This document shows, piece by piece, positions 1-56,273 of a stretch of 56,273 nt of DNA. This DNA comes from Deltaproteobacteria bacterium. GTDB taxonomy: Bacteria > Myxococcota_A > UBA9160 > SZUA-336. Both the position numbers and the translations under genes were made by a program. Under the pieces are notes generated by a model that worked only from the letters and a program-made list of their open reading frames with translations, did no database searches and was not told the DNA's origin. Within the stretch, counting starts at the first letter, position 1, and the number at the start of each line of letters is the position of its first letter. Location: the NCBI GenBank assembly GCA_016875225.1, contig VGRW01000018.1, positions 1 through 56,273 on the forward strand, in the 5' to 3' direction.

Positions 1-1
1 G

Positions 2-2605
2 CGCGCCTCGACGGAGCTCTTCGGCCGGCGCGAGCGCGCGATCCGGATCTGGGTCGACGGCGAGGCGCTGCGCGCGCGCGGCATGTCCGTGATGGACCTG
101 ATGCTGGCCGTGCAGCGCGAGCACATCGACGTGCCGGGTGGCCGAGTCGAGGGCCACGCGCTGGAGTACTCGCTAAAGACCGAGGCCGAGTTCCAGAACG
201 TGGACGAGCTCAGCAACCTGGTCGTGGCCGACATCGCGGGCGCGCCGGTCCGGCTCGGCGACGTGGCGCGCGTGGAGGACGGCGCCGAGGACGCGCGCCA
301 CATGGCGCGCTTCAACGGTGGCACCGGCGGCGGCATCGGCATTCTGAAGCAGTCCCGCGCGAACACGGTCGAGATCGCCGACCGAACCCACGACCGCGTG
401 GACGAGCTGCGCAAGTTCCTTCCCGCCGGAATGACCCTGCCCGACCGCGAGAGCGTGATCGACTTCTCGACCGCGATCCGCGAGTCGGTCGCCGAGACGC
501 AGTTCGCGCTGGTCTTCGGCGCGGTCCTGGCGGCGCTCACGGTGCTGCTGTTCCTGCGCCGCGTCCGGCCCACGCTCGTGATCGCGACCTCGATCCCCCT
601 CTCGCTGATCGCCGCGTTCGGCGCGATCTGGCTCTTCGGGTTCACGATCAACACGATGACGCTGCTCGCGCTGGCGCTCGCCGTCGGCGTCGTGATCGAC
701 GACGCGATCATCGTGCTCGAGAACATCGAGCGGCGCCGCGAGCTCGGCGAACCGCCCTACGAGGCGGCCTCGAAGGGCGCCAGCCAGATCGCCTTCGCCG
801 CCACCGCGGCGACGCTCTCGATCGCGGTCGTGTTCCTCCCGGTCGTGTTCGTGCGCGGGATCGTCGGCAGCTTTCTGAAGGAGTTCGGGCTGACGGTCGC
901 CGCGTCGGTCATGTTCTCGCTCTTCGTCGCGCTCACCCTGATCCCGATGCTGGCGGCGCGAATGCCGCCGCCCGCGGTTCGCGAGCACGGCGGCTTCTAC
1001 CACCGCCTCGAGATCGCGTTCGTCTGGCTCGAGACGAACTACAAGGTCTTGCTCGAGTGGGCGCTCGGCCACCGCGCGACGGTGCTGGGCATTGCCCTGG
1101 CCTCGTTCGTATTCGCGCTCTTGCTCGGCTCGCGCCTGGGCGCCGAGTTCTTCCCGCCCTCCGACGAGGGCCGGCTCTTCGTGATGATGGACACGCCGCC
1201 GGGCACCGCGCTGGAGGGAACCCTGGAGCGGGTCAAGAAGGCGGAGCAGTACATGCTCGCTCAGCCCGAGATCAAGGGACTGTTCGCGGGTGTCGGCGTC
1301 TCCGGGCCCGACGGCCCCGGCAACGTGACGAACGGCGTGATGGTCGCGATCCTGCGCCCGCAGCACGAACGCAAGAAGCACGCGCTCCAGCTGATGCGCG
1401 AGGCGCGCGAGGCGCTCGGCACGATTCCCGGGCTCGAAGCGCGCGTCTTCGACATGTCGTCGATGATGGGCGGCGGCGGCCGCGGGGAGCTGGAGTTCGC
1501 GATCCGAGGCAATCTCGAGATCGACGAGCTCGATCGGCTCTCCGACCAGTTCATGGCGAAGCTCGCCGAGCGCAAGGGCTTCGTCGACATCTCCAAGAGC
1601 CTGAAGGTCGGGCTGCCGGAGATCCGCGTGATCCCGGACCGCGAGAAGTGCGCCGCGCTCGGCGTCGATGCGCGCACGCTGTCCCAGATCGTCCAGGCGG
1701 GAATCGGCGGGCTCGACATCGCGAAGTTCAAGTCGGGCGGACATCGCTACGACGTGCGGATCCGGCTCGAGGAGGCCTTCCGCTCCGACCCGGAGGCCGT
1801 GGGCGCGCTCTTCGTGCGCACCAAGGACGGCGGAGTGGTCGAGCTGCGCAACATCGCCCGGATCGAGACGGGCGCCGCGCCCTCGACGATCAGCCGCGAC
1901 CAGCGCCAGCGCAGCGTGATCGTCGCGGCGAATCTCGAGGAGCTGCCCGCCGGCGAGGCGATCGCGATCGTGAACGAGATCGCCTCCGAGATCCTGCCCG
2001 AGGGCGCGACGCTTCGCTTCGGCGGCAGCGCAGAGGCGTTCCTCGAGAGCCTGCGCCAGTTCGGCCTCGCGATCGGGCTCGCGATCCTGATCATCTACAT
2101 GGTGCTGGCTGCACAGTTCGAGAGCCTGCTGCACCCGTTCACCGTGATGCTCGCGCTTCCGCTTGCGATGGTCGGCGCGCTCGGCGGCCTCTGGGTGATG
2201 GGCATGACGATCAATCTGTTCAGCGTGATCGGGATCATCCTTCTGATGGGCCTGGTGACGAAGAACTCGATCCTGCTCGTGGACTACGCGAACGAGCTTC
2301 GCGCGGAGGGAATGGAGACGCTCGAGGCGATGCGGAAGGCCGCGCCCGTGCGCATGCGACCGGTGCTGATGACGGGCATCTCGATGATCTTCGGCGTGCT
2401 TCCCGCGGCGATCGGATTCGGCCCGGGCTCGGAGAGCCGCGCGCCGATGGCGGTCGCGACCGGGGCGGGGATGTTCTCGTCGATGCTGCTCACGCTTCTG
2501 ATCGTGCCGGTCTTCTACGTCACGCTCGACGACGCGGTGCTCTGGCTTCGCGCCAGGCTCCGGCGCGGGAAAGCCGCGCCCGGCCCGATCGCACATGCGC
2601 GCTGA
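2..2605 (+). CDS. RND-family efflux transporter permease (5' truncated by window edge)
   Basis: Inner-membrane proton-driven RND pump of the AcrB/HAE1 type, which would export hydrophobic compounds with a periplasmic adaptor and an outer-membrane channel. The reading frame is open from base 2, so the true start lies outside the window; about 868 residues are present of the usual ~1030. Visible marks are the TM4 acidic pair in GVVIDDAIIVLENIE, the TM10 lysine in GLVTKNSILLVDYANE and the preceding QFESLLHPFTVMLALPLAMVG segment, so the proton-relay residues are intact. The adaptor gene is probably upstream, outside the window. An MFS transporter follows after 3 bp, suggesting cotranscription. 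The exact substrate cannot be told. Confidence 0.93.
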   Translation, partial: RASTELFGRRERAIRIWVDGEALRARGMSVMDLMLAVQREHIDVPGGRVEGHALEYSLKTEAEFQNVDELSNLVVADIAGAPVRLGDVARVEDGAEDARHMARFNGGTGGGIGILKQSRANTVEIADRTHDRVDELRKFLPAGMTLPDRESVIDFSTAIRESVAETQFALVFGAVLAALTVLLFLRRVRPTLVIATSIPLSLIAAFGAIWLFGFTINTMTLLALALAVGVVIDDAIIVLENIERRRELGEPPYEAASKGASQIAFAATAATLSIAVVFLPVVFVRGIVGSFLKEFGLTVAASVMFSLFVALTLIPMLAARMPPPAVREHGGFYHRLEIAFVWLETNYKVLLEWALGHRATVLGIALASFVFALLLGSRLGAEFFPPSDEGRLFVMMDTPPGTALEGTLERVKKAEQYMLAQPEIKGLFAGVGVSGPDGPGNVTNGVMVAILRPQHERKKHALQLMREAREALGTIPGLEARVFDMSSMMGGGGRGELEFAIRGNLEIDELDRLSDQFMAKLAERKGFVDISKSLKVGLPEIRVIPDREKCAALGVDARTLSQIVQAGIGGLDIAKFKSGGHRYDVRIRLEEAFRSDPEAVGALFVRTKDGGVVELRNIARIETGAAPSTISRDQRQRSVIVAANLEELPAGEAIAIVNEIASEILPEGATLRFGGSAEAFLESLRQFGLAIGLAILIIYMVLAAQFESLLHPFTVMLALPLAMVGALGGLWVMGMTINLFSVIGIILLMGLVTKNSILLVDYANELRAEGMETLEAMRKAAPVRMRPVLMTGISMIFGVLPAAIGFGPGSESRAPMAVATGAGMFSSMLLTLLIVPVFYVTLDDAVLWLRARLRRGKAAPGPIAHAR

Positions 2606-2608
2606 GCC

Positions 2609-3910
2609 TTGAACGTCCTGCGGCGGCCGGTCCTGGGGGAGCTCGCGCTCTCGGGCTATCGACGCGAGCGTCTGACCGACGCCTGCTTCACCGTCGGCCC
2701 TGCGCTGATGGAGGGCGGCTTCATCGGCGTGATCGCCGACAAGCTCTTTCACGTGCACCCCGCCGTGCTCGCGCTGGTGACTGCCGCGCCGATGTTCGGA
2801 AACCTGTCGAGCGCGTTCTGGGCGCGACTCGCGCACGGCCGCCGTCGGGTTCCGTTCACCACCGCGCTGATGGCGGCCTTCTCGGCCTGCGTCGCGTTGG
2901 TCGCGCTCGTGCCCGAGGCCGCCGTGGGCGCGGGACTGCTGGTCGCGGCGCTGATCGCAGCGCGGCTGCTCCTGGGCGGGATCGTGACGGCGCGGAGCAT
3001 CGTCTGGACGCTGAACTACCCGCGCGAGGGCCGGGGCCGCGTGACCGCGCGACTCCACGCGATCTCGACCCTGTCCACCGCGGCCACCGCCTGGCTCGGC
3101 TCGCAGGTACTGGATCAGAGCCCCGAGAGCTTCCGGATCGTCTACGCCGCGGGCGCGTGTCTCGCGGCCGCAGGTGCCTTCGCGTTCTCGCGCGTGCCGC
3201 TCTCGGGCGAGACCGAGCACCTCTCACAGGAGCGCCTGCGCGCGAGCAGCCCGGCCGGGATCCCGAGCGGGCTCTCGATCCTGCGCGACGACCGGCACTA
3301 CCTGCAGTTCCTCACCTGGCAGATGGTGCTCGGGATCGCGAACATGATGATCGAGGCGCCGCTTCTGTATCTCGTCTCGCGCGAGATGGGCGCGAGCTAC
3401 TCTGCGGCGATCGGAATCACGATGGTGATTCCGTTCGCGCTCTCGGTGCTGACGATTCCGTTCTGGGCGGTGTATCTCGACCGCGTTCACGTCGCCGCGT
3501 TCCGCGCCCTGCACTCCTGGACGTTCGGCCTTTCTCAGCTGCTGCTCTGGATCGGCGCGCTGCAGCAGTCGCTGTTCATGATCGGCCTTGCGCGCGTGGT
3601 GATGGGCGCCGCGCGAAGCGGCGGCGGGCTGGCCTGGAACATCGGCCACAACGACTTCGCGCCGAGCGAGCGGGCGGGCGCGTACATGGGCGTGCACGTC
3701 ACGCTGACCGGGATCCGCGGCGCGTTCGCGCCGTTCCTGGGAATGGCGCTCTATCTGGGCTGGTCGGCCCGGCCGATTCCGGGCACCGGACTCACGCTTC
3801 CGGCCTGGTCGGGCCTGGGCGACCTCTTGATGCTGATCTCCGCGCTCATGTCGGGCCTCTCGGCGCTCGGCTTCCGGCGCCTCAGGCAGAGGATCGACCG
3901 GAGCCGCTAG
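2609..3910 (+). CDS. MFS transporter
   Basis: Major facilitator superfamily membrane protein, 433 residues with about 12 hydrophobic segments, for example TALMAAFSACVALVALVPEA and SLFMIGLARVVMGAARSGGG. The start used is TTG, 3 bp after the stop of the RND gene, with no strong Shine-Dalgarno, so translation may be coupled to the pump gene; a later start is possible. The stop TAG overlaps the stop of the convergent gene on the minus strand (shared CTAG). The substrate is unknown. A DNA or redox role is not suggested. Confidence 0.82.
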   Translation: MNVLRRPVLGELALSGYRRERLTDACFTVGPALMEGGFIGVIADKLFHVHPAVLALVTAAPMFGNLSSAFWARLAHGRRRVPFTTALMAAFSACVALVALVPEAAVGAGLLVAALIAARLLLGGIVTARSIVWTLNYPREGRGRVTARLHAISTLSTAATAWLGSQVLDQSPESFRIVYAAGACLAAAGAFAFSRVPLSGETEHLSQERLRASSPAGIPSGLSILRDDRHYLQFLTWQMVLGIANMMIEAPLLYLVSREMGASYSAAIGITMVIPFALSVLTIPFWAVYLDRVHVAAFRALHSWTFGLSQLLLWIGALQQSLFMIGLARVVMGAARSGGGLAWNIGHNDFAPSERAGAYMGVHVTLTGIRGAFAPFLGMALYLGWSARPIPGTGLTLPAWSGLGDLLMLISALMSGLSALGFRRLRQRIDRSR

Positions 3911-4608
3911 CTCTTCGGCGCGGCGTCCGTCTCGGGCGCCGCGAGGATGACCTCGAGCGTGCGCAGCCGTTCGAGCTCGACGCGCTGGGCGCGCGCCTCG
4001 TCCTTCTTCAGCTCGAGCTCGCCGCGCAGGATCACGTAGGCCTTGTCGAGCGTCTCCCAGCGGCCCTTGTACTTCGTGACGTCGCGCCGTGCGCTCTCGA
4101 GCTCGGTCTCGAGCTTTGCTCGGCGGGTCTCTGCGTCGGAGGCATGTCGCCGCAGACCTTCGAGCTCGGCATCGTCGCCCGGCGGCACGAGCTCGGCCGC
4201 GCGCGCCTGCTCGCGCGCGAGCTCGGCGCCGAGCCGCTCCGCGTCGGCGTGCAGCCGGACGATCTCGTCGCGCGCCGCGCGGGCGTCTCCCCGCTCGGCC
4301 TGCAGCTCCGCCTCGAGCGCGCGGATTCGCGCGGGCAGCGTCTTCTCCTCCTCGAGCGACTCGCCCGCGCGCTTCTTCAGCTTCTCGTGCTTCTTGCGCA
4401 GCTCCGCCAGCTCCTCGCCGCGCGCGCGAAGCTCACCGCGCGCCTGCTCGAGCCGCTTCTCGATCGCCTCGCGCTCGCTGCGCACGGCCTCGAGCTCCGC
4501 CCGCGCGGCGCCGACCGCGGCCTCGGAGGCGCGCAGGCGCTGGAACAGGAGCGCGCTCGCCGCCGCCGCGAGCGCGAAGCCGAGCCAGCCGAGAATCGCA
4601 GGATCCAT
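3907..4608 (-). CDS. Membrane-anchored coiled-coil protein, function unknown
   Basis: 233 residues. An N-terminal hydrophobic segment (residues 5-22, ILGWLGFALAAAASALLF) is followed by a long, highly charged Ala/Glu/Arg/Leu helix running to about residue 215, with the heptad character of a coiled coil (AELEAVRSEREAIEKRLEQA). It is probably anchored in the inner membrane with a rod-like cytoplasmic domain. No catalytic motif is visible. It lies 39 bp downstream of the lipoprotein gene on the same strand. High GC exaggerates open frames here, but codon structure and the clean ATG start support a real gene. I do not recognise a family. Confidence 0.7.
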   Translation of the reverse strand: MDPAILGWLGFALAAAASALLFQRLRASEAAVGAARAELEAVRSEREAIEKRLEQARGELRARGEELAELRKKHEKLKKRAGESLEEEKTLPARIRALEAELQAERGDARAARDEIVRLHADAERLGAELAREQARAAELVPPGDDAELEGLRRHASDAETRRAKLETELESARRDVTKYKGRWETLDKAYVILRGELELKKDEARAQRVELERLRTLEVILAAPETDAAPKS

Positions 4609-4647
4609 ATGCGTATCTCTACCACGAGCGCGCGCCCGCGGTCGTGG

Positions 4648-5550
4648 TCAATGCAGGAGTGTGGAGTCCAGACGAGCGAGCCAGACCGGGTTCGCGCTCT
4701 CGCGCGCGCGGAGCTCCGTTTCGAGCGACAGCGCCGCCGCAGAGAAGCCCAACCCGTCGAGCTCGAGAAGCGTCCGGCCGATCGCCTCCGGGGTCGCTCC
4801 CGGCGCCCGCAGCTGGCTGCGGAGCTCGAGCGCCCGGACCAGCCGGGACGCGAGCGAGTGCGAGATCGGAAGCTCGAGCGTCTGCCGCTCTCGCTCACCC
4901 TCCCCTTCGATCGAGAGCCGAAGCAGCCGCGGCCGCCCCGGCAGCCGATCCGGCACGAGCTCGAGCAGCCCGACCCGCACGCGCCCGCGCGCGTCGCTGG
5001 TCCGGGTCTGCGGCGCGGTCGCGTCGAGCGTCAGCACCAGCTTCGCCCCCGCCAGGGGGCGGAGCTCGCGCCTCACCTCGCGATCGAGCTCCTCGGTCTC
5101 GCGCGAGACCTCTTTCCGGCGCACGCGCGACTCCGACTCCACGTTCAGCAGCGGGTTCATCGCCGAGAACGTGAAGCCGGCGAACGCGTCCAGGCTCGCG
5201 TCGGGCAGGATGCCGAAACCGACCAGGTCGACCACGCGAAGCACCAGAAGCACGGGCACGCAGACCGTCCCGAGCGGCACCTCCCAGAGCTCGTAGCCGG
5301 ACTTGTACGGCGTGGACTCCTCGATTCGAATCCGTGTGCGGAGCTTTCGCACGACGGCGGTCTCGTCCGCGAGAAGTGCGAGCTCGACCTCGGGGGTCGC
5401 GAGCGGCACGGACTGCGGCTCGACGACCGTCTCCGCGTGCACGACGTCGCGCTCGGAGGTCCGGTAGGCGTCGCCCGTGTAGCGCACGTGGTTCGCGCAC
5501 GCGGGGAGCAGCACGGTGCTCGCAAGCACCGCGAGCAGGCGTCGCGGCAT
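4648..5550 (-). CDS. Secreted lipoprotein, function unknown
   Basis: 300 residues. The N-terminus MPRRLLAVLASTVLLPACAN is a lipoprotein signal with lipobox L-P-A-C, cysteine at residue 18. A hydrophobic stretch at about residues 96-116 (VPLGTVCVPVLLVLRVVDLVG) may be membrane-embedded. The remaining sequence has beta-rich, Arg/Glu-rich segments; the part around LVLTLDATAPQTRTSDARGR could be a small beta-sandwich that binds other envelope proteins, but this is only impression. A GGAG Shine-Dalgarno precedes the ATG. It is probably cotranscribed with the downstream coiled-coil membrane gene. Not recognised. Confidence 0.75.
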   Translation of the reverse strand: MPRRLLAVLASTVLLPACANHVRYTGDAYRTSERDVVHAETVVEPQSVPLATPEVELALLADETAVVRKLRTRIRIEESTPYKSGYELWEVPLGTVCVPVLLVLRVVDLVGFGILPDASLDAFAGFTFSAMNPLLNVESESRVRRKEVSRETEELDREVRRELRPLAGAKLVLTLDATAPQTRTSDARGRVRVGLLELVPDRLPGRPRLLRLSIEGEGERERQTLELPISHSLASRLVRALELRSQLRAPGATPEAIGRTLLELDGLGFSAAALSLETELRARESANPVWLARLDSTLLH

Positions 5551-5646
5551 GGGGGGGCTCCGTGCGCGGGGGGAGCGCTGCCCTACTTCTCGACGCTGCG
5601 CGTCGCGAAATTTAGGCGCGCAGATCGCGCGCAGATCGCGCCGGAA

Positions 5647-6315
5647 TCAGACCAGCAGCTTCGCGCCGGCCTTCTCGCGCTCCTCGGCGCGCGCCTCGGA
5701 TTCCACCGTCGCCGGGACCGCCCGCCCCCGCTGCACGGCCGGGCGCGCGGCGATCCGCTCCACCCAGCCCGCGAGCGCCGGCAGGTCGGCGATCTCGACG
5801 CCCGACCAGGCGTGGATCGAGACCCAGGGCCAGGTGGCGATGTCGGCGATCGAGTACTCGCCCGCCAGGTACTCGTGATCGCGCAGCCGCGCGTCGAGCA
5901 CCGTGTAGAGACGCCGGGTCTCCTTCTGGTAGCGCTCGATCGCGTACGGGATCTTCTCGGGCGCGTAGCGGAAGAACACGTTCGCCTGGCCCTGCATCGG
6001 GCCCACGCCGCCCATCTGGAACATCAGCCACTGCAGCGCGACCGAGCGCGCCTTGGGCTCGGCCGGCAGCAGGCGGCCGGTCTTCTCGGCCAGGTAGAGC
6101 AGGATCGCGCCGGACTCGAAGACCGCGAAGTCCGAGTTCGCGCGATCGACGATCACGGGGATCCGGCCGTTGGGGTTCAGCGCCAGGAACCAGGGCTCCT
6201 TCTGCTCCAGCTTCTCGAGCCGGATCGCGTGCACGCGGTACGGCAGGCCGAGCTCCTCGAGCGCGATCGAGACCTTCCATCCGTTCGGGGTCGCGGCGGT
6301 GTAGAGATCGATCAC
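5647..6315 (-). CDS. Glutathione S-transferase family protein
   Basis: Cytosolic GST-fold protein of 222 residues, close to the usual ~200-230 (the YfcG/nu-type bacterial subgroup is likely). The N-terminal thioredoxin-like domain carries [18 protein letters not shown], the substrate/GSH segment [11 protein letters not shown] and [13 protein letters not shown]; the C-terminal helical domain has [13 protein letters not shown] with the conserved Asp. I chose the GTG at 6315 because a strong AGGAGGT lies just upstream and the family begins IDLYT; the longer open frame upstream is antisense to the next gene. It is divergent from the YhhN gene, with 24 bp between the starts. Confidence 0.9.
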
Positions 6316-6339
6316 GGGACCTCCTGCTAGAGTGCGCCG

Positions 6340-6963
6340 GTGTTCTTCGCCATCGCGATGTCCGGCTGCGTAGCGGTGCTCCTGGTTGCAGAGTACCGCG
6401 CATGGCGCGTCGGCGTCTGGCTCGCCAAGCCGGCCGCCGCGCTCTGCTTCGTCGCCGCGGCGCTCTCCTTCGGCGCGCTCGAGACGAGCTACGGCCGGAT
6501 CGTGCTCGCGGGCCTGGTGCTCTCGCTCTGTGGAGACGTGCTGCTGATCCCGAAGGGCCGACCGCGCGTCTTCCAGGCCGGCATCGCCGCCTTCGGGCTC
6601 GGGCACGTCGCCTATCTGGCCGCGTTCGCGCTGCGCTTCGAGAGCCCCGGGCGAGCGGCGATCTGCGCCGGCCTCGCGTCGCTCGCGCTTCGCGGTCTGC
6701 TGGACTGGCTGCGGCCGCACGTTCCGGCCGAGATGAAGCTTGCGGTGTACGGGTACGTGGCGGTGATCTCGGCCATGCTGGTGGCGGCGGCCGGCGCGTC
6801 GCCGTCGTCCGCGTGGATATTCGCGGGCGCCGCGATGTTCTACCTCTCGGACCTCGCGGTCGCGCGCGACCGCTTCGTCTCGAGTTCCTTCGCCAATCGC
6901 GCCTGGGGTCTGCCGCTGTACTTCGCGGCGCAGCTCGTGCTCGCGAGCACGGTGCGCCCGTGA
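6340..6963 (+). CDS. YhhN/TMEM86-family membrane protein (lysoplasmalogenase-like)
   Basis: Integral membrane protein of 207 residues with about 7-8 hydrophobic segments. The family signatures visible are [13 protein letters not shown] (conserved Asp), [13 protein letters not shown] and [13 protein letters not shown]. Characterised animal members hydrolyse the vinyl-ether bond of lysoplasmalogens; bacterial members are largely assigned by homology. The GTG start is taken from the open frame and the family start. The final TGA overlaps the GTG of the next gene (GTGA), indicating translational coupling with the oxidoreductase. Confidence 0.82.
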
Positions 6964-8243
6964 GCCGGATCGACGTCGCGCTGATCGGAGCGGGAAATCG
7001 CGGCCGCGCGGTCTTCGGCGCCTACGCGCTGCGGCATCCCGAGCGGATGCGGATCGTCGCGCTCGCCGAGCCCCGCGGGGATCGGCGGCTGGCGACCGCC
7101 GCGGAGCACGGGCTCGCGCCGGAACGGGTCTTCACGGACTGGCGCGGGCTGCTGCGGGCGCGCCCGGACGCCCACGCCGCCATCGTCGCCACCGGCGACA
7201 CCGAGCACGTCGAGCCGGCGCTCGCCGCGATCGCGGCCGGCTACCACCTGCTGCTCGAGAAGCCGATCGCGCCGCAGCCCGCCGACTGCCTGCGCGTCAC
7301 CGAGGCGGCCGAGCGCGCGGGCCGGATCCTGCAGATCGGCCACGTGCTCCGCTACACCGAGTTCTACGCCCGCGTGCACGAGATCGTCGCGAGCGGGCGG
7401 CTCGGCCGCGTGGCCATGATCGACGTGCGCGAGCACGTCGCCTACTGGCACATGGCGCACTCCTACGTGCGCGGGAAGTTCCGCAACCGCGCGCTCGCCG
7501 CGCCGTTTCTGCTCGCGAAGAGCTGTCACGATCTGGACCTGCTCGCCTGGCTCGCCGAGGGCCGCGCGACGCGGCTCGCCTCGTTCGGATCGCTGGGAAT
7601 CTACCGGCCCGAGCTCGCCCCGCCGGGCGCCGCCGCGCGCTGCGGCAGCGCATGCTCCGTGCAGGCCAGCTGCCCCTGGGACGCCGCGCGCTTCTACCTG
7701 GGCCCGGACGAGCGACTCGCGAGGCACTGGCCGTGGACCGATCTCTGCGCGGACCCGACGCGTGCGGCGCGCGAGTCGGCGCTCGCGACGAGCGACTACG
7801 GGCGCTGCGTGTTCCGCTGCGACAACGACGTCGCGGACCATCAGGTCGTCGCCGTGGAGTTCGACGCCGGCCTCACCGCGACGCTGGGCGTACACGGAAC
7901 GGCGTCGGAGGAGCGGCGCACGGTTCGCATCTCGGGCAGCGCGGGCGAGCTCCGCGGCGTGCTCCAGACCGGCGTGATCGAGGTCTCGCGCCACGGCTCG
8001 CTCGGGCGCGAGGAGATCCGGATCGAGAGCTCCGCGTTCGGGCACTCCGGCGGCGATCAGGGGCTGCTCGACCACTTCTGCGAGGTGGTCGCGATCGGCG
8101 CGCCAGATCGCGTGCGCGCGAGCGGCCGGGTCGCACTCGAGAGCCACCTGCTCGGCTTCGCCGCCGAGCGCGCGCGCGCCGAGCGCAGGGTGATCGAGAT
8201 GGAGCCGTTCCGGGACGAGGTGCGCCGGAGCGCCGGGCTCTGA
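6960..8243 (+). CDS. Gfo/Idh/MocA-family oxidoreductase
   Basis: NAD(P)-dependent dehydrogenase of 427 residues. The N-terminal Rossmann fold starts with [17 protein letters not shown]; the catalytic-lysine motif is [11 protein letters not shown] (about residue 100) and the second-domain histidine is in [13 protein letters not shown] Cys-rich stretch ([20 protein letters not shown]) occurs in one subgroup of these enzymes acting on sugar or cyclitol substrates; I cannot name the substrate. The GTG start overlaps the preceding stop by 4 bp and begins right at the Rossmann strand. It converges on the EAL-protein gene, with 4 bp between the stops. Confidence 0.88.
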
Positions 8244-8247
8244 TCGC

Positions 8248-10050
8248 TCAGTCCGGAAGCTCGCCGCCGTCGGCCCAGGTGGCCGCGAACTCCTCGGCGG
8301 GCACCGGGCGGCCGAACAGGTAGCCCTGCATCCGCGAGCAGCCGAGCTCGGCGAGGAAGTCCCGCTCGTCGCTGGTCTCCACGCCCTCCGCCACGACGTC
8401 GAGCCCGAGCTCGCCTGCGACCGCGAGCACCGCGCGCGTGATCGCCGCGCGCCGCGGCTCGCGCGCGATGTCGCGCACGAAGGCCTGGTCGATCTTGAGC
8501 CGGTTCGCGGGGAACTGCGCGAGCACCGAGAGGCTCGAGTAGCCGGTGCCGAAGTCGTCGATCGCGAGCCCGATCCCCATCCGGCGCAGGCAGAGCAGCG
8601 AGCGCAGCGTCTGCTGCACGTCGTCGACGAGCGCGTTCTCCGTGACCTCCATCTCGAGCCGATCGGGGCGAAGGCCGGTGTCGCGAAGCGCGGAGGCGAC
8701 CTGAGCCTCGAACTCCGGGCCGCGGAACTGCCGGCGCGACACGTTCACGGCCATCGTGAAGTCGCCCAGCCCCGCCCGCTCCCAGCGCCGCTTCTGCTCG
8801 CACGCCTCGCGAAGCACCCACTCGCCGATCGAGACGATCACGCCGTTGCCCTCCGCGATCGGGATGAAGTCGCCGGGCGAGATCATGCCGTGCTCGGGAT
8901 GGATCCAGCGCACCAGCGCCTCGCAGCCGATCAGCTCGCGCTTCTGGACGTCGATCTGCGGCTGGTAGAATAGGACGAACTCGTGCCGCTCGAGCGCGTC
9001 GCGCAGCAGGACCTCGAGCCGCATGCCCTCGAGCGACCCGGCCTTCATCTCGGAGGAGTAGAACTGGACCTGGCCGCGGCCCTGCTCCTTCACGCGGTGC
9101 AGCGCGACGTCGGCGCTGCGCAGCACGGCGTCCGGAGTGTCGCCGTCGTCGGGAAAGACCGAGACCCCGATGCTCGGCGTGACGTAGACCGGGCCGCTCT
9201 CGCCGTCGTGCGGTCGGGCGACGCTCTCCTGGATCTTTCGCGCCACCACCGTCGCGCCCTCGCGGCTCGAGAGACTCGTGAGCAGCACGGCGAAGTCGTC
9301 GGCTCCGAGCCGGGCCACGATGTCGCTGCCGCGAACGCACGCGCGCACGCGCTCGGCCACCGATTCGAGCAGCCGATCGCCCGCGTCGTGGCCGAGGTTC
9401 TCGTTCACGCGCTCGAAGTGGTCGAGGTTGATCGACAGCACCGCGAGCTTCTGCCCGTAGCGCCGCGCGTAGCCGAGCGTGCGGCGCACGGCTTCGCGGA
9501 AGTAGCCGCGGTTGGCGAGCCCGGTGAGCCCGTCGTGGGTCTCGAGATAGCGCTTGCGCCGCTCGGAGTCGGCGGCGGCCTCGGCGGAGCGCTGCAGCGC
9601 TTCGACGCTGCGGCCGAACGCCTGCTTTCCGCGCTCGAGCATTCCCGCGAGCTCCAGCTGCATCCGCCGCGAGCGACGCGCCTCGATCAGGCCCTTCACC
9701 CGCGCGACCGCGATGCGCTCGTGCACCGGCGCGATCAGCGCGTCGTCGGCGCCGAACTCCAGACAGCCCGCGAGCTCGTCCTGCTCCGCCGCGGTCGCGA
9801 TCACGACGAGCGGCACTCCGTCCAGCGCGGCTTCTGCGCGAAGTCGCGCGCAGCGCGCGGCGCCGCCGCCCGCGCCCGGCTCGATGCAGAGCAGCACGAC
9901 GTCGGCCGCGACCGCGGCCGCGCCGGCCGCGGCCTCCTGGGACCAGACGGAGGCCTGCACCTCGAGGCCGGCCGCGCGCAGGGCCGGCGCGAGCGAGCGG
10001 GCGCTGCCGCGGGAATCGTCGAGGATCAGGACTCGGGCTTCGGCGGCCAT
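8248..10050 (-). CDS. Pseudo-receiver / GGDEF / EAL protein (c-di-GMP phosphodiesterase)
   Basis: 600 residues, cytosolic. Residues 5-120 are a receiver-like domain, but the phosphoacceptor position is Cys55 (VVLLCIEPG) and the usual Lys-Pro is Ala-Pro (107-108), so phosphorylation is unlikely. The GGDEF domain (about 170-335) has a degenerate active site GADDF (249-253) but keeps an RGSD inhibitory-site motif (240-243) exactly five residues upstream. The EAL domain (340-595) keeps E377, N436, the EVTE pair, D498-D499, K519 and E555, so it should hydrolyse c-di-GMP. GTP or c-di-GMP binding by the GGDEF part may be regulatory. It is downstream of apt with a 100 bp gap. Confidence 0.9.
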   Translation of the reverse strand: MAAEARVLILDDSRGSARSLAPALRAAGLEVQASVWSQEAAAGAAAVAADVVLLCIEPGAGGGAARCARLRAEAALDGVPLVVIATAAEQDELAGCLEFGADDALIAPVHERIAVARVKGLIEARRSRRMQLELAGMLERGKQAFGRSVEALQRSAEAAADSERRKRYLETHDGLTGLANRGYFREAVRRTLGYARRYGQKLAVLSINLDHFERVNENLGHDAGDRLLESVAERVRACVRGSDIVARLGADDFAVLLTSLSSREGATVVARKIQESVARPHDGESGPVYVTPSIGVSVFPDDGDTPDAVLRSADVALHRVKEQGRGQVQFYSSEMKAGSLEGMRLEVLLRDALERHEFVLFYQPQIDVQKRELIGCEALVRWIHPEHGMISPGDFIPIAEGNGVIVSIGEWVLREACEQKRRWERAGLGDFTMAVNVSRRQFRGPEFEAQVASALRDTGLRPDRLEMEVTENALVDDVQQTLRSLLCLRRMGIGLAIDDFGTGYSSLSVLAQFPANRLKIDQAFVRDIAREPRRAAITRAVLAVAGELGLDVVAEGVETSDERDFLAELGCSRMQGYLFGRPVPAEEFAATWADGGELPD

Positions 10051-10099
10051 CCTGCAGAGAACTTCGGCGAATCGCGTTTGCCGATGTAGGCTGCGCGCG

Positions 10100-10125
10100 A
10101 GCTGCGCGCACGCGAAGGCGCAGCT
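10100..10125 (-). terminator. Perfect 8-bp inverted repeat after apt, possible terminator
   Basis: AGCTGCGC at 10100-10107 pairs exactly with GCGCAGCT at 10118-10125 across a 10-nt loop. It sits between the apt stop and the EAL-gene start. There is no T-run on the minus strand after it, so factor-independent termination is doubtful. Confidence 0.3.
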
Positions 10126-10150
10126 TCCGCGCGGCGGCGCGCGACGCGGC

Positions 10151-10687
10151 TCAGAAGTGGAGCAGCGCCTCGACGGGGATCGCCTCGAGCGCCTTGCGGC
10201 CCGCGAGGAAGTCGAGCTCGATCAGGAAACTCGCCCCGACCACGACGCCGCCGAGGTCGCGCACCAGACGCGCAGACGCCGCGGCCGTGCCGCCGGTGGC
10301 GATCACGTCGTCGATCAGGAGCACGCGCTGGCCCGGGGCGATCGAGTCGCGCTGCATCTCGATCGTCGCCTCGCCGTACTCGAGCGCGTACGAGGTGCGA
10401 AGCGTCTCGCCGGGGAGCTTGCCCTCCTTGCGCGCCACCGCGAAGCCCGCGCCGAGCGCGAGCGCGACCGGCGCCGCGAAGATGAACCCGCGCGACTCGA
10501 TACCGACGACGACATCCACCTTGCGCTCGAGGAACGGCGCCGCGAGCAGCTCGCAGGTGAGCCGCAGCCCCTCGGGATCGCGGAGCAGCGGGGTGATGTC
10601 CTTGAACAGGATTCCCGGCCGCGGAAAATCGGGGACGTCGCGGATCAGCGCCGCGATCTTGCGCCGGGGGCCCGAGAGCAGCGTCAT
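10151..10687 (-). CDS. apt: Adenine phosphoribosyltransferase
   Basis: Cytosolic purine-salvage enzyme converting adenine plus PRPP to AMP. It has 178 residues, the usual size. The N-terminus has the family segment DVPDFPRPGILFKDITPLL, then VVGIESRGFIFAAPVA, and the PRPP-binding motif VLLIDDVIATGGTAA at 122-136. The start ATG overlaps the stop of the LysM/M23 gene by 4 bp (ATGA), so the two are translationally coupled in an operon with the DedA gene upstream. Confidence 0.96.
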   Translation of the reverse strand: MTLLSGPRRKIAALIRDVPDFPRPGILFKDITPLLRDPEGLRLTCELLAAPFLERKVDVVVGIESRGFIFAAPVALALGAGFAVARKEGKLPGETLRTSYALEYGEATIEMQRDSIAPGQRVLLIDDVIATGGTAAASARLVRDLGGVVVGASFLIELDFLAGRKALEAIPVEALLHF

Positions 10688-11418
10688 CGCAGCAGCTCCA
10701 TCGGATCACGCGGGGATCCGTCGCTTCGGATCTCGAAGTGCAGATGCGCAACCGACGCATTTCCGGTCTTGCCGACCTCGGCGATCGCGTCGCCTTTCTC
10801 CACGAACTGCCCGACGCGCACCAGCATCTTGCGGTTGTGCGCGTACACCGAGGAGTAGCGGTCCGCGTGCTTGATGATGATCAGGTTGCCGTAGCCCGAC
10901 AGCGAATTGTCCGCGTGGATCACGCGGCCCGACTCCGCCGCGCGGACGATCGTGCCGGCGGGCGCCTTGATGTCGAGCCCGTCGTGGTGCGCCCCGCGCC
11001 GCAGCCCGTACTCGCTGATCACGATTCCGTGCACCGGCCAGGCGAACTCGGCCTTGCCCGAGCTGCGGCCGCGCGGGTCGCGCGACGCGAATGTGCCGGC
11101 ATCGACCGGCCGGCGCGACGCGGGCGCGGCCGATCCGGTCGGAACCACGAGCCGCGTGCCGACCGGAATGCTGTGCACGTCCCGGATGCCGTTCGCCGTG
11201 ACGATCGCGTCCACGCTCGAGCCGTAGCGCTTCGAGATCCGGTAGATCGTCTCGCCCTTCGCGACCACGTGGACCGCGCTCGGGGCCGCGGCTCGCGCCG
11301 GCGCCTCGGAGGGAAGCCGGCCGGAGTGCTTGCGCGCGCCCGAGGGCGCGCTGCTCGGCTTCGGCCCCGCGGGTGTGCCGCAGGCCACGAGCCCGATCAG
11401 CGCCAAGCCCGCAGTCAC
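10684..11418 (-). CDS. LysM / M23 peptidase-domain lipoprotein (NlpD/EnvC-like)
   Basis: Envelope murein-hydrolase-type protein. LysM peptidoglycan-binding domain (about 48-92: VVAKGETIYRISKRYG...VGTRLVVP) and C-terminal M23 domain with the zinc-ligand patterns HHDGLDIKAPAGT and HLHFEIR. Unlike many NlpD proteins, these ligands are present, so endopeptidase activity is possible. The lipobox is L-V-A-C (cysteine about residue 13). The GTG start gives a signal peptide without a positive N-region; in-frame upstream codons encode PLRKLGL, which would supply it, so a rare CTG start a few codons earlier is possible. It lies 22 bp downstream of the DedA gene. Confidence 0.88.
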   Translation of the reverse strand: MTAGLALIGLVACGTPAGPKPSSAPSGARKHSGRLPSEAPARAAAPSAVHVVAKGETIYRISKRYGSSVDAIVTANGIRDVHSIPVGTRLVVPTGSAAPASRRPVDAGTFASRDPRGRSSGKAEFAWPVHGIVISEYGLRRGAHHDGLDIKAPAGTIVRAAESGRVIHADNSLSGYGNLIIIKHADRYSSVYAHNRKMLVRVGQFVEKGDAIAEVGKTGNASVAHLHFEIRSDGSPRDPMELLR

Positions 11419-11440
11419 GAGCCCGAGCTTGCGCAGCGGC

Positions 11441-12064
11441 TCACCCAGAGCTCCGCACCTCTCTACGGCGCTGGTACGTGACGTACCCGATCACGAGCAC
11501 CGCGATCCCCCCCAGCAGCCACAGAGTGACCTTCTGGAGCATCGGCCGCCAGAGGTCCTCGTTCGCGCCGACCCAGTAGCCGATCGCGACCAGCACCGCG
11601 CTCCACAGCCCCGCGCCCAGACCGGTGTAGAGCGCGAAGCGCGCCAGGTTCATGCGCGCGAATCCGGCCGGCAGCGAGATCAGCTGTCGGATCACCGGAA
11701 TCAGCCTGCCCACGAAGGTGGTGATCTCGCCGTGGCGCGCGAAGAAGAGATCCGCCGAGTCGAGCTTGTCGGGCCCAACGAAGAACCAGCCCGCGATCCG
11801 CTCGACGGCCGGCCGGCCCAGGTACAGCGCCAGCACGTAGTTGACCAGCGCGCCGATCAGGCTGCCGGCGATCCCGGCCAGCGTGGCCAGGAACGGGTCC
11901 ATGCGCCCCTGCGCCGCGAGATAGCCCGCCGGGATCATCGCGACCTCGCTGGGGAACGGGATGAACGACGACTCGATCGTCATCATCACGACGATGCCCG
12001 TGTAGCCCCAGTCGTGCACCGTCGCGAGCACCCAGTCGATCGCCCCCGTCAGGATCTCCGTCAC
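11441..12064 (-). CDS. DedA-family membrane protein
   Basis: 207-residue inner-membrane protein of the DedA/SNARE-associated family, which includes undecaprenyl-phosphate and phospholipid flippases. Visible marks are the reentrant-loop motif ESSFIPFPSEVAMIPAGYLA (about 29-48), the GALVNYVLALYLGR segment, and FVGRLIPVIRQLISLPAGFARM with the conserved arginine. It is the first gene of the DedA - LysM/M23 - apt run and is divergent from tRNA-Pro with 67 bp between. Confidence 0.92.
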   Translation of the reverse strand: MTEILTGAIDWVLATVHDWGYTGIVVMMTIESSFIPFPSEVAMIPAGYLAAQGRMDPFLATLAGIAGSLIGALVNYVLALYLGRPAVERIAGWFFVGPDKLDSADLFFARHGEITTFVGRLIPVIRQLISLPAGFARMNLARFALYTGLGAGLWSAVLVAIGYWVGANEDLWRPMLQKVTLWLLGGIAVLVIGYVTYQRRREVRSSG

Positions 12065-12091
12065 GCGCCTCTCCCGCCCGGCCGTCCCCGC

Positions 12092-12119
12092 TTATCATCG
12101 GACGAAGGCCCGCTATACT
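12092..12119 (+). promoter_or_regulatory. Candidate sigma70 promoter of tRNA-Pro
   Basis: TTATCA (12092-12097, 4/6 to TTGACA), a 16-nt spacer and TATACT (12114-12119, 5/6 to TATAAT). The expected transcript start is about 6 nt before the mature tRNA 5' end. Confidence 0.6.
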
Positions 12120-12131
12120 CCCGCCGCCTGT

Positions 12132-12208
12132 CGGGGCGTAGCGCAGTTTGGTAGCGCGTCTGAATGGGGTTCAGAAGGTCCCCGGTTCAAATCCGGGCGC
12201 CCCGACCA
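12132..12208 (+). tRNA. tRNA-Pro (anticodon GGG)
   Basis: 77 nt with encoded CCA. The acceptor CGGGGCG (12132-12138) pairs with CGCCCCG (12198-12204), followed by A and CCA. The anticodon stem TCTGA/TCAGA encloses loop ATGGGGT, giving anticodon GGG, and the T-arm is CCCGG-TTCAAAT-CCGGG. The first base C pairing with G72 is the known bacterial tRNA-Pro signature. The last 22 nt overlap, on the opposite strand, the end of the pseudouridine synthase gene. Confidence 0.97.
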
Positions 12209-13149
12209 GTGAGGAAGTCCGCGGGGAGCGGCGCGCGGATCTCCACCTCGGCGCTGTTTGGTGCGAGACGAAGGCGCAGGGCGGCGGCGTGCAGCTGGAC
12301 GCGATCGGCGCTCGTGGCCGCGCCTTCGCTCCGGTCGGGGCCGTACAGGTCGTCGCCTGCGATCGGCGAGCCCGAGGCAGCGAGGTGCACGCGGAGCTGG
12401 TGCGTGCGGCCGGTGAGCGGGCGGCACTCGACGAGTGCGCGCTCGCCGCCGAGCGAGACGACACGGAAATGCGTCTCGCTGTCACGGGTGTCTGAGGCGG
12501 GCTGGGCGCGCAGCTCGAAGCGGTAGCGGCGGCCGGTCTTCGTCGGGCCGAGCGGGCCGCGCACGGTCCACTCGTCGCGCTCGGGCGGGGGCGAGACCCA
12601 GGCGAGGTAGGTCTTCTCGACGCGGCGGTCCTGCAGCGCGCGGCCCAGGTAGGCGGCGCGCTTCGAATCGCGGGCGAGCAGAAGCACGCCGCTCGTCTGG
12701 CGGTCGAGTCGGTGCGCGGCGCGAAGCTCGCGGCAGCCGAGGCGTACCGCGAGCACACGCTCGAGCGACTGGAGCTGGCTTGCGCGCGTGCCCTGCACCG
12801 GCAGCCAGGCGGGCTTGTTCACGGCCACGACGCCATCGCGGTCGAGCAGGACGCAGTCCTCGGGCAACGGCACGAGCTCGGGCTCCCAATCGAAGGCGTA
12901 CACGGCGACGTGTGAGCCCGCGCGGACCTCACGCGGCGGGGCGTTCGGGTCGACCGGGCGGCGGTCGAGCCAGATGCCGCCGTGTCGGAGCACGCGCGCG
13001 AGGGACTCGGCGTCGAGCCGAGCGCGCGCGGCGAGCTCCGTCACGAACTCGCTCCACGGGGTTCGCGCCAGCACCACCCAGCGCGTCGCGCGCACGGGAG
13101 GATCGAAGCGGCTCGCGCTCTCCGAGCCGGGGGGACGCGCGCTCGCCAT
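12187..13149 (-). CDS. RluA-family pseudouridine synthase
   Basis: 320-residue RNA-modifying enzyme that isomerises uridine to pseudouridine in rRNA or tRNA. An N-terminal S4-like region (about 30-85) is followed by the catalytic motif AAHRLDRQTSGVLLLARD with the catalytic Asp, then EKTYLAWV and the C-terminal motif RPLTGRTHQLRVHLAASGSPIAGDDLYG. The start is the ATG at 13149; the longer open frame upstream is antisense to the SDR gene. The stop and last codons lie inside the tRNA-Pro gene on the other strand. Which RNA position it modifies cannot be told. Confidence 0.9.
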   Translation of the reverse strand: MASARPPGSESASRFDPPVRATRWVVLARTPWSEFVTELAARARLDAESLARVLRHGGIWLDRRPVDPNAPPREVRAGSHVAVYAFDWEPELVPLPEDCVLLDRDGVVAVNKPAWLPVQGTRASQLQSLERVLAVRLGCRELRAAHRLDRQTSGVLLLARDSKRAAYLGRALQDRRVEKTYLAWVSPPPERDEWTVRGPLGPTKTGRRYRFELRAQPASDTRDSETHFRVVSLGGERALVECRPLTGRTHQLRVHLAASGSPIAGDDLYGPDRSEGAATSADRVQLHAAALRLRLAPNSAEVEIRAPLPADFLTGRGARI

Positions 13150-13231
13150 CCGCGCGAGGCTTGCAGATCCGCGCACCTGCGTCGAGCGCGGATTTGACCG
13201 CCGCGCGAGCCGGAGCGTACAAAGGCGGCCG

Positions 13232-14083
13232 ATGGCAGAACGCGCCCCGGGCAAGCTCGCGCTCGACGGACGCGTGGCGATCATCACCGGGGGCGCGAGC
13301 GGGATCGGCGCGCGCACCGCGCGGCTCTTCGTCGAGAACGGCGCGCGCGTCGTGATCGGCGACATGCAGGAGGAGCTCGGCCGCGCGGTCGCCGCCGAGC
13401 TCGGCGGCGCGGCGCTGTTCCAGCGCACCGAGGTCAGCCGAGAGGACGACGTTCGCGCGCTGGTCGCGCGCGCCGAGCAGGCCTTCGGCCGGCTCGACTG
13501 CATTTTCAACAACGCCGGCTTCGGCGGCGCGCTCGGTCCGATCGCGGACACGCCCGTCGAGGAATTCGACCTGACCTTCGCGGTGCTCGTGCGAGGCGTG
13601 TTCCTGGGCATGAAGCACGCCTCGCCGCTGATCGCCCGCCAGGGCGGCAGCGTGATCAACACCGCGAGCGTCGCGGCGCTCGTGGCCGGCTACTCGCCCC
13701 ACGCCTATGCTGCGGCCAAGGCCGCGGTGATCCAGCTCTCGCGTTCGGTCGCGCTCGAGCTCGCGCCCAAGCGCGTGCGCGTGAACTGCATCTGCCCGGG
13801 GTTCATCGCCACGCCGCTCGCGCTGAACACCGTCGGCCGGCGGCAGACCGATCTCTCGCGCGCGGCGGAGAGCGCGGGCATGGCGAGCGCGCAGCCGATC
13901 CCGCGCGCGGGCGAGCCCGAGGACATCGCGCAGATGGCGCTCTTTCTCGCCAGCGACGCCTCGAGCTTCGTAACCGCGCAGCACTTCGTCGTCGACGGCG
14001 GCATCAGCGCGGGCCGCGCCTGGCCGGATCAGCCGGAATGGCTGCGCGCGCACCGGCCGCTGCGCGTCTACCGCCCGAGCTAG
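13232..14083 (+). CDS. Short-chain dehydrogenase/reductase
   Basis: 283-residue classical SDR. The cofactor motif is TGGASGIG (near residue 23), the structural motif is NNAG, the catalytic Ser is in INTASVAAL, and Tyr/Lys are in YAAAK; the C-terminal FVVDGGISAG is the usual SDR tail. The Asp in VVIGDMQEE at the end of strand 2 suggests NAD(H) preference. The substrate is unknown. The start at 13232 is chosen because the Rossmann motif follows directly and the upstream frame is antisense to the synthase gene. Its start is 82 bp from the divergent RluA-type gene. Confidence 0.92.
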   Translation: MAERAPGKLALDGRVAIITGGASGIGARTARLFVENGARVVIGDMQEELGRAVAAELGGAALFQRTEVSREDDVRALVARAEQAFGRLDCIFNNAGFGGALGPIADTPVEEFDLTFAVLVRGVFLGMKHASPLIARQGGSVINTASVAALVAGYSPHAYAAAKAAVIQLSRSVALELAPKRVRVNCICPGFIATPLALNTVGRRQTDLSRAAESAGMASAQPIPRAGEPEDIAQMALFLASDASSFVTAQHFVVDGGISAGRAWPDQPEWLRAHRPLRVYRPS

Positions 14084-14166
14084 ACGCGCGGCCGCAGCGC
14101 CGCGCCATGGTGGCCGCGCGGATCGCGGCCTATGATGGGCGCCCGAATTCGACGAGGGGACGTGAG

Positions 14167-14325
14167 ATGGCGAAGAAGGCGACGAAGAAGAAGACCGCGA
14201 AGCGCGCAGCGACCGCGAAGACGACGCCGGCCGCGCGCGCGAAGTCACCCAAGGCGGAAGCTGTTGCGCAGGACCCGATCGCGGCCGCGCTGCAGCGCCG
14301 CCGCATGGCGATGCTCTCGCGCTAG
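14167..14325 (+). CDS. Small Lys/Ala-rich basic protein
   Basis: 52 residues, MAKKATKKKTAKRAATAKTT at the N-terminus and a less basic C-terminal end (DPIAAALQRRRMAMLSR). The composition resembles short histone H1-like or nucleic-acid-binding tails; no fold is recognisable. A GAGGGGA Shine-Dalgarno lies before the ATG, and a TATGAT -10-like box (14129-14134) lies about 33 bp upstream without a clear -35. Its stop overlaps the stop of the convergent PPIase gene by 4 bp. It could bind DNA or rRNA, but this is composition-based inference. Confidence 0.6.
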   Translation: MAKKATKKKTAKRAATAKTTPAARAKSPKAEAVAQDPIAAALQRRRMAMLSR

Positions 14326-15134
14326 TGGTCGGGACCGGACACCGGCTTCGACGCGTCGGGCGCCGGCGTCGTATTCGCGAGCGCCGATCCTTCGATCTCG
14401 ATTTGTGCCTCGTTCCTCAGTCGGGCGATCTCGGCGCGAAAGTCGGCCTGAGCGCGGAGCATGCGAAGGCTCTGCTCGACGCGAGGTCGCACCGCTTCGA
14501 AGGGAAGCGGCTCCGCCGTGTGACTCTCTTCCAGCTCGACGAGCCACCAGCGCCCGTCCCGCATCAGCACCACGCGCTGTCCGGCGGCGGCGAGAGTCAG
14601 AGCCTCCGGCATCACGGTCGTCGGAAGCCCATCGACGGGCGCCGGGCCAATCCTGTCCGACCCCTCGGCGGCGATGCGACCGTCGACTCCGAGCCGACGG
14701 TCTTCGGCGCGAGCATCGGACTCGCTCGCGAACGCCTGCCGCCGGAGCGACACCTGGGGCGCCACGTAACGCACGCGCGTCTTCTCGTAGTGAGCGCGCA
14801 GCTCGTCCTCGCCCAGCTCGAGCGAGTCGCGCATCGACGCAAAGAGCGCGTCGCGCAGCTTCTCCTCGTCGCGAACGGAGAGGGGCCCCGAGGCCGCACC
14901 CGCGGACAGGCCACGGCGAGTCGCCTCACCGGCGGTCAGGTGCCGAGCCACGGCCGCGTCGACACGTCCGAGCGCGGCGGCCGGCGTGTGCGCCGCGCCC
15001 TGCACGGGCTCGGCGATCTCAATCGGCTCGCCATTCACCCGGGCTACGACCTCGAGCTCCGGCCGCTGCGGCTCCGAGGAGCCGCAGCCAGCCGCAAGCG
15101 CAGCCGCGACGAGAAACGCGAGGTGTCGCAGCAT
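14322..15134 (-). CDS. PpiC/SurA-like peptidyl-prolyl isomerase lipoprotein
   Basis: 270-residue envelope lipoprotein. The signal MLRHLAFLVAAALAAGC has a lipobox A-A-G-C (cysteine 17). The N-terminal part (VVARVNGEPIEIAEP...) and the long helical segment (DEEKLRDALFASMRDSLELGEDELRAHYEKTRVRY) match the layout of periplasmic parvulin chaperones (SurA/PrsA/EpsD-like), followed by a divergent rotamase-like region ending GRWWLVELEESHTAEPLPFEAVRPRVEQSL. The catalytic core is poorly conserved, so chaperone rather than isomerase activity is plausible. I chose the ATG at 15134 for its GGAGGAG ribosome site and lipobox position. Its first 116 bp overlap the 3' end of the upstream gene. Confidence 0.78.
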   Translation of the reverse strand: MLRHLAFLVAAALAAGCGSSEPQRPELEVVARVNGEPIEIAEPVQGAAHTPAAALGRVDAAVARHLTAGEATRRGLSAGAASGPLSVRDEEKLRDALFASMRDSLELGEDELRAHYEKTRVRYVAPQVSLRRQAFASESDARAEDRRLGVDGRIAAEGSDRIGPAPVDGLPTTVMPEALTLAAAGQRVVLMRDGRWWLVELEESHTAEPLPFEAVRPRVEQSLRMLRAQADFRAEIARLRNEAQIEIEGSALANTTPAPDASKPVSGPDH

Positions 15135-17283
15135 CACTCCTCCCCTCCGTGCCAACGTAGCCGAGACACCCGGACCTGCCGAATTTGGTGTCGAAGGCGA
15201 TCGAGGAATCCGCGTCTTCGATCGTGTACGAGAGCGGGAAGTAGCCGGTCTTCGAGACCGCGACCGAGAACGGACCGACGGGGATGCCGTCGATCGCGAA
15301 CGCGCCGTCCGCGCCCGAGAGCGCGGTGAGCGTCGCGGCGGCCGAGGTCACCCGCACCTGCGCGCCGGCGAGCGGCTGCCCGCCCGCGACCTGCGTGACC
15401 ACGCCCTCGAGATGGCTGCTCGCGGCTCCGGACCCGGTCGGCGTCACCGAGGGGCTTCCCGTCGACCAGCGCAGCAGCGCGTGGTCGGTCTCGATGATCT
15501 CCCCGAGCCCCGCGACGTCGGTCCCGGACGCGGGCAGGAAGCCCGACAGGGGCACCGTGACCGCGTACGGGCCGGTCGGGATCGCGGTCTGGTACCGGCC
15601 GTCGCTCGCCGTGGTGATCGCGATCGGCTCCGCGCCATCGGGAGCAACCGTGATCGTCGCACCGCCGAGCGGTGCGCCCGTGACCGCATCGGTGATCCGC
15701 CCGCGCAGCGTCGCGATCGGAAGCGCCGTCGACGTGACGCTCGTGACGAGCACTTCCTGCGCCCCGCCGTAGCGCTGGTACACGACACGGATGTCGTTCA
15801 GACCCGGGGCGAGCGGGATGTGGTCGAGCTGCGCGATGCCCGCGGTGAGCGTTCGGCCCCTGAAGGACGTGAGCTGCCGCCCGCCCACGTATAGCGCCTG
15901 GAACGCCAGCGTCTCGAGCGCCTCGAGCCGCAAGCTCGTCTCGAGCGCGGCGACGCTGCTGCCCGCCTCGGGGTCCAGGATGCGCAGCGCGGAGTCGCTG
16001 CGCGTCAGGTCGAGCGGCACCACGGCGGAATTGCCTGCGCGATCGCGCAGCACGAGGTAGATCTCGTTCAGACCCGGATCGAGCGCGAAGTCGGCGAACT
16101 CGAACGCGTGGATGTAGCGCAGCGTGTCTCCGAAGATCCCCGGTACGACCGAGAGAATCGGGATCGTGTACGCGTCTCGAAAGTCCACCTGCGACACGAG
16201 CTCGAGCGACGCGGGCTCCGACACGACGCCCTGGATCGTCGCCGCCGAGGCAAGCAGGGTCCGACCGGAGCCCGGCGCCATCGAGATCACCCGCGGCGGC
16301 GTCGTGTCGCGCGTGATGCTCACGCTCGCGCGCTGGCCGAACGGGTACGCGATCGCGGAGACCGTGTTCGAGCCCTCGTTGAGCGGCACGTCGGCGGTGA
16401 AGGTCTGCAGGTCCTCTCCGCGCACGGCGGGTCGGCCGTTCAGGGTGACGAACGGCGTGCCGAGCGGCGCGCGGACACTCACCGGGACCGAAGTCGTGTT
16501 CACGAGCGCACCGTCGAACGGCTGCACGATCGCGATCGGCTCGCGAGACGCGACGCGGTAGAACGTGAACGAGAAGCTCGAGGTTTCGCCTGCACTCTCG
16601 AGCTCGAGCGTGAACGTGTTCGGGCCGAGTGCGAGCGACAGAGCGAAGGCGGCCGGCGCGAGCCCGGCGGGGAAGCTGCGCCCGTCGGGTACACCGTTCA
16701 CCGAGACCACCGTCGTCGCGGCTGCGAAATTCAGGTCGATCGAGAGGCTCTGCGATAGCACCGCCTGGCCGTCGAGGACACCGACCAGCGCCGCTGTGGG
16801 CGCGTTCGGGTCGACGTCGAAGACGAGCGTCGTCCCTTCGTACCAACCCGCTGCGTCGCGCGCGTACACGATCAGCGCGTTCTCACCCTCGAGAAGCGGC
16901 AGGTCCGGGATCACGAAGTGCCCGTCGACGACCGGCGCCGATCCCGACAGGACCTCCGGGCCGGACCGGCCGTCCATGAGGGACCAGTCGAGCGTGTGAA
17001 AAACGTTTCCGGGCAGGTTGCGCGGGTCGGACGGGTGCGTGGAAAAATCCGCGACGTTGCCCGTGATCGTGGTCGACGTCCCGCCGAGGAGCGAGCCCTC
17101 TAGCGGCGCCGTGAACTGCACCTGGGGTCGCGTGGCGTCTACCAGCAGGTCGAGATCGTCGATCGCGGCGCCTGCGCCCGCGTGGAAGCTGAACGGGCCC
17201 GCGTTGTCGGAGCGGGCCGCTGACGCTGCGCCGAGCAGCGCGATCGCAAGGGCCAACGCGAGTCTCGGCACGCGCGGCTTCAT
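15019..17283 (-). CDS. Secreted protein with Ig-like and carboxypeptidase-regulatory-like domains
   Basis: 754 residues. Signal peptide residues 1-22 (LALALAIALLGAASA). Residues about 50-510 hold several Ig-like beta-sandwich modules of the kind that carry VNGVPDG, LNEGSNTVSAIAYPFGQ and DTTPPRVISMAPGSGR, each about 80-90 residues. Residues about 523-600 and 624-698 are two carboxypeptidase-regulatory-like repeats (GRITDAVTGAPLGGATITVA; GVVTQVAGGQPLAGAQVRVT). No catalytic domain or C-terminal sorting signal is seen. The start overlaps the stop of the companion repeat protein (TGATG), so the two are coupled. The last ~38 residues are read in another frame across the PPIase gene and look like run-on rather than a folded tail. 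Confidence 0.82.
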   Translation of the reverse strand: MKPRVPRLALALAIALLGAASAARSDNAGPFSFHAGAGAAIDDLDLLVDATRPQVQFTAPLEGSLLGGTSTTITGNVADFSTHPSDPRNLPGNVFHTLDWSLMDGRSGPEVLSGSAPVVDGHFVIPDLPLLEGENALIVYARDAAGWYEGTTLVFDVDPNAPTAALVGVLDGQAVLSQSLSIDLNFAAATTVVSVNGVPDGRSFPAGLAPAAFALSLALGPNTFTLELESAGETSSFSFTFYRVASREPIAIVQPFDGALVNTTSVPVSVRAPLGTPFVTLNGRPAVRGEDLQTFTADVPLNEGSNTVSAIAYPFGQRASVSITRDTTPPRVISMAPGSGRTLLASAATIQGVVSEPASLELVSQVDFRDAYTIPILSVVPGIFGDTLRYIHAFEFADFALDPGLNEIYLVLRDRAGNSAVVPLDLTRSDSALRILDPEAGSSVAALETSLRLEALETLAFQALYVGGRQLTSFRGRTLTAGIAQLDHIPLAPGLNDIRVVYQRYGGAQEVLVTSVTSTALPIATLRGRITDAVTGAPLGGATITVAPDGAEPIAITTASDGRYQTAIPTGPYAVTVPLSGFLPASGTDVAGLGEIIETDHALLRWSTGSPSVTPTGSGAASSHLEGVVTQVAGGQPLAGAQVRVTSAAATLTALSGADGAFAIDGIPVGPFSVAVSKTGYFPLSYTIEDADSSIAFDTKFGRSGCLGYVGTEGRSDAATPRVSRRGCACGWLRLLGAAAAGARGRSPGEWRAD

Positions 17284-19751
17284 CAGCTCTCGCCCTCTGG
17301 CAAGAGCAGGAAGTACCTCGCGAAGAAGCGCGGCTCGAAGTCGAGCGGCAGAATCTGAAGGACCGTCGCCGGGTCGAGCTCGAGCGGGAGCTCCTCGATC
17401 GGCCGGAGCTCCTGCGTAGGCTCCGTCTCGAACTCTACGACCTCGGGAATCGTGACGGTGCCGGCCTCCTCGGCGAACACGTAGAGGTACACCTGTCCGC
17501 TCTGGCCGACGACGATCCGGTCGACTGGGGGGGAGAACTGCTCCGGGGCGAGGCTTCGCTCGGAGAGAAGCCTGCGGAAGGCGGCGAAGCCGTCCGCGAC
17601 GGACGCTCCGTACCCGATGCCGAATCGCCCCGGGTCGTAGAGCACCAGCCGCAGCAGCGGCGCGAGGGCGTCGTCGCGGTTCACGATCGCGGTGTCGCTG
17701 CCAACGCCACCCTCGAGATCGACGGCTTGCGCGACCAGCGGGTTGTCGCCGAGCGAAAGGGGAACGTTGCGCGCGACAAAGCCGCCCGTTTCGTCAACGG
17801 TCGCGGTCACACCGTTCACGTCCACCGCGGCCGCAGGCTCGTCCACGAAGCCCGATACGTCCGCCGCCGCCTGGCGCAGGCGCATGCCATTGCGCGGGTG
17901 CAGGATGAAGATGGCCGGCGGCTTCTCGTAGCGGACGGTGACGGAGTCGGTCGCAGTCTCCGAACCGCGGCGCGCCGTCGCGACGAGCAGGTTGTCGCCC
18001 TCGGCCAGCACGACCACCGGGGCTACGAATCCGTCGGGGCTCGACTCGGCGGCGACCCCGCCGACCGCCACGCTCGCGTTCGGGTCGCTGAGCGAGCCAC
18101 TCACCGAGAGGAAGGGAGTCGACACGCGCGCCCCGTCGGGGGGTGACCGGATCGCGATCGCGAGCGGCGGCGCAGCGGTCTGGAGCGTCACGACGAGCGA
18201 CGCGAAGCCGGTGTTGCCCGCGGCGTCGGTGGCTTCCACCGCGATCGGATTCAGTCCGGATTGCAGGTCGATCGCGCGCGTGAACGAGTTCGCCGGAAGT
18301 GCGGAGCTGCCCGCGATCGACAGCGCAGTGATCGGACTCGCGTCGAGCACCGTGCCCGCGACGACCTGAGGCGTGCTCGAGAAGACCGCGCCGTTCGCCG
18401 GCGCCGCGATCGTGACGCCGGGCGGGATGGTGTCGAGCGTGACCGAGACCGAGGCCGAGTCGGAGCCGCCAATGTTCGTGGCAGTGGCGAATACCGCGTT
18501 CGCGCCCTCCTCGAGCGGGACGCTCGCGCTGAAGCTTGCGCCGGTCACCGCGGCGGCGACACCGTTCACGTTCACGACGAGCGGCGCAGTGCCGGAGACG
18601 GTTCCCGTGACCGCGATCGGACTCTGACCTGTGAGGAGCCCGGTGGCAGGCGCGTCGATCGCGATCGTGGGTGGGGTCGCGCGCGTGACGGAGATGGCTG
18701 CCGACCCGGTGTTTCCTGCCGCGTCGGTGGCGGTGGCGGTGATCGGGTTCTCGCCGACCACGAGCGCCAACGTCATCGTATACGCCCCGTCGGTCAGCGT
18801 TGCCGCCGTACCGTTCACGGTGAAGCTCGAAATCGCACTCGCGTCAGCAACCGTGCCCGTCACGTTCACCGAGCTGGCGCCTGTGCCCCCCCCGTCCGCG
18901 GGGGCACTGAGAATCACGACAGGCGGCGTCGTGTCCAGGGTGACCGAAACGGCAGTCGAGGCGAACCCCGACGAGTTCGTGGCGTTCGCGCTCAGCGTGT
19001 TCGCCCCCTCCGTGAGAGGGACGCTCGCGCTGTACGAGCTCCCGGTCACCGTCGCCGAGACGCCGTTCACGGTCACCGAGACCGGTGCGGTTCCTGTGAG
19101 CGTGCCCGAGACCGCGATGGGGGTTCCGGCTGTGAGCAGCCCGTCCGCGGGGGAGCTGATCGCGATCGTCGGCGCCTGGCCATTCGGTGGCTGAGTCGCG
19201 AGGAGCCCGACCTTCGCCGAGCCCGCAGGGCCGGGCGTGCTCTGGATACGAACGCCGAAGAGCCAGCCCTGGTTTGCTGCGCTCGTGAGCTGGCTGACCG
19301 TGACTCCCGGGCCGATGATCCGAAAACTCGCGCTCTGCACCGCGCCGCCCGCGCTGCCATTGCAGCCGAAGCGCAGGCCCCAGTCCCAATTCCCGACCGG
19401 GTTCATCACATTGCCGCCGCCGACCTTCCAGACCTTGTTCGCGTTGAAGCTCGACTGCGTCACGATGCCCGACGGGTCGGAGATGACCATCAGAGGAACG
19501 AGCGCCTCATTCGCCACGTTCCCGAACAGGCCGAGGAGGTCACCCTGCCCGGCCGGAATCGAAACCACCACGTCGACGCCCACGTTTCCTGGCGCGTCGC
19601 TCAGGCTCAGGGTGACGGGGACCGAGTCACCAGCGATCGGCGTGCCGAACGTATACTCGACGGCGACTGCTGGCCTCGGAGACAGCGCACCAAGCGCCAG
19701 CAGCAAGTAGAGCCAGAGCCGCGGCAGTGGAAATACTTCTGGGTGACTCAT
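17283..19751 (-). CDS. Secreted multi-repeat Ig-like surface protein
   Basis: 822 residues. A signal peptide ends at AVA (residue 30). Residues 31-190 form a unique N-terminal domain (VEYTFGTPIAGDSVPVTLSL...) with features of extracellular matrix/cohesin-like beta proteins. Residues 193-697 are six tandem Ig-like repeats of about 84 residues, each with the pattern SPADG...VNGV...PLxEGxN...TDxxPP. Residues 698-822 are a distinct C-terminal domain rich in acidic and aromatic residues (RLVLYDPGRFGIGYGASVAD). No LPXTG, PEP-CTERM or autotransporter end is visible. It is coupled to the downstream secreted protein, suggesting the two act together at the cell surface, perhaps in adhesion or matrix. 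Confidence 0.82.
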   Translation of the reverse strand: MSHPEVFPLPRLWLYLLLALGALSPRPAVAVEYTFGTPIAGDSVPVTLSLSDAPGNVGVDVVVSIPAGQGDLLGLFGNVANEALVPLMVISDPSGIVTQSSFNANKVWKVGGGNVMNPVGNWDWGLRFGCNGSAGGAVQSASFRIIGPGVTVSQLTSAANQGWLFGVRIQSTPGPAGSAKVGLLATQPPNGQAPTIAISSPADGLLTAGTPIAVSGTLTGTAPVSVTVNGVSATVTGSSYSASVPLTEGANTLSANATNSSGFASTAVSVTLDTTPPVVILSAPADGGGTGASSVNVTGTVADASAISSFTVNGTAATLTDGAYTMTLALVVGENPITATATDAAGNTGSAAISVTRATPPTIAIDAPATGLLTGQSPIAVTGTVSGTAPLVVNVNGVAAAVTGASFSASVPLEEGANAVFATATNIGGSDSASVSVTLDTIPPGVTIAAPANGAVFSSTPQVVAGTVLDASPITALSIAGSSALPANSFTRAIDLQSGLNPIAVEATDAAGNTGFASLVVTLQTAAPPLAIAIRSPPDGARVSTPFLSVSGSLSDPNASVAVGGVAAESSPDGFVAPVVVLAEGDNLLVATARRGSETATDSVTVRYEKPPAIFILHPRNGMRLRQAAADVSGFVDEPAAAVDVNGVTATVDETGGFVARNVPLSLGDNPLVAQAVDLEGGVGSDTAIVNRDDALAPLLRLVLYDPGRFGIGYGASVADGFAAFRRLLSERSLAPEQFSPPVDRIVVGQSGQVYLYVFAEEAGTVTIPEVVEFETEPTQELRPIEELPLELDPATVLQILPLDFEPRFFARYFLLLPEGES
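17661..19175 (-). repeat. Six tandem ~84-codon Ig-like repeats in A-B-A-B order
   Basis: The repeats start near residues 193, 277, 361, 445, 529 and 613 of the surface protein. Repeats 1 and 3 are clearly closest to each other (shared PIAV-GT, SASVPL-EGAN and SVTLDT-PP), while 2 and 4 share ATDAAGNTG and a DAS-I core, so a two-domain unit appears to have been duplicated. Repeats 5 and 6 are more divergent. Confidence 0.8.
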
Positions 19752-19826
19752 GCAGGCGCGGGGTACGCTATCCCGAGACGCGGCAGTGCGGGAAGGAATA
19801 TCTTCACCAACGAGGGGGTTTCTGAG

Positions 19827-20126
19827 ATGCGGTCAGTCGTTCTGATCACGTGCTTTTTCGCGATGCCCAGAGTCGTCGACGCCGCGTGCTGCCAGCTCGT
19901 GAAGGTCGAGGCGGAACCGAGTCTGACTCGAGTCCGGGTCTGCGATTCGGCCGAAGGCGCGGACTGCGCGCAGCCTCGCTACGAGGGCGACGTCGCTTTC
20001 GGCGCTCCGGTATCGATCTGCACGAGCGCGGCGAGTGTCACCTACCGTGAGCTCGAGCCCACGTCGGCCGCATTCGGGGCCGAAATCACTGCCCGCTGCG
20101 ACGAGTCGACCGACGTCGAACTCTGA
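19827..20126 (+). CDS. Small secreted Cys-rich protein, function unknown
   Basis: 99 residues. The N-terminus MRSVVLITCFFAMPRVVDAA is a signal peptide with likely cleavage at VDA. The mature part holds six cysteines (a CC pair, VRVCDS, ADCAQ, ISICTS and ARCDE), suggesting two or three disulfides in the periplasm or outside. An AGGGGG-type ribosome site lies about 10 nt before the ATG. It is divergent from the surface-repeat gene with 75 bp between starts, so it may share control with it. The longer open frame upstream is antisense and not used. I do not recognise the family. Confidence 0.65.
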   Translation: MRSVVLITCFFAMPRVVDAACCQLVKVEAEPSLTRVRVCDSAEGADCAQPRYEGDVAFGAPVSICTSAASVTYRELEPTSAAFGAEITARCDESTDVEL

Positions 20127-20144
20127 CCGCGCGCCCTGCTGGAT

Positions 20145-20510
20145 CTAGGCGGACGCGACGAGTTTGCGCAGCTCGAGCAGGCGCTGGCGCAGGAGCGCGG
20201 CGCCCTCGGGCGTCGGCTCGGCGGCGCCCGCCTTGTGGCCGCGCTGCAGCTCGAGCAGGCGCTTGCGCGCGCCCTCGATCGTGAAGCGCTCGGCGTAGAG
20301 CAGGTGCTTCACCACCAGGATGGTCTCGAGGTCCTTGCGCCGGTACATGCGCTGCTTGGAGCGCGACTTCGGCGGGACCATGGTCTTGAACTCGGTCTCC
20401 CAGAAGCGCAGCACGTACGGCTCCACGCCCACGAGCTTCGAGACCTCGCCGATCCGGAAATAGGTCTTGTCGGGAATCCTGGCGAGCTGGTCCTGGATCG
20501 CGTCGATCAT
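20145..20510 (-). CDS. MerR-family transcriptional regulator
   Basis: 121 residues with a winged helix-turn-helix: YFRIGEVSKLVGVEPYVLRFWETEF, then RMYRRKDLETILVVKHLLYAERFTIEGARKRL. There is no effector-binding domain beyond a short helical tail, so it may sense through partners or act constitutively. A MerR-type gene directly after ihfA is common in deltaproteobacterial pheST-ihfA operons. It is 30 bp downstream of ihfA and likely cotranscribed. Confidence 0.9.
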   Translation of the reverse strand: MIDAIQDQLARIPDKTYFRIGEVSKLVGVEPYVLRFWETEFKTMVPPKSRSKQRMYRRKDLETILVVKHLLYAERFTIEGARKRLLELQRGHKAGAAEPTPEGAALLRQRLLELRKLVASA

Positions 20511-20540
20511 CGAATCACCCCCCGAGCGGATTCTAGCGAG

Positions 20541-20858
20541 CTATTCGTCGTCGTCCTCGTCCGATCCGGTCTCGAGCACGCCCCCTTCGTTCAGGGCGTT
20601 CTTCAGCACCAGGCTCGGCTTGAAGGTGAGCACGCGACGCGCCTCGAGCTGGATCTCTTCGCCGGTCTGCGGGTTGCGGCCCTTGCGCGCGTTCTTCTCG
20701 CGCACGATGAAGTTGCCGAAGCCCGAGAACTTCACCTTCTCACCGCCGACGAGCGCGTCCTTGATCACGTCGAAGACGGTCTCGACCAGCTCCGCGGATT
20801 CCTTCTTGGAGAAGCCCACGCGCTCGTAGATGGTCTCGACGATGTCGGCCTTGGTCAT
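20541..20858 (-). CDS. ihfA: Integration host factor alpha subunit
   Basis: 105-residue DNA-bending protein of the HU/IHF family; it forms a heterodimer with IHF-beta (not in this window). The sequence MTKADIVETIYERVGFSKKE and the DNA-arm region FGNFIVREKNARKGRNPQTG with ARRVLTFKPS are typical of IhfA, including the proline at the arm tip. The C-terminus adds an acidic tail (ETGSDEDDDE) not present in E. coli. It is 24 bp downstream of pheT, the same order as in E. coli. Confidence 0.94.
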   Translation of the reverse strand: MTKADIVETIYERVGFSKKESAELVETVFDVIKDALVGGEKVKFSGFGNFIVREKNARKGRNPQTGEEIQLEARRVLTFKPSLVLKNALNEGGVLETGSDEDDDE

Positions 20859-20882
20859 TCTCTGCCCTCCCCCGATTGCATC

Positions 20883-23288
20883 CTATCGAAGCTCCGCGCC
20901 GAATCGCTGGCCGAGCATCTCGACCACGCGCTCGGTCGCCTTGGCGACTTCCGTGTCCAGAAGCGTCCGGTCCGGACGCTGGAACACCAGTCGAAACGCC
21001 ACGCTGACCTTCCCCGCGGGAATCCCCACGCCATCGTATCGGTCGAAGATCTCCGCGGATACAAGCGAATTCCCTGCCGTCTTGCGGATCGCGTCGAGCA
21101 CGTCGCCGGCCGGCTGCGAGGCGCTGAACAGGACCGCGAGGTCGCGGCGGACCGCCGGATAGAGCGAGACCTCGCGGACCTGCGCCACCGCCGGACGGGA
21201 TTCGAGCAGCGCCGCGAGATCGACCTCGAGCACCGCACAGGGCGGGCTGATCTCGAAGCGGCTCGCGACCTCCGGGTGAAGCTCGCCGAGCCGGCACAGG
21301 ACGCGCGACCCGCGCCGCAGCTCGCCCGACGCGCCCGGGTGTAGCCAGGGGGCCTCCGAGCGGGAGTGAAAGACCGCGCTGATGCCGAGCTCGGCGAAGA
21401 GCGCCTCCGCGATGCCCTTCGCGTCGAAGAACACCGGCGCGGGGGTGACCGACTCCCAGAGGGACGCGCGCTCGCCGCGCGTCAGCAGCGCGGCCGCGCG
21501 CAGCGGCTCTTCGGGAAGCTCCCCGGGGCCGCGGGCGAGGAACACGCGCGCGACCTCGAAGATCCGCACCGAGCCGACCTGTCGCGAGAGGTTGCGGCGC
21601 GCCGTGCGCAGCAGCCCGGGCAGAAGCGACGGGCAGAGCAGCGAGCCCATGCCCTGCATGGGGTTCGCGAGCCGGACCGCGCGCCGCAGCTCGTGGTCCG
21701 GCGGCAGGCGCAGCGAGTCGAGCTCCTCGGGGAGCACTGCGGGAAGCAGACGGATCTCCGAGAGGCCGACCGCCTTCAGCGCGTCGCGCGCGCGATCGGC
21801 GAGCACGAGCGACGCCGGCTTCGAGACCGGCTCGAGCGTTGCGCGCGGCAGCGTCGGCTCGATCGCGTCGTAGCCATGGATGCGCGCGATCTCCTCGATC
21901 AGGTCCTGCGCGATCGCGAGGTCGTTTCGCCAGCTCGGCACCGCGCAGCGGAGCAGACCGTTTGCGTCGAGCCGCGCCTGCACGCCGACGCGCGAGAGCA
22001 GCGCGACGATCTGCTCGGCCGAGAGCTCGAGGCCGAGCAGGCGATTGGGATGGGCCGGGTCGAGCGCGATCTCGACCACACCCCTCGCGCCGGAGCCGCG
22101 CGCCTCGACGCGGCCGCGGGCGACGCTGCCGCCCGCGAGCTCGGCGAGAAGTCGCGCGGCTCGGTCGGCCGCGCGGGCGATCCCCTCGGCATCGACGCCG
22201 CGCTCGAAGCGGTACGAAGCCTCGCTGCGCAGCCCCAGTCGCTTCGAGGTGCGGCGCACGCGCGCGGGCGCGAACACCGCGCTCTCGATCAGCACGTCGC
22301 GCGTGGTGGCGCGGACCTCCGTCTCGGCGCCGCCCATCACGCCGGCGATCGCGACCCCGCGCTCGGCGTCGGCGATCACCAGATCTTCGGGCACGAGCGC
22401 ACGCGTCTCGCCGTCGAGCGTCGCGATCTTCTCGCCGGCGTGCGCGCGGCGCACTCGGACCTCGCCGCCGCGCAGCGTCTCCAGGTCGAACGCGTGCAGG
22501 GGCTGGCCGTACTCGAGCAGGACGAAGTTCGTGACGTCGACGACCACGTTGATCGCGCGCATTCCCGCGGCCTCGAGCCGCGCGGCCAGCCACGCGGGCG
22601 ACGGCCCGACGCGCACTCCGTGCACCACGCGGGCGACGTAGGCGGGGCAGCCCTCCGCGTCCTCGATCGAGATCCGCACGTCCTTCGCGGCGTCCCGCTC
22701 GCCCTCGACCGGCTCCGACGGCGGCATTCGCAGCGGCCCGCCGAAGAGCGCGCTCACCTCGCGCGCCATGCCGAGCATCGAGACCCAGTCGCCGCGGTTG
22801 GGGGTGATCTCGACGTCGAGGATCGTCTCGCCGACCGCGAGCACGTCGGGCAGCGCCGCGCCGACCGCCGCGCCCGGATCGAGCACGAGGATGCCGCCGG
22901 CGTCGTCGCCGAGCCCGAGCTCGCGCGACGAGCAGATCATGCCCTCCGACACCTCTCCGCGGATCTTGGACTTCTTGAGCTTGGTCCCGTCGGGAAGCGT
23001 CACCCCCGGAACCGCGACCGCGACCTTCTGGCCCGCCGCGACGTTTGGCGCCCCACACACGATGGTGGCGGGCGCGGCCACACCCAGATCGACGCTGCAG
23101 ACCGAGAGCCGCTCCGCGTTCGGATGCGGCCGGCGCTCGAGCACGTGCCCGACGCGGATCGCGGACAGGTCCGGCCCGGTGCGCAGGACCTCTTCGATCT
23201 CGAGCCCCGCGAGCGTGAGCCGCTCCTCGAGCTCCGCTTGCGGCGGCAGGTCGACGAAGCTCGCAAGCCAGTCGAGCGAGACCTTCAT
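20883..23288 (-). CDS. pheT: Phenylalanyl-tRNA synthetase beta subunit
   Basis: 801 residues, the bacterial length. It forms the alpha2-beta2 enzyme that charges tRNA-Phe. The N-terminal EMAP/tRNA-binding domain (MKVSLDWLASFVDL...SVCSVDLG) is followed by the B3/B4 editing region, the B5 domain and the C-terminal anticodon-binding (FDX-ACB) domain with SLYPAVRRDLAVLF and DRYDGVGIPAGKVSVAFRL. The ATG overlaps the pheS stop by 4 bp (ATGA). The start was moved inward from the open frame because the family begins MKVS. Confidence 0.97.
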   Translation of the reverse strand: MKVSLDWLASFVDLPPQAELEERLTLAGLEIEEVLRTGPDLSAIRVGHVLERRPHPNAERLSVCSVDLGVAAPATIVCGAPNVAAGQKVAVAVPGVTLPDGTKLKKSKIRGEVSEGMICSSRELGLGDDAGGILVLDPGAAVGAALPDVLAVGETILDVEITPNRGDWVSMLGMAREVSALFGGPLRMPPSEPVEGERDAAKDVRISIEDAEGCPAYVARVVHGVRVGPSPAWLAARLEAAGMRAINVVVDVTNFVLLEYGQPLHAFDLETLRGGEVRVRRAHAGEKIATLDGETRALVPEDLVIADAERGVAIAGVMGGAETEVRATTRDVLIESAVFAPARVRRTSKRLGLRSEASYRFERGVDAEGIARAADRAARLLAELAGGSVARGRVEARGSGARGVVEIALDPAHPNRLLGLELSAEQIVALLSRVGVQARLDANGLLRCAVPSWRNDLAIAQDLIEEIARIHGYDAIEPTLPRATLEPVSKPASLVLADRARDALKAVGLSEIRLLPAVLPEELDSLRLPPDHELRRAVRLANPMQGMGSLLCPSLLPGLLRTARRNLSRQVGSVRIFEVARVFLARGPGELPEEPLRAAALLTRGERASLWESVTPAPVFFDAKGIAEALFAELGISAVFHSRSEAPWLHPGASGELRRGSRVLCRLGELHPEVASRFEISPPCAVLEVDLAALLESRPAVAQVREVSLYPAVRRDLAVLFSASQPAGDVLDAIRKTAGNSLVSAEIFDRYDGVGIPAGKVSVAFRLVFQRPDRTLLDTEVAKATERVVEMLGQRFGAELR

Positions 23289-24277
23289 CCGATCTGCTCC
23301 AGCACCCGCACGTCGCCTTCGAACATGAGATGGATGTTGGGAATGCCGAAGCGCTGCATCGCGGTGCGGTCGATCGTCATGCCGAACGCGAAGCCCTGGT
23401 ACTTCCGCGCGTCGATCCCGCAGTTCTCGAGCACGCCCGGATGGATCATCCCGCAGCCGCCCCACTCGAGCCAGCCGTCGCGCCAGGAGAAATCGAACTC
23501 CGCCGAGGGCTCGGTGAAGGGAAAGAAGTGCGCGCGGAAGCGCAGCCGAACGTCCGGCCCCATCAGGTGGCGCGCGAACGCGTAGAGCACGCCCTTCATG
23601 TCGCCGAAGCTCACGCGCTCGTCGACCATGAAGCCCTCGATCTGGTGGAAGAACGGCGAGTGCGTGGCGTCGTGATCGACGCGGAAGACGCGACCCGGCG
23701 CGATGAAGCGGAACGGCGGCGTGCGGCCGGTCATCGCGCGGATCTGCACCGGAGACGTGTGCGTGCGCAGCACGTTACCGCCCTCGACGAAGAACGTGTC
23801 CTGGCTGTCGCGGGACGGGTGGTCGGCCGCGATCCGCAGCGCGTCGAAGTTGTTCCACTCGGTCTCGACCTCGGGCCCCTCTTCGATCGAGAAGCCGAGT
23901 CCGCGGAAGAACTCCGCCATCTCGCGCTCGATCGACGTGACCGGGTGCAGGTGGCCGCGCGGCGGGCGCAGCCCCGGCAGCGTCACGTCGAGCGCGTGCT
24001 CGCGAAGCGACTGCTCGGCCTGCTCCCGCTCCAGCACCTGCTGGCGCTCGGCGGCGAGCGCCTCGACGCGCGCGGCGGCGCGGTTCAGCGCCTCGCCGGC
24101 CCCGGCGCGAGCGTCTGGCGCGAGCTCGCCGATGCCGCGCAGCAGCGCGGAAAGCGAGCCCTTGCGGCCGAGGTAGCGCGCGCGAACCTCGCGCAGGTCC
24201 TGCAGCGACGAGGCGCGCGAGATCGCCTCGCCCGCCTCGCGCTCGAGCTGCTCGAGCTGCCCGGTGCCGCTGGCCAT
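23285..24277 (-). CDS. pheS: Phenylalanyl-tRNA synthetase alpha subunit
   Basis: 330 residues. The N-terminal coiled coil is followed by the class II core with motif 1 (HPVTSIEREMAEFFRGLGF), motif 2 (FRFIAPGRVFRVDHDATHSPFFHQIEG) and motif 3 (GFAFGMTIDRTAMQRFGI). The Ala in the FGMTID region is in the usual bacterial context. It lies 14 bp after rplT, so there is no room for a pheM-type attenuator leader. Confidence 0.97.
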   Translation of the reverse strand: MASGTGQLEQLEREAGEAISRASSLQDLREVRARYLGRKGSLSALLRGIGELAPDARAGAGEALNRAAARVEALAAERQQVLEREQAEQSLREHALDVTLPGLRPPRGHLHPVTSIEREMAEFFRGLGFSIEEGPEVETEWNNFDALRIAADHPSRDSQDTFFVEGGNVLRTHTSPVQIRAMTGRTPPFRFIAPGRVFRVDHDATHSPFFHQIEGFMVDERVSFGDMKGVLYAFARHLMGPDVRLRFRAHFFPFTEPSAEFDFSWRDGWLEWGGCGMIHPGVLENCGIDARKYQGFAFGMTIDRTAMQRFGIPNIHLMFEGDVRVLEQIG

Positions 24278-24291
24278 CCGGGTCGGCCCGC

Positions 24292-24642
24292 TCAGGCGGC
24301 GTTCTTGGCGAGCGTCACCAGCTCCGAGAACGCCCTCGGCTCGGCCACGGCGAGATCGGCGAGGACCTTGCGGTCCATCTCCACGCCCGCGCGCTTGAGC
24401 CCCGCGATGAAGCGGCTGTACGAGAGGCCGTGCTCGCGGGCCGCGGCGTTGATCCGCGCGATCCAGAGCCGATGGAACTGGCGCTTGCGCTGCTTCCGGT
24501 CCCGGTAGGCGTAGATCAGGCTCTTCTCGACCGCGAGGCGCGCCGGTCGGATCAGCTTGCCGCGCGCGGCTCGGAAGCCGCTGGCGAGCTCGAGTATCTT
24601 CTTGTGGCGACGGCGCTTGGTGACTCCGCGCTTGACTCGCAT
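24292..24642 (-). CDS. rplT: 50S ribosomal protein L20
   Basis: 116 residues, the standard length. It binds 23S rRNA early in 50S assembly. Typical sequence [26 protein letters not shown]-like start and [25 protein letters not shown]. It is 13 bp after rpmI. Confidence 0.98.
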
Positions 24643-24655
24643 CTTCGTTCTCCCT

Positions 24656-24853
24656 CTACAGGTACGGAATCATGCGCTTGAGGCGCGGCTGGTCGGCGTC
24701 GGATGCGACGACCGTGCCCTCTAGATTGCGCTTCCGCTTGCTGGTTCGATTGATCAGGCGGTGCCGCTTCATTGCCTGGGTCCGGGTGACCTTTCCGGTG
24801 CCCGTCTTCTTGAATCGCTTCGCGGCGGCACGCCGCGTCTTCACCTTAGGCAT
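24656..24853 (-). CDS. rpmI: 50S ribosomal protein L35
   Basis: 65 residues, [20 protein letters not shown] start and the conserved [19 protein letters not shown], typical of L35. The ATG overlaps the infC end by 8 bp (ATGCCTAA is shared), so translation is coupled to IF3. Confidence 0.97.
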
Positions 24854-25598
24854 CGCTCGTCTCCTCGTTCTCGTCGTCGTCGCTCTCGTCCTGGTCGTAC
24901 TCGTCATCGTCATCGTCGTCGTCGTCGTCCGGCTCGTCGGGCAGCTCGGGCTCGGGCTCGACCACCGGCTCCGGCAAGCCGGCCGCCGCCGCCGCGCGCG
25001 ACGCCTTCTCCCGCTCGGCCTGCCGCCGCGCCAGGATCTTCTTGATCGCGGCTCGGTCGGGGGCAATGATCATCGAGAGCATTCGCCCTTCCATGTGCGG
25101 CGAGGATTCCGCCTTCGCGACCTCCGCGAGCCGCTTCACGACGCGATCGAGCAGGTCGCGGCCGACCTGTTGGTGGGTGATCTCGCGGCCGCGAAACGTC
25201 ACGGTCGCCTTCACCTTGTCACCCTCGATCAGGAAGCGCTCGGCTGCGCGGAGCTTGAAGGCGAGGTCGTGCTCGTCGATCTGGGGCCGGAGCTTGATCT
25301 CTTTCAGCTGACTCTGGTGCTGGGATCGCTTCGCGGTCGCCGCCTTCTTCTTCAGCTCGTACTTGTAGCGCCCGTAATCCATGATCTTGCACACGGGCGG
25401 CGTGCCGTTCGGCGAGATCTCGACCAGGTCGAGCCCCACGCGCGACGCGATGTCGCGGGCGGCATCGGTCGGCATGACGCCGAGCTGCTGCCCCTCCTCG
25501 TTCACCACCCTGACCTCCGGAACCCGGATGGCCCGATTGACTCGGACCTTGTCCTTCTCCGGCGCTACGTCTCGCCAACGGCGTCTACGAAATCCCAC
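24846..25598 (-). CDS. infC: Translation initiation factor IF-3 with acidic C-terminal tail
   Basis: 250 residues; the normal IF-3 is about 180. The N-domain (RVNRAIRVPEVRVVNEEGQQ...ISPNGTPPVCKIMDYGRYKYE) and C-domain (KEIKLRPQIDEHDLAFKLRAAERFL...MEGRMLSMIIAP) are complete. Beyond about residue 206 there is an extra tail GLPEPVVEPEPELPDEP followed by nine Asp and a further acidic run to the end. The start is GTG with an AGGAGGA ribosome site about 11 nt upstream; the gene overlaps the thrS end by 14 bp. E. coli infC uses a rare AUU start; here a GTG is seen. Confidence 0.96.
   Translation of the reverse strand: MGFRRRRWRDVAPEKDKVRVNRAIRVPEVRVVNEEGQQLGVMPTDAARDIASRVGLDLVEISPNGTPPVCKIMDYGRYKYELKKKAATAKRSQHQSQLKEIKLRPQIDEHDLAFKLRAAERFLIEGDKVKATVTFRGREITHQQVGRDLLDRVVKRLAEVAKAESSPHMEGRMLSMIIAPDRAAIKKILARRQAEREKASRAAAAAGLPEPVVEPEPELPDEPDDDDDDDDDEYDQDESDDDENEETSDA
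24901..24929. repeat. Trinucleotide repeat encoding the IF-3 poly-Asp run
   Basis: A run of TCG/TCA/GTC trinucleotides on the plus strand encodes the Asp stretch on the minus strand. Length changes would add or remove Asp residues without shifting frame. Confidence 0.75.
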
Positions 25599-27522
25599 GC
25601 GTTCTGATCTCCTCCTGGATGTTCATCTGGAACCTCTCGAATGGTAGAACGGACTGGCCCGCGACGTGTCTTCGGCGCACGCTCACCGCCTGGGCCTCCT
25701 GCTCGCGCTCGCCGACCACGAGCACGTAGGGGACCTTCTGCGTCTCCGCCGCGCGCACGCGGTAGTTCAGGGTCTCGTTTCGCAGGTCGGCCGAGGCACG
25801 CACGCCGGTCTGGCCGAGCCGGCCGACCAGGTCGCTCGCGTACGCGGTCTGCCGGTCGCTGACCGGAAGCACCGCGACCTGGACCGGCGCCAGGAAGAGC
25901 GGGAAGTCACCGCCCGTGTGCTCGACGTAGATCGCGATGAAGCGCTCGAGCGACCCGAGCACCGCTCGGTGCAGCATCGCCGGCTCGTGCTCCTGGCCGT
26001 CCGCGCCGATGAAGCGCAGGCCGAAGCGGCCCGGCATCGCCATGTCGACCTGGATCGTCGAGAGCTGCCAGGCGCGGCCGAGCGCGTCCTTGAAGTGGCA
26101 CTCGATCTTGGGCGCGTAGAAGGCGCCCTCGCGCGGCTTGATTCCGCACTCGAATCCGTTGCGCTCCACGGCCTCGATCAGGAGTCTCTCGGCTCGCTCC
26201 CAGTCCTCGGGCCGGCCGATGTACTTGTCGGGCCGTGTCGAGACGTAGATCTGCGCGCCCGACAGGCCCAGGTCGCGCCAGGCCTCGGCGGTCATCGCCA
26301 TGAAAGCGTCGATCTCGCGGCCGACGTCCTCCTGGGCGCAGAAGATGTGCGCGTCGTCCTGCGCCATCGAGCGCACGCGGTGCAGTCCGTGCAGCGAGCC
26401 GGTGCGCTCGTTGCGGTGCAGGCGCGAGAACTCGGCGATCCGCAGCGGCAGCTCGCGGTACGAGCGCTTCTTCCAGCGGAACACCAGACAGTGTCCGGGG
26501 CAGTTCATCGGCTTGATGCCGAGCTCCTCGCCCTCCTCGGAGCCGGGGAAGAGGAAGAAGTCGTCGTGGAAGTTCTGGTAGTGCCCGGAGGTCTTGTAGA
26601 GCTCCGCCGAGAAGACCTGCGGGCACATGACCTCGTCGTAGCCGTGCTTCCGGTAGAGCTCGCGGATGTAGTCGACGAGGCCGTTGTACAGGGTCAGGCC
26701 CTTGGGCAGGTAGAACGGCGAGCCCTGCGCCCACTCGTGGAACTGGAACAGCTCGAGGTCGTGACCGACCTTGCGGTGGTCGCGCTCGCGCGCGGCGTCG
26801 AGTCGGGCCAGGTACTCGCCGAGCTCCTTCTCGTCCTTGAACGCGATTCCGTAGACGCGCTGGAGCATCTTGTTCTGCTCGTCACCGCGCCAGTAGGAGC
26901 CCGCGAGCTCGGTCAGGCGCCATGCGCCGATCTGCCCCGCTCGCTGCACGTGGGGGCCGCGGCAGAGATCCACGAAGCCGGCGTGCCGGAAGATCGTGAT
27001 GTCCTGACCGGCGGGGATGTCGTCGAGGCGCGACACCTTCAGCGTCTCGCCCAGCTCCTCGAAGATCCGCTTCGCCTCGGCGCGCTCGACCACGATCCGC
27101 TCGAAGGCGGCGTCCTCCGCGACGATCGCTCGCATCTCGGCCTCGATCTTCGGCAGCTCGTCGGGCGTGATGCGCACCGGCAGATCGAAGTCGTACTGGA
27201 ACTTCTCGGTGTGGTCGCTCCGCCCGACATCGATCTGTGTCGTCGGCCAGAGCCGCTTCACCGCGTCGGCCATCACGTGCTCGGCCGAGTGCCGGATCAC
27301 CTGGCCGCCCTCCGGATCGCGCGCGGTGATGATGCGAATCCGGCCGCCGCTCGCGGGAAGCGGCGCGCGCAGATCGATCAGCTCGCCCCCGATCTCCCCG
27401 GCGAGCGCCGCCTTCGCCAGGCCTGCGCCGATGCGGCGCGCGACGTCGAGCGCAGTGCTCCCGCCGGGCACGCTCATACGTGTGCCATCCGGCAGCTCGA
27501 GTTCCACAATAGCGCCGCTCAT
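25585..27522 (-). CDS. thrS: Threonyl-tRNA synthetase
   Basis: 645 residues, standard length. An N-terminal TGS domain (1-65), the editing domain with HSAEHVMADAV and FVDLCRGPHV (the zinc-type His/Cys residues), the class II core with EVMCPQVF, MNCPGHCLVF and HRAVLGSLERF, and a C-terminal anticodon-binding domain (VAVLPVSDRQTAYA...YVLVVGEREQEAQAVSVRRR). It is 34 bp after tRNA-Val and overlaps infC by 14 bp, starting the translation operon. Confidence 0.98.
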   Translation of the reverse strand: MSGAIVELELPDGTRMSVPGGSTALDVARRIGAGLAKAALAGEIGGELIDLRAPLPASGGRIRIITARDPEGGQVIRHSAEHVMADAVKRLWPTTQIDVGRSDHTEKFQYDFDLPVRITPDELPKIEAEMRAIVAEDAAFERIVVERAEAKRIFEELGETLKVSRLDDIPAGQDITIFRHAGFVDLCRGPHVQRAGQIGAWRLTELAGSYWRGDEQNKMLQRVYGIAFKDEKELGEYLARLDAARERDHRKVGHDLELFQFHEWAQGSPFYLPKGLTLYNGLVDYIRELYRKHGYDEVMCPQVFSAELYKTSGHYQNFHDDFFLFPGSEEGEELGIKPMNCPGHCLVFRWKKRSYRELPLRIAEFSRLHRNERTGSLHGLHRVRSMAQDDAHIFCAQEDVGREIDAFMAMTAEAWRDLGLSGAQIYVSTRPDKYIGRPEDWERAERLLIEAVERNGFECGIKPREGAFYAPKIECHFKDALGRAWQLSTIQVDMAMPGRFGLRFIGADGQEHEPAMLHRAVLGSLERFIAIYVEHTGGDFPLFLAPVQVAVLPVSDRQTAYASDLVGRLGQTGVRASADLRNETLNYRVRAAETQKVPYVLVVGEREQEAQAVSVRRRHVAGQSVLPFERFQMNIQEEIRTRGIS

Positions 27523-27556
27523 GTGTCGATCGTCCGTGGGGCAGAGTCGCGCATCT

Positions 27557-27631
<75 letters not shown>

Positions 27632-27647
27632 CTAAACCAGCGATCTT

Positions 27648-27674
27648 GGTATCAATTCCGCTCTGGGGCGTCAA
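27648..27674 (-). promoter_or_regulatory. Weak candidate promoter for tRNA-Val/thrS
   Basis: Reading the minus strand, TTGACG (27669-27674) is followed after a short 15-nt spacer by GATACC (27648-27653). The -35 is good (5/6), but the -10 and spacer are poor. The position fits a start about 10 nt before the tRNA. Confidence 0.3.
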
Positions 27675-28866
27675 TTTTCGCGCGCTCCGGCGCGAGCGGT
27701 TCCGCTGCGCCGGGGGCGACCTCGACTCGGAGCCGCGCCCGGCCGGCCCCCGCTTCCACCGGAACCAGCGCAAAGCCCTCGAAGTGCACGCTTGCGAGCC
27801 GCTCGAGCAGCGCCCCCGCGGACAGCGAGGAGACGACCTGAAGCGAGGCCCCGCCCGGCTGGAGCGACCGGATCTCGGCGCTTCGCGCGGCGAGCGTACC
27901 GACCAGGGCGCGCTGCACGGACTGCACCTGGGCCAGACCCGAGACTGCCTCGAGCTCGATCTCGACCGGTCGCTCCCCGGGGGTCTGGGCCAGCCAGTTG
28001 CGCTCGAGCTGGAGTCCCAGGTTCGCGGCGAGCTGCGGCTCGAGCGCCGCGAGCGCCCGGGCGATCGCCTCGCCGCGCTCGGCGTGGTAGCCGGCGGCTT
28101 CGAAGCGCGCGATCGCGAGCTCGCTGCCGTCGTCGGAGCGGAGCGCGCGCGCGCGGACCTCGGCGACCCCTCCACCCGCGCCCTCCGCCTGCAGATTCGG
28201 CCGCCAGTCGACCTCGAGATCGAGTCCGACGTCGGCTCCGACCCCGCGCGCGAGCTCGAGGGCGCTGCGCGGTGCGCCCCCCTCGTCCGGCCGCAGGGCC
28301 GCCTCGATCAGGACGAACTCCTGCTGCTCCAGCTTGCCGCGCAGGCTCCGGGCGAGCTGAGAGAGCGCGCCCAGCGGCGGCGCCGACGCGAGCTCTCCCA
28401 CCGGGCGCACCCGCAGCGCCAGGGACGGCCGCTCGCCTGCCTCGCGCAGGAATCCGCCTCGCACCAGGAAGCTGCGCAGCTGGACGGCGTCGACGCGCGC
28501 GGTGACGGGCAGCACCCATTCCTGCACCGCCGGATCGAGCGCCGAGCTCCGGCGGGACAGCGCTCCGTCCACGCGGTAGGTCAGCACGAAGCTCTGCGCG
28601 ACCGGCTCGAGCCCGACGCGCAGCCGCTCGGCATCCTGTTCGAAGCGCTCGGCCGGCAGCAGCGCGCGCGCGACCTGGAACACCGCCGCGATCAGGGCCG
28701 CACGGAAGGCGGCGTCGCGTGGCGGCGCCTCCGACGGGCCGCCCACCGCCACGACCCCCTCGCTCGTCACCGTCATCGGCTCGAGCGCACGAGCGGGCGC
28801 AGATGCAAGGAGCAGCAGCGCGGCCGCGCCGAGCGCGGCGAGAAGCGATTTCAGGCGACGCGGCAT
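27652..28866 (-). CDS. Secreted FlgT-like protein, function unknown
   Basis: 404 residues with a signal peptide (LLAALGAAALLLLASAPARA). The segment TVTSEGVVAVGG...RDAAFRAALIAAVFQVARALL, then ALDPAVQEWVLPVTARVDAVQLRSFLVRGGF, resembles the N-terminal layout of FlgT-type and LPP20-type envelope proteins, where a short strand precedes an Ala-rich helix. The rest contains two or three alpha/beta modules of alternating strands and helices (GAALRPDEGG..., LGLQLERNWLAQTPGERPVEIEL). No other flagellar gene is present, so the flagellar role is doubtful. It overlaps the dnaE end by 16 bp. Confidence 0.72.
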   Translation of the reverse strand: MPRRLKSLLAALGAAALLLLASAPARALEPMTVTSEGVVAVGGPSEAPPRDAAFRAALIAAVFQVARALLPAERFEQDAERLRVGLEPVAQSFVLTYRVDGALSRRSSALDPAVQEWVLPVTARVDAVQLRSFLVRGGFLREAGERPSLALRVRPVGELASAPPLGALSQLARSLRGKLEQQEFVLIEAALRPDEGGAPRSALELARGVGADVGLDLEVDWRPNLQAEGAGGGVAEVRARALRSDDGSELAIARFEAAGYHAERGEAIARALAALEPQLAANLGLQLERNWLAQTPGERPVEIELEAVSGLAQVQSVQRALVGTLAARSAEIRSLQPGGASLQVVSSLSAGALLERLASVHFEGFALVPVEAGAGRARLRVEVAPGAAEPLAPERAKIDAPERN

Positions 28867-31800
28867 CGCGCGGCTCCCGTGCCGAGGATCTGATCGAGGT
28901 CCTGCACCAGCTCCTGCGTCACCCGGACCTTGTGGCTCGGCAGCTCGAAGACGGCCTCGGCGCCGCTCTCCAGCCGCAGCTCGAGCTGCACCGGCACCGG
29001 CCCCGGAACCAGATCGAGCACGCGGCGCAGGCTCGCGAGCCGTTCCCCACCGGCGTCGCACGCGGCGACCACGATCGAGAGGCGGCTGGTCCGCCGCGTC
29101 CACGCGTCCAGCAGAGGCATGATCTCGTCGGCGTGGAGCTCGGGGCGGGTCGGCTCGCCCGCGACGTTGCCCTTGATCAGGACCGGGCTCTCCGACTGGA
29201 GCAGCGCCGAGAACTTCGCATAGGTCTTGGGAAAGAAGACGATGTCGATCGATCCGCCGAGATCCTCGAGGCTGGCCCGCGCCATCAGATCGCCCTTCTT
29301 CGTGTTCTGCACCCGCAAGCCCGAGAGCAGCCCGCCCACCCAGACGTCGCGGCGGCGGCCCGAATCGACGGGGATCTGGTCGAGTCGGAAGCTGGTGAAG
29401 AGCTCGAGCGTCCGGGCGTGCTCGCGCAGCGGATGCCCGGTGACGTAGAAGCCGAGCAGCTCCTTCTCGCCCGCGAGCCGCTGCTCCTCCGGCCACTCCT
29501 CGACCTCGGCGAGCGCCGGCGCCGCGGTCGGAGCCTCGACACCGAAGAGTGACTCCTGACCGAGGAGTCGGTCACGCTGCTCGCGCTGCGCGCGCTCGAT
29601 CGCCGCGGGCACCGCGGCGAAGAGCGACGCCCGCGTCGCCTTGGTGAAGTCGAATGCGCCCGCGCGGATCAGGCTCTCGATCACGCGGCGGTTGACGCGC
29701 TTCGCATCGATCCGGCCGGTGAAGTCGTACAGGCTCTCGAACGGGCCGCCCGCACGGCGCGTCTCGAGAATCGCCTCGATCGCGGCCTCGCCCACGTTCT
29801 TCACGCCGGAGAAGCCGAATCGGATCCCCTCGGGAACCACCGCGAAATCGCGCTCCGAGGAGTTCAGCTCCGGCGCGAGCCCCTCGATGCCGCGGTCGCG
29901 CGCGTGCTGGATGTAGGGACCGAGCTTGTCGTGGTTGCCCGACTCCATCGTGAGCAGCGCGGCCAGGAACTCGCGCGGGTGGTTCGCCTTCAGGTAGGCG
30001 GTCTGGTAGGTGATCAGCGCGTAGGCGGTCGAGTGCGCCTTCGGGAACGCGTAGCCGGCGAACTTCTCGATCATCTCGAAGAGCGCCTCGGCGCGCCGCT
30101 GCTCGACGCCGTTCGCGAGCGCCCCGGAGACGAAGCGCGCGCGCTGCTTCTCCATCTCCTCGGGCTTCTTCTTGCCCATCGCGCGGCGCAGGAAGTCCGC
30201 CTCGCCGAGCGAGTAGCCGGAGACGCGGTTCGCGATCTGCAGGACCTGATCCTGGTAGACGATCACGCCGAGCGTCTCGGAGGTGACCTCCTCGAAGGCG
30301 GGCAGGAAGTACTCGACGCTGGCCAGGCCGAGCTTCCGGTCTACGTACTCCTGTGTCGCGCCCGACTCGAGCGGACCGGTGCGGTAGAGCGCGATCAGCG
30401 GAATGATCTCGCGGAAGACCTTGGGCCTGAGCTTCATCACGAGCTCGGTCATGCCCGCGGACTCCATCTGGAACACGCCCTCGGTGTCGCCGCGCGAGAG
30501 CAGCTCGTAGGTGCGCGTGTCGTCCATCGGAATCGCCGCGACCGAGAACGACGGGAGCCCGCTGTTTCGCACCAGCCGCTCCGCGTCCGCGATGATCGTG
30601 AGCGTGCGCAGGCCGAGGAAGTCGAACTTCACCAGCCCCACCCGCTCGACCATGTTCATGTCGTACTGGGTGACGATCTCGCCCGATTTCGGATCGCGGT
30701 ACAGCGGCACCAGGTCGATCAGGGGCTGGTTCCCGATCACGACCCCGGCCGCGTGCGTGGAGGCGTGCCGCGTCAGCCCTTCGAGCGCGAGCGCCGTGTC
30801 GAGCAGGCGCTTCACCTGCGGATCCTCGGCCGCCTTCGCGCGAAGCTCGGGCGACTGGTCGATCGCCTCCTGCAACGTGATGCCGAGGATCTCGGGCACG
30901 AGCTTGGCGATCCGGTCCACGTCGCCGAACGCGAGGCCGAAGGCGCGCCCCACGTCGCGGATCACCGCTCGGGCCTGGAGCTTCCCGAACGTGATGATCT
31001 GCGCGACGCGCTTCTGGTCGAGGGTCTCGCCGTCGTACTTCCTGCGCACGTACTCGATCACCGAGTCGCGGCCGCGCATGCAGAAGTCGACGTCGATGTC
31101 GGGCATCGAGATGCGCTCGGGGTTGAGGAAGCGCTCGAACAGGATGTCGTACTCGATCGGATCGACGCCGGTGATTCCGAGCGAGAACGTGACCAGGCTG
31201 CCGGCCGAGGAGCCGCGGCCCGGCCCGACCGGGATCGACTGCTCGCGCGCGCGGCCGATGAAGTCGGCGACGATCAGGAAGTAACCCTCGAATCCCATCT
31301 TGCAGATGACGTCGAGCTCCATCTGCAGCCGTTCGCCGTAGCGAGTCTGCGTCTCTCGGAGCGGCTCGTCGGGGTCGAGCCCGAGCCGCCAGCGCAGCCC
31401 CGCCCAGGCCTGCTCGCGCAGCACGGCCTCGCGGGTGGTGTGCGAGGGCACCTGGAACTGGGGCATCTGGTAGACGCCGGTCTCGATTTCGAGCGTACAG
31501 CGCTCGGCGATCTCGACGGTGTTCGACAGCGCCTGCGGAAGATCGTGGAAGACCTCGGCCATCTCCGCTGCGGACTTCACGTAGAAGCCCGAGCCGTCGA
31601 AGCGGAAGCGGTTGGGGTCGTCCAGCGTCGTTCCGGTGCCAACGCAGAGCAGGGCCTCGTGCGGGCCGTGATCGTGGGCGTGCAGGTAGTGCGCGTCGTT
31701 GGTCGCGAGCAGCGGGAGCGAGAGCTCGCGCGCGATCGCGATCAGCTCGGTGTTCACTCGATCCTGCAGCGGGATCCCGTGGCGCTGGATCTCGACGTAG

Positions 31801-32333
31801 AAGCGCCCGGGAAAGATCCGCGCGAACTCCTCCGCGAGCTCCCAGGCGCGCCGCGTCTCGCCCGCGCCGAGCGCGCGGTTGATCATCGACGACAAGCACC
31901 CGGAAGTCGCGATCAGCCCCTCGCTGTGCGCGCGCAGCAGCTCGAGATCGATGCGCGGCTTGTAATAGAAGCCCTCCAGGTAACCGCGCGAGACCAGGTG
32001 GATCAGGTTCCTGTAGCCCTCGCGGTTCTGCGCGATCAGCAGCAGGTGGTTGATCGCGTCGAAGCCGGATTTGTCCTGTGCGCGCTTCTCTTTCTCGAAG
32101 CGCGAACCGGTCGCGATGTAGGTCTCGCAGCCGATGATCGGCTTCACGCCCTGCGCGCGCGCCTTCTCGTGGAATTCGGCGGCGCCGAACAGGTTGCCGT
32201 GATCGCTCATGCCGACCGCGCGCTGGCCGAGCGCCTTCACCTGCTCGAAGAGCGGTGCGAGCTTGATCGCACCGTCGAGGAGCGAGTACTGCGTGTGCAG
32301 GTGAAGATGCGCGAAGCCGTCCTTCGCGATCAT
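28851..32333 (-). CDS. dnaE: DNA polymerase III alpha subunit
   Basis: 1160 residues, the usual DnaE1 length; the replicative polymerase catalytic subunit. An N-terminal PHP domain starts FAHLHLHTQYSLLDGAIKLA and keeps metal-type histidines (HLHLH, MSDHGN), unlike the degenerate E. coli version. The polymerase core has GRGSSAGSLV and MPDIDVDFCMRGRDSVIEYV near residue 410 with the paired catalytic Asp, and the third near the HATHAAGVVI region. The C-terminal part has the tandem HhH and OB-fold region. No separate proofreading exonuclease gene is in the window. Confidence 0.97.
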   Translation of the reverse strand: MIAKDGFAHLHLHTQYSLLDGAIKLAPLFEQVKALGQRAVGMSDHGNLFGAAEFHEKARAQGVKPIIGCETYIATGSRFEKEKRAQDKSGFDAINHLLLIAQNREGYRNLIHLVSRGYLEGFYYKPRIDLELLRAHSEGLIATSGCLSSMINRALGAGETRRAWELAEEFARIFPGRFYVEIQRHGIPLQDRVNTELIAIARELSLPLLATNDAHYLHAHDHGPHEALLCVGTGTTLDDPNRFRFDGSGFYVKSAAEMAEVFHDLPQALSNTVEIAERCTLEIETGVYQMPQFQVPSHTTREAVLREQAWAGLRWRLGLDPDEPLRETQTRYGERLQMELDVICKMGFEGYFLIVADFIGRAREQSIPVGPGRGSSAGSLVTFSLGITGVDPIEYDILFERFLNPERISMPDIDVDFCMRGRDSVIEYVRRKYDGETLDQKRVAQIITFGKLQARAVIRDVGRAFGLAFGDVDRIAKLVPEILGITLQEAIDQSPELRAKAAEDPQVKRLLDTALALEGLTRHASTHAAGVVIGNQPLIDLVPLYRDPKSGEIVTQYDMNMVERVGLVKFDFLGLRTLTIIADAERLVRNSGLPSFSVAAIPMDDTRTYELLSRGDTEGVFQMESAGMTELVMKLRPKVFREIIPLIALYRTGPLESGATQEYVDRKLGLASVEYFLPAFEEVTSETLGVIVYQDQVLQIANRVSGYSLGEADFLRRAMGKKKPEEMEKQRARFVSGALANGVEQRRAEALFEMIEKFAGYAFPKAHSTAYALITYQTAYLKANHPREFLAALLTMESGNHDKLGPYIQHARDRGIEGLAPELNSSERDFAVVPEGIRFGFSGVKNVGEAAIEAILETRRAGGPFESLYDFTGRIDAKRVNRRVIESLIRAGAFDFTKATRASLFAAVPAAIERAQREQRDRLLGQESLFGVEAPTAAPALAEVEEWPEEQRLAGEKELLGFYVTGHPLREHARTLELFTSFRLDQIPVDSGRRRDVWVGGLLSGLRVQNTKKGDLMARASLEDLGGSIDIVFFPKTYAKFSALLQSESPVLIKGNVAGEPTRPELHADEIMPLLDAWTRRTSRLSIVVAACDAGGERLASLRRVLDLVPGPVPVQLELRLESGAEAVFELPSHKVRVTQELVQDLDQILGTGAARCRVA

Positions 32334-32372
32334 CCTAAAGCGCGGCCCGAGCGCTCCAAGCTGCGGCCCCCC

Positions 32373-33938
32373 TCACTCCCATTCGATTGTAGCAGGGGGC
32401 TTGCTCGAGATGTCGTAGACGACGCGGTTGATTCCCGAGACCTCGTTTGTGATCCGGCTCGAGATCCGGCCGAGGAGTTCATGCGGCATGTGCGCCCAGT
32501 CCGCCGTCATCGCGTCGCGCGAGGTCACGCAGCGCACCGCGATCGCGTGATCGTACGTGCGGCCGTCGCCCATGACACCGACCGAGCGGATCGGCAGGAA
32601 CACCGCGAACGCCTGCCAGAGCTTGTCGTACCAGCCTGCCTCCCGGATCTCGTCGGTCACGATCCGGTCGGCGGCGCGCAACATGGCGAGTCGCTCGCGC
32701 GTGACTTCGCCAAGCACGCGGATCGCGAGCCCGGGACCCGGAAACGGATGTCGGTGCGAGAGCGCGCGCGGCACGCCGAGGCGGTCGCCCACCTCGCGGA
32801 CCTCGTCCTTGAAGAGCTCGCGAAGCGGCTCGACCACCTCGAGCTTCATCCGCTCCGGCAGCCCACCGACGTTGTGGTGGGTCTTGATCGTCGCCGAGGG
32901 GCCGAACACCGAGACGGACTCGATCACGTCGGGGTAGAGCGTGCCCTGGGCCAGAAAGTGCGCGTCGGGGATGGAGCTCGCGGCGCGCTCGAACGCGGCC
33001 ACGAAGGTGTGACCGATCACGACGCGCTTCTTCTCGGGATCTTCGATCCCACGCAGGTTGCGCAGGAACCGCTCGGTCTCGTCCAGCGTGACCAGCGGGA
33101 TCCCGAGCTCGCCAACGAACGATCGCTCGACCTCTTCTCGCTCGCCGGCCCGGAGCAGGCCGTTGTCGACGAAGATGCAGTGCAGGCGCTCGCCGATCGC
33201 GCGATGGAGCAGCACCGCCACCACGGTGGAGTCGACCCCGCCGGAGACTCCGCAGACCACGCTGCGCTCGCCGATCCGCTGCCGCAGGCTCGCGATCTGG
33301 GAGCTTATGAACTCGTCCATGGTCCAGCTGCCGTGGAGGCCCGCGACGTGCAGCAGGAAGTTCTCGAGCAGACGCGCTCCGAACTCGGTGTGCGCGACTT
33401 CCGGATGGAACTGGATGCCCCAGAGCCCGCGCTTCGGATCGCGCACCGCCGCGAACGGGCAGCTCGCAGACGTCGCGATCACCTCGAAGCCGGGCGCAAG
33501 CTTCGCGATCAGATCTCCGTGGCTCATCCAGACCGTGCTCGAGCGTGGCACGCCGTCGAGCAGCGGATCGGCCAGATCCGAACGCACGAGCTCCGCGCGG
33601 CCGTACTCGCGGCCTGCCTCGTGGCGGGACGCCGGCTCGACGCGACCTCCGAGCGCCTGCATCAGCAGCTGCAGCCCGTAGCAGATGCCGAGCACCGGCA
33701 CGCCGAGCTCGAGAAGTGCGGCGTTGAGCTTCGGCGCGTCGGCCGCGAAGACGCTCGCCGGCCCGCCCGACAGCACGACCGCCTTCGGCGCCAGCGCACG
33801 CACACGCTCGATCTCGACCCAGGGCGGCACGATCTCGCAGTAGACGTGGAATTCGCGAATCCGGCGCGCGATCAGCTGCGTGAACTGCGAGCCGTAGTCG
33901 ACGACGACCACGGTCTCCGAATGCGCCGCGGACGTCAC
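32373..33938 (-). CDS. guaA: GMP synthase (glutamine-hydrolysing)
   Basis: 521 residues, the standard length. It converts XMP to GMP. The class I amidotransferase domain has nucleophile Cys86 in GICYGLQLL and His178/Glu180 in [12 protein letters not shown]; the ATP-pyrophosphatase P-loop is SGGVDST at 232-238; the C-terminal dimerisation domain ends KPPATIEWE as usual. The GTG start overlaps the guaB stop by 4 bp (GTGA), so guaB and guaA form a coupled operon. Confidence 0.97.
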
Positions 33939-35422
33939 TTGCTCTCGAGCCAGTAGTTCGGCGGCTCCTCGGTGATGATCACGTCGTGCGGGTGCGACTC
34001 GCGCAGACCCGCGGCGCTGATCCGCACGAACTCGGCCCGCGCGCGAAGCGCCGCTAGGTCGGGCGCGCCGATCAGCCCCATTCCCGAGCGCACGCCCCCG
34101 AGCAGCTGGTACAGGCTGTTCGAGAGCGGCCCTCGGTGCGGCACGCGGCCCTCGACGCCTTCCGGCACGAGCTTCGACGGCGCTCGCACCTCCGTCTGGA
34201 AGTAGCGATCGCGTGAGCCGTCGCGCATCGCCGAGAGCGACCCCATCGCGCGATAGACCTTGTAGGAGCGGCCCTGATGCAGGACCAGATCGCCCGGGCT
34301 CTCGTCCGTGCCGGCGAAGAGCGAGCCGATCATCATCGTGTCCGCGCCCGCCGCCAGGCCCTTCACGATGTCGCCGGAGTACTTCACGCCGCCGTCGGCG
34401 ATCAGCGGAATTCCATGCCGGCGGCAGACCTCCGCGGCGTCCATGATCGCGGTGAGCTGCGGAACTCCGACGCCCGCGATGATGCGCGTGGTGCAAATCG
34501 ATGCGGGCCCCACGCCGCAGCGCACCGCCGACACGTGCGCCTTGATCAGCGCCTCGGCGCCCTCGGCGGTCGCAACGTTTCCGCCCACGATCTCGACGTC
34601 CGGGAACGCCGCGTGCATCTCGGCGATCGCGTTCAGCACCGCTTCCGCATGGCCGTGCGAGCTGTCGACGAGTAGCAGGTCGGCGCCGGCGCGGATCAGC
34701 GCGTCCGCGCGCTCGAGCGCGTCCTTGGTCACGCCCACCGCTGCACCGACGCGAAGGCGGCCGAGGCCATCCTTGTTGGCGTTCGGATAGAGCTGCTGCT
34801 TCTCGATGTCCTTGATCGTGATCAGCCCGCGCAGATTGCCGTTGTCGTCGATGACGAGCAGCTTCTCGATGCGGTTCTGGTGGAGCAGCTCCTTGGCCTT
34901 CTCCATCGAGACGCCGACACGAACGGTGATCAGGCCCTCGGAGGTCATCACCGTCGAGACGGGAACGTCGAGCCGGCGCACGAACCGCAGGTCGCGATTC
35001 GTCACGATCCCGACCAGCTTCTCGCCGCGCACGACGGGCAGACCCGAGATGCGGTGCTCGCGCATGATGTCGAGCGCGTCCTGGATCGGCTGGTCCGGGC
35101 CGAGCGTGAACGGGTCGACGATCATCCCCGACTCGAAGCGCTTGACTTTGGCGACCTCGGCGGCCTGCGCCTCGATCGAGAGATTCTTGTGCACGAAGCC
35201 GATGCCGCCCTCTTGCGCCATGCAGATCGCGGTTCGGTGCTCCGTCACCGTGTCCATCGGCGAAGCGACGAGCGGCATCTTCATGCGGATGCCCGGCGTG
35301 AGCTGCGCAGAGAGGTCTACGTCGGTGGGATGGACGGAGGAAGGACCGGGCACAAGGAGGACGTCGTCGAAGGTCAGGCCGTCCCGGATGACTGCGCGCC
35401 CGGAGGCGCTGGGCTCGTGCAA
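33935..35422 (-). CDS. guaB: Inosine-5'-monophosphate dehydrogenase
   Basis: 495 residues. It oxidises IMP to XMP, the committed step to GTP. TIM barrel with [13 protein letters not shown] at the N-terminus, two CBS domains ([20 protein letters not shown] and [20 protein letters not shown]) and the catalytic-cysteine loop [20 protein letters not shown]. The start is TTG with an AGGGGA ribosome site about 7 nt upstream. A strong promoter lies just upstream inside the end of the preceding gene. Confidence 0.97.
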
Positions 35423-35452
35423 CGCCGTTCCCCTGGCTGGAGTTGGTCGCGG

Positions 35453-35481
35453 ACTCTAGTCGGGTGGCTTCGGGGTGTCAA
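35453..35481 (-). promoter_or_regulatory. Sigma70 promoter of guaBA
   Basis: On the minus strand TTGACA (35476-35481, exact consensus), a 17-nt spacer, then TAGAGT (35453-35458, 4/6). The predicted start is about 25 nt before the guaB TTG. The -35 overlaps the stop of the cyclic-nucleotide-binding gene. Confidence 0.7.
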
Positions 35482-35915
35482 GAAATCGCGACGCTCGACG
35501 AGCGCGCATCGACGAGAACGCTGCGCACGAGTGAAGCGAAGCTGCGCAGGATCGCCTCCTCGAGCTGCAGCGCGAGCGCGGGCTGATCGAGTCGCAGCCG
35601 CGCATAGCTCTCGCGCGACAGGCAGAGCAGGCTCGACGGCGCCGCCGCGACCGCATCACACATGCGCAGGCCCGCGCTCACGAGGCAGAGCGCGCCGATC
35701 ACCTCGCCCTGGCCGAGCTCGCCGATCGGCTGACCCTCCGATCGGATCGAGACCACTCCATCGCTCACGAAGAGCAGCTCCTCCGCCTCGTCGGTGGCCC
35801 GGAACAGCGTCGATCCGGCCTCGACCTCGCGCGGCGCCAGGTACTCCTCGAGCATCCGGCGGTCGCCGGCCGTGAGCTCCGAAAGCAGCGGGTGACGATC
35901 CAGCGATTCACTCAC
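35478..35915 (-). CDS. Cyclic-nucleotide-binding-domain protein
   Basis: 145 residues, a single cNMP-binding fold without DNA-binding or other output domain: LLSELTAGDRRMLEEYLAPREVEAGS, then LLFVSDGVVSIRSEGQPIGELGQGEVIG. The phosphate-binding cassette reads GEVIGALCLVSAGLRMCDA: the Arg (R in LRMC) is present but the usual Glu is Ala, so cyclic-nucleotide binding may be weak or altered. The GTG start overlaps the upstream receiver/PATAN gene stop by 4 bp (GTGA), so it is the last gene of that signalling operon. Confidence 0.85.
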   Translation of the reverse strand: MSESLDRHPLLSELTAGDRRMLEEYLAPREVEAGSTLFRATDEAEELLFVSDGVVSIRSEGQPIGELGQGEVIGALCLVSAGLRMCDAVAAAPSSLLCLSRESYARLRLDQPALALQLEEAILRSFASLVRSVLVDARSSSVAIS

Positions 35916-37456
35916 GGTACGAGCCTCGCAAAGACGCTCCGGAGCACCTCGAGCCTTCCCAAGCTCGACTGCGGCGGGAGCACGAAGAAGGATCCGCCCT
36001 CGAGGTGCGGCAGGGTTCCGCGCGCCGAGTCGGAGAGAGCCAGCCCCGGAGCGTCGGGCAGGAGCAGATGCACGATCGCACGGTTGCTGCGCGCCCGCAG
36101 GCGCGCCCAGACCGCCTCGGTCGCCTCGAGCGACGCACCGAACGGACCGGCCGGCAGGATGATCGCGCCGAGCATGCCGTATGCGGCCACGTCCCAGAGC
36201 GGAGCGTACGCCTCGCCCGCGGGCAAAGAGATCAGGCGCAGCGCGACGCCGTCGCCGAGCGGAACGTGTCCGACGGTGCCGAGCTCGCCGAGCCGCTGCG
36301 GCTCGCGCGCCATCCGCCCGTCGATGACGAAATGCGTGCTCGCGCGCAGCGCCGCGACGAATGCGCGCACCAGTGCGCGCTCCGGCGAGGCGATCACGAG
36401 CTTCAGCACCGGCCCCGCCTTGGGCCGCTGGGTCGCCGCCCACTCGCGCAGTCTGCGGACCTGCGGCGGCGAGAAGATCGCGGCCTCGCTCTCGGCAAAG
36501 CCGCCCTCCGGCGTGGTGCGGATCTGCTCGAGCCCGAGGAAGTCCCGCGCGAAGAGGTCGGAGAGGACGCGGAGCACCTGGTAGTCCGGAAACGGACAGT
36601 GGTCGATGATCTCGCCGATCTTGCGGTACGCCGTCAGGGCGTCGATCACCTCGCGCGTCAGCGGGTGGGAGATCGCCGGGATCTTCTCGCGCGGCACGCG
36701 CATCTCGAGCCGCAGCTCGGCGCCGGGCATGTCGCGCCGCAGCTTGTCCCACTCGTCCTTCTGCCGCACCCCCTCGAGGAGCAGCATGCGCAGGGGCTTC
36801 GAGATGCGCGCCGCGTCGCGCACGTCTCCCGGGATGAACTCGAAACGCCCTTCCTTCCAGCCGAGCATGCGATAGAGGGCCTTCTCGCCGACGACCGCCG
36901 TGCCGTCGACGAGCGGGATCATCGCGTCGATCACCTGGCCCGCGCGGATCGAGATGGTCGCCGACGCCGGCAGGCCGTCCTGCGCGATCCGCACGCTTCC
37001 GCTGCGCTGATTCATCTGGAAGATCTGCAGCAGGTCCGCGACGGGGATCTGCGCGAGCTTGCCCTCGATCTCCTTGTCGGAGCGGATCTCGCCGAAGCGC
37101 GCGCTGCGCTCGAGGATCAGGTCGAGGTGATCGAGCACGTCGGCCTCGAGCCAGGGCGCGACCACCGTGGCGTCGCGCGAATCCATCGAGATCGGCGCGT
37201 CGAGCTCGTCGTTGACCAGGAAGATGAACGAGACCGTCCGTGTGCGCGGGTTCCCACGCAGGATCTCGGCCAGGCGGACGCCGTCGATCACCGCTAGGTC
37301 GATCGGGCAGATCACCGCCTCGGGCACCCGTTCGAGCGCGAGCTCGAGCGCGGACGCGCCGTGGGGCGCGATCTCGACCAGATGCCCGCGGCCGGTGCAG
37401 GCTTCGGAGACCGCCTTCGCGCGGCCGCGGTCGTGATCGGCGATCAGCAGGCGCAT
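35912..37456 (-). CDS. Pseudo-receiver / DUF4388 (PATAN) / GTPase-like fusion protein
   Basis: 514 residues from the ATG used here; residue numbers in this entry count from a GTG three codons upstream (517 residues), which is equally possible. Residues 4-118 are a receiver fold (RLLIADHDRGRAKAV...) in which the phosphoacceptor position reads as Pro54 (VICPIDLAVIDG) and the Lys-Pro is Ala-Pro, so it is probably not phosphorylated. Residues about 132-213 are a PATAN/DUF4388 domain (EGKLAQIPVADLLQIFQMNQRSG...GRFEFIPGD). Residues about 350-517 align with the MglA-like GTPase family used in receiver-linked proteins, but the P-loop is ASPERALVR, the PGQ loop is PAGE and no NKxD is seen, so it should not bind GTP. 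The gene is 1 bp after the stop of the upstream receiver-GAF-GGDEF gene. Confidence 0.82.
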   Translation of the reverse strand: MRLLIADHDRGRAKAVSEACTGRGHLVEIAPHGASALELALERVPEAVICPIDLAVIDGVRLAEILRGNPRTRTVSFIFLVNDELDAPISMDSRDATVVAPWLEADVLDHLDLILERSARFGEIRSDKEIEGKLAQIPVADLLQIFQMNQRSGSVRIAQDGLPASATISIRAGQVIDAMIPLVDGTAVVGEKALYRMLGWKEGRFEFIPGDVRDAARISKPLRMLLLEGVRQKDEWDKLRRDMPGAELRLEMRVPREKIPAISHPLTREVIDALTAYRKIGEIIDHCPFPDYQVLRVLSDLFARDFLGLEQIRTTPEGGFAESEAAIFSPPQVRRLREWAATQRPKAGPVLKLVIASPERALVRAFVAALRASTHFVIDGRMAREPQRLGELGTVGHVPLGDGVALRLISLPAGEAYAPLWDVAAYGMLGAIILPAGPFGASLEATEAVWARLRARSNRAIVHLLLPDAPGLALSDSARGTLPHLEGGSFFVLPPQSSLGRLEVLRSVFARLVP

Positions 37457-37457
37457 G

Positions 37458-39254
37458 CTAGCCACGCACCCCGAAGCCCGTCTCGGCGCGCAGCCGGAAG
37501 GTCATGTGCTCGATCAGCACCGGGTCGTTCGAGTGGTAGATCGGCCGAGCGCCGTCCGAGCGCGGCTTGCCGGCCACGAGCGCGTAGGGCGGGCCCTCGC
37601 CGAAGCGAACGATCCACGAGGTGTCCGTCGACACGTTCGGCGGAAGCGAGAGCGCAGTCACCGCCGGCCCGGAGGGGATCGTGTCGCCATCGGTGGCGAC
37701 GAAGATCTCGGTCGCGGACTCCGTGTCGCCGAGCGCGGCGAGCGGAGCCAGGAAGCGGGGTCGCTCCGGTCCGGGCGCCAGGAAGAGCAGACCGCGGTCG
37801 CGCGGCCGCGAAGCCAGATCGTTGATCAGGAGCTCCGCCGCCTCGCCGGCGAAGTCGCGCGGCAACCACTGAGCCCGGTCGAGCAGGCGCGCGCCGATCG
37901 CCGAGAGCGGCGTCTCGGGCTGGATTCCCAGCTCGTGCACGACGCTCTGGTGCTCCTCGTGGACACGCCGCTGCGCGGCGGCCGCGAGCGCCTCGAGCGT
38001 CTCGCCGTCCGTCGGGGAGTTGGCCACTCCAAGCGCCGGGCTCGCCGAGAGGCGGGCCTCGCCGAGCACGTCCCGCAGGCGCTGCGCGATCCGTCGCTTC
38101 AGCACGACACCACCGAGCGAGTCGGTATCCGTCACCAGCACCCAGAAGCGGCGCCCTTCCTCGGCCGCGAGCACGTCGGTCGTGCGCAGCGTGCGCCGGA
38201 AGGCCGTCACGATCGCGGGCAGGATCGCGAAATCCCTCTCGGCGTCGAAGTTCTCGAGGTCCACGCAGAGCAGCGACAGGCGACGGCCGAAGCGGTGCGC
38301 CTTGTGCACCTCGGTCCGGCCGACCTCTTCGAGAAACTCGCGGCCCGGCAGCCCCGTTCGGCCGTCGCGGAAGCTCGAGCTGACCAGCCGCACGCGCTCC
38401 TGTGCGACCTCCAGGGCCAGCGACGCGACCTCGCCGAGCTGCGCCGCGAGCTCGTGCTCGCGCGCCCCGAATCCCGTCGCTCCCTGTGCCGAGAGCCGCG
38501 CCAGCCCGATCAAACGTCCCTCGCGCGTGAACGGAACCAGCAGGGACGGCAAGCCGGCGCCGGCGCCCGGCTCGACGACGGGGCGACCCTCGAGCAGCGT
38601 CGCGGCGAGGGGGCCCGATTCCGCCTTGCGGACCTCGGCCGTGGCCACGGCCGGCGGCTCGCCAACGACGAGCGTGCGACCGAGCTCGCCTTCGGGGCGC
38701 GGCTCGGCCCAGATCTCGACCGTTCGTGCGCGAGTCTCGAGCTCGAGCAGCTCGGCAAGCCGGCGCGCGACGCCCTCGGTCGATCGCTCGCCGAAGAGCG
38801 CGACCGACCGCTCGAGGACGGAGATGCGCCCCATCAGCCGCAGGTTCTCGTCGATCAGGCCGCTCTCGGCGACGTCCGCACGGAGCGGCTTCAGCAGCCG
38901 CGCGACGGCGTCCAGGAGCGCCTTGCGCTCGACCGGCTTCTGCAGGCAGTCGCCGGACCCGGCGCGCAGCGCCGCGACGCCCCAGCGGGGATCCACCGAG
39001 CTGCTCACCGCCAGCAGGGCCGCCGCCGGCCAGCGAGCCCGCATCCGGGCGACCGCGCCGGGAACGTCGGGCCCGACCTGCAGCGGATCGAAGATCAGCA
39101 GGTCCGGGGCATCGCCGGCGCCCAGCGCGCTGGCGAGCTTGCCCTCGGACTCGGCGGCGCGGACCGCGTGGCCCGCCTCGGAGAGCACGCCTTCGACGAA
39201 GCTCCGGAAGTAGAGCTGATCGTCGATCGCCAGTATCCGCGCCTTGGGAGCCAA
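37458..39254 (-). CDS. Response regulator with GAF and degenerate GGDEF domains
   Basis: 598 residues. The receiver (1-120) is intact: D11-D12, phosphoacceptor D56 and K106. Residues about 155-290 are GAF-like; about 295-440 is a GGDEF-fold domain (DGRTGLPGREFLEEV...LSLLCVDLENFDAERDF) whose active-site loop reads EGRRF instead of GGDEF, so it cannot make c-di-GMP. It keeps an RTTD (357-360) where the inhibitory-site RxxD would be. Residues 441-598 are a C-terminal domain I do not recognise. The TTG start has a GAGGAG ribosome site. It is the first gene of a three-gene operon and its phosphorylation is the likely input. Confidence 0.82.
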   Translation of the reverse strand: MAPKARILAIDDQLYFRSFVEGVLSEAGHAVRAAESEGKLASALGAGDAPDLLIFDPLQVGPDVPGAVARMRARWPAAALLAVSSSVDPRWGVAALRAGSGDCLQKPVERKALLDAVARLLKPLRADVAESGLIDENLRLMGRISVLERSVALFGERSTEGVARRLAELLELETRARTVEIWAEPRPEGELGRTLVVGEPPAVATAEVRKAESGPLAATLLEGRPVVEPGAGAGLPSLLVPFTREGRLIGLARLSAQGATGFGAREHELAAQLGEVASLALEVAQERVRLVSSSFRDGRTGLPGREFLEEVGRTEVHKAHRFGRRLSLLCVDLENFDAERDFAILPAIVTAFRRTLRTTDVLAAEEGRRFWVLVTDTDSLGGVVLKRRIAQRLRDVLGEARLSASPALGVANSPTDGETLEALAAAAQRRVHEEHQSVVHELGIQPETPLSAIGARLLDRAQWLPRDFAGEAAELLINDLASRPRDRGLLFLAPGPERPRFLAPLAALGDTESATEIFVATDGDTIPSGPAVTALSLPPNVSTDTSWIVRFGEGPPYALVAGKPRSDGARPIYHSNDPVLIEHMTFRLRAETGFGVRG

Positions 39255-39365
39255 TCCTCTCCTCGGTCCGCGCCGCGACGCGGTCCCTGCTCGAGCGCGA
39301 ACGAGTCTCCTCGAATGCGCCTCGAGCTTACTGATTCTTCCTTGTCGGCGCTGAGCGGGTTTTTT

Positions 39366-40787
39366 TCAGCTCGCGCGGGGCGCGGCGACGCCGAGCAGCG
39401 AGTGCGGCGTGCACCCGGTGACGTCCACTTGGAGATAGCTCCCGAGCTCGATCGGCTCCGTGGCGCGGAAGTTCACGATTCGGTGCTCAGGACTGCGACC
39501 GGTCAGCTGGCCCGAGCCCTGCCGGCTCGAGCCTTCGACGAGCACCTCCGTCCGCCTGCCGACAAGCGCGCCGTGCGCATCGAGCGTGAGCTGGCGCTGC
39601 AGATCTTGAACGCGCTCCAGACGAGCTTGCACGACGGCGTCGTCGAGCTCGCCGAGCCGATGGCGCTCTGCCGGGGTGCCGGGTCGCTCGGAGTACTTGA
39701 ACGAATAGCTGTCGGTGAAGCGGACCTCGTCCATCAGCGCGAGCGTCTGTTCGAAATCCGCCTCGGTCTCGGTCGGGTAGCCGACGATCAGATCGGTCGT
39801 GATCGCGATCCCGGGCCGCGCCTGCCGGACCCGCTCGATGACCTCGAGGTAGGTCTCTCGGTCGTAGCGGCGGCTCATGGCCTCGAGCACCCGGGACGAG
39901 CCGCTCTGCACGGGCAGGTGCAGATGCGGGCACAGCTCGGGGACCTCCGCGAAGGCGCGGACCAGCTCAGGGGTGACGAAGCGAGGGTGCGGGCTCGTGA
40001 AGCGGATTCGCCGGATTCCAGGGATCTCGGCCACCCGTCGGATCAGGTCGGCGAACGCGAGCTCACCCTCGACCTGTCCCGGTCGGGCGCGGCCGTAGGC
40101 GTTCACGGTCTGGCCGAGAAGCGTGACCTCGCTGGTTCCGGCCGCGGCCAGGACCCGGATCTCCTCGACGATCCGGGCGCTCGGGCGGCTCACCTCGCGG
40201 CCGCGGGTCCTGGGGACGACGCAGTAGGAGCAGAAGAGGTCGCAGCCCTCCATCACGGTGACGAAGGCGCGCCCGGGCGTGGGCGAGGCATATCCGGGGT
40301 GTCGTCCGGGCAAGTCGAAGCGGGTCCCGGCCGGGTCGTCGTAGTCGACCCGCAGGCTGCGCTCGCGCTCGCGAGCCGCGCGAACCATCGCCGGCAGATG
40401 CACCAGGTTCTGCGGGCCGAAGGCGAAGTCGAGCCGTGGAAAGCGGCGCAGCAGAGCCTCGCCCTCCTGCTGCGCGACGCAGCCTCCGACGCCGACGATC
40501 AGGCCCGGCTCGGTGCGCTTGCGCGCGAGCAGGATGCCGAGCTCCGTATAGAGTCGGTGCTCCGCCTTCTCGCGGACCGAGCAGGTGTAGATCACGACGA
40601 CGTCGGCGGCCTCGCATCGATCGCTCGCGGTCATTCCCGCGTGGTGCAGAAGATTGGCCATCTTCTGGGCGTCGTGCTGGTTCATCTGACAGCCGAAGGT
40701 GAGGACGTGGAATCGCCCCGAGGGGAGAGCTTCGAGCGTTGGTCGAGCCGGCACCTCGCTGGAAAAGTCGCGATCAGGCGAAGACAT
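39366..40787 (-). CDS. miaB: tRNA-2-methylthio-N6-dimethylallyladenosine synthase
   Basis: 473-residue radical-SAM methylthiotransferase acting on i6A37 of tRNAs. Auxiliary-cluster cysteines C33 (FGCQMN), C69 (YTCSV) and C103 (GGCVAQ); radical-SAM cysteines C182, C186, C189 (CDLFCSYC); C-terminal TRAM domain (VLVEGSSRQGSGQLTGRSPEHRIVNF). The ATG has a GAGGAA ribosome site. Its 301-bp upstream region holds the putative small RNA on the opposite strand. Confidence 0.96.
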   Translation of the reverse strand: MSSPDRDFSSEVPARPTLEALPSGRFHVLTFGCQMNQHDAQKMANLLHHAGMTASDRCEAADVVVIYTCSVREKAEHRLYTELGILLARKRTEPGLIVGVGGCVAQQEGEALLRRFPRLDFAFGPQNLVHLPAMVRAARERERSLRVDYDDPAGTRFDLPGRHPGYASPTPGRAFVTVMEGCDLFCSYCVVPRTRGREVSRPSARIVEEIRVLAAAGTSEVTLLGQTVNAYGRARPGQVEGELAFADLIRRVAEIPGIRRIRFTSPHPRFVTPELVRAFAEVPELCPHLHLPVQSGSSRVLEAMSRRYDRETYLEVIERVRQARPGIAITTDLIVGYPTETEADFEQTLALMDEVRFTDSYSFKYSERPGTPAERHRLGELDDAVVQARLERVQDLQRQLTLDAHGALVGRRTEVLVEGSSRQGSGQLTGRSPEHRIVNFRATEPIELGSYLQVDVTGCTPHSLLGVAAPRAS

Positions 40788-40864
40788 GGCGGAGATTCCT
40801 CAATCGTCCGATTGGATGCTCATGAGCGGCCGGCACCGCCCGGTTTGAACGCTTGAAAAGACGA

Positions 40865-40892
40865 TTGACATCGCCGACCGTCCCGGCATAAC
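40865..40892 (+). promoter_or_regulatory. Candidate promoter of the 40899-41072 RNA
   Basis: TTGACA (40865-40870, exact -35 consensus), a 16-nt spacer, then CATAAC (40887-40892, 4/6 to TATAAT). No protein gene starts downstream on this strand; what follows is the structured region. Confidence 0.5.
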
Positions 40893-40898
40893 CTGTCC

Positions 40899-41072
40899 AC
40901 AGTCGGGCACCCATCGATAGGAGACAGGATCCGACGAAGTTCTCACGGAGAAGGCGGTGGAGACGACATTTCGGCTTTGAAATGTCCAACCTCTCACCCC
41001 CCACAGTCGCCACCGCCCTCTCCGACCCATCGACAGCCCCGGTAACCTGACGGTTGCCGGGGCTGTTCGCGT
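40899..41072 (+). ncRNA. Putative structured small RNA of about 175 nt
   Basis: This is most of the only gene-free stretch above 300 bp (40788-41088). A consensus-type promoter leads in and a hairpin closes it. Between them are a 14-bp stem with one mismatch, 40947-40960 (GGAGAAGGCGGTGG) with 41010-41023 (CCACCGCCCTCTCC); a perfect 8-bp hairpin inside it, 40965-40986 (GACATTTC/GAAATGTC); and an outer pairing GTCGG (40902-40906) with CCGAC (41022-41026) or, alternatively, with CCGAC at 40931-40935. It does not match the 6S, 4.5S, tmRNA or RNase P motifs I know. Size and rod-like form are 6S-like, but I cannot assign it. No open frame in it is convincing. The structure also reads on the minus strand as a miaB leader, so strand is inferred from the promoter. 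Confidence 0.45.
41034..41065 (+). terminator. Strong hairpin, possible terminator of the small RNA
   Basis: CAGCCCCGGTAACC (41034-41047) pairs with GGTTGCCGGGGCTG (41052-41065) over a TGAC loop, 14 bp with one G-T pair. On the plus strand it is followed by TTCGCGTTCT, partly T-rich. It could also end the VWA-gene transcript coming from the other side. Confidence 0.55.
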
Positions 41073-41088
41073 TCTGGCGGTCGGCGCC

Positions 41089-42498
41089 TCAGAGCACGAG
41101 CTTGTCGACCAGTCGCGTGAGCTGCTTCAGGTTCCGGCACTCCTCGGCGACGTCGGTGTACGGCAGATACTTGTCCATCACGCTGTCACCGAACCCCCAG
41201 GCCCCGGGCGCCTCCGGATTGATCCAGATCACGTTCTTCGCCTTCGAGTGCACTTCGCGCAGGCACCACGCGCGCGGATCGTTGTAGTTGTTTCGCGCGT
41301 CCCCGATCACGACGACGGTGGTCCGGTTGTCGATCGCGGAGAGGAAGTCGCGCCAGAAGGTGTGGAAGGCCATGCCGAAATTGGAGCGCGTGTAGGGGTT
41401 GATCACTTCGCCGCCGTCGAGCGCCAGGTCGATCGCATCGAAGATGTCGTGGTCGCGGAAGAGCTGGCTGACCTCGCCGAGCTCCGCGACGAAAACGAAG
41501 CTGCGCACCTTGGTGAAGCAGTCCTGCAGGCTGAAGATGAACTGCAGGAAGAAGCGCGAGACGTTCGCCACCGAGCTCGAAATGTCGCAGAGCACGACCA
41601 GCTTGGGCTTTTCCTTCTTGCGTTGCTTGAAGACCAGCTCGAACGGCACGCCCCCGTGCGCCATGTTCCGCCGCATGGTGGTTTTCAGGTCGAACTTGCC
41701 GCGGCGCTCGCGCTTGCGGCGCATCGTGATCACGCTCTTGAGCTTCTGCGCCAGCCGTTGGACGACCTCGCGGAGCCGGCGCAGGTCGTCCTCGGTCAGG
41801 TTGTAGAAGCTCTTCTCGAGCAGGCTCTCGCGGCGGAACCGCTCGATGTAGTCGTGGTTCTGCTTGTCGAGCTCGCGCTCCGCGAACTGCCGCACCGCGC
41901 GACGGGCGGCCTCCTGGACCGCCTTCAGCAGCGCCTCGAGCTCGCCGAGGCGCGCCTCGTCCATTCCCTCTTCGCGCAGACGCTCGATCAGCGACTTCAG
42001 CTCGCCGCCCGCCCCTTCCATGTCCATCTGCTCGATCATCCGACGCGAGAAGAAGCCGATCTGCAGCATGTTCCGGATGTTCTGGACCTCGGACTGCTCC
42101 CCGGCCTGCTGGATCAGCTGCTCGAGCGCGTTCGCGTCCATGCTGAGGAGCGCCTTGGCGAGCTCGGACAGGTCGATGTCCATGTTCTCGAGCATCTCGC
42201 GCAGCTGCTCGAGCAGCCGCTCGAGGTCGAAGTCCCCGGGCATGCCGCCGAGCGCCTGCTTCAGCTCGCTCTGCAGCTGGTCGTGGAAGCCGGACCAGAA
42301 CAGGTCGAAGAGCCGGTCGTAGGTATCGATGTCGTCGCCGCGTTTCACCATCGTGGCGCGCAGAGCGTCCTTGAACAGCTCGCGGTCCTCGAGCGGCATC
42401 TCGTCGATGGCGGTGAAGGCGTCGAGCGACTCCGCCACCGATACGCGCACGCCTGCCTTCCTCAGCAGGTTCGTGAACTCGACGATCTTCTTCTCCAT
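41089..42498 (-). CDS. CoxE-like VWA domain protein
   Basis: 469 residues. A long helical, Glu/Leu-rich N-terminal part (1-260) is followed by a von Willebrand factor A domain with MIDAS DISSS at 305-309, TRSNFGMAFHTFW and the third element VVIGDARNNY. This is the usual partner of MoxR AAA+ ATPases (as in CoxD/CoxE) in assembly or remodelling of enzyme complexes. The target here is unknown. The start is 1 bp after the MoxR gene. Confidence 0.9.
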   Translation of the reverse strand: MEKKIVEFTNLLRKAGVRVSVAESLDAFTAIDEMPLEDRELFKDALRATMVKRGDDIDTYDRLFDLFWSGFHDQLQSELKQALGGMPGDFDLERLLEQLREMLENMDIDLSELAKALLSMDANALEQLIQQAGEQSEVQNIRNMLQIGFFSRRMIEQMDMEGAGGELKSLIERLREEGMDEARLGELEALLKAVQEAARRAVRQFAERELDKQNHDYIERFRRESLLEKSFYNLTEDDLRRLREVVQRLAQKLKSVITMRRKRERRGKFDLKTTMRRNMAHGGVPFELVFKQRKKEKPKLVVLCDISSSVANVSRFFLQFIFSLQDCFTKVRSFVFVAELGEVSQLFRDHDIFDAIDLALDGGEVINPYTRSNFGMAFHTFWRDFLSAIDNRTTVVVIGDARNNYNDPRAWCLREVHSKAKNVIWINPEAPGAWGFGDSVMDKYLPYTDVAEECRNLKQLTRLVDKLVL

Positions 42499-42499
42499 C

Positions 42500-43498
42500 T
42501 CAGTGCAGCACGCTCTTCTTGGCGGCCGGGGCGGCGGGCGCCGGCGCGGTCGGCGCGGGTTGAGAGCTCTGGGCCGCCTTCTCGGCGGCCTTCTTCTGAA
42601 GCAGCGCGTTCAGCTCGCTCTGCGCCTTCGCGATGTCGCCCTGGTGCTTCAGGATCACGCTCATCGTCTCGTTCACGAGCTCGGCGTCGAGGGCGTCCGC
42701 GTTCAGGACCATCAGCGCCCTCGCCCAGTCGAGCGTCTCCGAGATCGACGGCGTCTTCTTCAGGTCCAGCTTCCGAATCCGCTGCACCAGCTCGACGATG
42801 TCCTGGACCAGGCGATCGCCGATCCCGGGCACCTTCAACTCGAGGATGCGGATCTCCTCCTCGGTGGACGGGAAGTCGATGTGCAGGTGCAGACAGCGGC
42901 GCTTCAGCGCGTCGGTCATCTCGCGCGCATCGTTCGAGGTCAGGAAGACCAGGGGAAGGTTCTTCGCCTGGATCGTGCCGATCTCCGGGACGCTGACCGT
43001 GTAGTCCGACAGAACCTCCAGGAGGAACGCCTCGAACTCCGGGTCGGACTTGTCGACCTCGTCGATCAGCAGCAGAACCGGCTCGTCCGAGGTGATCGCC
43101 TTCAGCAACGGACGCGCGACGATGAAGCGCTCGCTGAAGAACACGTCGTCCTGGGCGGCGATCCGCTCGGAGGCGTCCTTCAGGGTCTTCGCCCCCTGGA
43201 TCACCTCGCCGATCTTGTCGCGAAGCATCTGCGTGTAGAGCAGCTGCTTGGAGTACTCCCACTCGTACAGCGCCTTGGACTCGTCCAGGCCTTCGTAGCA
43301 CTGCAGCCGGATCAGCTTGCGTCCGACCGCTGCCGCGACCACCTTCGCGAGGTCGGTCTTGCCGACGCCGGCGGGGCCCTCGACGAGCACGGGCTTGTTC
43401 AGCTTCGAAGCCAGGTACACCACCGTCGCGATCTTCTTTCCGGCGATGTAGTTCTGGTCGAGCAGACGCTTCTGGACCTCTTCCACGGTATCGAACAT
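42500..43498 (-). CDS. MoxR-family AAA+ ATPase
   Basis: 332 residues. Walker A GPAGVGKTD, Walker B VLLLIDEVDKSDPEFEAFLLE, sensor 1 LVFLTSNDARE, and arginine-finger region DALKRRCLHLHIDFPS; the C-terminus ends in a Pro/Ala-rich tail (APTAPAPAAPAAKKSVLH). It works with VWA proteins as an ATP-driven chaperone for metal or subunit insertion. The ATG at 43498 has a GGGAGA ribosome site; the longer frame upstream is not used. Confidence 0.94.
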   Translation of the reverse strand: MFDTVEEVQKRLLDQNYIAGKKIATVVYLASKLNKPVLVEGPAGVGKTDLAKVVAAAVGRKLIRLQCYEGLDESKALYEWEYSKQLLYTQMLRDKIGEVIQGAKTLKDASERIAAQDDVFFSERFIVARPLLKAITSDEPVLLLIDEVDKSDPEFEAFLLEVLSDYTVSVPEIGTIQAKNLPLVFLTSNDAREMTDALKRRCLHLHIDFPSTEEEIRILELKVPGIGDRLVQDIVELVQRIRKLDLKKTPSISETLDWARALMVLNADALDAELVNETMSVILKHQGDIAKAQSELNALLQKKAAEKAAQSSQPAPTAPAPAAPAAKKSVLH

Positions 43499-43515
43499 CC
43501 CGTCTCCCTTGACCG

Positions 43516-44097
43516 CTAGCGCGCGTTCGCGGCGCGAATCGGCCTCTTCTCCATGCTCGGCTCCGTGGCCCTTGCCAGAAGCTCTTCCAACCACTGCTCG
43601 CGCATACGCTGCAGGCGCACGCCGTACTCCAGAATCATACGCCTGTACGGATCCGCCTGGCGCGGCTCGAGATCCGCGAGCACCCGTTCCAGGCGTTCGG
43701 CGCGGCGCGAGGTCTCCGCCAGTCGCGCGCGCACCTGCGTCGCGGCGGCGTCCGGCGTGAGATTGCCAAAGAAGCTGCAGCGCTGCAGGAACGCGTCGCG
43801 CCAGAAGAACCCCAGCCGCTCGCCCGCCTCGTCGGGAGCGCCGTCCTCGAGCCAGCGCTGGAACACCTCGCGGCCCGCCTCGGTCACGCGATACAGGTGT
43901 TTGGTCGGGTGGCTTCGCTGCTCCACGACCTCTTTCGTGATCCAGCCGCGCGCCTCGAGCTTGGCGAGCGCGGGGTAGAGCTGCCCGTCGTTCAGGCCGA
44001 GATCCTTCGAGAGCATCTCCTCCAGGCGTTTCCGGATCGAGTACCCGTGCGCGGGCGCATCCAGCAGGACGCCGAGGAGCGTGTGCGAGACGGACAT
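43516..44097 (-). CDS. PadR-family transcriptional regulator
   Basis: 193 residues. Winged-helix N-domain (SVSHTLLGVLLDAPAHGYSIRKRLEEML...DGQLYPALAKLEARGWITKE) and a helical C-terminal dimerisation domain with a Vir-act-alpha type layout. It lies 4 bp after ribBA and 17 bp before moxR on the same strand, so it is inside the ribBA-moxR-VWA unit. A 17-bp inverted repeat upstream of ribBA is a good candidate operator. Confidence 0.9.
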   Translation of the reverse strand: MSVSHTLLGVLLDAPAHGYSIRKRLEEMLSKDLGLNDGQLYPALAKLEARGWITKEVVEQRSHPTKHLYRVTEAGREVFQRWLEDGAPDEAGERLGFFWRDAFLQRCSFFGNLTPDAAATQVRARLAETSRRAERLERVLADLEPRQADPYRRMILEYGVRLQRMREQWLEELLARATEPSMEKRPIRAANAR

Positions 44098-44101
44098 ACT
44101 T

Positions 44102-45367
44102 CTAGCTCATCAAGTTCAGGATGTGGCCGAGCTTCTCTCGCTTGGTGCGCAGGTACTCGAGGTTCTTGTCGTTCGGCCTCATCTCCAGCGGGACCTGCTC
44201 GACGATCTCGAGCCCGTATCCCTCCAGGCCAGCGCGCTTCTTCGGATTGTTCGTGAGCAGTCGGAGCTTCGAGACGCCGAGGTCGACGAGGATCTGCGCC
44301 CCCACGCCGAAATCCCGAGCGTCGGCCGGGAACCCGAGCCGCTCGTTCGCCTCGACGGTGTCGAGCCCTTCCTGATCCTGGAGCGAGTACGCGCGGATCT
44401 TGTTCAGCAGTCCGATGCCGCGCCCCTCCTGCCGCATGTACAGCAGGACTCCGGAGCCCTCTTCCTGGATCATCTTCAGCGCCGTCTGCAGCTGCTCGCC
44501 GCAATCGCAGCGCAGCGAGCCGAAGGCGTCGCCGGTCAGGCACTCGCTGTGGACCCGCACCAGCGTCGGCTCGTCGGATCGGATCTCGCCGCGCACGAAC
44601 GCGACGTGGTCGACGTGGTCGATCTCGTTCTTGAAGACGATCGACCGGAAGTCGCCGAACTGCGATGGCAGGATCGCCTCGGCCGCGCGCGTCACGTGGC
44701 GCTCGTTGCGCAGCCGGTACTTGATCAGATCGGCGACCGTGAGGATCCGCAGCCCGTGGCGCTCGGCGAAGATCCGCAGGTCGGGAATTCGCGCCATGGT
44801 GCCGTCGTCGTTCATGATCTCGCAGATCACGGCGGCCGGTTGCATTCCGGCAAGGCGAGCCAGATCGACGCCGCCCTCGGTCTGCCCCGTTCGCCGCAGC
44901 ACGCCCCCCGGCTTCGCCACCAGCGGAAACACGTGCCCGGGGCGCGTGAGGTCGGTGGGCCGGGCCTCCGGCGCGATCGCGACCTGAATCGTTCGCGCGC
45001 GGTCCGCAGCGGAGATGCCGGTCGTGACGCCGACTCGCGCCTCGATCGAGACCGTGAAGGCGGTTCCGAACGGGGTCTCGTTCTCCGAGTCCCGCACCAT
45101 CATCGGCAGGTCGAGCTGGCGCGCGCGCTCGCCCGTGACCGCAAGGCAGATCAGCCCGCGCCCGTACATCGCCATGAAGTTCACCGCTTCCGGTGTGCAC
45201 TTCTCGGCGGCCATGCACAGGTCGCCCTCGTTCTCGCGATCCTCGTCGTCGGCGAGGATGACCATCTTGCCGGCGCGCATGTCCTCGAGACCGGCGCGCA
45301 CGCGTGCCATTACGTCTTCCAGTTCTCGAAGCGCGGACTGCGCTTGGAACTCCTCGGCGCGGCTCAT
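44102..45367 (-). CDS. ribBA: Bifunctional DHBP synthase / GTP cyclohydrolase II (riboflavin synthesis)
   Basis: 421 residues. The N-terminal RibB half has [11 protein letters not shown], the C-terminal RibA half has the zinc cysteines in [21 protein letters not shown] and the motif [18 protein letters not shown]. It supplies two precursors of riboflavin from ribulose-5-phosphate and GTP. No FMN riboswitch motif is visible in the 94 bp upstream, unlike many ribBA genes; an inverted repeat is there instead. Confidence 0.96.
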
Positions 45368-45389
45368 CTTCTCGGCCTCGGGCGATCGC

Positions 45390-45406
45390 TACCTAGGAGC
45401 TAGGTA
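45390..45406 (-). promoter_or_regulatory. Inverted repeat upstream of ribBA, candidate PadR operator
   Basis: TACCTAG (45390-45396) and CTAGGTA (45400-45406) form a perfect 7-bp inverted repeat around GAG, 23 bp before the ribBA start. PadR regulators often autoregulate through such dyads. Confidence 0.5.
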
Positions 45407-45461
45407 CGCGCGCCGCGACGGTATCAGCCGAGTCTACGGGCGTCAAACGAGCCCGGGCGCG

Positions 45462-46130
45462 TCAGGCTTCCTTGTGCTCCTGGAAGTGGCGCATCACGTC
45501 GGCCATGAACTGCGCCTCGGTCATCCCGAACTTCGCGCCGAAGGCGTGGCGCTGGTCGAGGTGACGGAACAGCCGCTGAAGCAGCGCCTCGAGCGTCTCG
45601 ATCACGCCCTCGCCCTTCGCGGCCGAGCCGGGGATCGTCGGGATTCCCGTGCCCTCCCACGCTTTGCGGATCTCGTCGAGGGGCTTGATGTCCTCGAGGT
45701 CGCGCTTGTTGAACTGGACCACGACGGGCATCTGCTGGATGTCCAGACCATTGGCGCGAAGATTCGCCTCGAGATCCTTGTAGGAGTAGGCGTTCCCCGA
45801 GGATGCCGACCGCTGCGAGTCGGCCACGAAGACGACCGCGTCTGCGCCCGCGAGAACCACGCGCCGCGTCGAGCGGTGCAGCACCTGGCCGGGGACGGTG
45901 AAGAGCTTCAGCTTGATCTTGTAATCGCCGTCGGCGCCGAACTCGACGGGCAGGAAGTCGAAGTACAGCGTGCGATCGTCCTGGGTGTCGAGCGTGACCA
46001 TCTCGCTGCGCATGCCCGCGGCGAGCTTGGCGTGAATCTGCCGCAGGTTCGTGGTCTTCCCCGAGAGCGCGGGCCCGTAGTAGACGATCTTCAGCGAGAT
46101 CTCCCGGGCCTCGAGATTGAGCTGCGGCAT
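45462..46130 (-). CDS. MglA-like small GTPase
   Basis: 222-residue Ras-like GTPase related to MglA of Myxococcus. P-loop [10 protein letters not shown] (residues about 19-28), switch/PGQ region [15 protein letters not shown] (the MglA-type loop), [12 protein letters not shown] and NKRDL; C-terminal helix extends past MglA length. The MglB-type partner is not adjacent. It is 66 bp after meaB on the same strand. Functions in MglA families are polarity and motility control; for this paralogue the role is unknown. Confidence 0.9.
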
Positions 46131-46196
46131 GCGTGGCGCCTTTTGGGGGGACGGTTGGCCTATCGGCGCTCGCTCGGGAGCGATTGAGCCGAGCGG

Positions 46197-47195
46197 CTAG
46201 CGCGGCGCGTGCTTGCGCGTGAACTGGTCGAGCAGAAGGCGGGCCGCGCGCGGCGCCGAGATCCGGCTCGCGTCGACCTCCGCCTCGAGCTCGGACAGGC
46301 GCGAAGCGACACGCTTGTCCGCTCGGAACGCTGCCTGGAGACCGTCGTCGAGGAGCCGCCAGAGCCAGGCGCGCGCCTGTGCGCGGCGGCGACGCGACAG
46401 CTCACCGCTGTTCGAGAGCGTTTCGCGATGGGCGAGGACGAGCCGCCAGAATTCGGCGACCCCGTCGCCGGTGAGTGCGCTGGCGCAGAGGACCGCGGGA
46501 GTCCAGCCGCCGGCCCCCGGCAAGAGCAGCGAGAGCGCGTGAGCGTGGTCGGCGCGCGTGCGCTCCGCGGCCGCCTTCTGCTCGCCGTCGGCCTTGTTCA
46601 CGACCAGCAGGTCGGCGAGCTCGAGGATGCCTTTCTTGATCCCCTGCAGCTCGTCGCCCGCGCCCGGCTGGAGCAGGACCGCGAACAGGTCGACCATCGA
46701 ATGGACCTCGACCTCCGACTGCCCGACGCCCACGGTCTCGACGATCACGACGTCGAAGCCGGCCGCCTCGCAGACCAGGATCGCCTCGCGCGTGCGGTGC
46801 GCGACGCCGCCGAGCATCCCGCCCGACGGTGTCGGTCGGATGTACGCGAGGGGCTCGCGCGCGAGCCGTTCCATCCGCGTCTTGTCGCCGAGGATGCTGC
46901 CGCCCGAGACGGGGCTCGATGGATCGATCGCGAGCACGGCGAGCTCCGTGCCCCCCGCGACCAGCTCGAGACCGAGCGTCTCGATGAAGGAGCTCTTGCC
47001 CACGCCCGGTGGCCCGCTGATGCCGACGCGAATGCCGCGACCGGTCGCTGGCATCAGCGCGTCGAGCACGGTCTGCCCGAGCTCGCGGTGATCGGCGCGC
47101 CGACTCTCGAGCAGCGTGATCGTCTTCGCGATCACGCGTCGATCGCCGGCGCGAACCCCCGCGACGTAGTCCGCGGGGGTCTGGACCTTCGTCAT
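46197..47195 (-). CDS. meaB: Methylmalonyl-CoA mutase GTPase chaperone MeaB
   Basis: 332-residue G3E-family GTPase that loads and protects adenosylcobalamin on methylmalonyl-CoA mutase. P-loop [42 protein letters not shown] and NKAD are all present; the C-terminal dimerisation arm is also there. It overlaps the mutase gene by 4 bp (ATGA), so it is made together with its client. Confidence 0.96.
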
Positions 47196-49345
47196 GCGTG
47201 CCGCTCTCGAATCGAGCGCAGCACCTCGCGCGCGGCGCGCGGCACCTGCGTGCCCGGACCGAACACGTTCGCGACGCCGTGCTCGCGCAGGAAGCCGTAG
47301 TCCTGTTGCGGGATCACGCCGCCGCAGACGACCACGACGTCACCGCCGCCCTGCGCGGCGAGCGCCGCGATCAGCTGGGGGACGAGCGTCTTGTGTCCGC
47401 CCGCCTGCGTCGAGACGCCCACCGCGTGCACGTCGTTCTCGATCGCCTGGCGCGCGACCTCGTCCGGCGTCTGGAACAGCGGGCCGACGTCGACGTCGAA
47501 GCCGAGGTCGGCGAACGCCGTCGCGATCACCTTCGCGCCGCGGTCGTGTCCGTCCTGGCCGAGCTTCGCGACCAGGATCCGCGGCCGGCGGCCCTCGTCG
47601 TCGGCGAAGGCGCGGACCTCCGCCTGCAGCGCCTCGAACTCCGGGTCGCCGCGATAGGCCGAGGAGTACACGCCCGAGATGCTGCGCACCTGCGCGCGGT
47701 GCCGGCCGAAGACGCGCTCCATCGCGTCGGAGATCTCGCCGACCGTGGCGCGCGCTCGCGCGCACTCGATGGCGAGCTCCAGCAGGTTCGCGCTCGTCCC
47801 GCGCGCACCCGCCTCGAGCGCGGCAAGCGCCGCCTTGCAGCGCGCGTCGTCACGACTTGCGCGGATCCGCGCGATGCTCGCGATCTGCTTCTCGCGCACC
47901 TGCGTGTTGTCGATCTCGAGCAGCTGGACCTCCGTCCGCTCCTCGGTCCGATACTTGTTCACGCCGACCACCACGTCCTCGCCGCGGTCGATCCGCGCCT
48001 GGCGACGGGTCGCGGCCTCTTCGATGCGCAGCTTCGGCATTCCGGCCTCGATCGCACGGGTCATGCCGCCGAGCGCCTCGACCTCGGCGATCAGCTTCTC
48101 GGCTTCGCTTGCGATCGATGCCGTCAGGCTCTCGACGTAGTACGAGCCGCCGAGCGGGTCGACGACGCGCGTGATTCCGGTCTCCTCGGCGAGGATCAGC
48201 TGGGTGTTCCGCGCGATCCGCGCGGAGAACGGCGTCGGGAGCGTCACGGCCTCGTCGAAGCCGTTGGTGTGCAGCGACTGCGTTCCCCCGAGCACCGCGG
48301 CCATCGCCTCGATCGTGGTTCGGACCACGTTGTTGTACGGATCCTGCTCGGTCAGGCTCGCGCCCGAAGTCTGGGAGTGCGTGCGCAGCACCAGCGACCG
48401 CTCGTCCCTGGGTCCGAACTGGCGCATCAGCTTCGCCCAGAGCATGCGCCCGGCGCGCATCTTCGCGATCTCCATGAAGAAGTTCATGCCGATCGCCCAG
48501 AAGAACGAGAGCCGCGGCGCGAACTCGTCGACCGCGAGCCCGCGCGAGAGCGCCGCGCGCACGTACTCGACTCCGTCGGCCAGCGTGAAGGCGAGCTCCT
48601 GCACGGCCGTCGCGCCCGCTTCCTGCATGTGATAGCCGCTGATCGAGATCGAGTTGAAGCGCGGCATGTTCCGAGCCGTGTAGGCGATGATGTCCGCGCA
48701 GATCCGCATCGAGGGCTCGGGCGGATAGATGTACGTGTTGCGGACCATGAACTCCTTCAGGATGTCGTTCTGGATCGTGCCGGTGAGCTTCGTGGCCGCA
48801 ACGCCCTGCTCCTCGGCCGCGACGATGAAGTTCGCGAGCGTCGGGATCACAGCGCCGTTCATCGTCATCGAGACCGACATCTTGTCGAGCGGGATGCCGT
48901 CGAAGAGGATCTTCATGTCTTCGACCGAGTCGATCGCGACGCCCGCCTTGCCGACGTCGCCGACCACGCGCGGGTGGTCCGAGTCGTAGCCGCGATGCGT
49001 GGCGAGATCGAACGCGACGGACAGGCCCATCTGTCCGGCCTTCAGGTTGTCGTGGAAGAACGCGTTCGACTCCTCCGCGGTGGAGAAGCCCGCGTACTGG
49101 CGCACCGTCCAGGGCCGGAAGGCGTACATCGTCGCGCGCGGTCCCCGCACGAACGGGAAGACGCCGGGAAGCGAGTCGGTGTCGGCGAGATCCTCGAGAT
49201 CCGCCGCTGTGTAGAGCGGCTTCACGGCGATGCCCTCGGGTGTGCTCCAGATCAAGGTGTCGGGGCTCTCGCCGCGCAGATCCTCGCTTGCGAGCTTGCG
49301 CCACGCGGCGACGTCGGCGCTCGTCTTCGGATCTCGCTTCTCCAC
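47192..49345 (-). CDS. scpA: Methylmalonyl-CoA mutase (single-chain)
   Basis: 717 residues. B12-dependent interconversion of methylmalonyl-CoA and succinyl-CoA. The barrel has Tyr84 in VRQYAGF and Arg202 in VRNTYIYPP, spaced exactly as Y89 and R207 of the Propionibacterium enzyme, the pair that binds the substrate carboxylate; His239 is in SGYHMQEAG. The C-terminal B12 domain has [20 protein letters not shown]. The GTG start has GGAGGA upstream. It is 14 bp after icmF. Confidence 0.96.
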
Positions 49346-49359
49346 TCGTTCCTCCGTGA

Positions 49360-52300
49360 TTACATGCTGCGGCGGTAGCGCCCGCCGACCTCGAAGAGTG
49401 CCTCGGATATCTGCCCCAGACTCGCCACCTTCACCGTCTCGAGCAGCTCGGCGAAGACGTTCTTGCCAGAGCGAGCGACTTCCTGAAGTCGCGCCAGCGC
49501 CGCGGGCGCCTCGTCCCGGTGTCGCGCGTGGAACGCGCGCAGGTTCGCGAGGCACGCCTGCTTCTCGGCCTCGGACGCGCGGATCAGCTCGCGCGGCGCG
49601 CTCGACTCGGCCTCTGGCTTCGGGTTCAGGAACGTGTTCACGCCCACGATCGGGAGCTCTCCGGAGTGCTTCAGCGATTCGTAGTGCAGGCTCTCGTCCT
49701 GGATCCGGCCGCGCTGGTACATCGTCTCCATCGCGCCGAGCACGCCGCCGCGCGCCGAGATGCGCTCGAACTCCTGGAGCACGGCGTCCTCGACCGCGTC
49801 GGTGAGCTGCTCGAGGTAGTAGGAGCCTTGGATCGGGTTCTCGTTCTTGAGCCAGCCGTACTCGCGGTTCAGCACCAGCTGGATGGCCAGAGCCCGCCGC
49901 ACCGACTCCTCGGTCGGAGTGGTCACCGCTTCGTCGTAGGCGTTGGTGTGCAGGCTGTTGCAGTTGTCCTGCAGCGCGAGAAGCGCCTGAAGGGTGGTGC
50001 GAACGTCGTTGAAGGACATCTCCTGCGCGTGCAGCGATCGGCCCGAGGTCTGGATGTGGTACTTGAGCTTCTGGCTGCGCTCGGCTGCGTCGTATCGGTC
50101 GCGCATCGCGATCGCCCAGATGCGGCGCGCGACCCGCCCGATCACCGCGTACTCCGGATCGAGGCCGTTGGAGAAGAAGAACGAGAAATTCGGCGCGAAC
50201 TCGTCGATCGCGAGCCCGCGGCTCAGGTAGTACTCGCAGTAGGTGAAGCCGTTGGCGAGCGTGAACGCGAGCTGCGAGATCGGATTCGCGCCCGCTTCCG
50301 CGATGTGATAGCCGGAGATCGAGACCGAGTAGAAGTTCTCGACACGGTTTCGCGAGAAGTACTCCTGCACGTCGCCCATCAGCCCGAGCGAAAACTCCGA
50401 CGAGAAGATGCAGGTGTTCTGCGCTTGGTCTTCCTTCAGGATGTCGGCCTGCACGGTGCCTCGCACGCTCGAGAGCGCCTCGCGGCGGATCCGCGCGTAG
50501 GTTTCGGGATCGACGACTCGGTCGCCCGAGACGCCGAGCAGAAGCAGCCCGCGACCGTCGTGGTTCTCCGGAAGCGGCCCGTCGTAGCGCGGCAGCCCGA
50601 GCGAGGCGAGCTCGGCGCGGACGCGCTCGACCTGCCCGGTCTCGCGCAGGTGCCGCTCCACCGCCTGATCGATCACCGCGTTGAAGAAGAACGCGAGCAC
50701 GACGGGGGCCGGGCCGTTGATCGTCATCGAGACCGAGGTCTTCGGGTCGAGCAGATCGAAGCCGGAATACAGCTTCACCGCGTCGTCGACCGTCGAGATG
50801 GAGACGCCCGAGGTGCCGACCTTCCCGAAAATGTCGGGACGCTCGGCGGGATCGCGCCCGTAGAGCGTGACGCTGTCGAACGCGGTCGAGAGTCGCACGG
50901 CGGGCTGGTCCTTCGCGAGCATGTGGAAGCGGCGGTTCGTGCGCTCCGCGGGCCCCTCGCCCGCGAACATCCGGGCGGGATCCTCCTCGACGCGCTTGAA
51001 CGGAAAGACGCCCGCGGTGAACGGGAAACGCCCGGGCAGATTCTCCAGCACCGCAAAGCGGGCGAGTTCTCCCCAGTCCGACGTGTCGGGAAGCGCCACG
51101 CGCGGGACCGCGAGCCCGGACAGGCTGCGAACATGGTTCGCAGCGACGATCGCGCGGCCGCGAACTTCGTAGCTCTGGCTCTCGTCGAGATAGCGCGCGC
51201 GAAGCTCCGGCCAGCCCGCGAGCTCGCGCCGGGCGGGCTCGGAGAGCGCGCGGAGCAGCTCGTCGTAGCGGCGACGCAGCAGCACGCGCTCGACCGGACC
51301 CGCGCCGTCGGCGAGCGCCTCCGCGGGGAATGGCTGCGCCATCTCCGGCACCTCGTCCCCGAGCGCGCGCAGAGCTTCGCGGAGTCCGCACGCGGCTCGC
51401 GCCCGCTGCGCATCGGCGTCGGCGCGCACGCGATGCGCGCGAACGGACTCGGCGATCTCGGCCAGATATCGGCTACGCCCGGCCGGCACGAGCGGGGCGG
51501 TCTTCGGCAGCACGGCGGGCAGTCGCTCCGCCTGCGCGAAGCCCTCGAACCCGCGCTCGCCGACCTGCGCGATCAGGTCCGCGAAGAAGCGGTCGGTTCC
51601 GCCATCGCTCCAGCGGCTCGCGATGGTCGGAAACACCGGCACGCGGTCATCCGCGCGCTGCGCCTCGGGATGGTTCCTGCGCCACTGCTTGCGCACGTCG
51701 CGAAGCGCGTCCTCGCCGCCTCGCCGGTCGAACTTGTTCAGCACGATCGCGTCGGCGAGCTCGAGCATGTCGATCTTCTCGAGCTGCGATGGCGCGCCGT
51801 ACTCCGGCGTCATCACGTAGACGGAGAGGTCGACCAGGTCGACGATCTCGGAATCGCTCTGGCCGATCCCGGCCGTCTCGACCAGGATCAGATCGAAGTT
51901 CGCGGCCTGAAGCACGCGCACGCCATCGGATACGGCCGACGAGACCGCGAGATGAGCACGGCGCGTCGCGAACGAGCGCACGAAGACTCCCGGCGGTCGG
52001 ATCGCGTTCATCCGCAGCCGGTCTCCCAGCAGGGCTCCACCGCTCGAGCGGCGGGTCGGATCGACGGAGATCACTCCGACGCTCTTCTGCGGATATGCGC
52101 GCTGGAAGCGGCGCACCAGCTCGTCGAGGAGGGTCGACTTTCCAGCGCCGCCGGTTCCGGTGAAGCCGATCACCGGCGCTGCGGCGCCCCGCCTGCGCGC
52201 GGCGAGGCGCTGCCGCAACGGATCGAGCGACGCTTCGTTCGCGCCGCCGTGCGCCTCGAAGAAGCTCATCAGCCGCGCCACCGCCGTGGTCGACTCGACG

Positions 52301-52800
52301 CCGAGCCGCGCCAGCTCCTCTTCCGGACGCGGCTCCGGACGAGAGAAGCCCGGCTCGAGCACCTGCGCGATCATCCCGGCCAGCCCGATCCGCTGCCCGT
52401 CCTCGGGCCGGAAGATGCGCGTGACGCCGAACGCGTGCAGCTGCCGCACCTCGTCGGGCGAGATCACGCCGCCGCCGCCGCCGTAGACGCGGATGTGTCC
52501 GGCGCCCGCCTCGCGCAGGCGATCGATCAGGTAGCGGAAGAACTCGAGGTGACCGCCCTGGTAGGACGAGACCGCGATCAGATCCGCGTCCTCCTGAAGC
52601 GCGGCGCAGACGACGTCGTCCACCGAGCGGTCGTGCCCCAGGTGGATCACCTCGGCGCCCTGCGCCTGCAGGAGCCGGCGCATGATGTTGATCGACGCGT
52701 CGTGCCCGTCGAACAGGGCCGCAGCGGTGACCGCGCGGACGGGACCGCGCTCGGTGTCCGGCGCGGCGTTCCGAGCCGGGGTGCGGGGCAGCGAACTCAT
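49360..52800 (-). CDS. icmF: Fused isobutyryl-CoA mutase
   Basis: 1146 residues, the IcmF architecture: B12-binding domain ([15 protein letters not shown]31-H33), built-in MeaB-type GTPase (P-loop GTGGAGKST near 215-223, NKFD 355-358), linker and mutase barrel. Phe612 (ARMFAGEG) and Gln794 (AQNTCIF) replace the Tyr/Arg carboxylate pair of methylmalonyl-CoA mutase, the mark of isobutyryl/butyryl-CoA mutases; His832 is in SGYHIAEAG. Its ATG is 21 bp from the divergent MFS start. It is the first gene of the icmF-scpA-meaB run. Confidence 0.96.
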
Positions 52801-52821
52801 TTCACGTAGTATGCCGCGCGA

Positions 52822-54153
52822 ATGGACGATTCCGCAGGCTCGCCCTCGTATCGGTCGCCACGCGAGAACCCCTGGTGGATTCCTCCCTTCCTCGGCGGAA
52901 TTCCCCACGGCATCTCGCCCGCGCAGCTGCGCCTGCTCGGCTTTCTGACCTTCGCGATGTTCTTCGAGAACTTCGACCTGTCGTTGCTCGGCAATGCGCT
53001 GCCGCAGATCGGCGCGAGCTTCGGGCTCTCGAAGGCGGGGCTCGGCGACTTCACCGGAGCGACGCGATTCGGCGCCCTGCCCGCGTTCTTCCTGGTGCCA
53101 CTCGCGGATCGCCTCGGCCGCCGGCGCCTTCTCCTGGTCTGCGTCGTCGGAATGAGCCTCGGCTCGGGGCTCACCGCGCTCTCCCAATCGGCCCTGCAGT
53201 TCGTGCTGTTCCAGGTCCTGACGCGCACGTTCATCGTGACGGCCTCGGTCGTGACGTTCGTCGTCGTGACCGAGGAGTTCCCGGCCGAGAACCGCGGCTG
53301 GGGCATCGGCATGCTCGGCGGCGTGTCGGCGATCGGCTTCGGCGCTGGCGCCTTGGTCTACGCGTTCGTGGACTCGCTTCCGTTCGGCTGGCGCGCGCTG
53401 TACATGATCGGCCTCGTGCCGCTCCTGCTCTTCCCGGCGCTGCGGCGCGGGATCGTGGAGACGAAGCGCTGGAACGAGCACAGCCAGGGGCTGGTCGCTT
53501 CGCGCGGCGTCGGCGAGGCGATCTCGGCCGCCTTCGCACCGATCGCGGAGCTGTACCGACTTCACCCCCGGCGAGCGCTCGCGCTCGGGCTGCTCGGAGG
53601 GCTCTCTGCAGCCGGGACCGGAGTCGCGTTCCAGTTCATCTCCGAGTTCCTGCAGACCGAGCGCGGCTGGACGCCCGGCACGTTCGCGGCGCTGTCGATC
53701 TCGTTTGGCGCGTTCGGCATCGTCGGAAACCCGGTTGCGGGCCGGCTCGGCGATCGCATCGGCAGACGCGCGATCGCCGCCGTCGTGCTCGTGCTCTTCC
53801 CGCTCTGCGCGTTCGGCTTCTACGCAGGTCCGGCGTCGCTCGTGGCGCTGCCCTGGACCGCGATGGTGTTCCTGTCGATGGCGAGCTCGGTCACGACGCG
53901 CGCGCTCGCGACCGAGCTCTTCCCGACCGCGCTTCGGGGCACCGGCGGCGGGAGCCTCGCGCTGCTCGAGACGCTCGGAGTCGCCGCAGGGCTCTTCGCC
54001 TACGCGCGCGGAATGGACTGGCTCGGCGATCAGGGCGTGGTGATCCCCCTGGTCTCGCTGGCGACGGCGTTCGCCGCGCTCGCCGTTCTGCTCCTGCCCG
54101 AGACCGCGCGCCGCGAGCTCGAGGAGATCAGCGCTGGAGGAGATTCACGATGA
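52822..54153 (+). CDS. MFS transporter
   Basis: 443-residue membrane transporter with 12 predicted helices; the loop ADRLGRRRLLL between TM2 and TM3 and a second copy GRLGDRIGRRA in the second half mark the MFS fold; ELFPTALRGTG resembles the sugar/organic-acid branch. The start is ATG 21 bp from the divergent icmF start, with a weak ribosome site. The stop overlaps the cupin start by 4 bp (ATGA). Substrate unknown; the neighbourhood suggests a carboxylate or acyl precursor. Confidence 0.9.
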   Translation: MDDSAGSPSYRSPRENPWWIPPFLGGIPHGISPAQLRLLGFLTFAMFFENFDLSLLGNALPQIGASFGLSKAGLGDFTGATRFGALPAFFLVPLADRLGRRRLLLVCVVGMSLGSGLTALSQSALQFVLFQVLTRTFIVTASVVTFVVVTEEFPAENRGWGIGMLGGVSAIGFGAGALVYAFVDSLPFGWRALYMIGLVPLLLFPALRRGIVETKRWNEHSQGLVASRGVGEAISAAFAPIAELYRLHPRRALALGLLGGLSAAGTGVAFQFISEFLQTERGWTPGTFAALSISFGAFGIVGNPVAGRLGDRIGRRAIAAVVLVLFPLCAFGFYAGPASLVALPWTAMVFLSMASSVTTRALATELFPTALRGTGGGSLALLETLGVAAGLFAYARGMDWLGDQGVVIPLVSLATAFAALAVLLLPETARRELEEISAGGDSR

Positions 54154-54614
54154 GAGCCCCGCGAGCTCGAATGGCCCTCTGCAGCGTCGCGATCGCCGCA
54201 AGCGCGCTCGCCGCGCCGGCCGAGCCCGCCGCGCCCGCGCTCGATGCGGTGTTCGCGACCGGGCGACTCACGCTCCCGCTCGAGGCGCTCGCCAGCCGCT
54301 ACCCGCTCGCACCGGGCAAGGACTTCCAGGTGAGCGAGATCGGACGCGACGAACACTCGAGCCACCACGCGGTCTGGATCGTCGACCGCGAGATCCCGCA
54401 CCGCCACGATCGGCACGACCTGTTCGTCGTGATGCTGCGCGGGCACGGCGCCATGCGGCTCGGCGACGAGGAGCGGCCAGTCGGCGAAGGGTCGATCCTG
54501 TACGTGCCGCGCGGAATGCCGCACGCGTTCCGCAACGCGTCCGGCGCGCCGGCGTTGGCCTACGCCATCTACGCGCCGGCCTTCGACGGCCGCGACCGCG
54601 TGCCGGTCGACTGA
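54150..54614 (+). CDS. Secreted cupin-domain protein
   Basis: 154 residues. Signal peptide MRAPRARMALCSVAIAASALAAPA, then a single cupin barrel. The metal-ligand motifs are EIPHRHDRHDLFVVMLRGHG (His cluster) and LYVPRGMPHAFRNASG (second His). It likely binds a metal in the periplasm; catalytic role unknown. It is translationally coupled to the MFS transporter. Confidence 0.82.
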   Translation: MRAPRARMALCSVAIAASALAAPAEPAAPALDAVFATGRLTLPLEALASRYPLAPGKDFQVSEIGRDEHSSHHAVWIVDREIPHRHDRHDLFVVMLRGHGAMRLGDEERPVGEGSILYVPRGMPHAFRNASGAPALAYAIYAPAFDGRDRVPVD

Positions 54615-54654
54615 GCGGCCAGGCCGGCCGGACTGCCCGCGATGTCGCGCGTCG

Positions 54655-55497
54655 TCAGTATGTGTAGAAGCCGCGTCCGGTCTTCGTGCCCAGGTGACCC
54701 GCCTCGACGCGCTTGGTGATCTCGAGGCAGGGCTTGTGGTGGGACTGGCCGAACTCGCGGTGCAGCGAGTCGAGGATCGCCCAGACGACGTCCAATCCGA
54801 CCAGATCCGCGAGCGCCAGCGGACCCATCGGGTGGTTGCAACCCAGCTTCATGCACTCGTCGATCGAGCGCGCGTCCGCCACGCCCTGCTGTAGCGCGGT
54901 GGCGGCCTCGTTGATCATCGGCATGATCACGCGGTTCACCACGAAGCCCGGCATGTCGCGCACCGGAACGGGCACCTTGTCGAGCCGCTCCGCGAGATCG
55001 GTGACGGCCTGCGCGGTCGCATCGCTGGTCTCGAGACCGCGCACGATCTCGACCAGCTTCATCGCCGGAACCGGATTGAAGAAGTGCATGCCCACGAACT
55101 TCGTCGGCCGGCCCGAGAGCGCCGAGAGCGCGGTCACGGAGAGCGACGATGTGTTCGTGGCGAAGATCACCTCTTCGTTGCAGAGCGCGTGCAGCTTCTC
55201 GTACAGCTCGCGCTTGGTGTCGAGATCCTCGGGCACCGCCTCGAGCAGGATGTCGGCGGCCTTCAGATCCTCGAGCGCCGAGATGCCGCGGACGCGGCCG
55301 AGCGCCGCGTCGTGGTCGGCTTGCGAGATCTTCTCCTTGGCGAGCAGCCTCCCGAAGCCCTTCTTGATCGCCGCCAGGCCCTTGTCGACCGAGGCCTGCT
55401 TGCGATTCCAGAACAGCACCGAGAAGCCCGACTGCGCCGCGACCTGCGCCAGACCCGCACCCATCGTTCCGGTTCCGAGAACGCCCAGGGTCTTCAT
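54655..55497 (-). CDS. 3-hydroxybutyryl-CoA dehydrogenase
   Basis: 280 residues, the typical Hbd length. It reduces acetoacetyl-CoA or oxidises 3-hydroxyacyl-CoA with NAD(H). N-terminal Rossmann motif [25 protein letters not shown] with the catalytic region, [19 protein letters not shown] (catalytic His) and the C-terminal helical domain [13 protein letters not shown]. The ATG overlaps the thiolase stop (TGATG). With the thiolase it covers two consecutive steps of acyl-CoA metabolism. Confidence 0.95.
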
Positions 55498-56273
55498 CAG
55501 ATCAGCTCCACCGCGAGCGCCACCGCTTCGCCGCCGCCGATGCAGAGCGTCGCTATGCCGCGCCGCTTGCCTCGGTCGCGGAGCGCGTGCAGGAGCGTCA
55601 CCAGCACGCGCGCGCCCGAGCAGCCGATCGGGTGTCCGAGCGCGACCGCGCCGCCGTGCACGTTCACGGTCTCCGGGTCGATCCCGTGCTCCTTCACCGC
55701 CGCCATCGTCACGCCCGAGAAGGCCTCGTTGATCTCGTAGAGATCCCAGTCGCCAGGCTTCGTGCCCGTTTTCGCGTAGAGCTTCGCGAGCGCGTGAACC
55801 GGCGCGATCGTGAACCACTCCGGCTCCACCGCCGCGGTCGCGTCGGCGACGATTCGCGCGAGCTTGGGCAGGCCGAGCTCGATCGCCTTCTCCGCGCTCG
55901 TCACGACCAGCGCGGCCGCTCCGTCGTTGATCGACGAGGCGTTCGCCGCGGTGACGGTTCCATCCTTCGAGAAAGCCGCGCGAAGGCCGGCGAACTTCGA
56001 CGGGTCGCCGCGGCCGGGCTCCTCGTCCTGGTCGACGACGACCGAGCCCTTCTTTCCCGCGATCTCGACCGGCACGATCTCTGCCTTGAACTTGCCGCTC
56101 GCCTGCGCGGCGCGCGCGCGGCGGTACGACTCGGCGGCGAACGCGTCCTGGTCCTCTCGGCTGAAGCCGTACTTGGCCGCGACCATGTCGCCGCAGTTTC
56201 CCATGTGGAAGTTCTTGTACGGGTCCCAGAGGCCGTCGTGGATCATCGTGTCGATGATCTGGCCGTTGCCCCC
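55497..56273 (-). CDS. Acetyl-CoA acetyltransferase (thiolase), cut by window edge
   Basis: The C-terminal two-thirds of a thiolase; the frame is open to the window end (upstream residues GNGQIIDT). It carries the thiolase motifs [22 protein letters not shown] (catalytic His) and [14 protein letters not shown] (catalytic Cys region). Residues before the active-site first Cys lie outside the window. It condenses or cleaves acetoacetyl-CoA and is upstream of the dehydrogenase. Confidence 0.94.

Follow-up and report, generated by a model that had tools for sequence, protein, structure and literature searches.

The window (the whole 56,273-nucleotide stretch of DNA analysed) contains a real non-coding RNA gene at positions 40865-41066. 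This gene probably encodes a stand-alone trans-acting small RNA of about 170 nt that would pair with the ribosome-binding sites of the ftsA and ftsZ mRNAs and lower the synthesis of FtsA and FtsZ. In the proposed mechanism, a long stem would display a single exposed C-rich strand (CCAACCUCUCACCCCCCA), which would base-pair with the ribosome-binding sites of the two mRNAs (GGGGGGUGAGAG..AUG); the resulting duplex would cover the Shine-Dalgarno sequence and exclude ribosomes, leading to less translation of both proteins. The sequence evidence suggests that the RNA controls cell division, and we infer its transcription, the formation of the duplex in the cell, the repressive effect and a timing or physiological signal for that effect. 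The first-pass annotation had proposed a structured RNA of about 175 nt at this site and had given it no function. The existence of such an RNA (about 170 nt) is supported by conservation throughout the class, compensatory base changes, a fixed position relative to miaB, a conserved promoter and a terminator of varying sequence, and the evidence presented here points to the ftsA and ftsZ mRNAs as its candidate targets.

The promoter elements noticed on first reading, TTGACA (40865-40870, plus strand) and CATAAC (40887-40892, plus strand), were confirmed by direct reading of the sequence, as was the 16-nt spacer between them. The consensus of the upstream alignment across the class is GTTTGACA...CATAAT, and a TTGACN-N15-19-(-10) pattern was present in 44 of the 71 flanks of RNA loci, versus 0 for the opposite strand. 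Transcription, the start of which was placed from the promoter spacing, would yield a 5' leader of about 45 nt (40899-40945), differing in length and sequence among species. This leader precedes a long stem (hereafter referred to as P1), the 5' strand of which (CGGAGA-A-GGCGGTGG-A-GAC; 40946-40964) pairs with a 3' strand (GTC-G-CCACCGCC-C-TCTCCG; 41006-41024) via positions 40946-40951, 40953-40960 and 40962-40964 on one side and 41006-41008, 41010-41017 and 41019-41024 on the other. The long stem described earlier therefore stands, but not as 14 perfect base pairs, because one of the two mismatches of P1 (A40952/C41018 and A40961/G41009) lies within that segment. The inner hairpin (hereafter referred to as P2; GACATTTC / GAAATGTC; 40965-40986) is a perfect 8-bp helix, as first reported, with 40965-40972 pairing with 40979-40986. 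Next to it is the exposed 16-nt motif AACCTCTCACCCCCCA (40988-41003), the predicted target-pairing strand, with its run of six C residues at 40997-41002. The closing hairpin also proved to be present, as a terminator-like structure at 41033-41066, with a sequence that varies freely among species while its pairing is retained. The T-tract following it is poor in the window genome (TGTTCG) and good in many relatives, and 61 of 71 loci have a T-run where one would be expected. The RNA gene, on the plus strand throughout, is flanked by miaB (UPF0004, Radical_SAM and TRAM domains; 39366-40787, minus strand, start at 40787) and by the VWA_CoxE gene (41089-42498, minus strand, end at 41089). As both neighbours lie on the minus strand, no plus-strand protein gene follows the RNA, in agreement with the initial description.

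The plus strand folds with a minimum free energy of -87.6 kcal/mol, whereas dinucleotide-shuffled sequences averaged -59.4 ± 4.0 (z = -7.0) and none of the 200 folded as well; the opposite strand has a z value of -4.1. Both P1 and the terminator hairpin were recovered by RNAalifold from 72 sequences, and 15 of the 24 pairs had changes on both sides. In a shorter alignment, with a structure that we specified, 89% of the cells were paired, versus 43-56% when the partners were slid by one to three columns, and the covariation score was 0.174 versus 0.127 for shuffled alignments (0 of 500 as high). The sequence of the long stem is nearly invariant across the class, and the changes observed in P1 are compensatory: UA to CG in family f5, in G019 (f3) and in part of genus g26 (f4), GC to AU in genus g8 of f1, and AU to GC in G035 (f9). 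These changes occur in separate clades and therefore represent several independent events. The 16-nt motif is predicted to be unpaired, with a probability of 0.99-1.0 in the window RNA and a median of 0.89 for the class. Long inverted repeats would also be compatible with an element acting as DNA or with a gene for a small protein, and short ORFs are indeed found on both strands; the compensatory changes and the shared orientation of promoter and terminator nevertheless make this reading highly improbable, as does the pattern of variation, in which indels flank an invariant 16-mer within which no third codon position varies.

A 201-nt DNA query identified a single copy in the genome from which the window is derived. 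It also matched 80 of 148 related genomes, although some of the lowest-scoring matches were short and unrelated. Across 74 loci, miaB was found divergently upstream wherever the contig extends to it, and is the neighbour in nearly all homologous loci; the VWA gene often occupies the opposite side, as a convergent neighbour in most, not all, loci. Of these 74 loci, 73 retain an intact copy of the unpaired 16-mer AACCUCUCACCCCCCA and one has a single extra C, despite the MiaB proteins of the RNA loci being only about 50-70% identical to that of the window, indicating strong constraint. With a covariance model, the RNA was detected in 76 of the 91 genomes of the class (GTDB UBA9160, Myxococcota), at one copy per genome, and a sample of roughly 290 genomes from the rest of the phylum yielded no copy. 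This conservation in relatives, together with the compensatory stem changes, removes one of the objections raised at the outset, and another possibility, that the region is the end of a mobile element, was rejected on the grounds that the RNA is single-copy and syntenic. Most of the 15 class genomes giving no match lack miaB or have a miaB cut at a contig end, and the absence is mostly an assembly gap. In G039 (C253), G054 (C425), G062 (C26) and G068 (C245), the RNA appears to be absent because the assemblies break at or near it or inside miaB; the strong hairpins of the RNA may hinder assembly at these breaks. Matches to an 18-mer outside the class (L116, L136, L139, L164, L182 and L183) corresponded to no real structural match, scoring at most 33 bits versus 65-109 for true copies. 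In three alphaproteobacterial MAGs (Co_bin.209, Albidovulum and Loktanella), the exact 18-mer of the motif, CCAACCTCTCACCCCCCA, or its complement, forms an outer arm of the SRP RNA (L116 4707-4724, L136 99-116 and L139 2530-2547). A link with SRP was rejected, as the class's own SRP RNA lacks the complement of the motif; the resemblance is probably a coincidence between GC-rich helix ends.

The RNA family is missing from Rfam 15. At gathering scores, nothing in the database matched the RNA locus, and relaxing the threshold to E = 10 yielded no credible match, consistent with the initial impression that it resembled no known family, and the sole Rfam matches within the window are two tRNA genes (12132-12205, plus strand, and 27560-27631, minus strand). 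The covariance model of the SRP RNA (RF00169) did not match the locus, and the SRP RNA of this genome lies on another contig (G000:C39). Likewise, the 6S RNA model (RF00013) did not match here. The likeness to 6S RNA is indeed one of size only, as had been suspected: G008 and G024, both of which carry a copy of the RNA, have a separate 6S RNA on another contig. No match to the actinobacterial 6C RNA appeared in Rfam at E values of up to 10. B11, as presented in PMC10470900 and in Mai et al. 2019 as cited therein, has two hairpins with C-rich loops acting on G-tracts in mRNA 5' regions. The RNA described here shares with 6C and B11 a C-rich strand, predicted here to face G-rich mRNA 5' regions, but this strand is single and asymmetric, located beside the inner hairpin within one long stem. 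Pxr of Myxococcus xanthus, from the same phylum, is likewise a conserved small RNA with a functional exposed loop, and PMC5684412 attributes to it a sigma-54 promoter, three stem-loops and a location adjoining pxrR. None of these three features was found for our RNA, which has a sigma-70-like promoter and a different anatomy and adjoins miaB. PMC6234868 describes PmaR of Agrobacterium as "spoon-like", with a long stem and a single-stranded loop in which C-rich regions pair with targets; PmaR mainly activates its targets and mostly binds away from the Shine-Dalgarno sequence. The two RNAs, compared by structure description only, have in common a long stem and a C-rich single-stranded pairing region, but belong to different phyla. 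EcpR1 of Sinorhizobium, also from a different phylum, reportedly targets dnaA and gcrA, whereas the dnaA site is not conserved for the RNA studied here. EcpR1 is characterised in PMC4414408 as a broadly conserved trans-acting RNA modulating the cell cycle. No description of our RNA was found in the open-licence literature.

Candidate targets were sought by searching six whole genomes for the complement TGGGGGGTGAGAGGTTGG, with up to three mismatches. Apart from the RNA genes themselves, the matches included one coinciding exactly with the ribosome-binding site of G016 ftsZ (TGGGGGGTGAGAGATG), one in the dnaA leader of G014 and one upstream from a TatA/B-like gene of G020. The ftsZ target was not, therefore, guessed, because it arose from a whole-genome search; G016 was the discovery genome and the other genomes constituted the follow-up. 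A single highly complementary partner gene was rejected, as no site with at least 15 of 18 matching positions was common to all six genomes. When ftsZ and dnaA were looked for in 30 genomes, GGGGGGTGAG(AG) was found directly 5' of the ftsZ start codon in most of them; the class carries GGGGGGUGAG at ftsA and ftsZ. Complementarity to ftsA and ftsZ across the class is far above that to other genes. The longest perfect run between the loop and ftsZ averaged 9.19 nt over 27 genomes and was at least 9 nt in 17 of them, versus a mean of 4.66 for 357 background genes, the only one of which to reach at least 9 nt was ftsA of G016 (12 nt). None of 2000 shuffled loops attained the ftsZ mean, and when the C6 block was kept and the rest shuffled, the observed value was attained by one of 2000 for ftsZ (18 genomes) and four of 2000 for ftsA (17 genomes); these shuffle counts, like the genome counts, do not allow for relatedness between genomes and should not be read as probabilities, but the rarity of such matches with the C6 block retained indicates a fit to more than a G-run. 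In the division regions of 20 genomes, ftsA, ftsZ or both had 9-14 perfect pairs in 18 genomes, from 9 of 10 families, and both genes had at least nine pairs in 9 of the 20. Among other genes, at least nine pairs were found in only 2 of 393, and ftsZ and ftsA of G016 ranked first and second among 395 better-called genes of two genomes. The two genomes without at least nine pairs in either gene, G000 and G007, belong to family f1, that of the window, in which perfect runs extend over only 6-8 nt though the loop is unchanged. Complementarity over the ftsZ ribosome-binding site, the hallmark of an ftsZ-repressing RNA, was thus found, in this shorter form in f1, where regulation may be weaker or may occur via other targets. 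RNAcofold predictions did not show the motif paired with the site, this tool being unable to represent loop-to-external pairing inside a stem.

The 16S anti-Shine-Dalgarno end is UCACCUCC, and the loop (UCACCCCCC) resembles it. Part of the match to ftsA and ftsZ stems from the Shine-Dalgarno nature of the sites. The RNA might accordingly be a protein-binding scaffold or sponge, with the C-rich strand as the protein site and the ftsA/ftsZ fit reflecting nothing other than strong Shine-Dalgarno sequences facing an anti-Shine-Dalgarno mimic; an invariant 16-nt strand in a near-invariant stem exceeds the needs of a short seed. We nevertheless consider this explanation improbable. The ftsA and ftsZ sites have a G where the ribosome would favour an A, the perfect ribosomal form GGAGGTGA was found at none of 395 sampled gene starts, and the predicted duplex at ftsZ of G028 is much stronger with the RNA loop (-32.6 kcal/mol) than with the anti-Shine-Dalgarno sequence (-15.2 kcal/mol). 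G011 (family f2) also argues for pairing with mRNA. This genome has an intact miaB and, upstream from it, a divergent relative of the RNA, with a stem GGAGGAGCGACGGA / TCCGTCGCTTCTCC, an inner stem CGGCA / TGCCG and then ACAATCCCCCCCCC. This relative scores only 16 bits with the covariance model, a value not exceeding that of antisense palindrome matches, so that its homology rests on position and architecture. The G011 strand (AAUCCCCCCCCC) retains the C-run (C9), within which it reads AAUCCCCCC, forming nine perfect pairs with the G011 ftsA site GGGGGGAUU, versus seven with the usual loop. Predicted energies with its own and the usual loop are -19.8 versus -15.9 kcal/mol for ftsA and -25.5 versus -19.8 kcal/mol for ftsZ. 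Loop and ftsA site thus seem to have been altered in step.

The predicted action of the RNA on ftsA and ftsZ resembles that of DicF and DinR, but none of the tests made revealed homology of the RNA to a known family. DicF, encoded by the Qin prophage of E. coli, represses ftsZ by base-pairing at the ribosome-binding site of this gene (PMC5069750), and DinR of Klebsiella is an Hfq-dependent RNA cut from the 3' end of dinI that represses ftsZ by the same type of pairing (PMC10907235). The blocking mode proposed here is modelled on these accounts of DicF and DinR at ftsZ, and its manner is akin to that reported in the sources cited above for the C-rich loops of B11 and PmaR. Unlike DicF and DinR, the RNA is a free-standing gene present throughout a class, with predicted sites on ftsA besides ftsZ. 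Most of what is known about the regulation of ftsZ by RNA comes from enterobacteria, in which the regulators are a prophage RNA and a fragment processed from the end of an mRNA. The mode of action would be a known one, and it is the class-wide conservation and joint targeting of ftsA and ftsZ that would be new. The RNA may, with roughly even chances, be a core-genome small RNA of the entire class dedicated to division, which sets FtsA and FtsZ synthesis through matching ribosome-binding sites and, in a divergent family, has changed along with these targets; the ftsZ regulators so far known are, by contrast, carried by prophages or restricted to particular species. In this uncultured class, sequence evidence links a free-standing RNA gene with an invariant pairing strand to ftsA and ftsZ; if the proposed role is correct, it adds a family missing from Rfam, with a function assigned without a cultured host.

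A broader role is conceivable, in which the RNA would be a general C-rich regulator like the actinobacterial 6C and B11 RNAs, with many G-rich Shine-Dalgarno targets, ftsA and ftsZ being two members of a large regulon and the main role possibly lying elsewhere. The pattern GGGGGTGAG-N0-9-ATG occurs 2-18 times per genome, versus 0-6 for the reversed pattern, and the site is present at the starts of genes for FtsK-like, TatA/B-like, CTP-synthase-like, DnaB-like and topoisomerase-VI-B-like proteins (names assigned by sequence recognition, with Pfam confirmation for FtsK_4TM); one dnaA leader has a 15-nt match, and it is the C-run that survives in G011. A wider regulon is possible, but a general regulator of this kind seems unlikely: in about 70 such places read, the recurrent genes were ftsA and ftsZ, no other gene was seen with the site across many genomes, and the rest of the loop, outside the C-run, fits these two genes as well. 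The preferred reading therefore remains that of an RNA acting on ftsA and ftsZ. The perfect complements of the motif in G014 and G058 lie in or near dnaA leaders; dnaA was rejected as a conserved target, with a 15-nt match in G014 (L221), a 10-nt match in G058 (L307) and none in most other genomes. The sequence GGGGGTGAGAGATG occurs at least nine times in G012 (contigs C27, C314, C355, C385, C386, C387, C458, C465 and C653; L453), and these copies are probably a repeated element rather than a gene set, because several lie within 80 bases of a contig end. Finally, in the window's own genome, GGGGGTGAGAGCAAATG lies 5' of a 40-residue, very lysine-rich ORF (L387 / L419, G000:C5:42485-42501).
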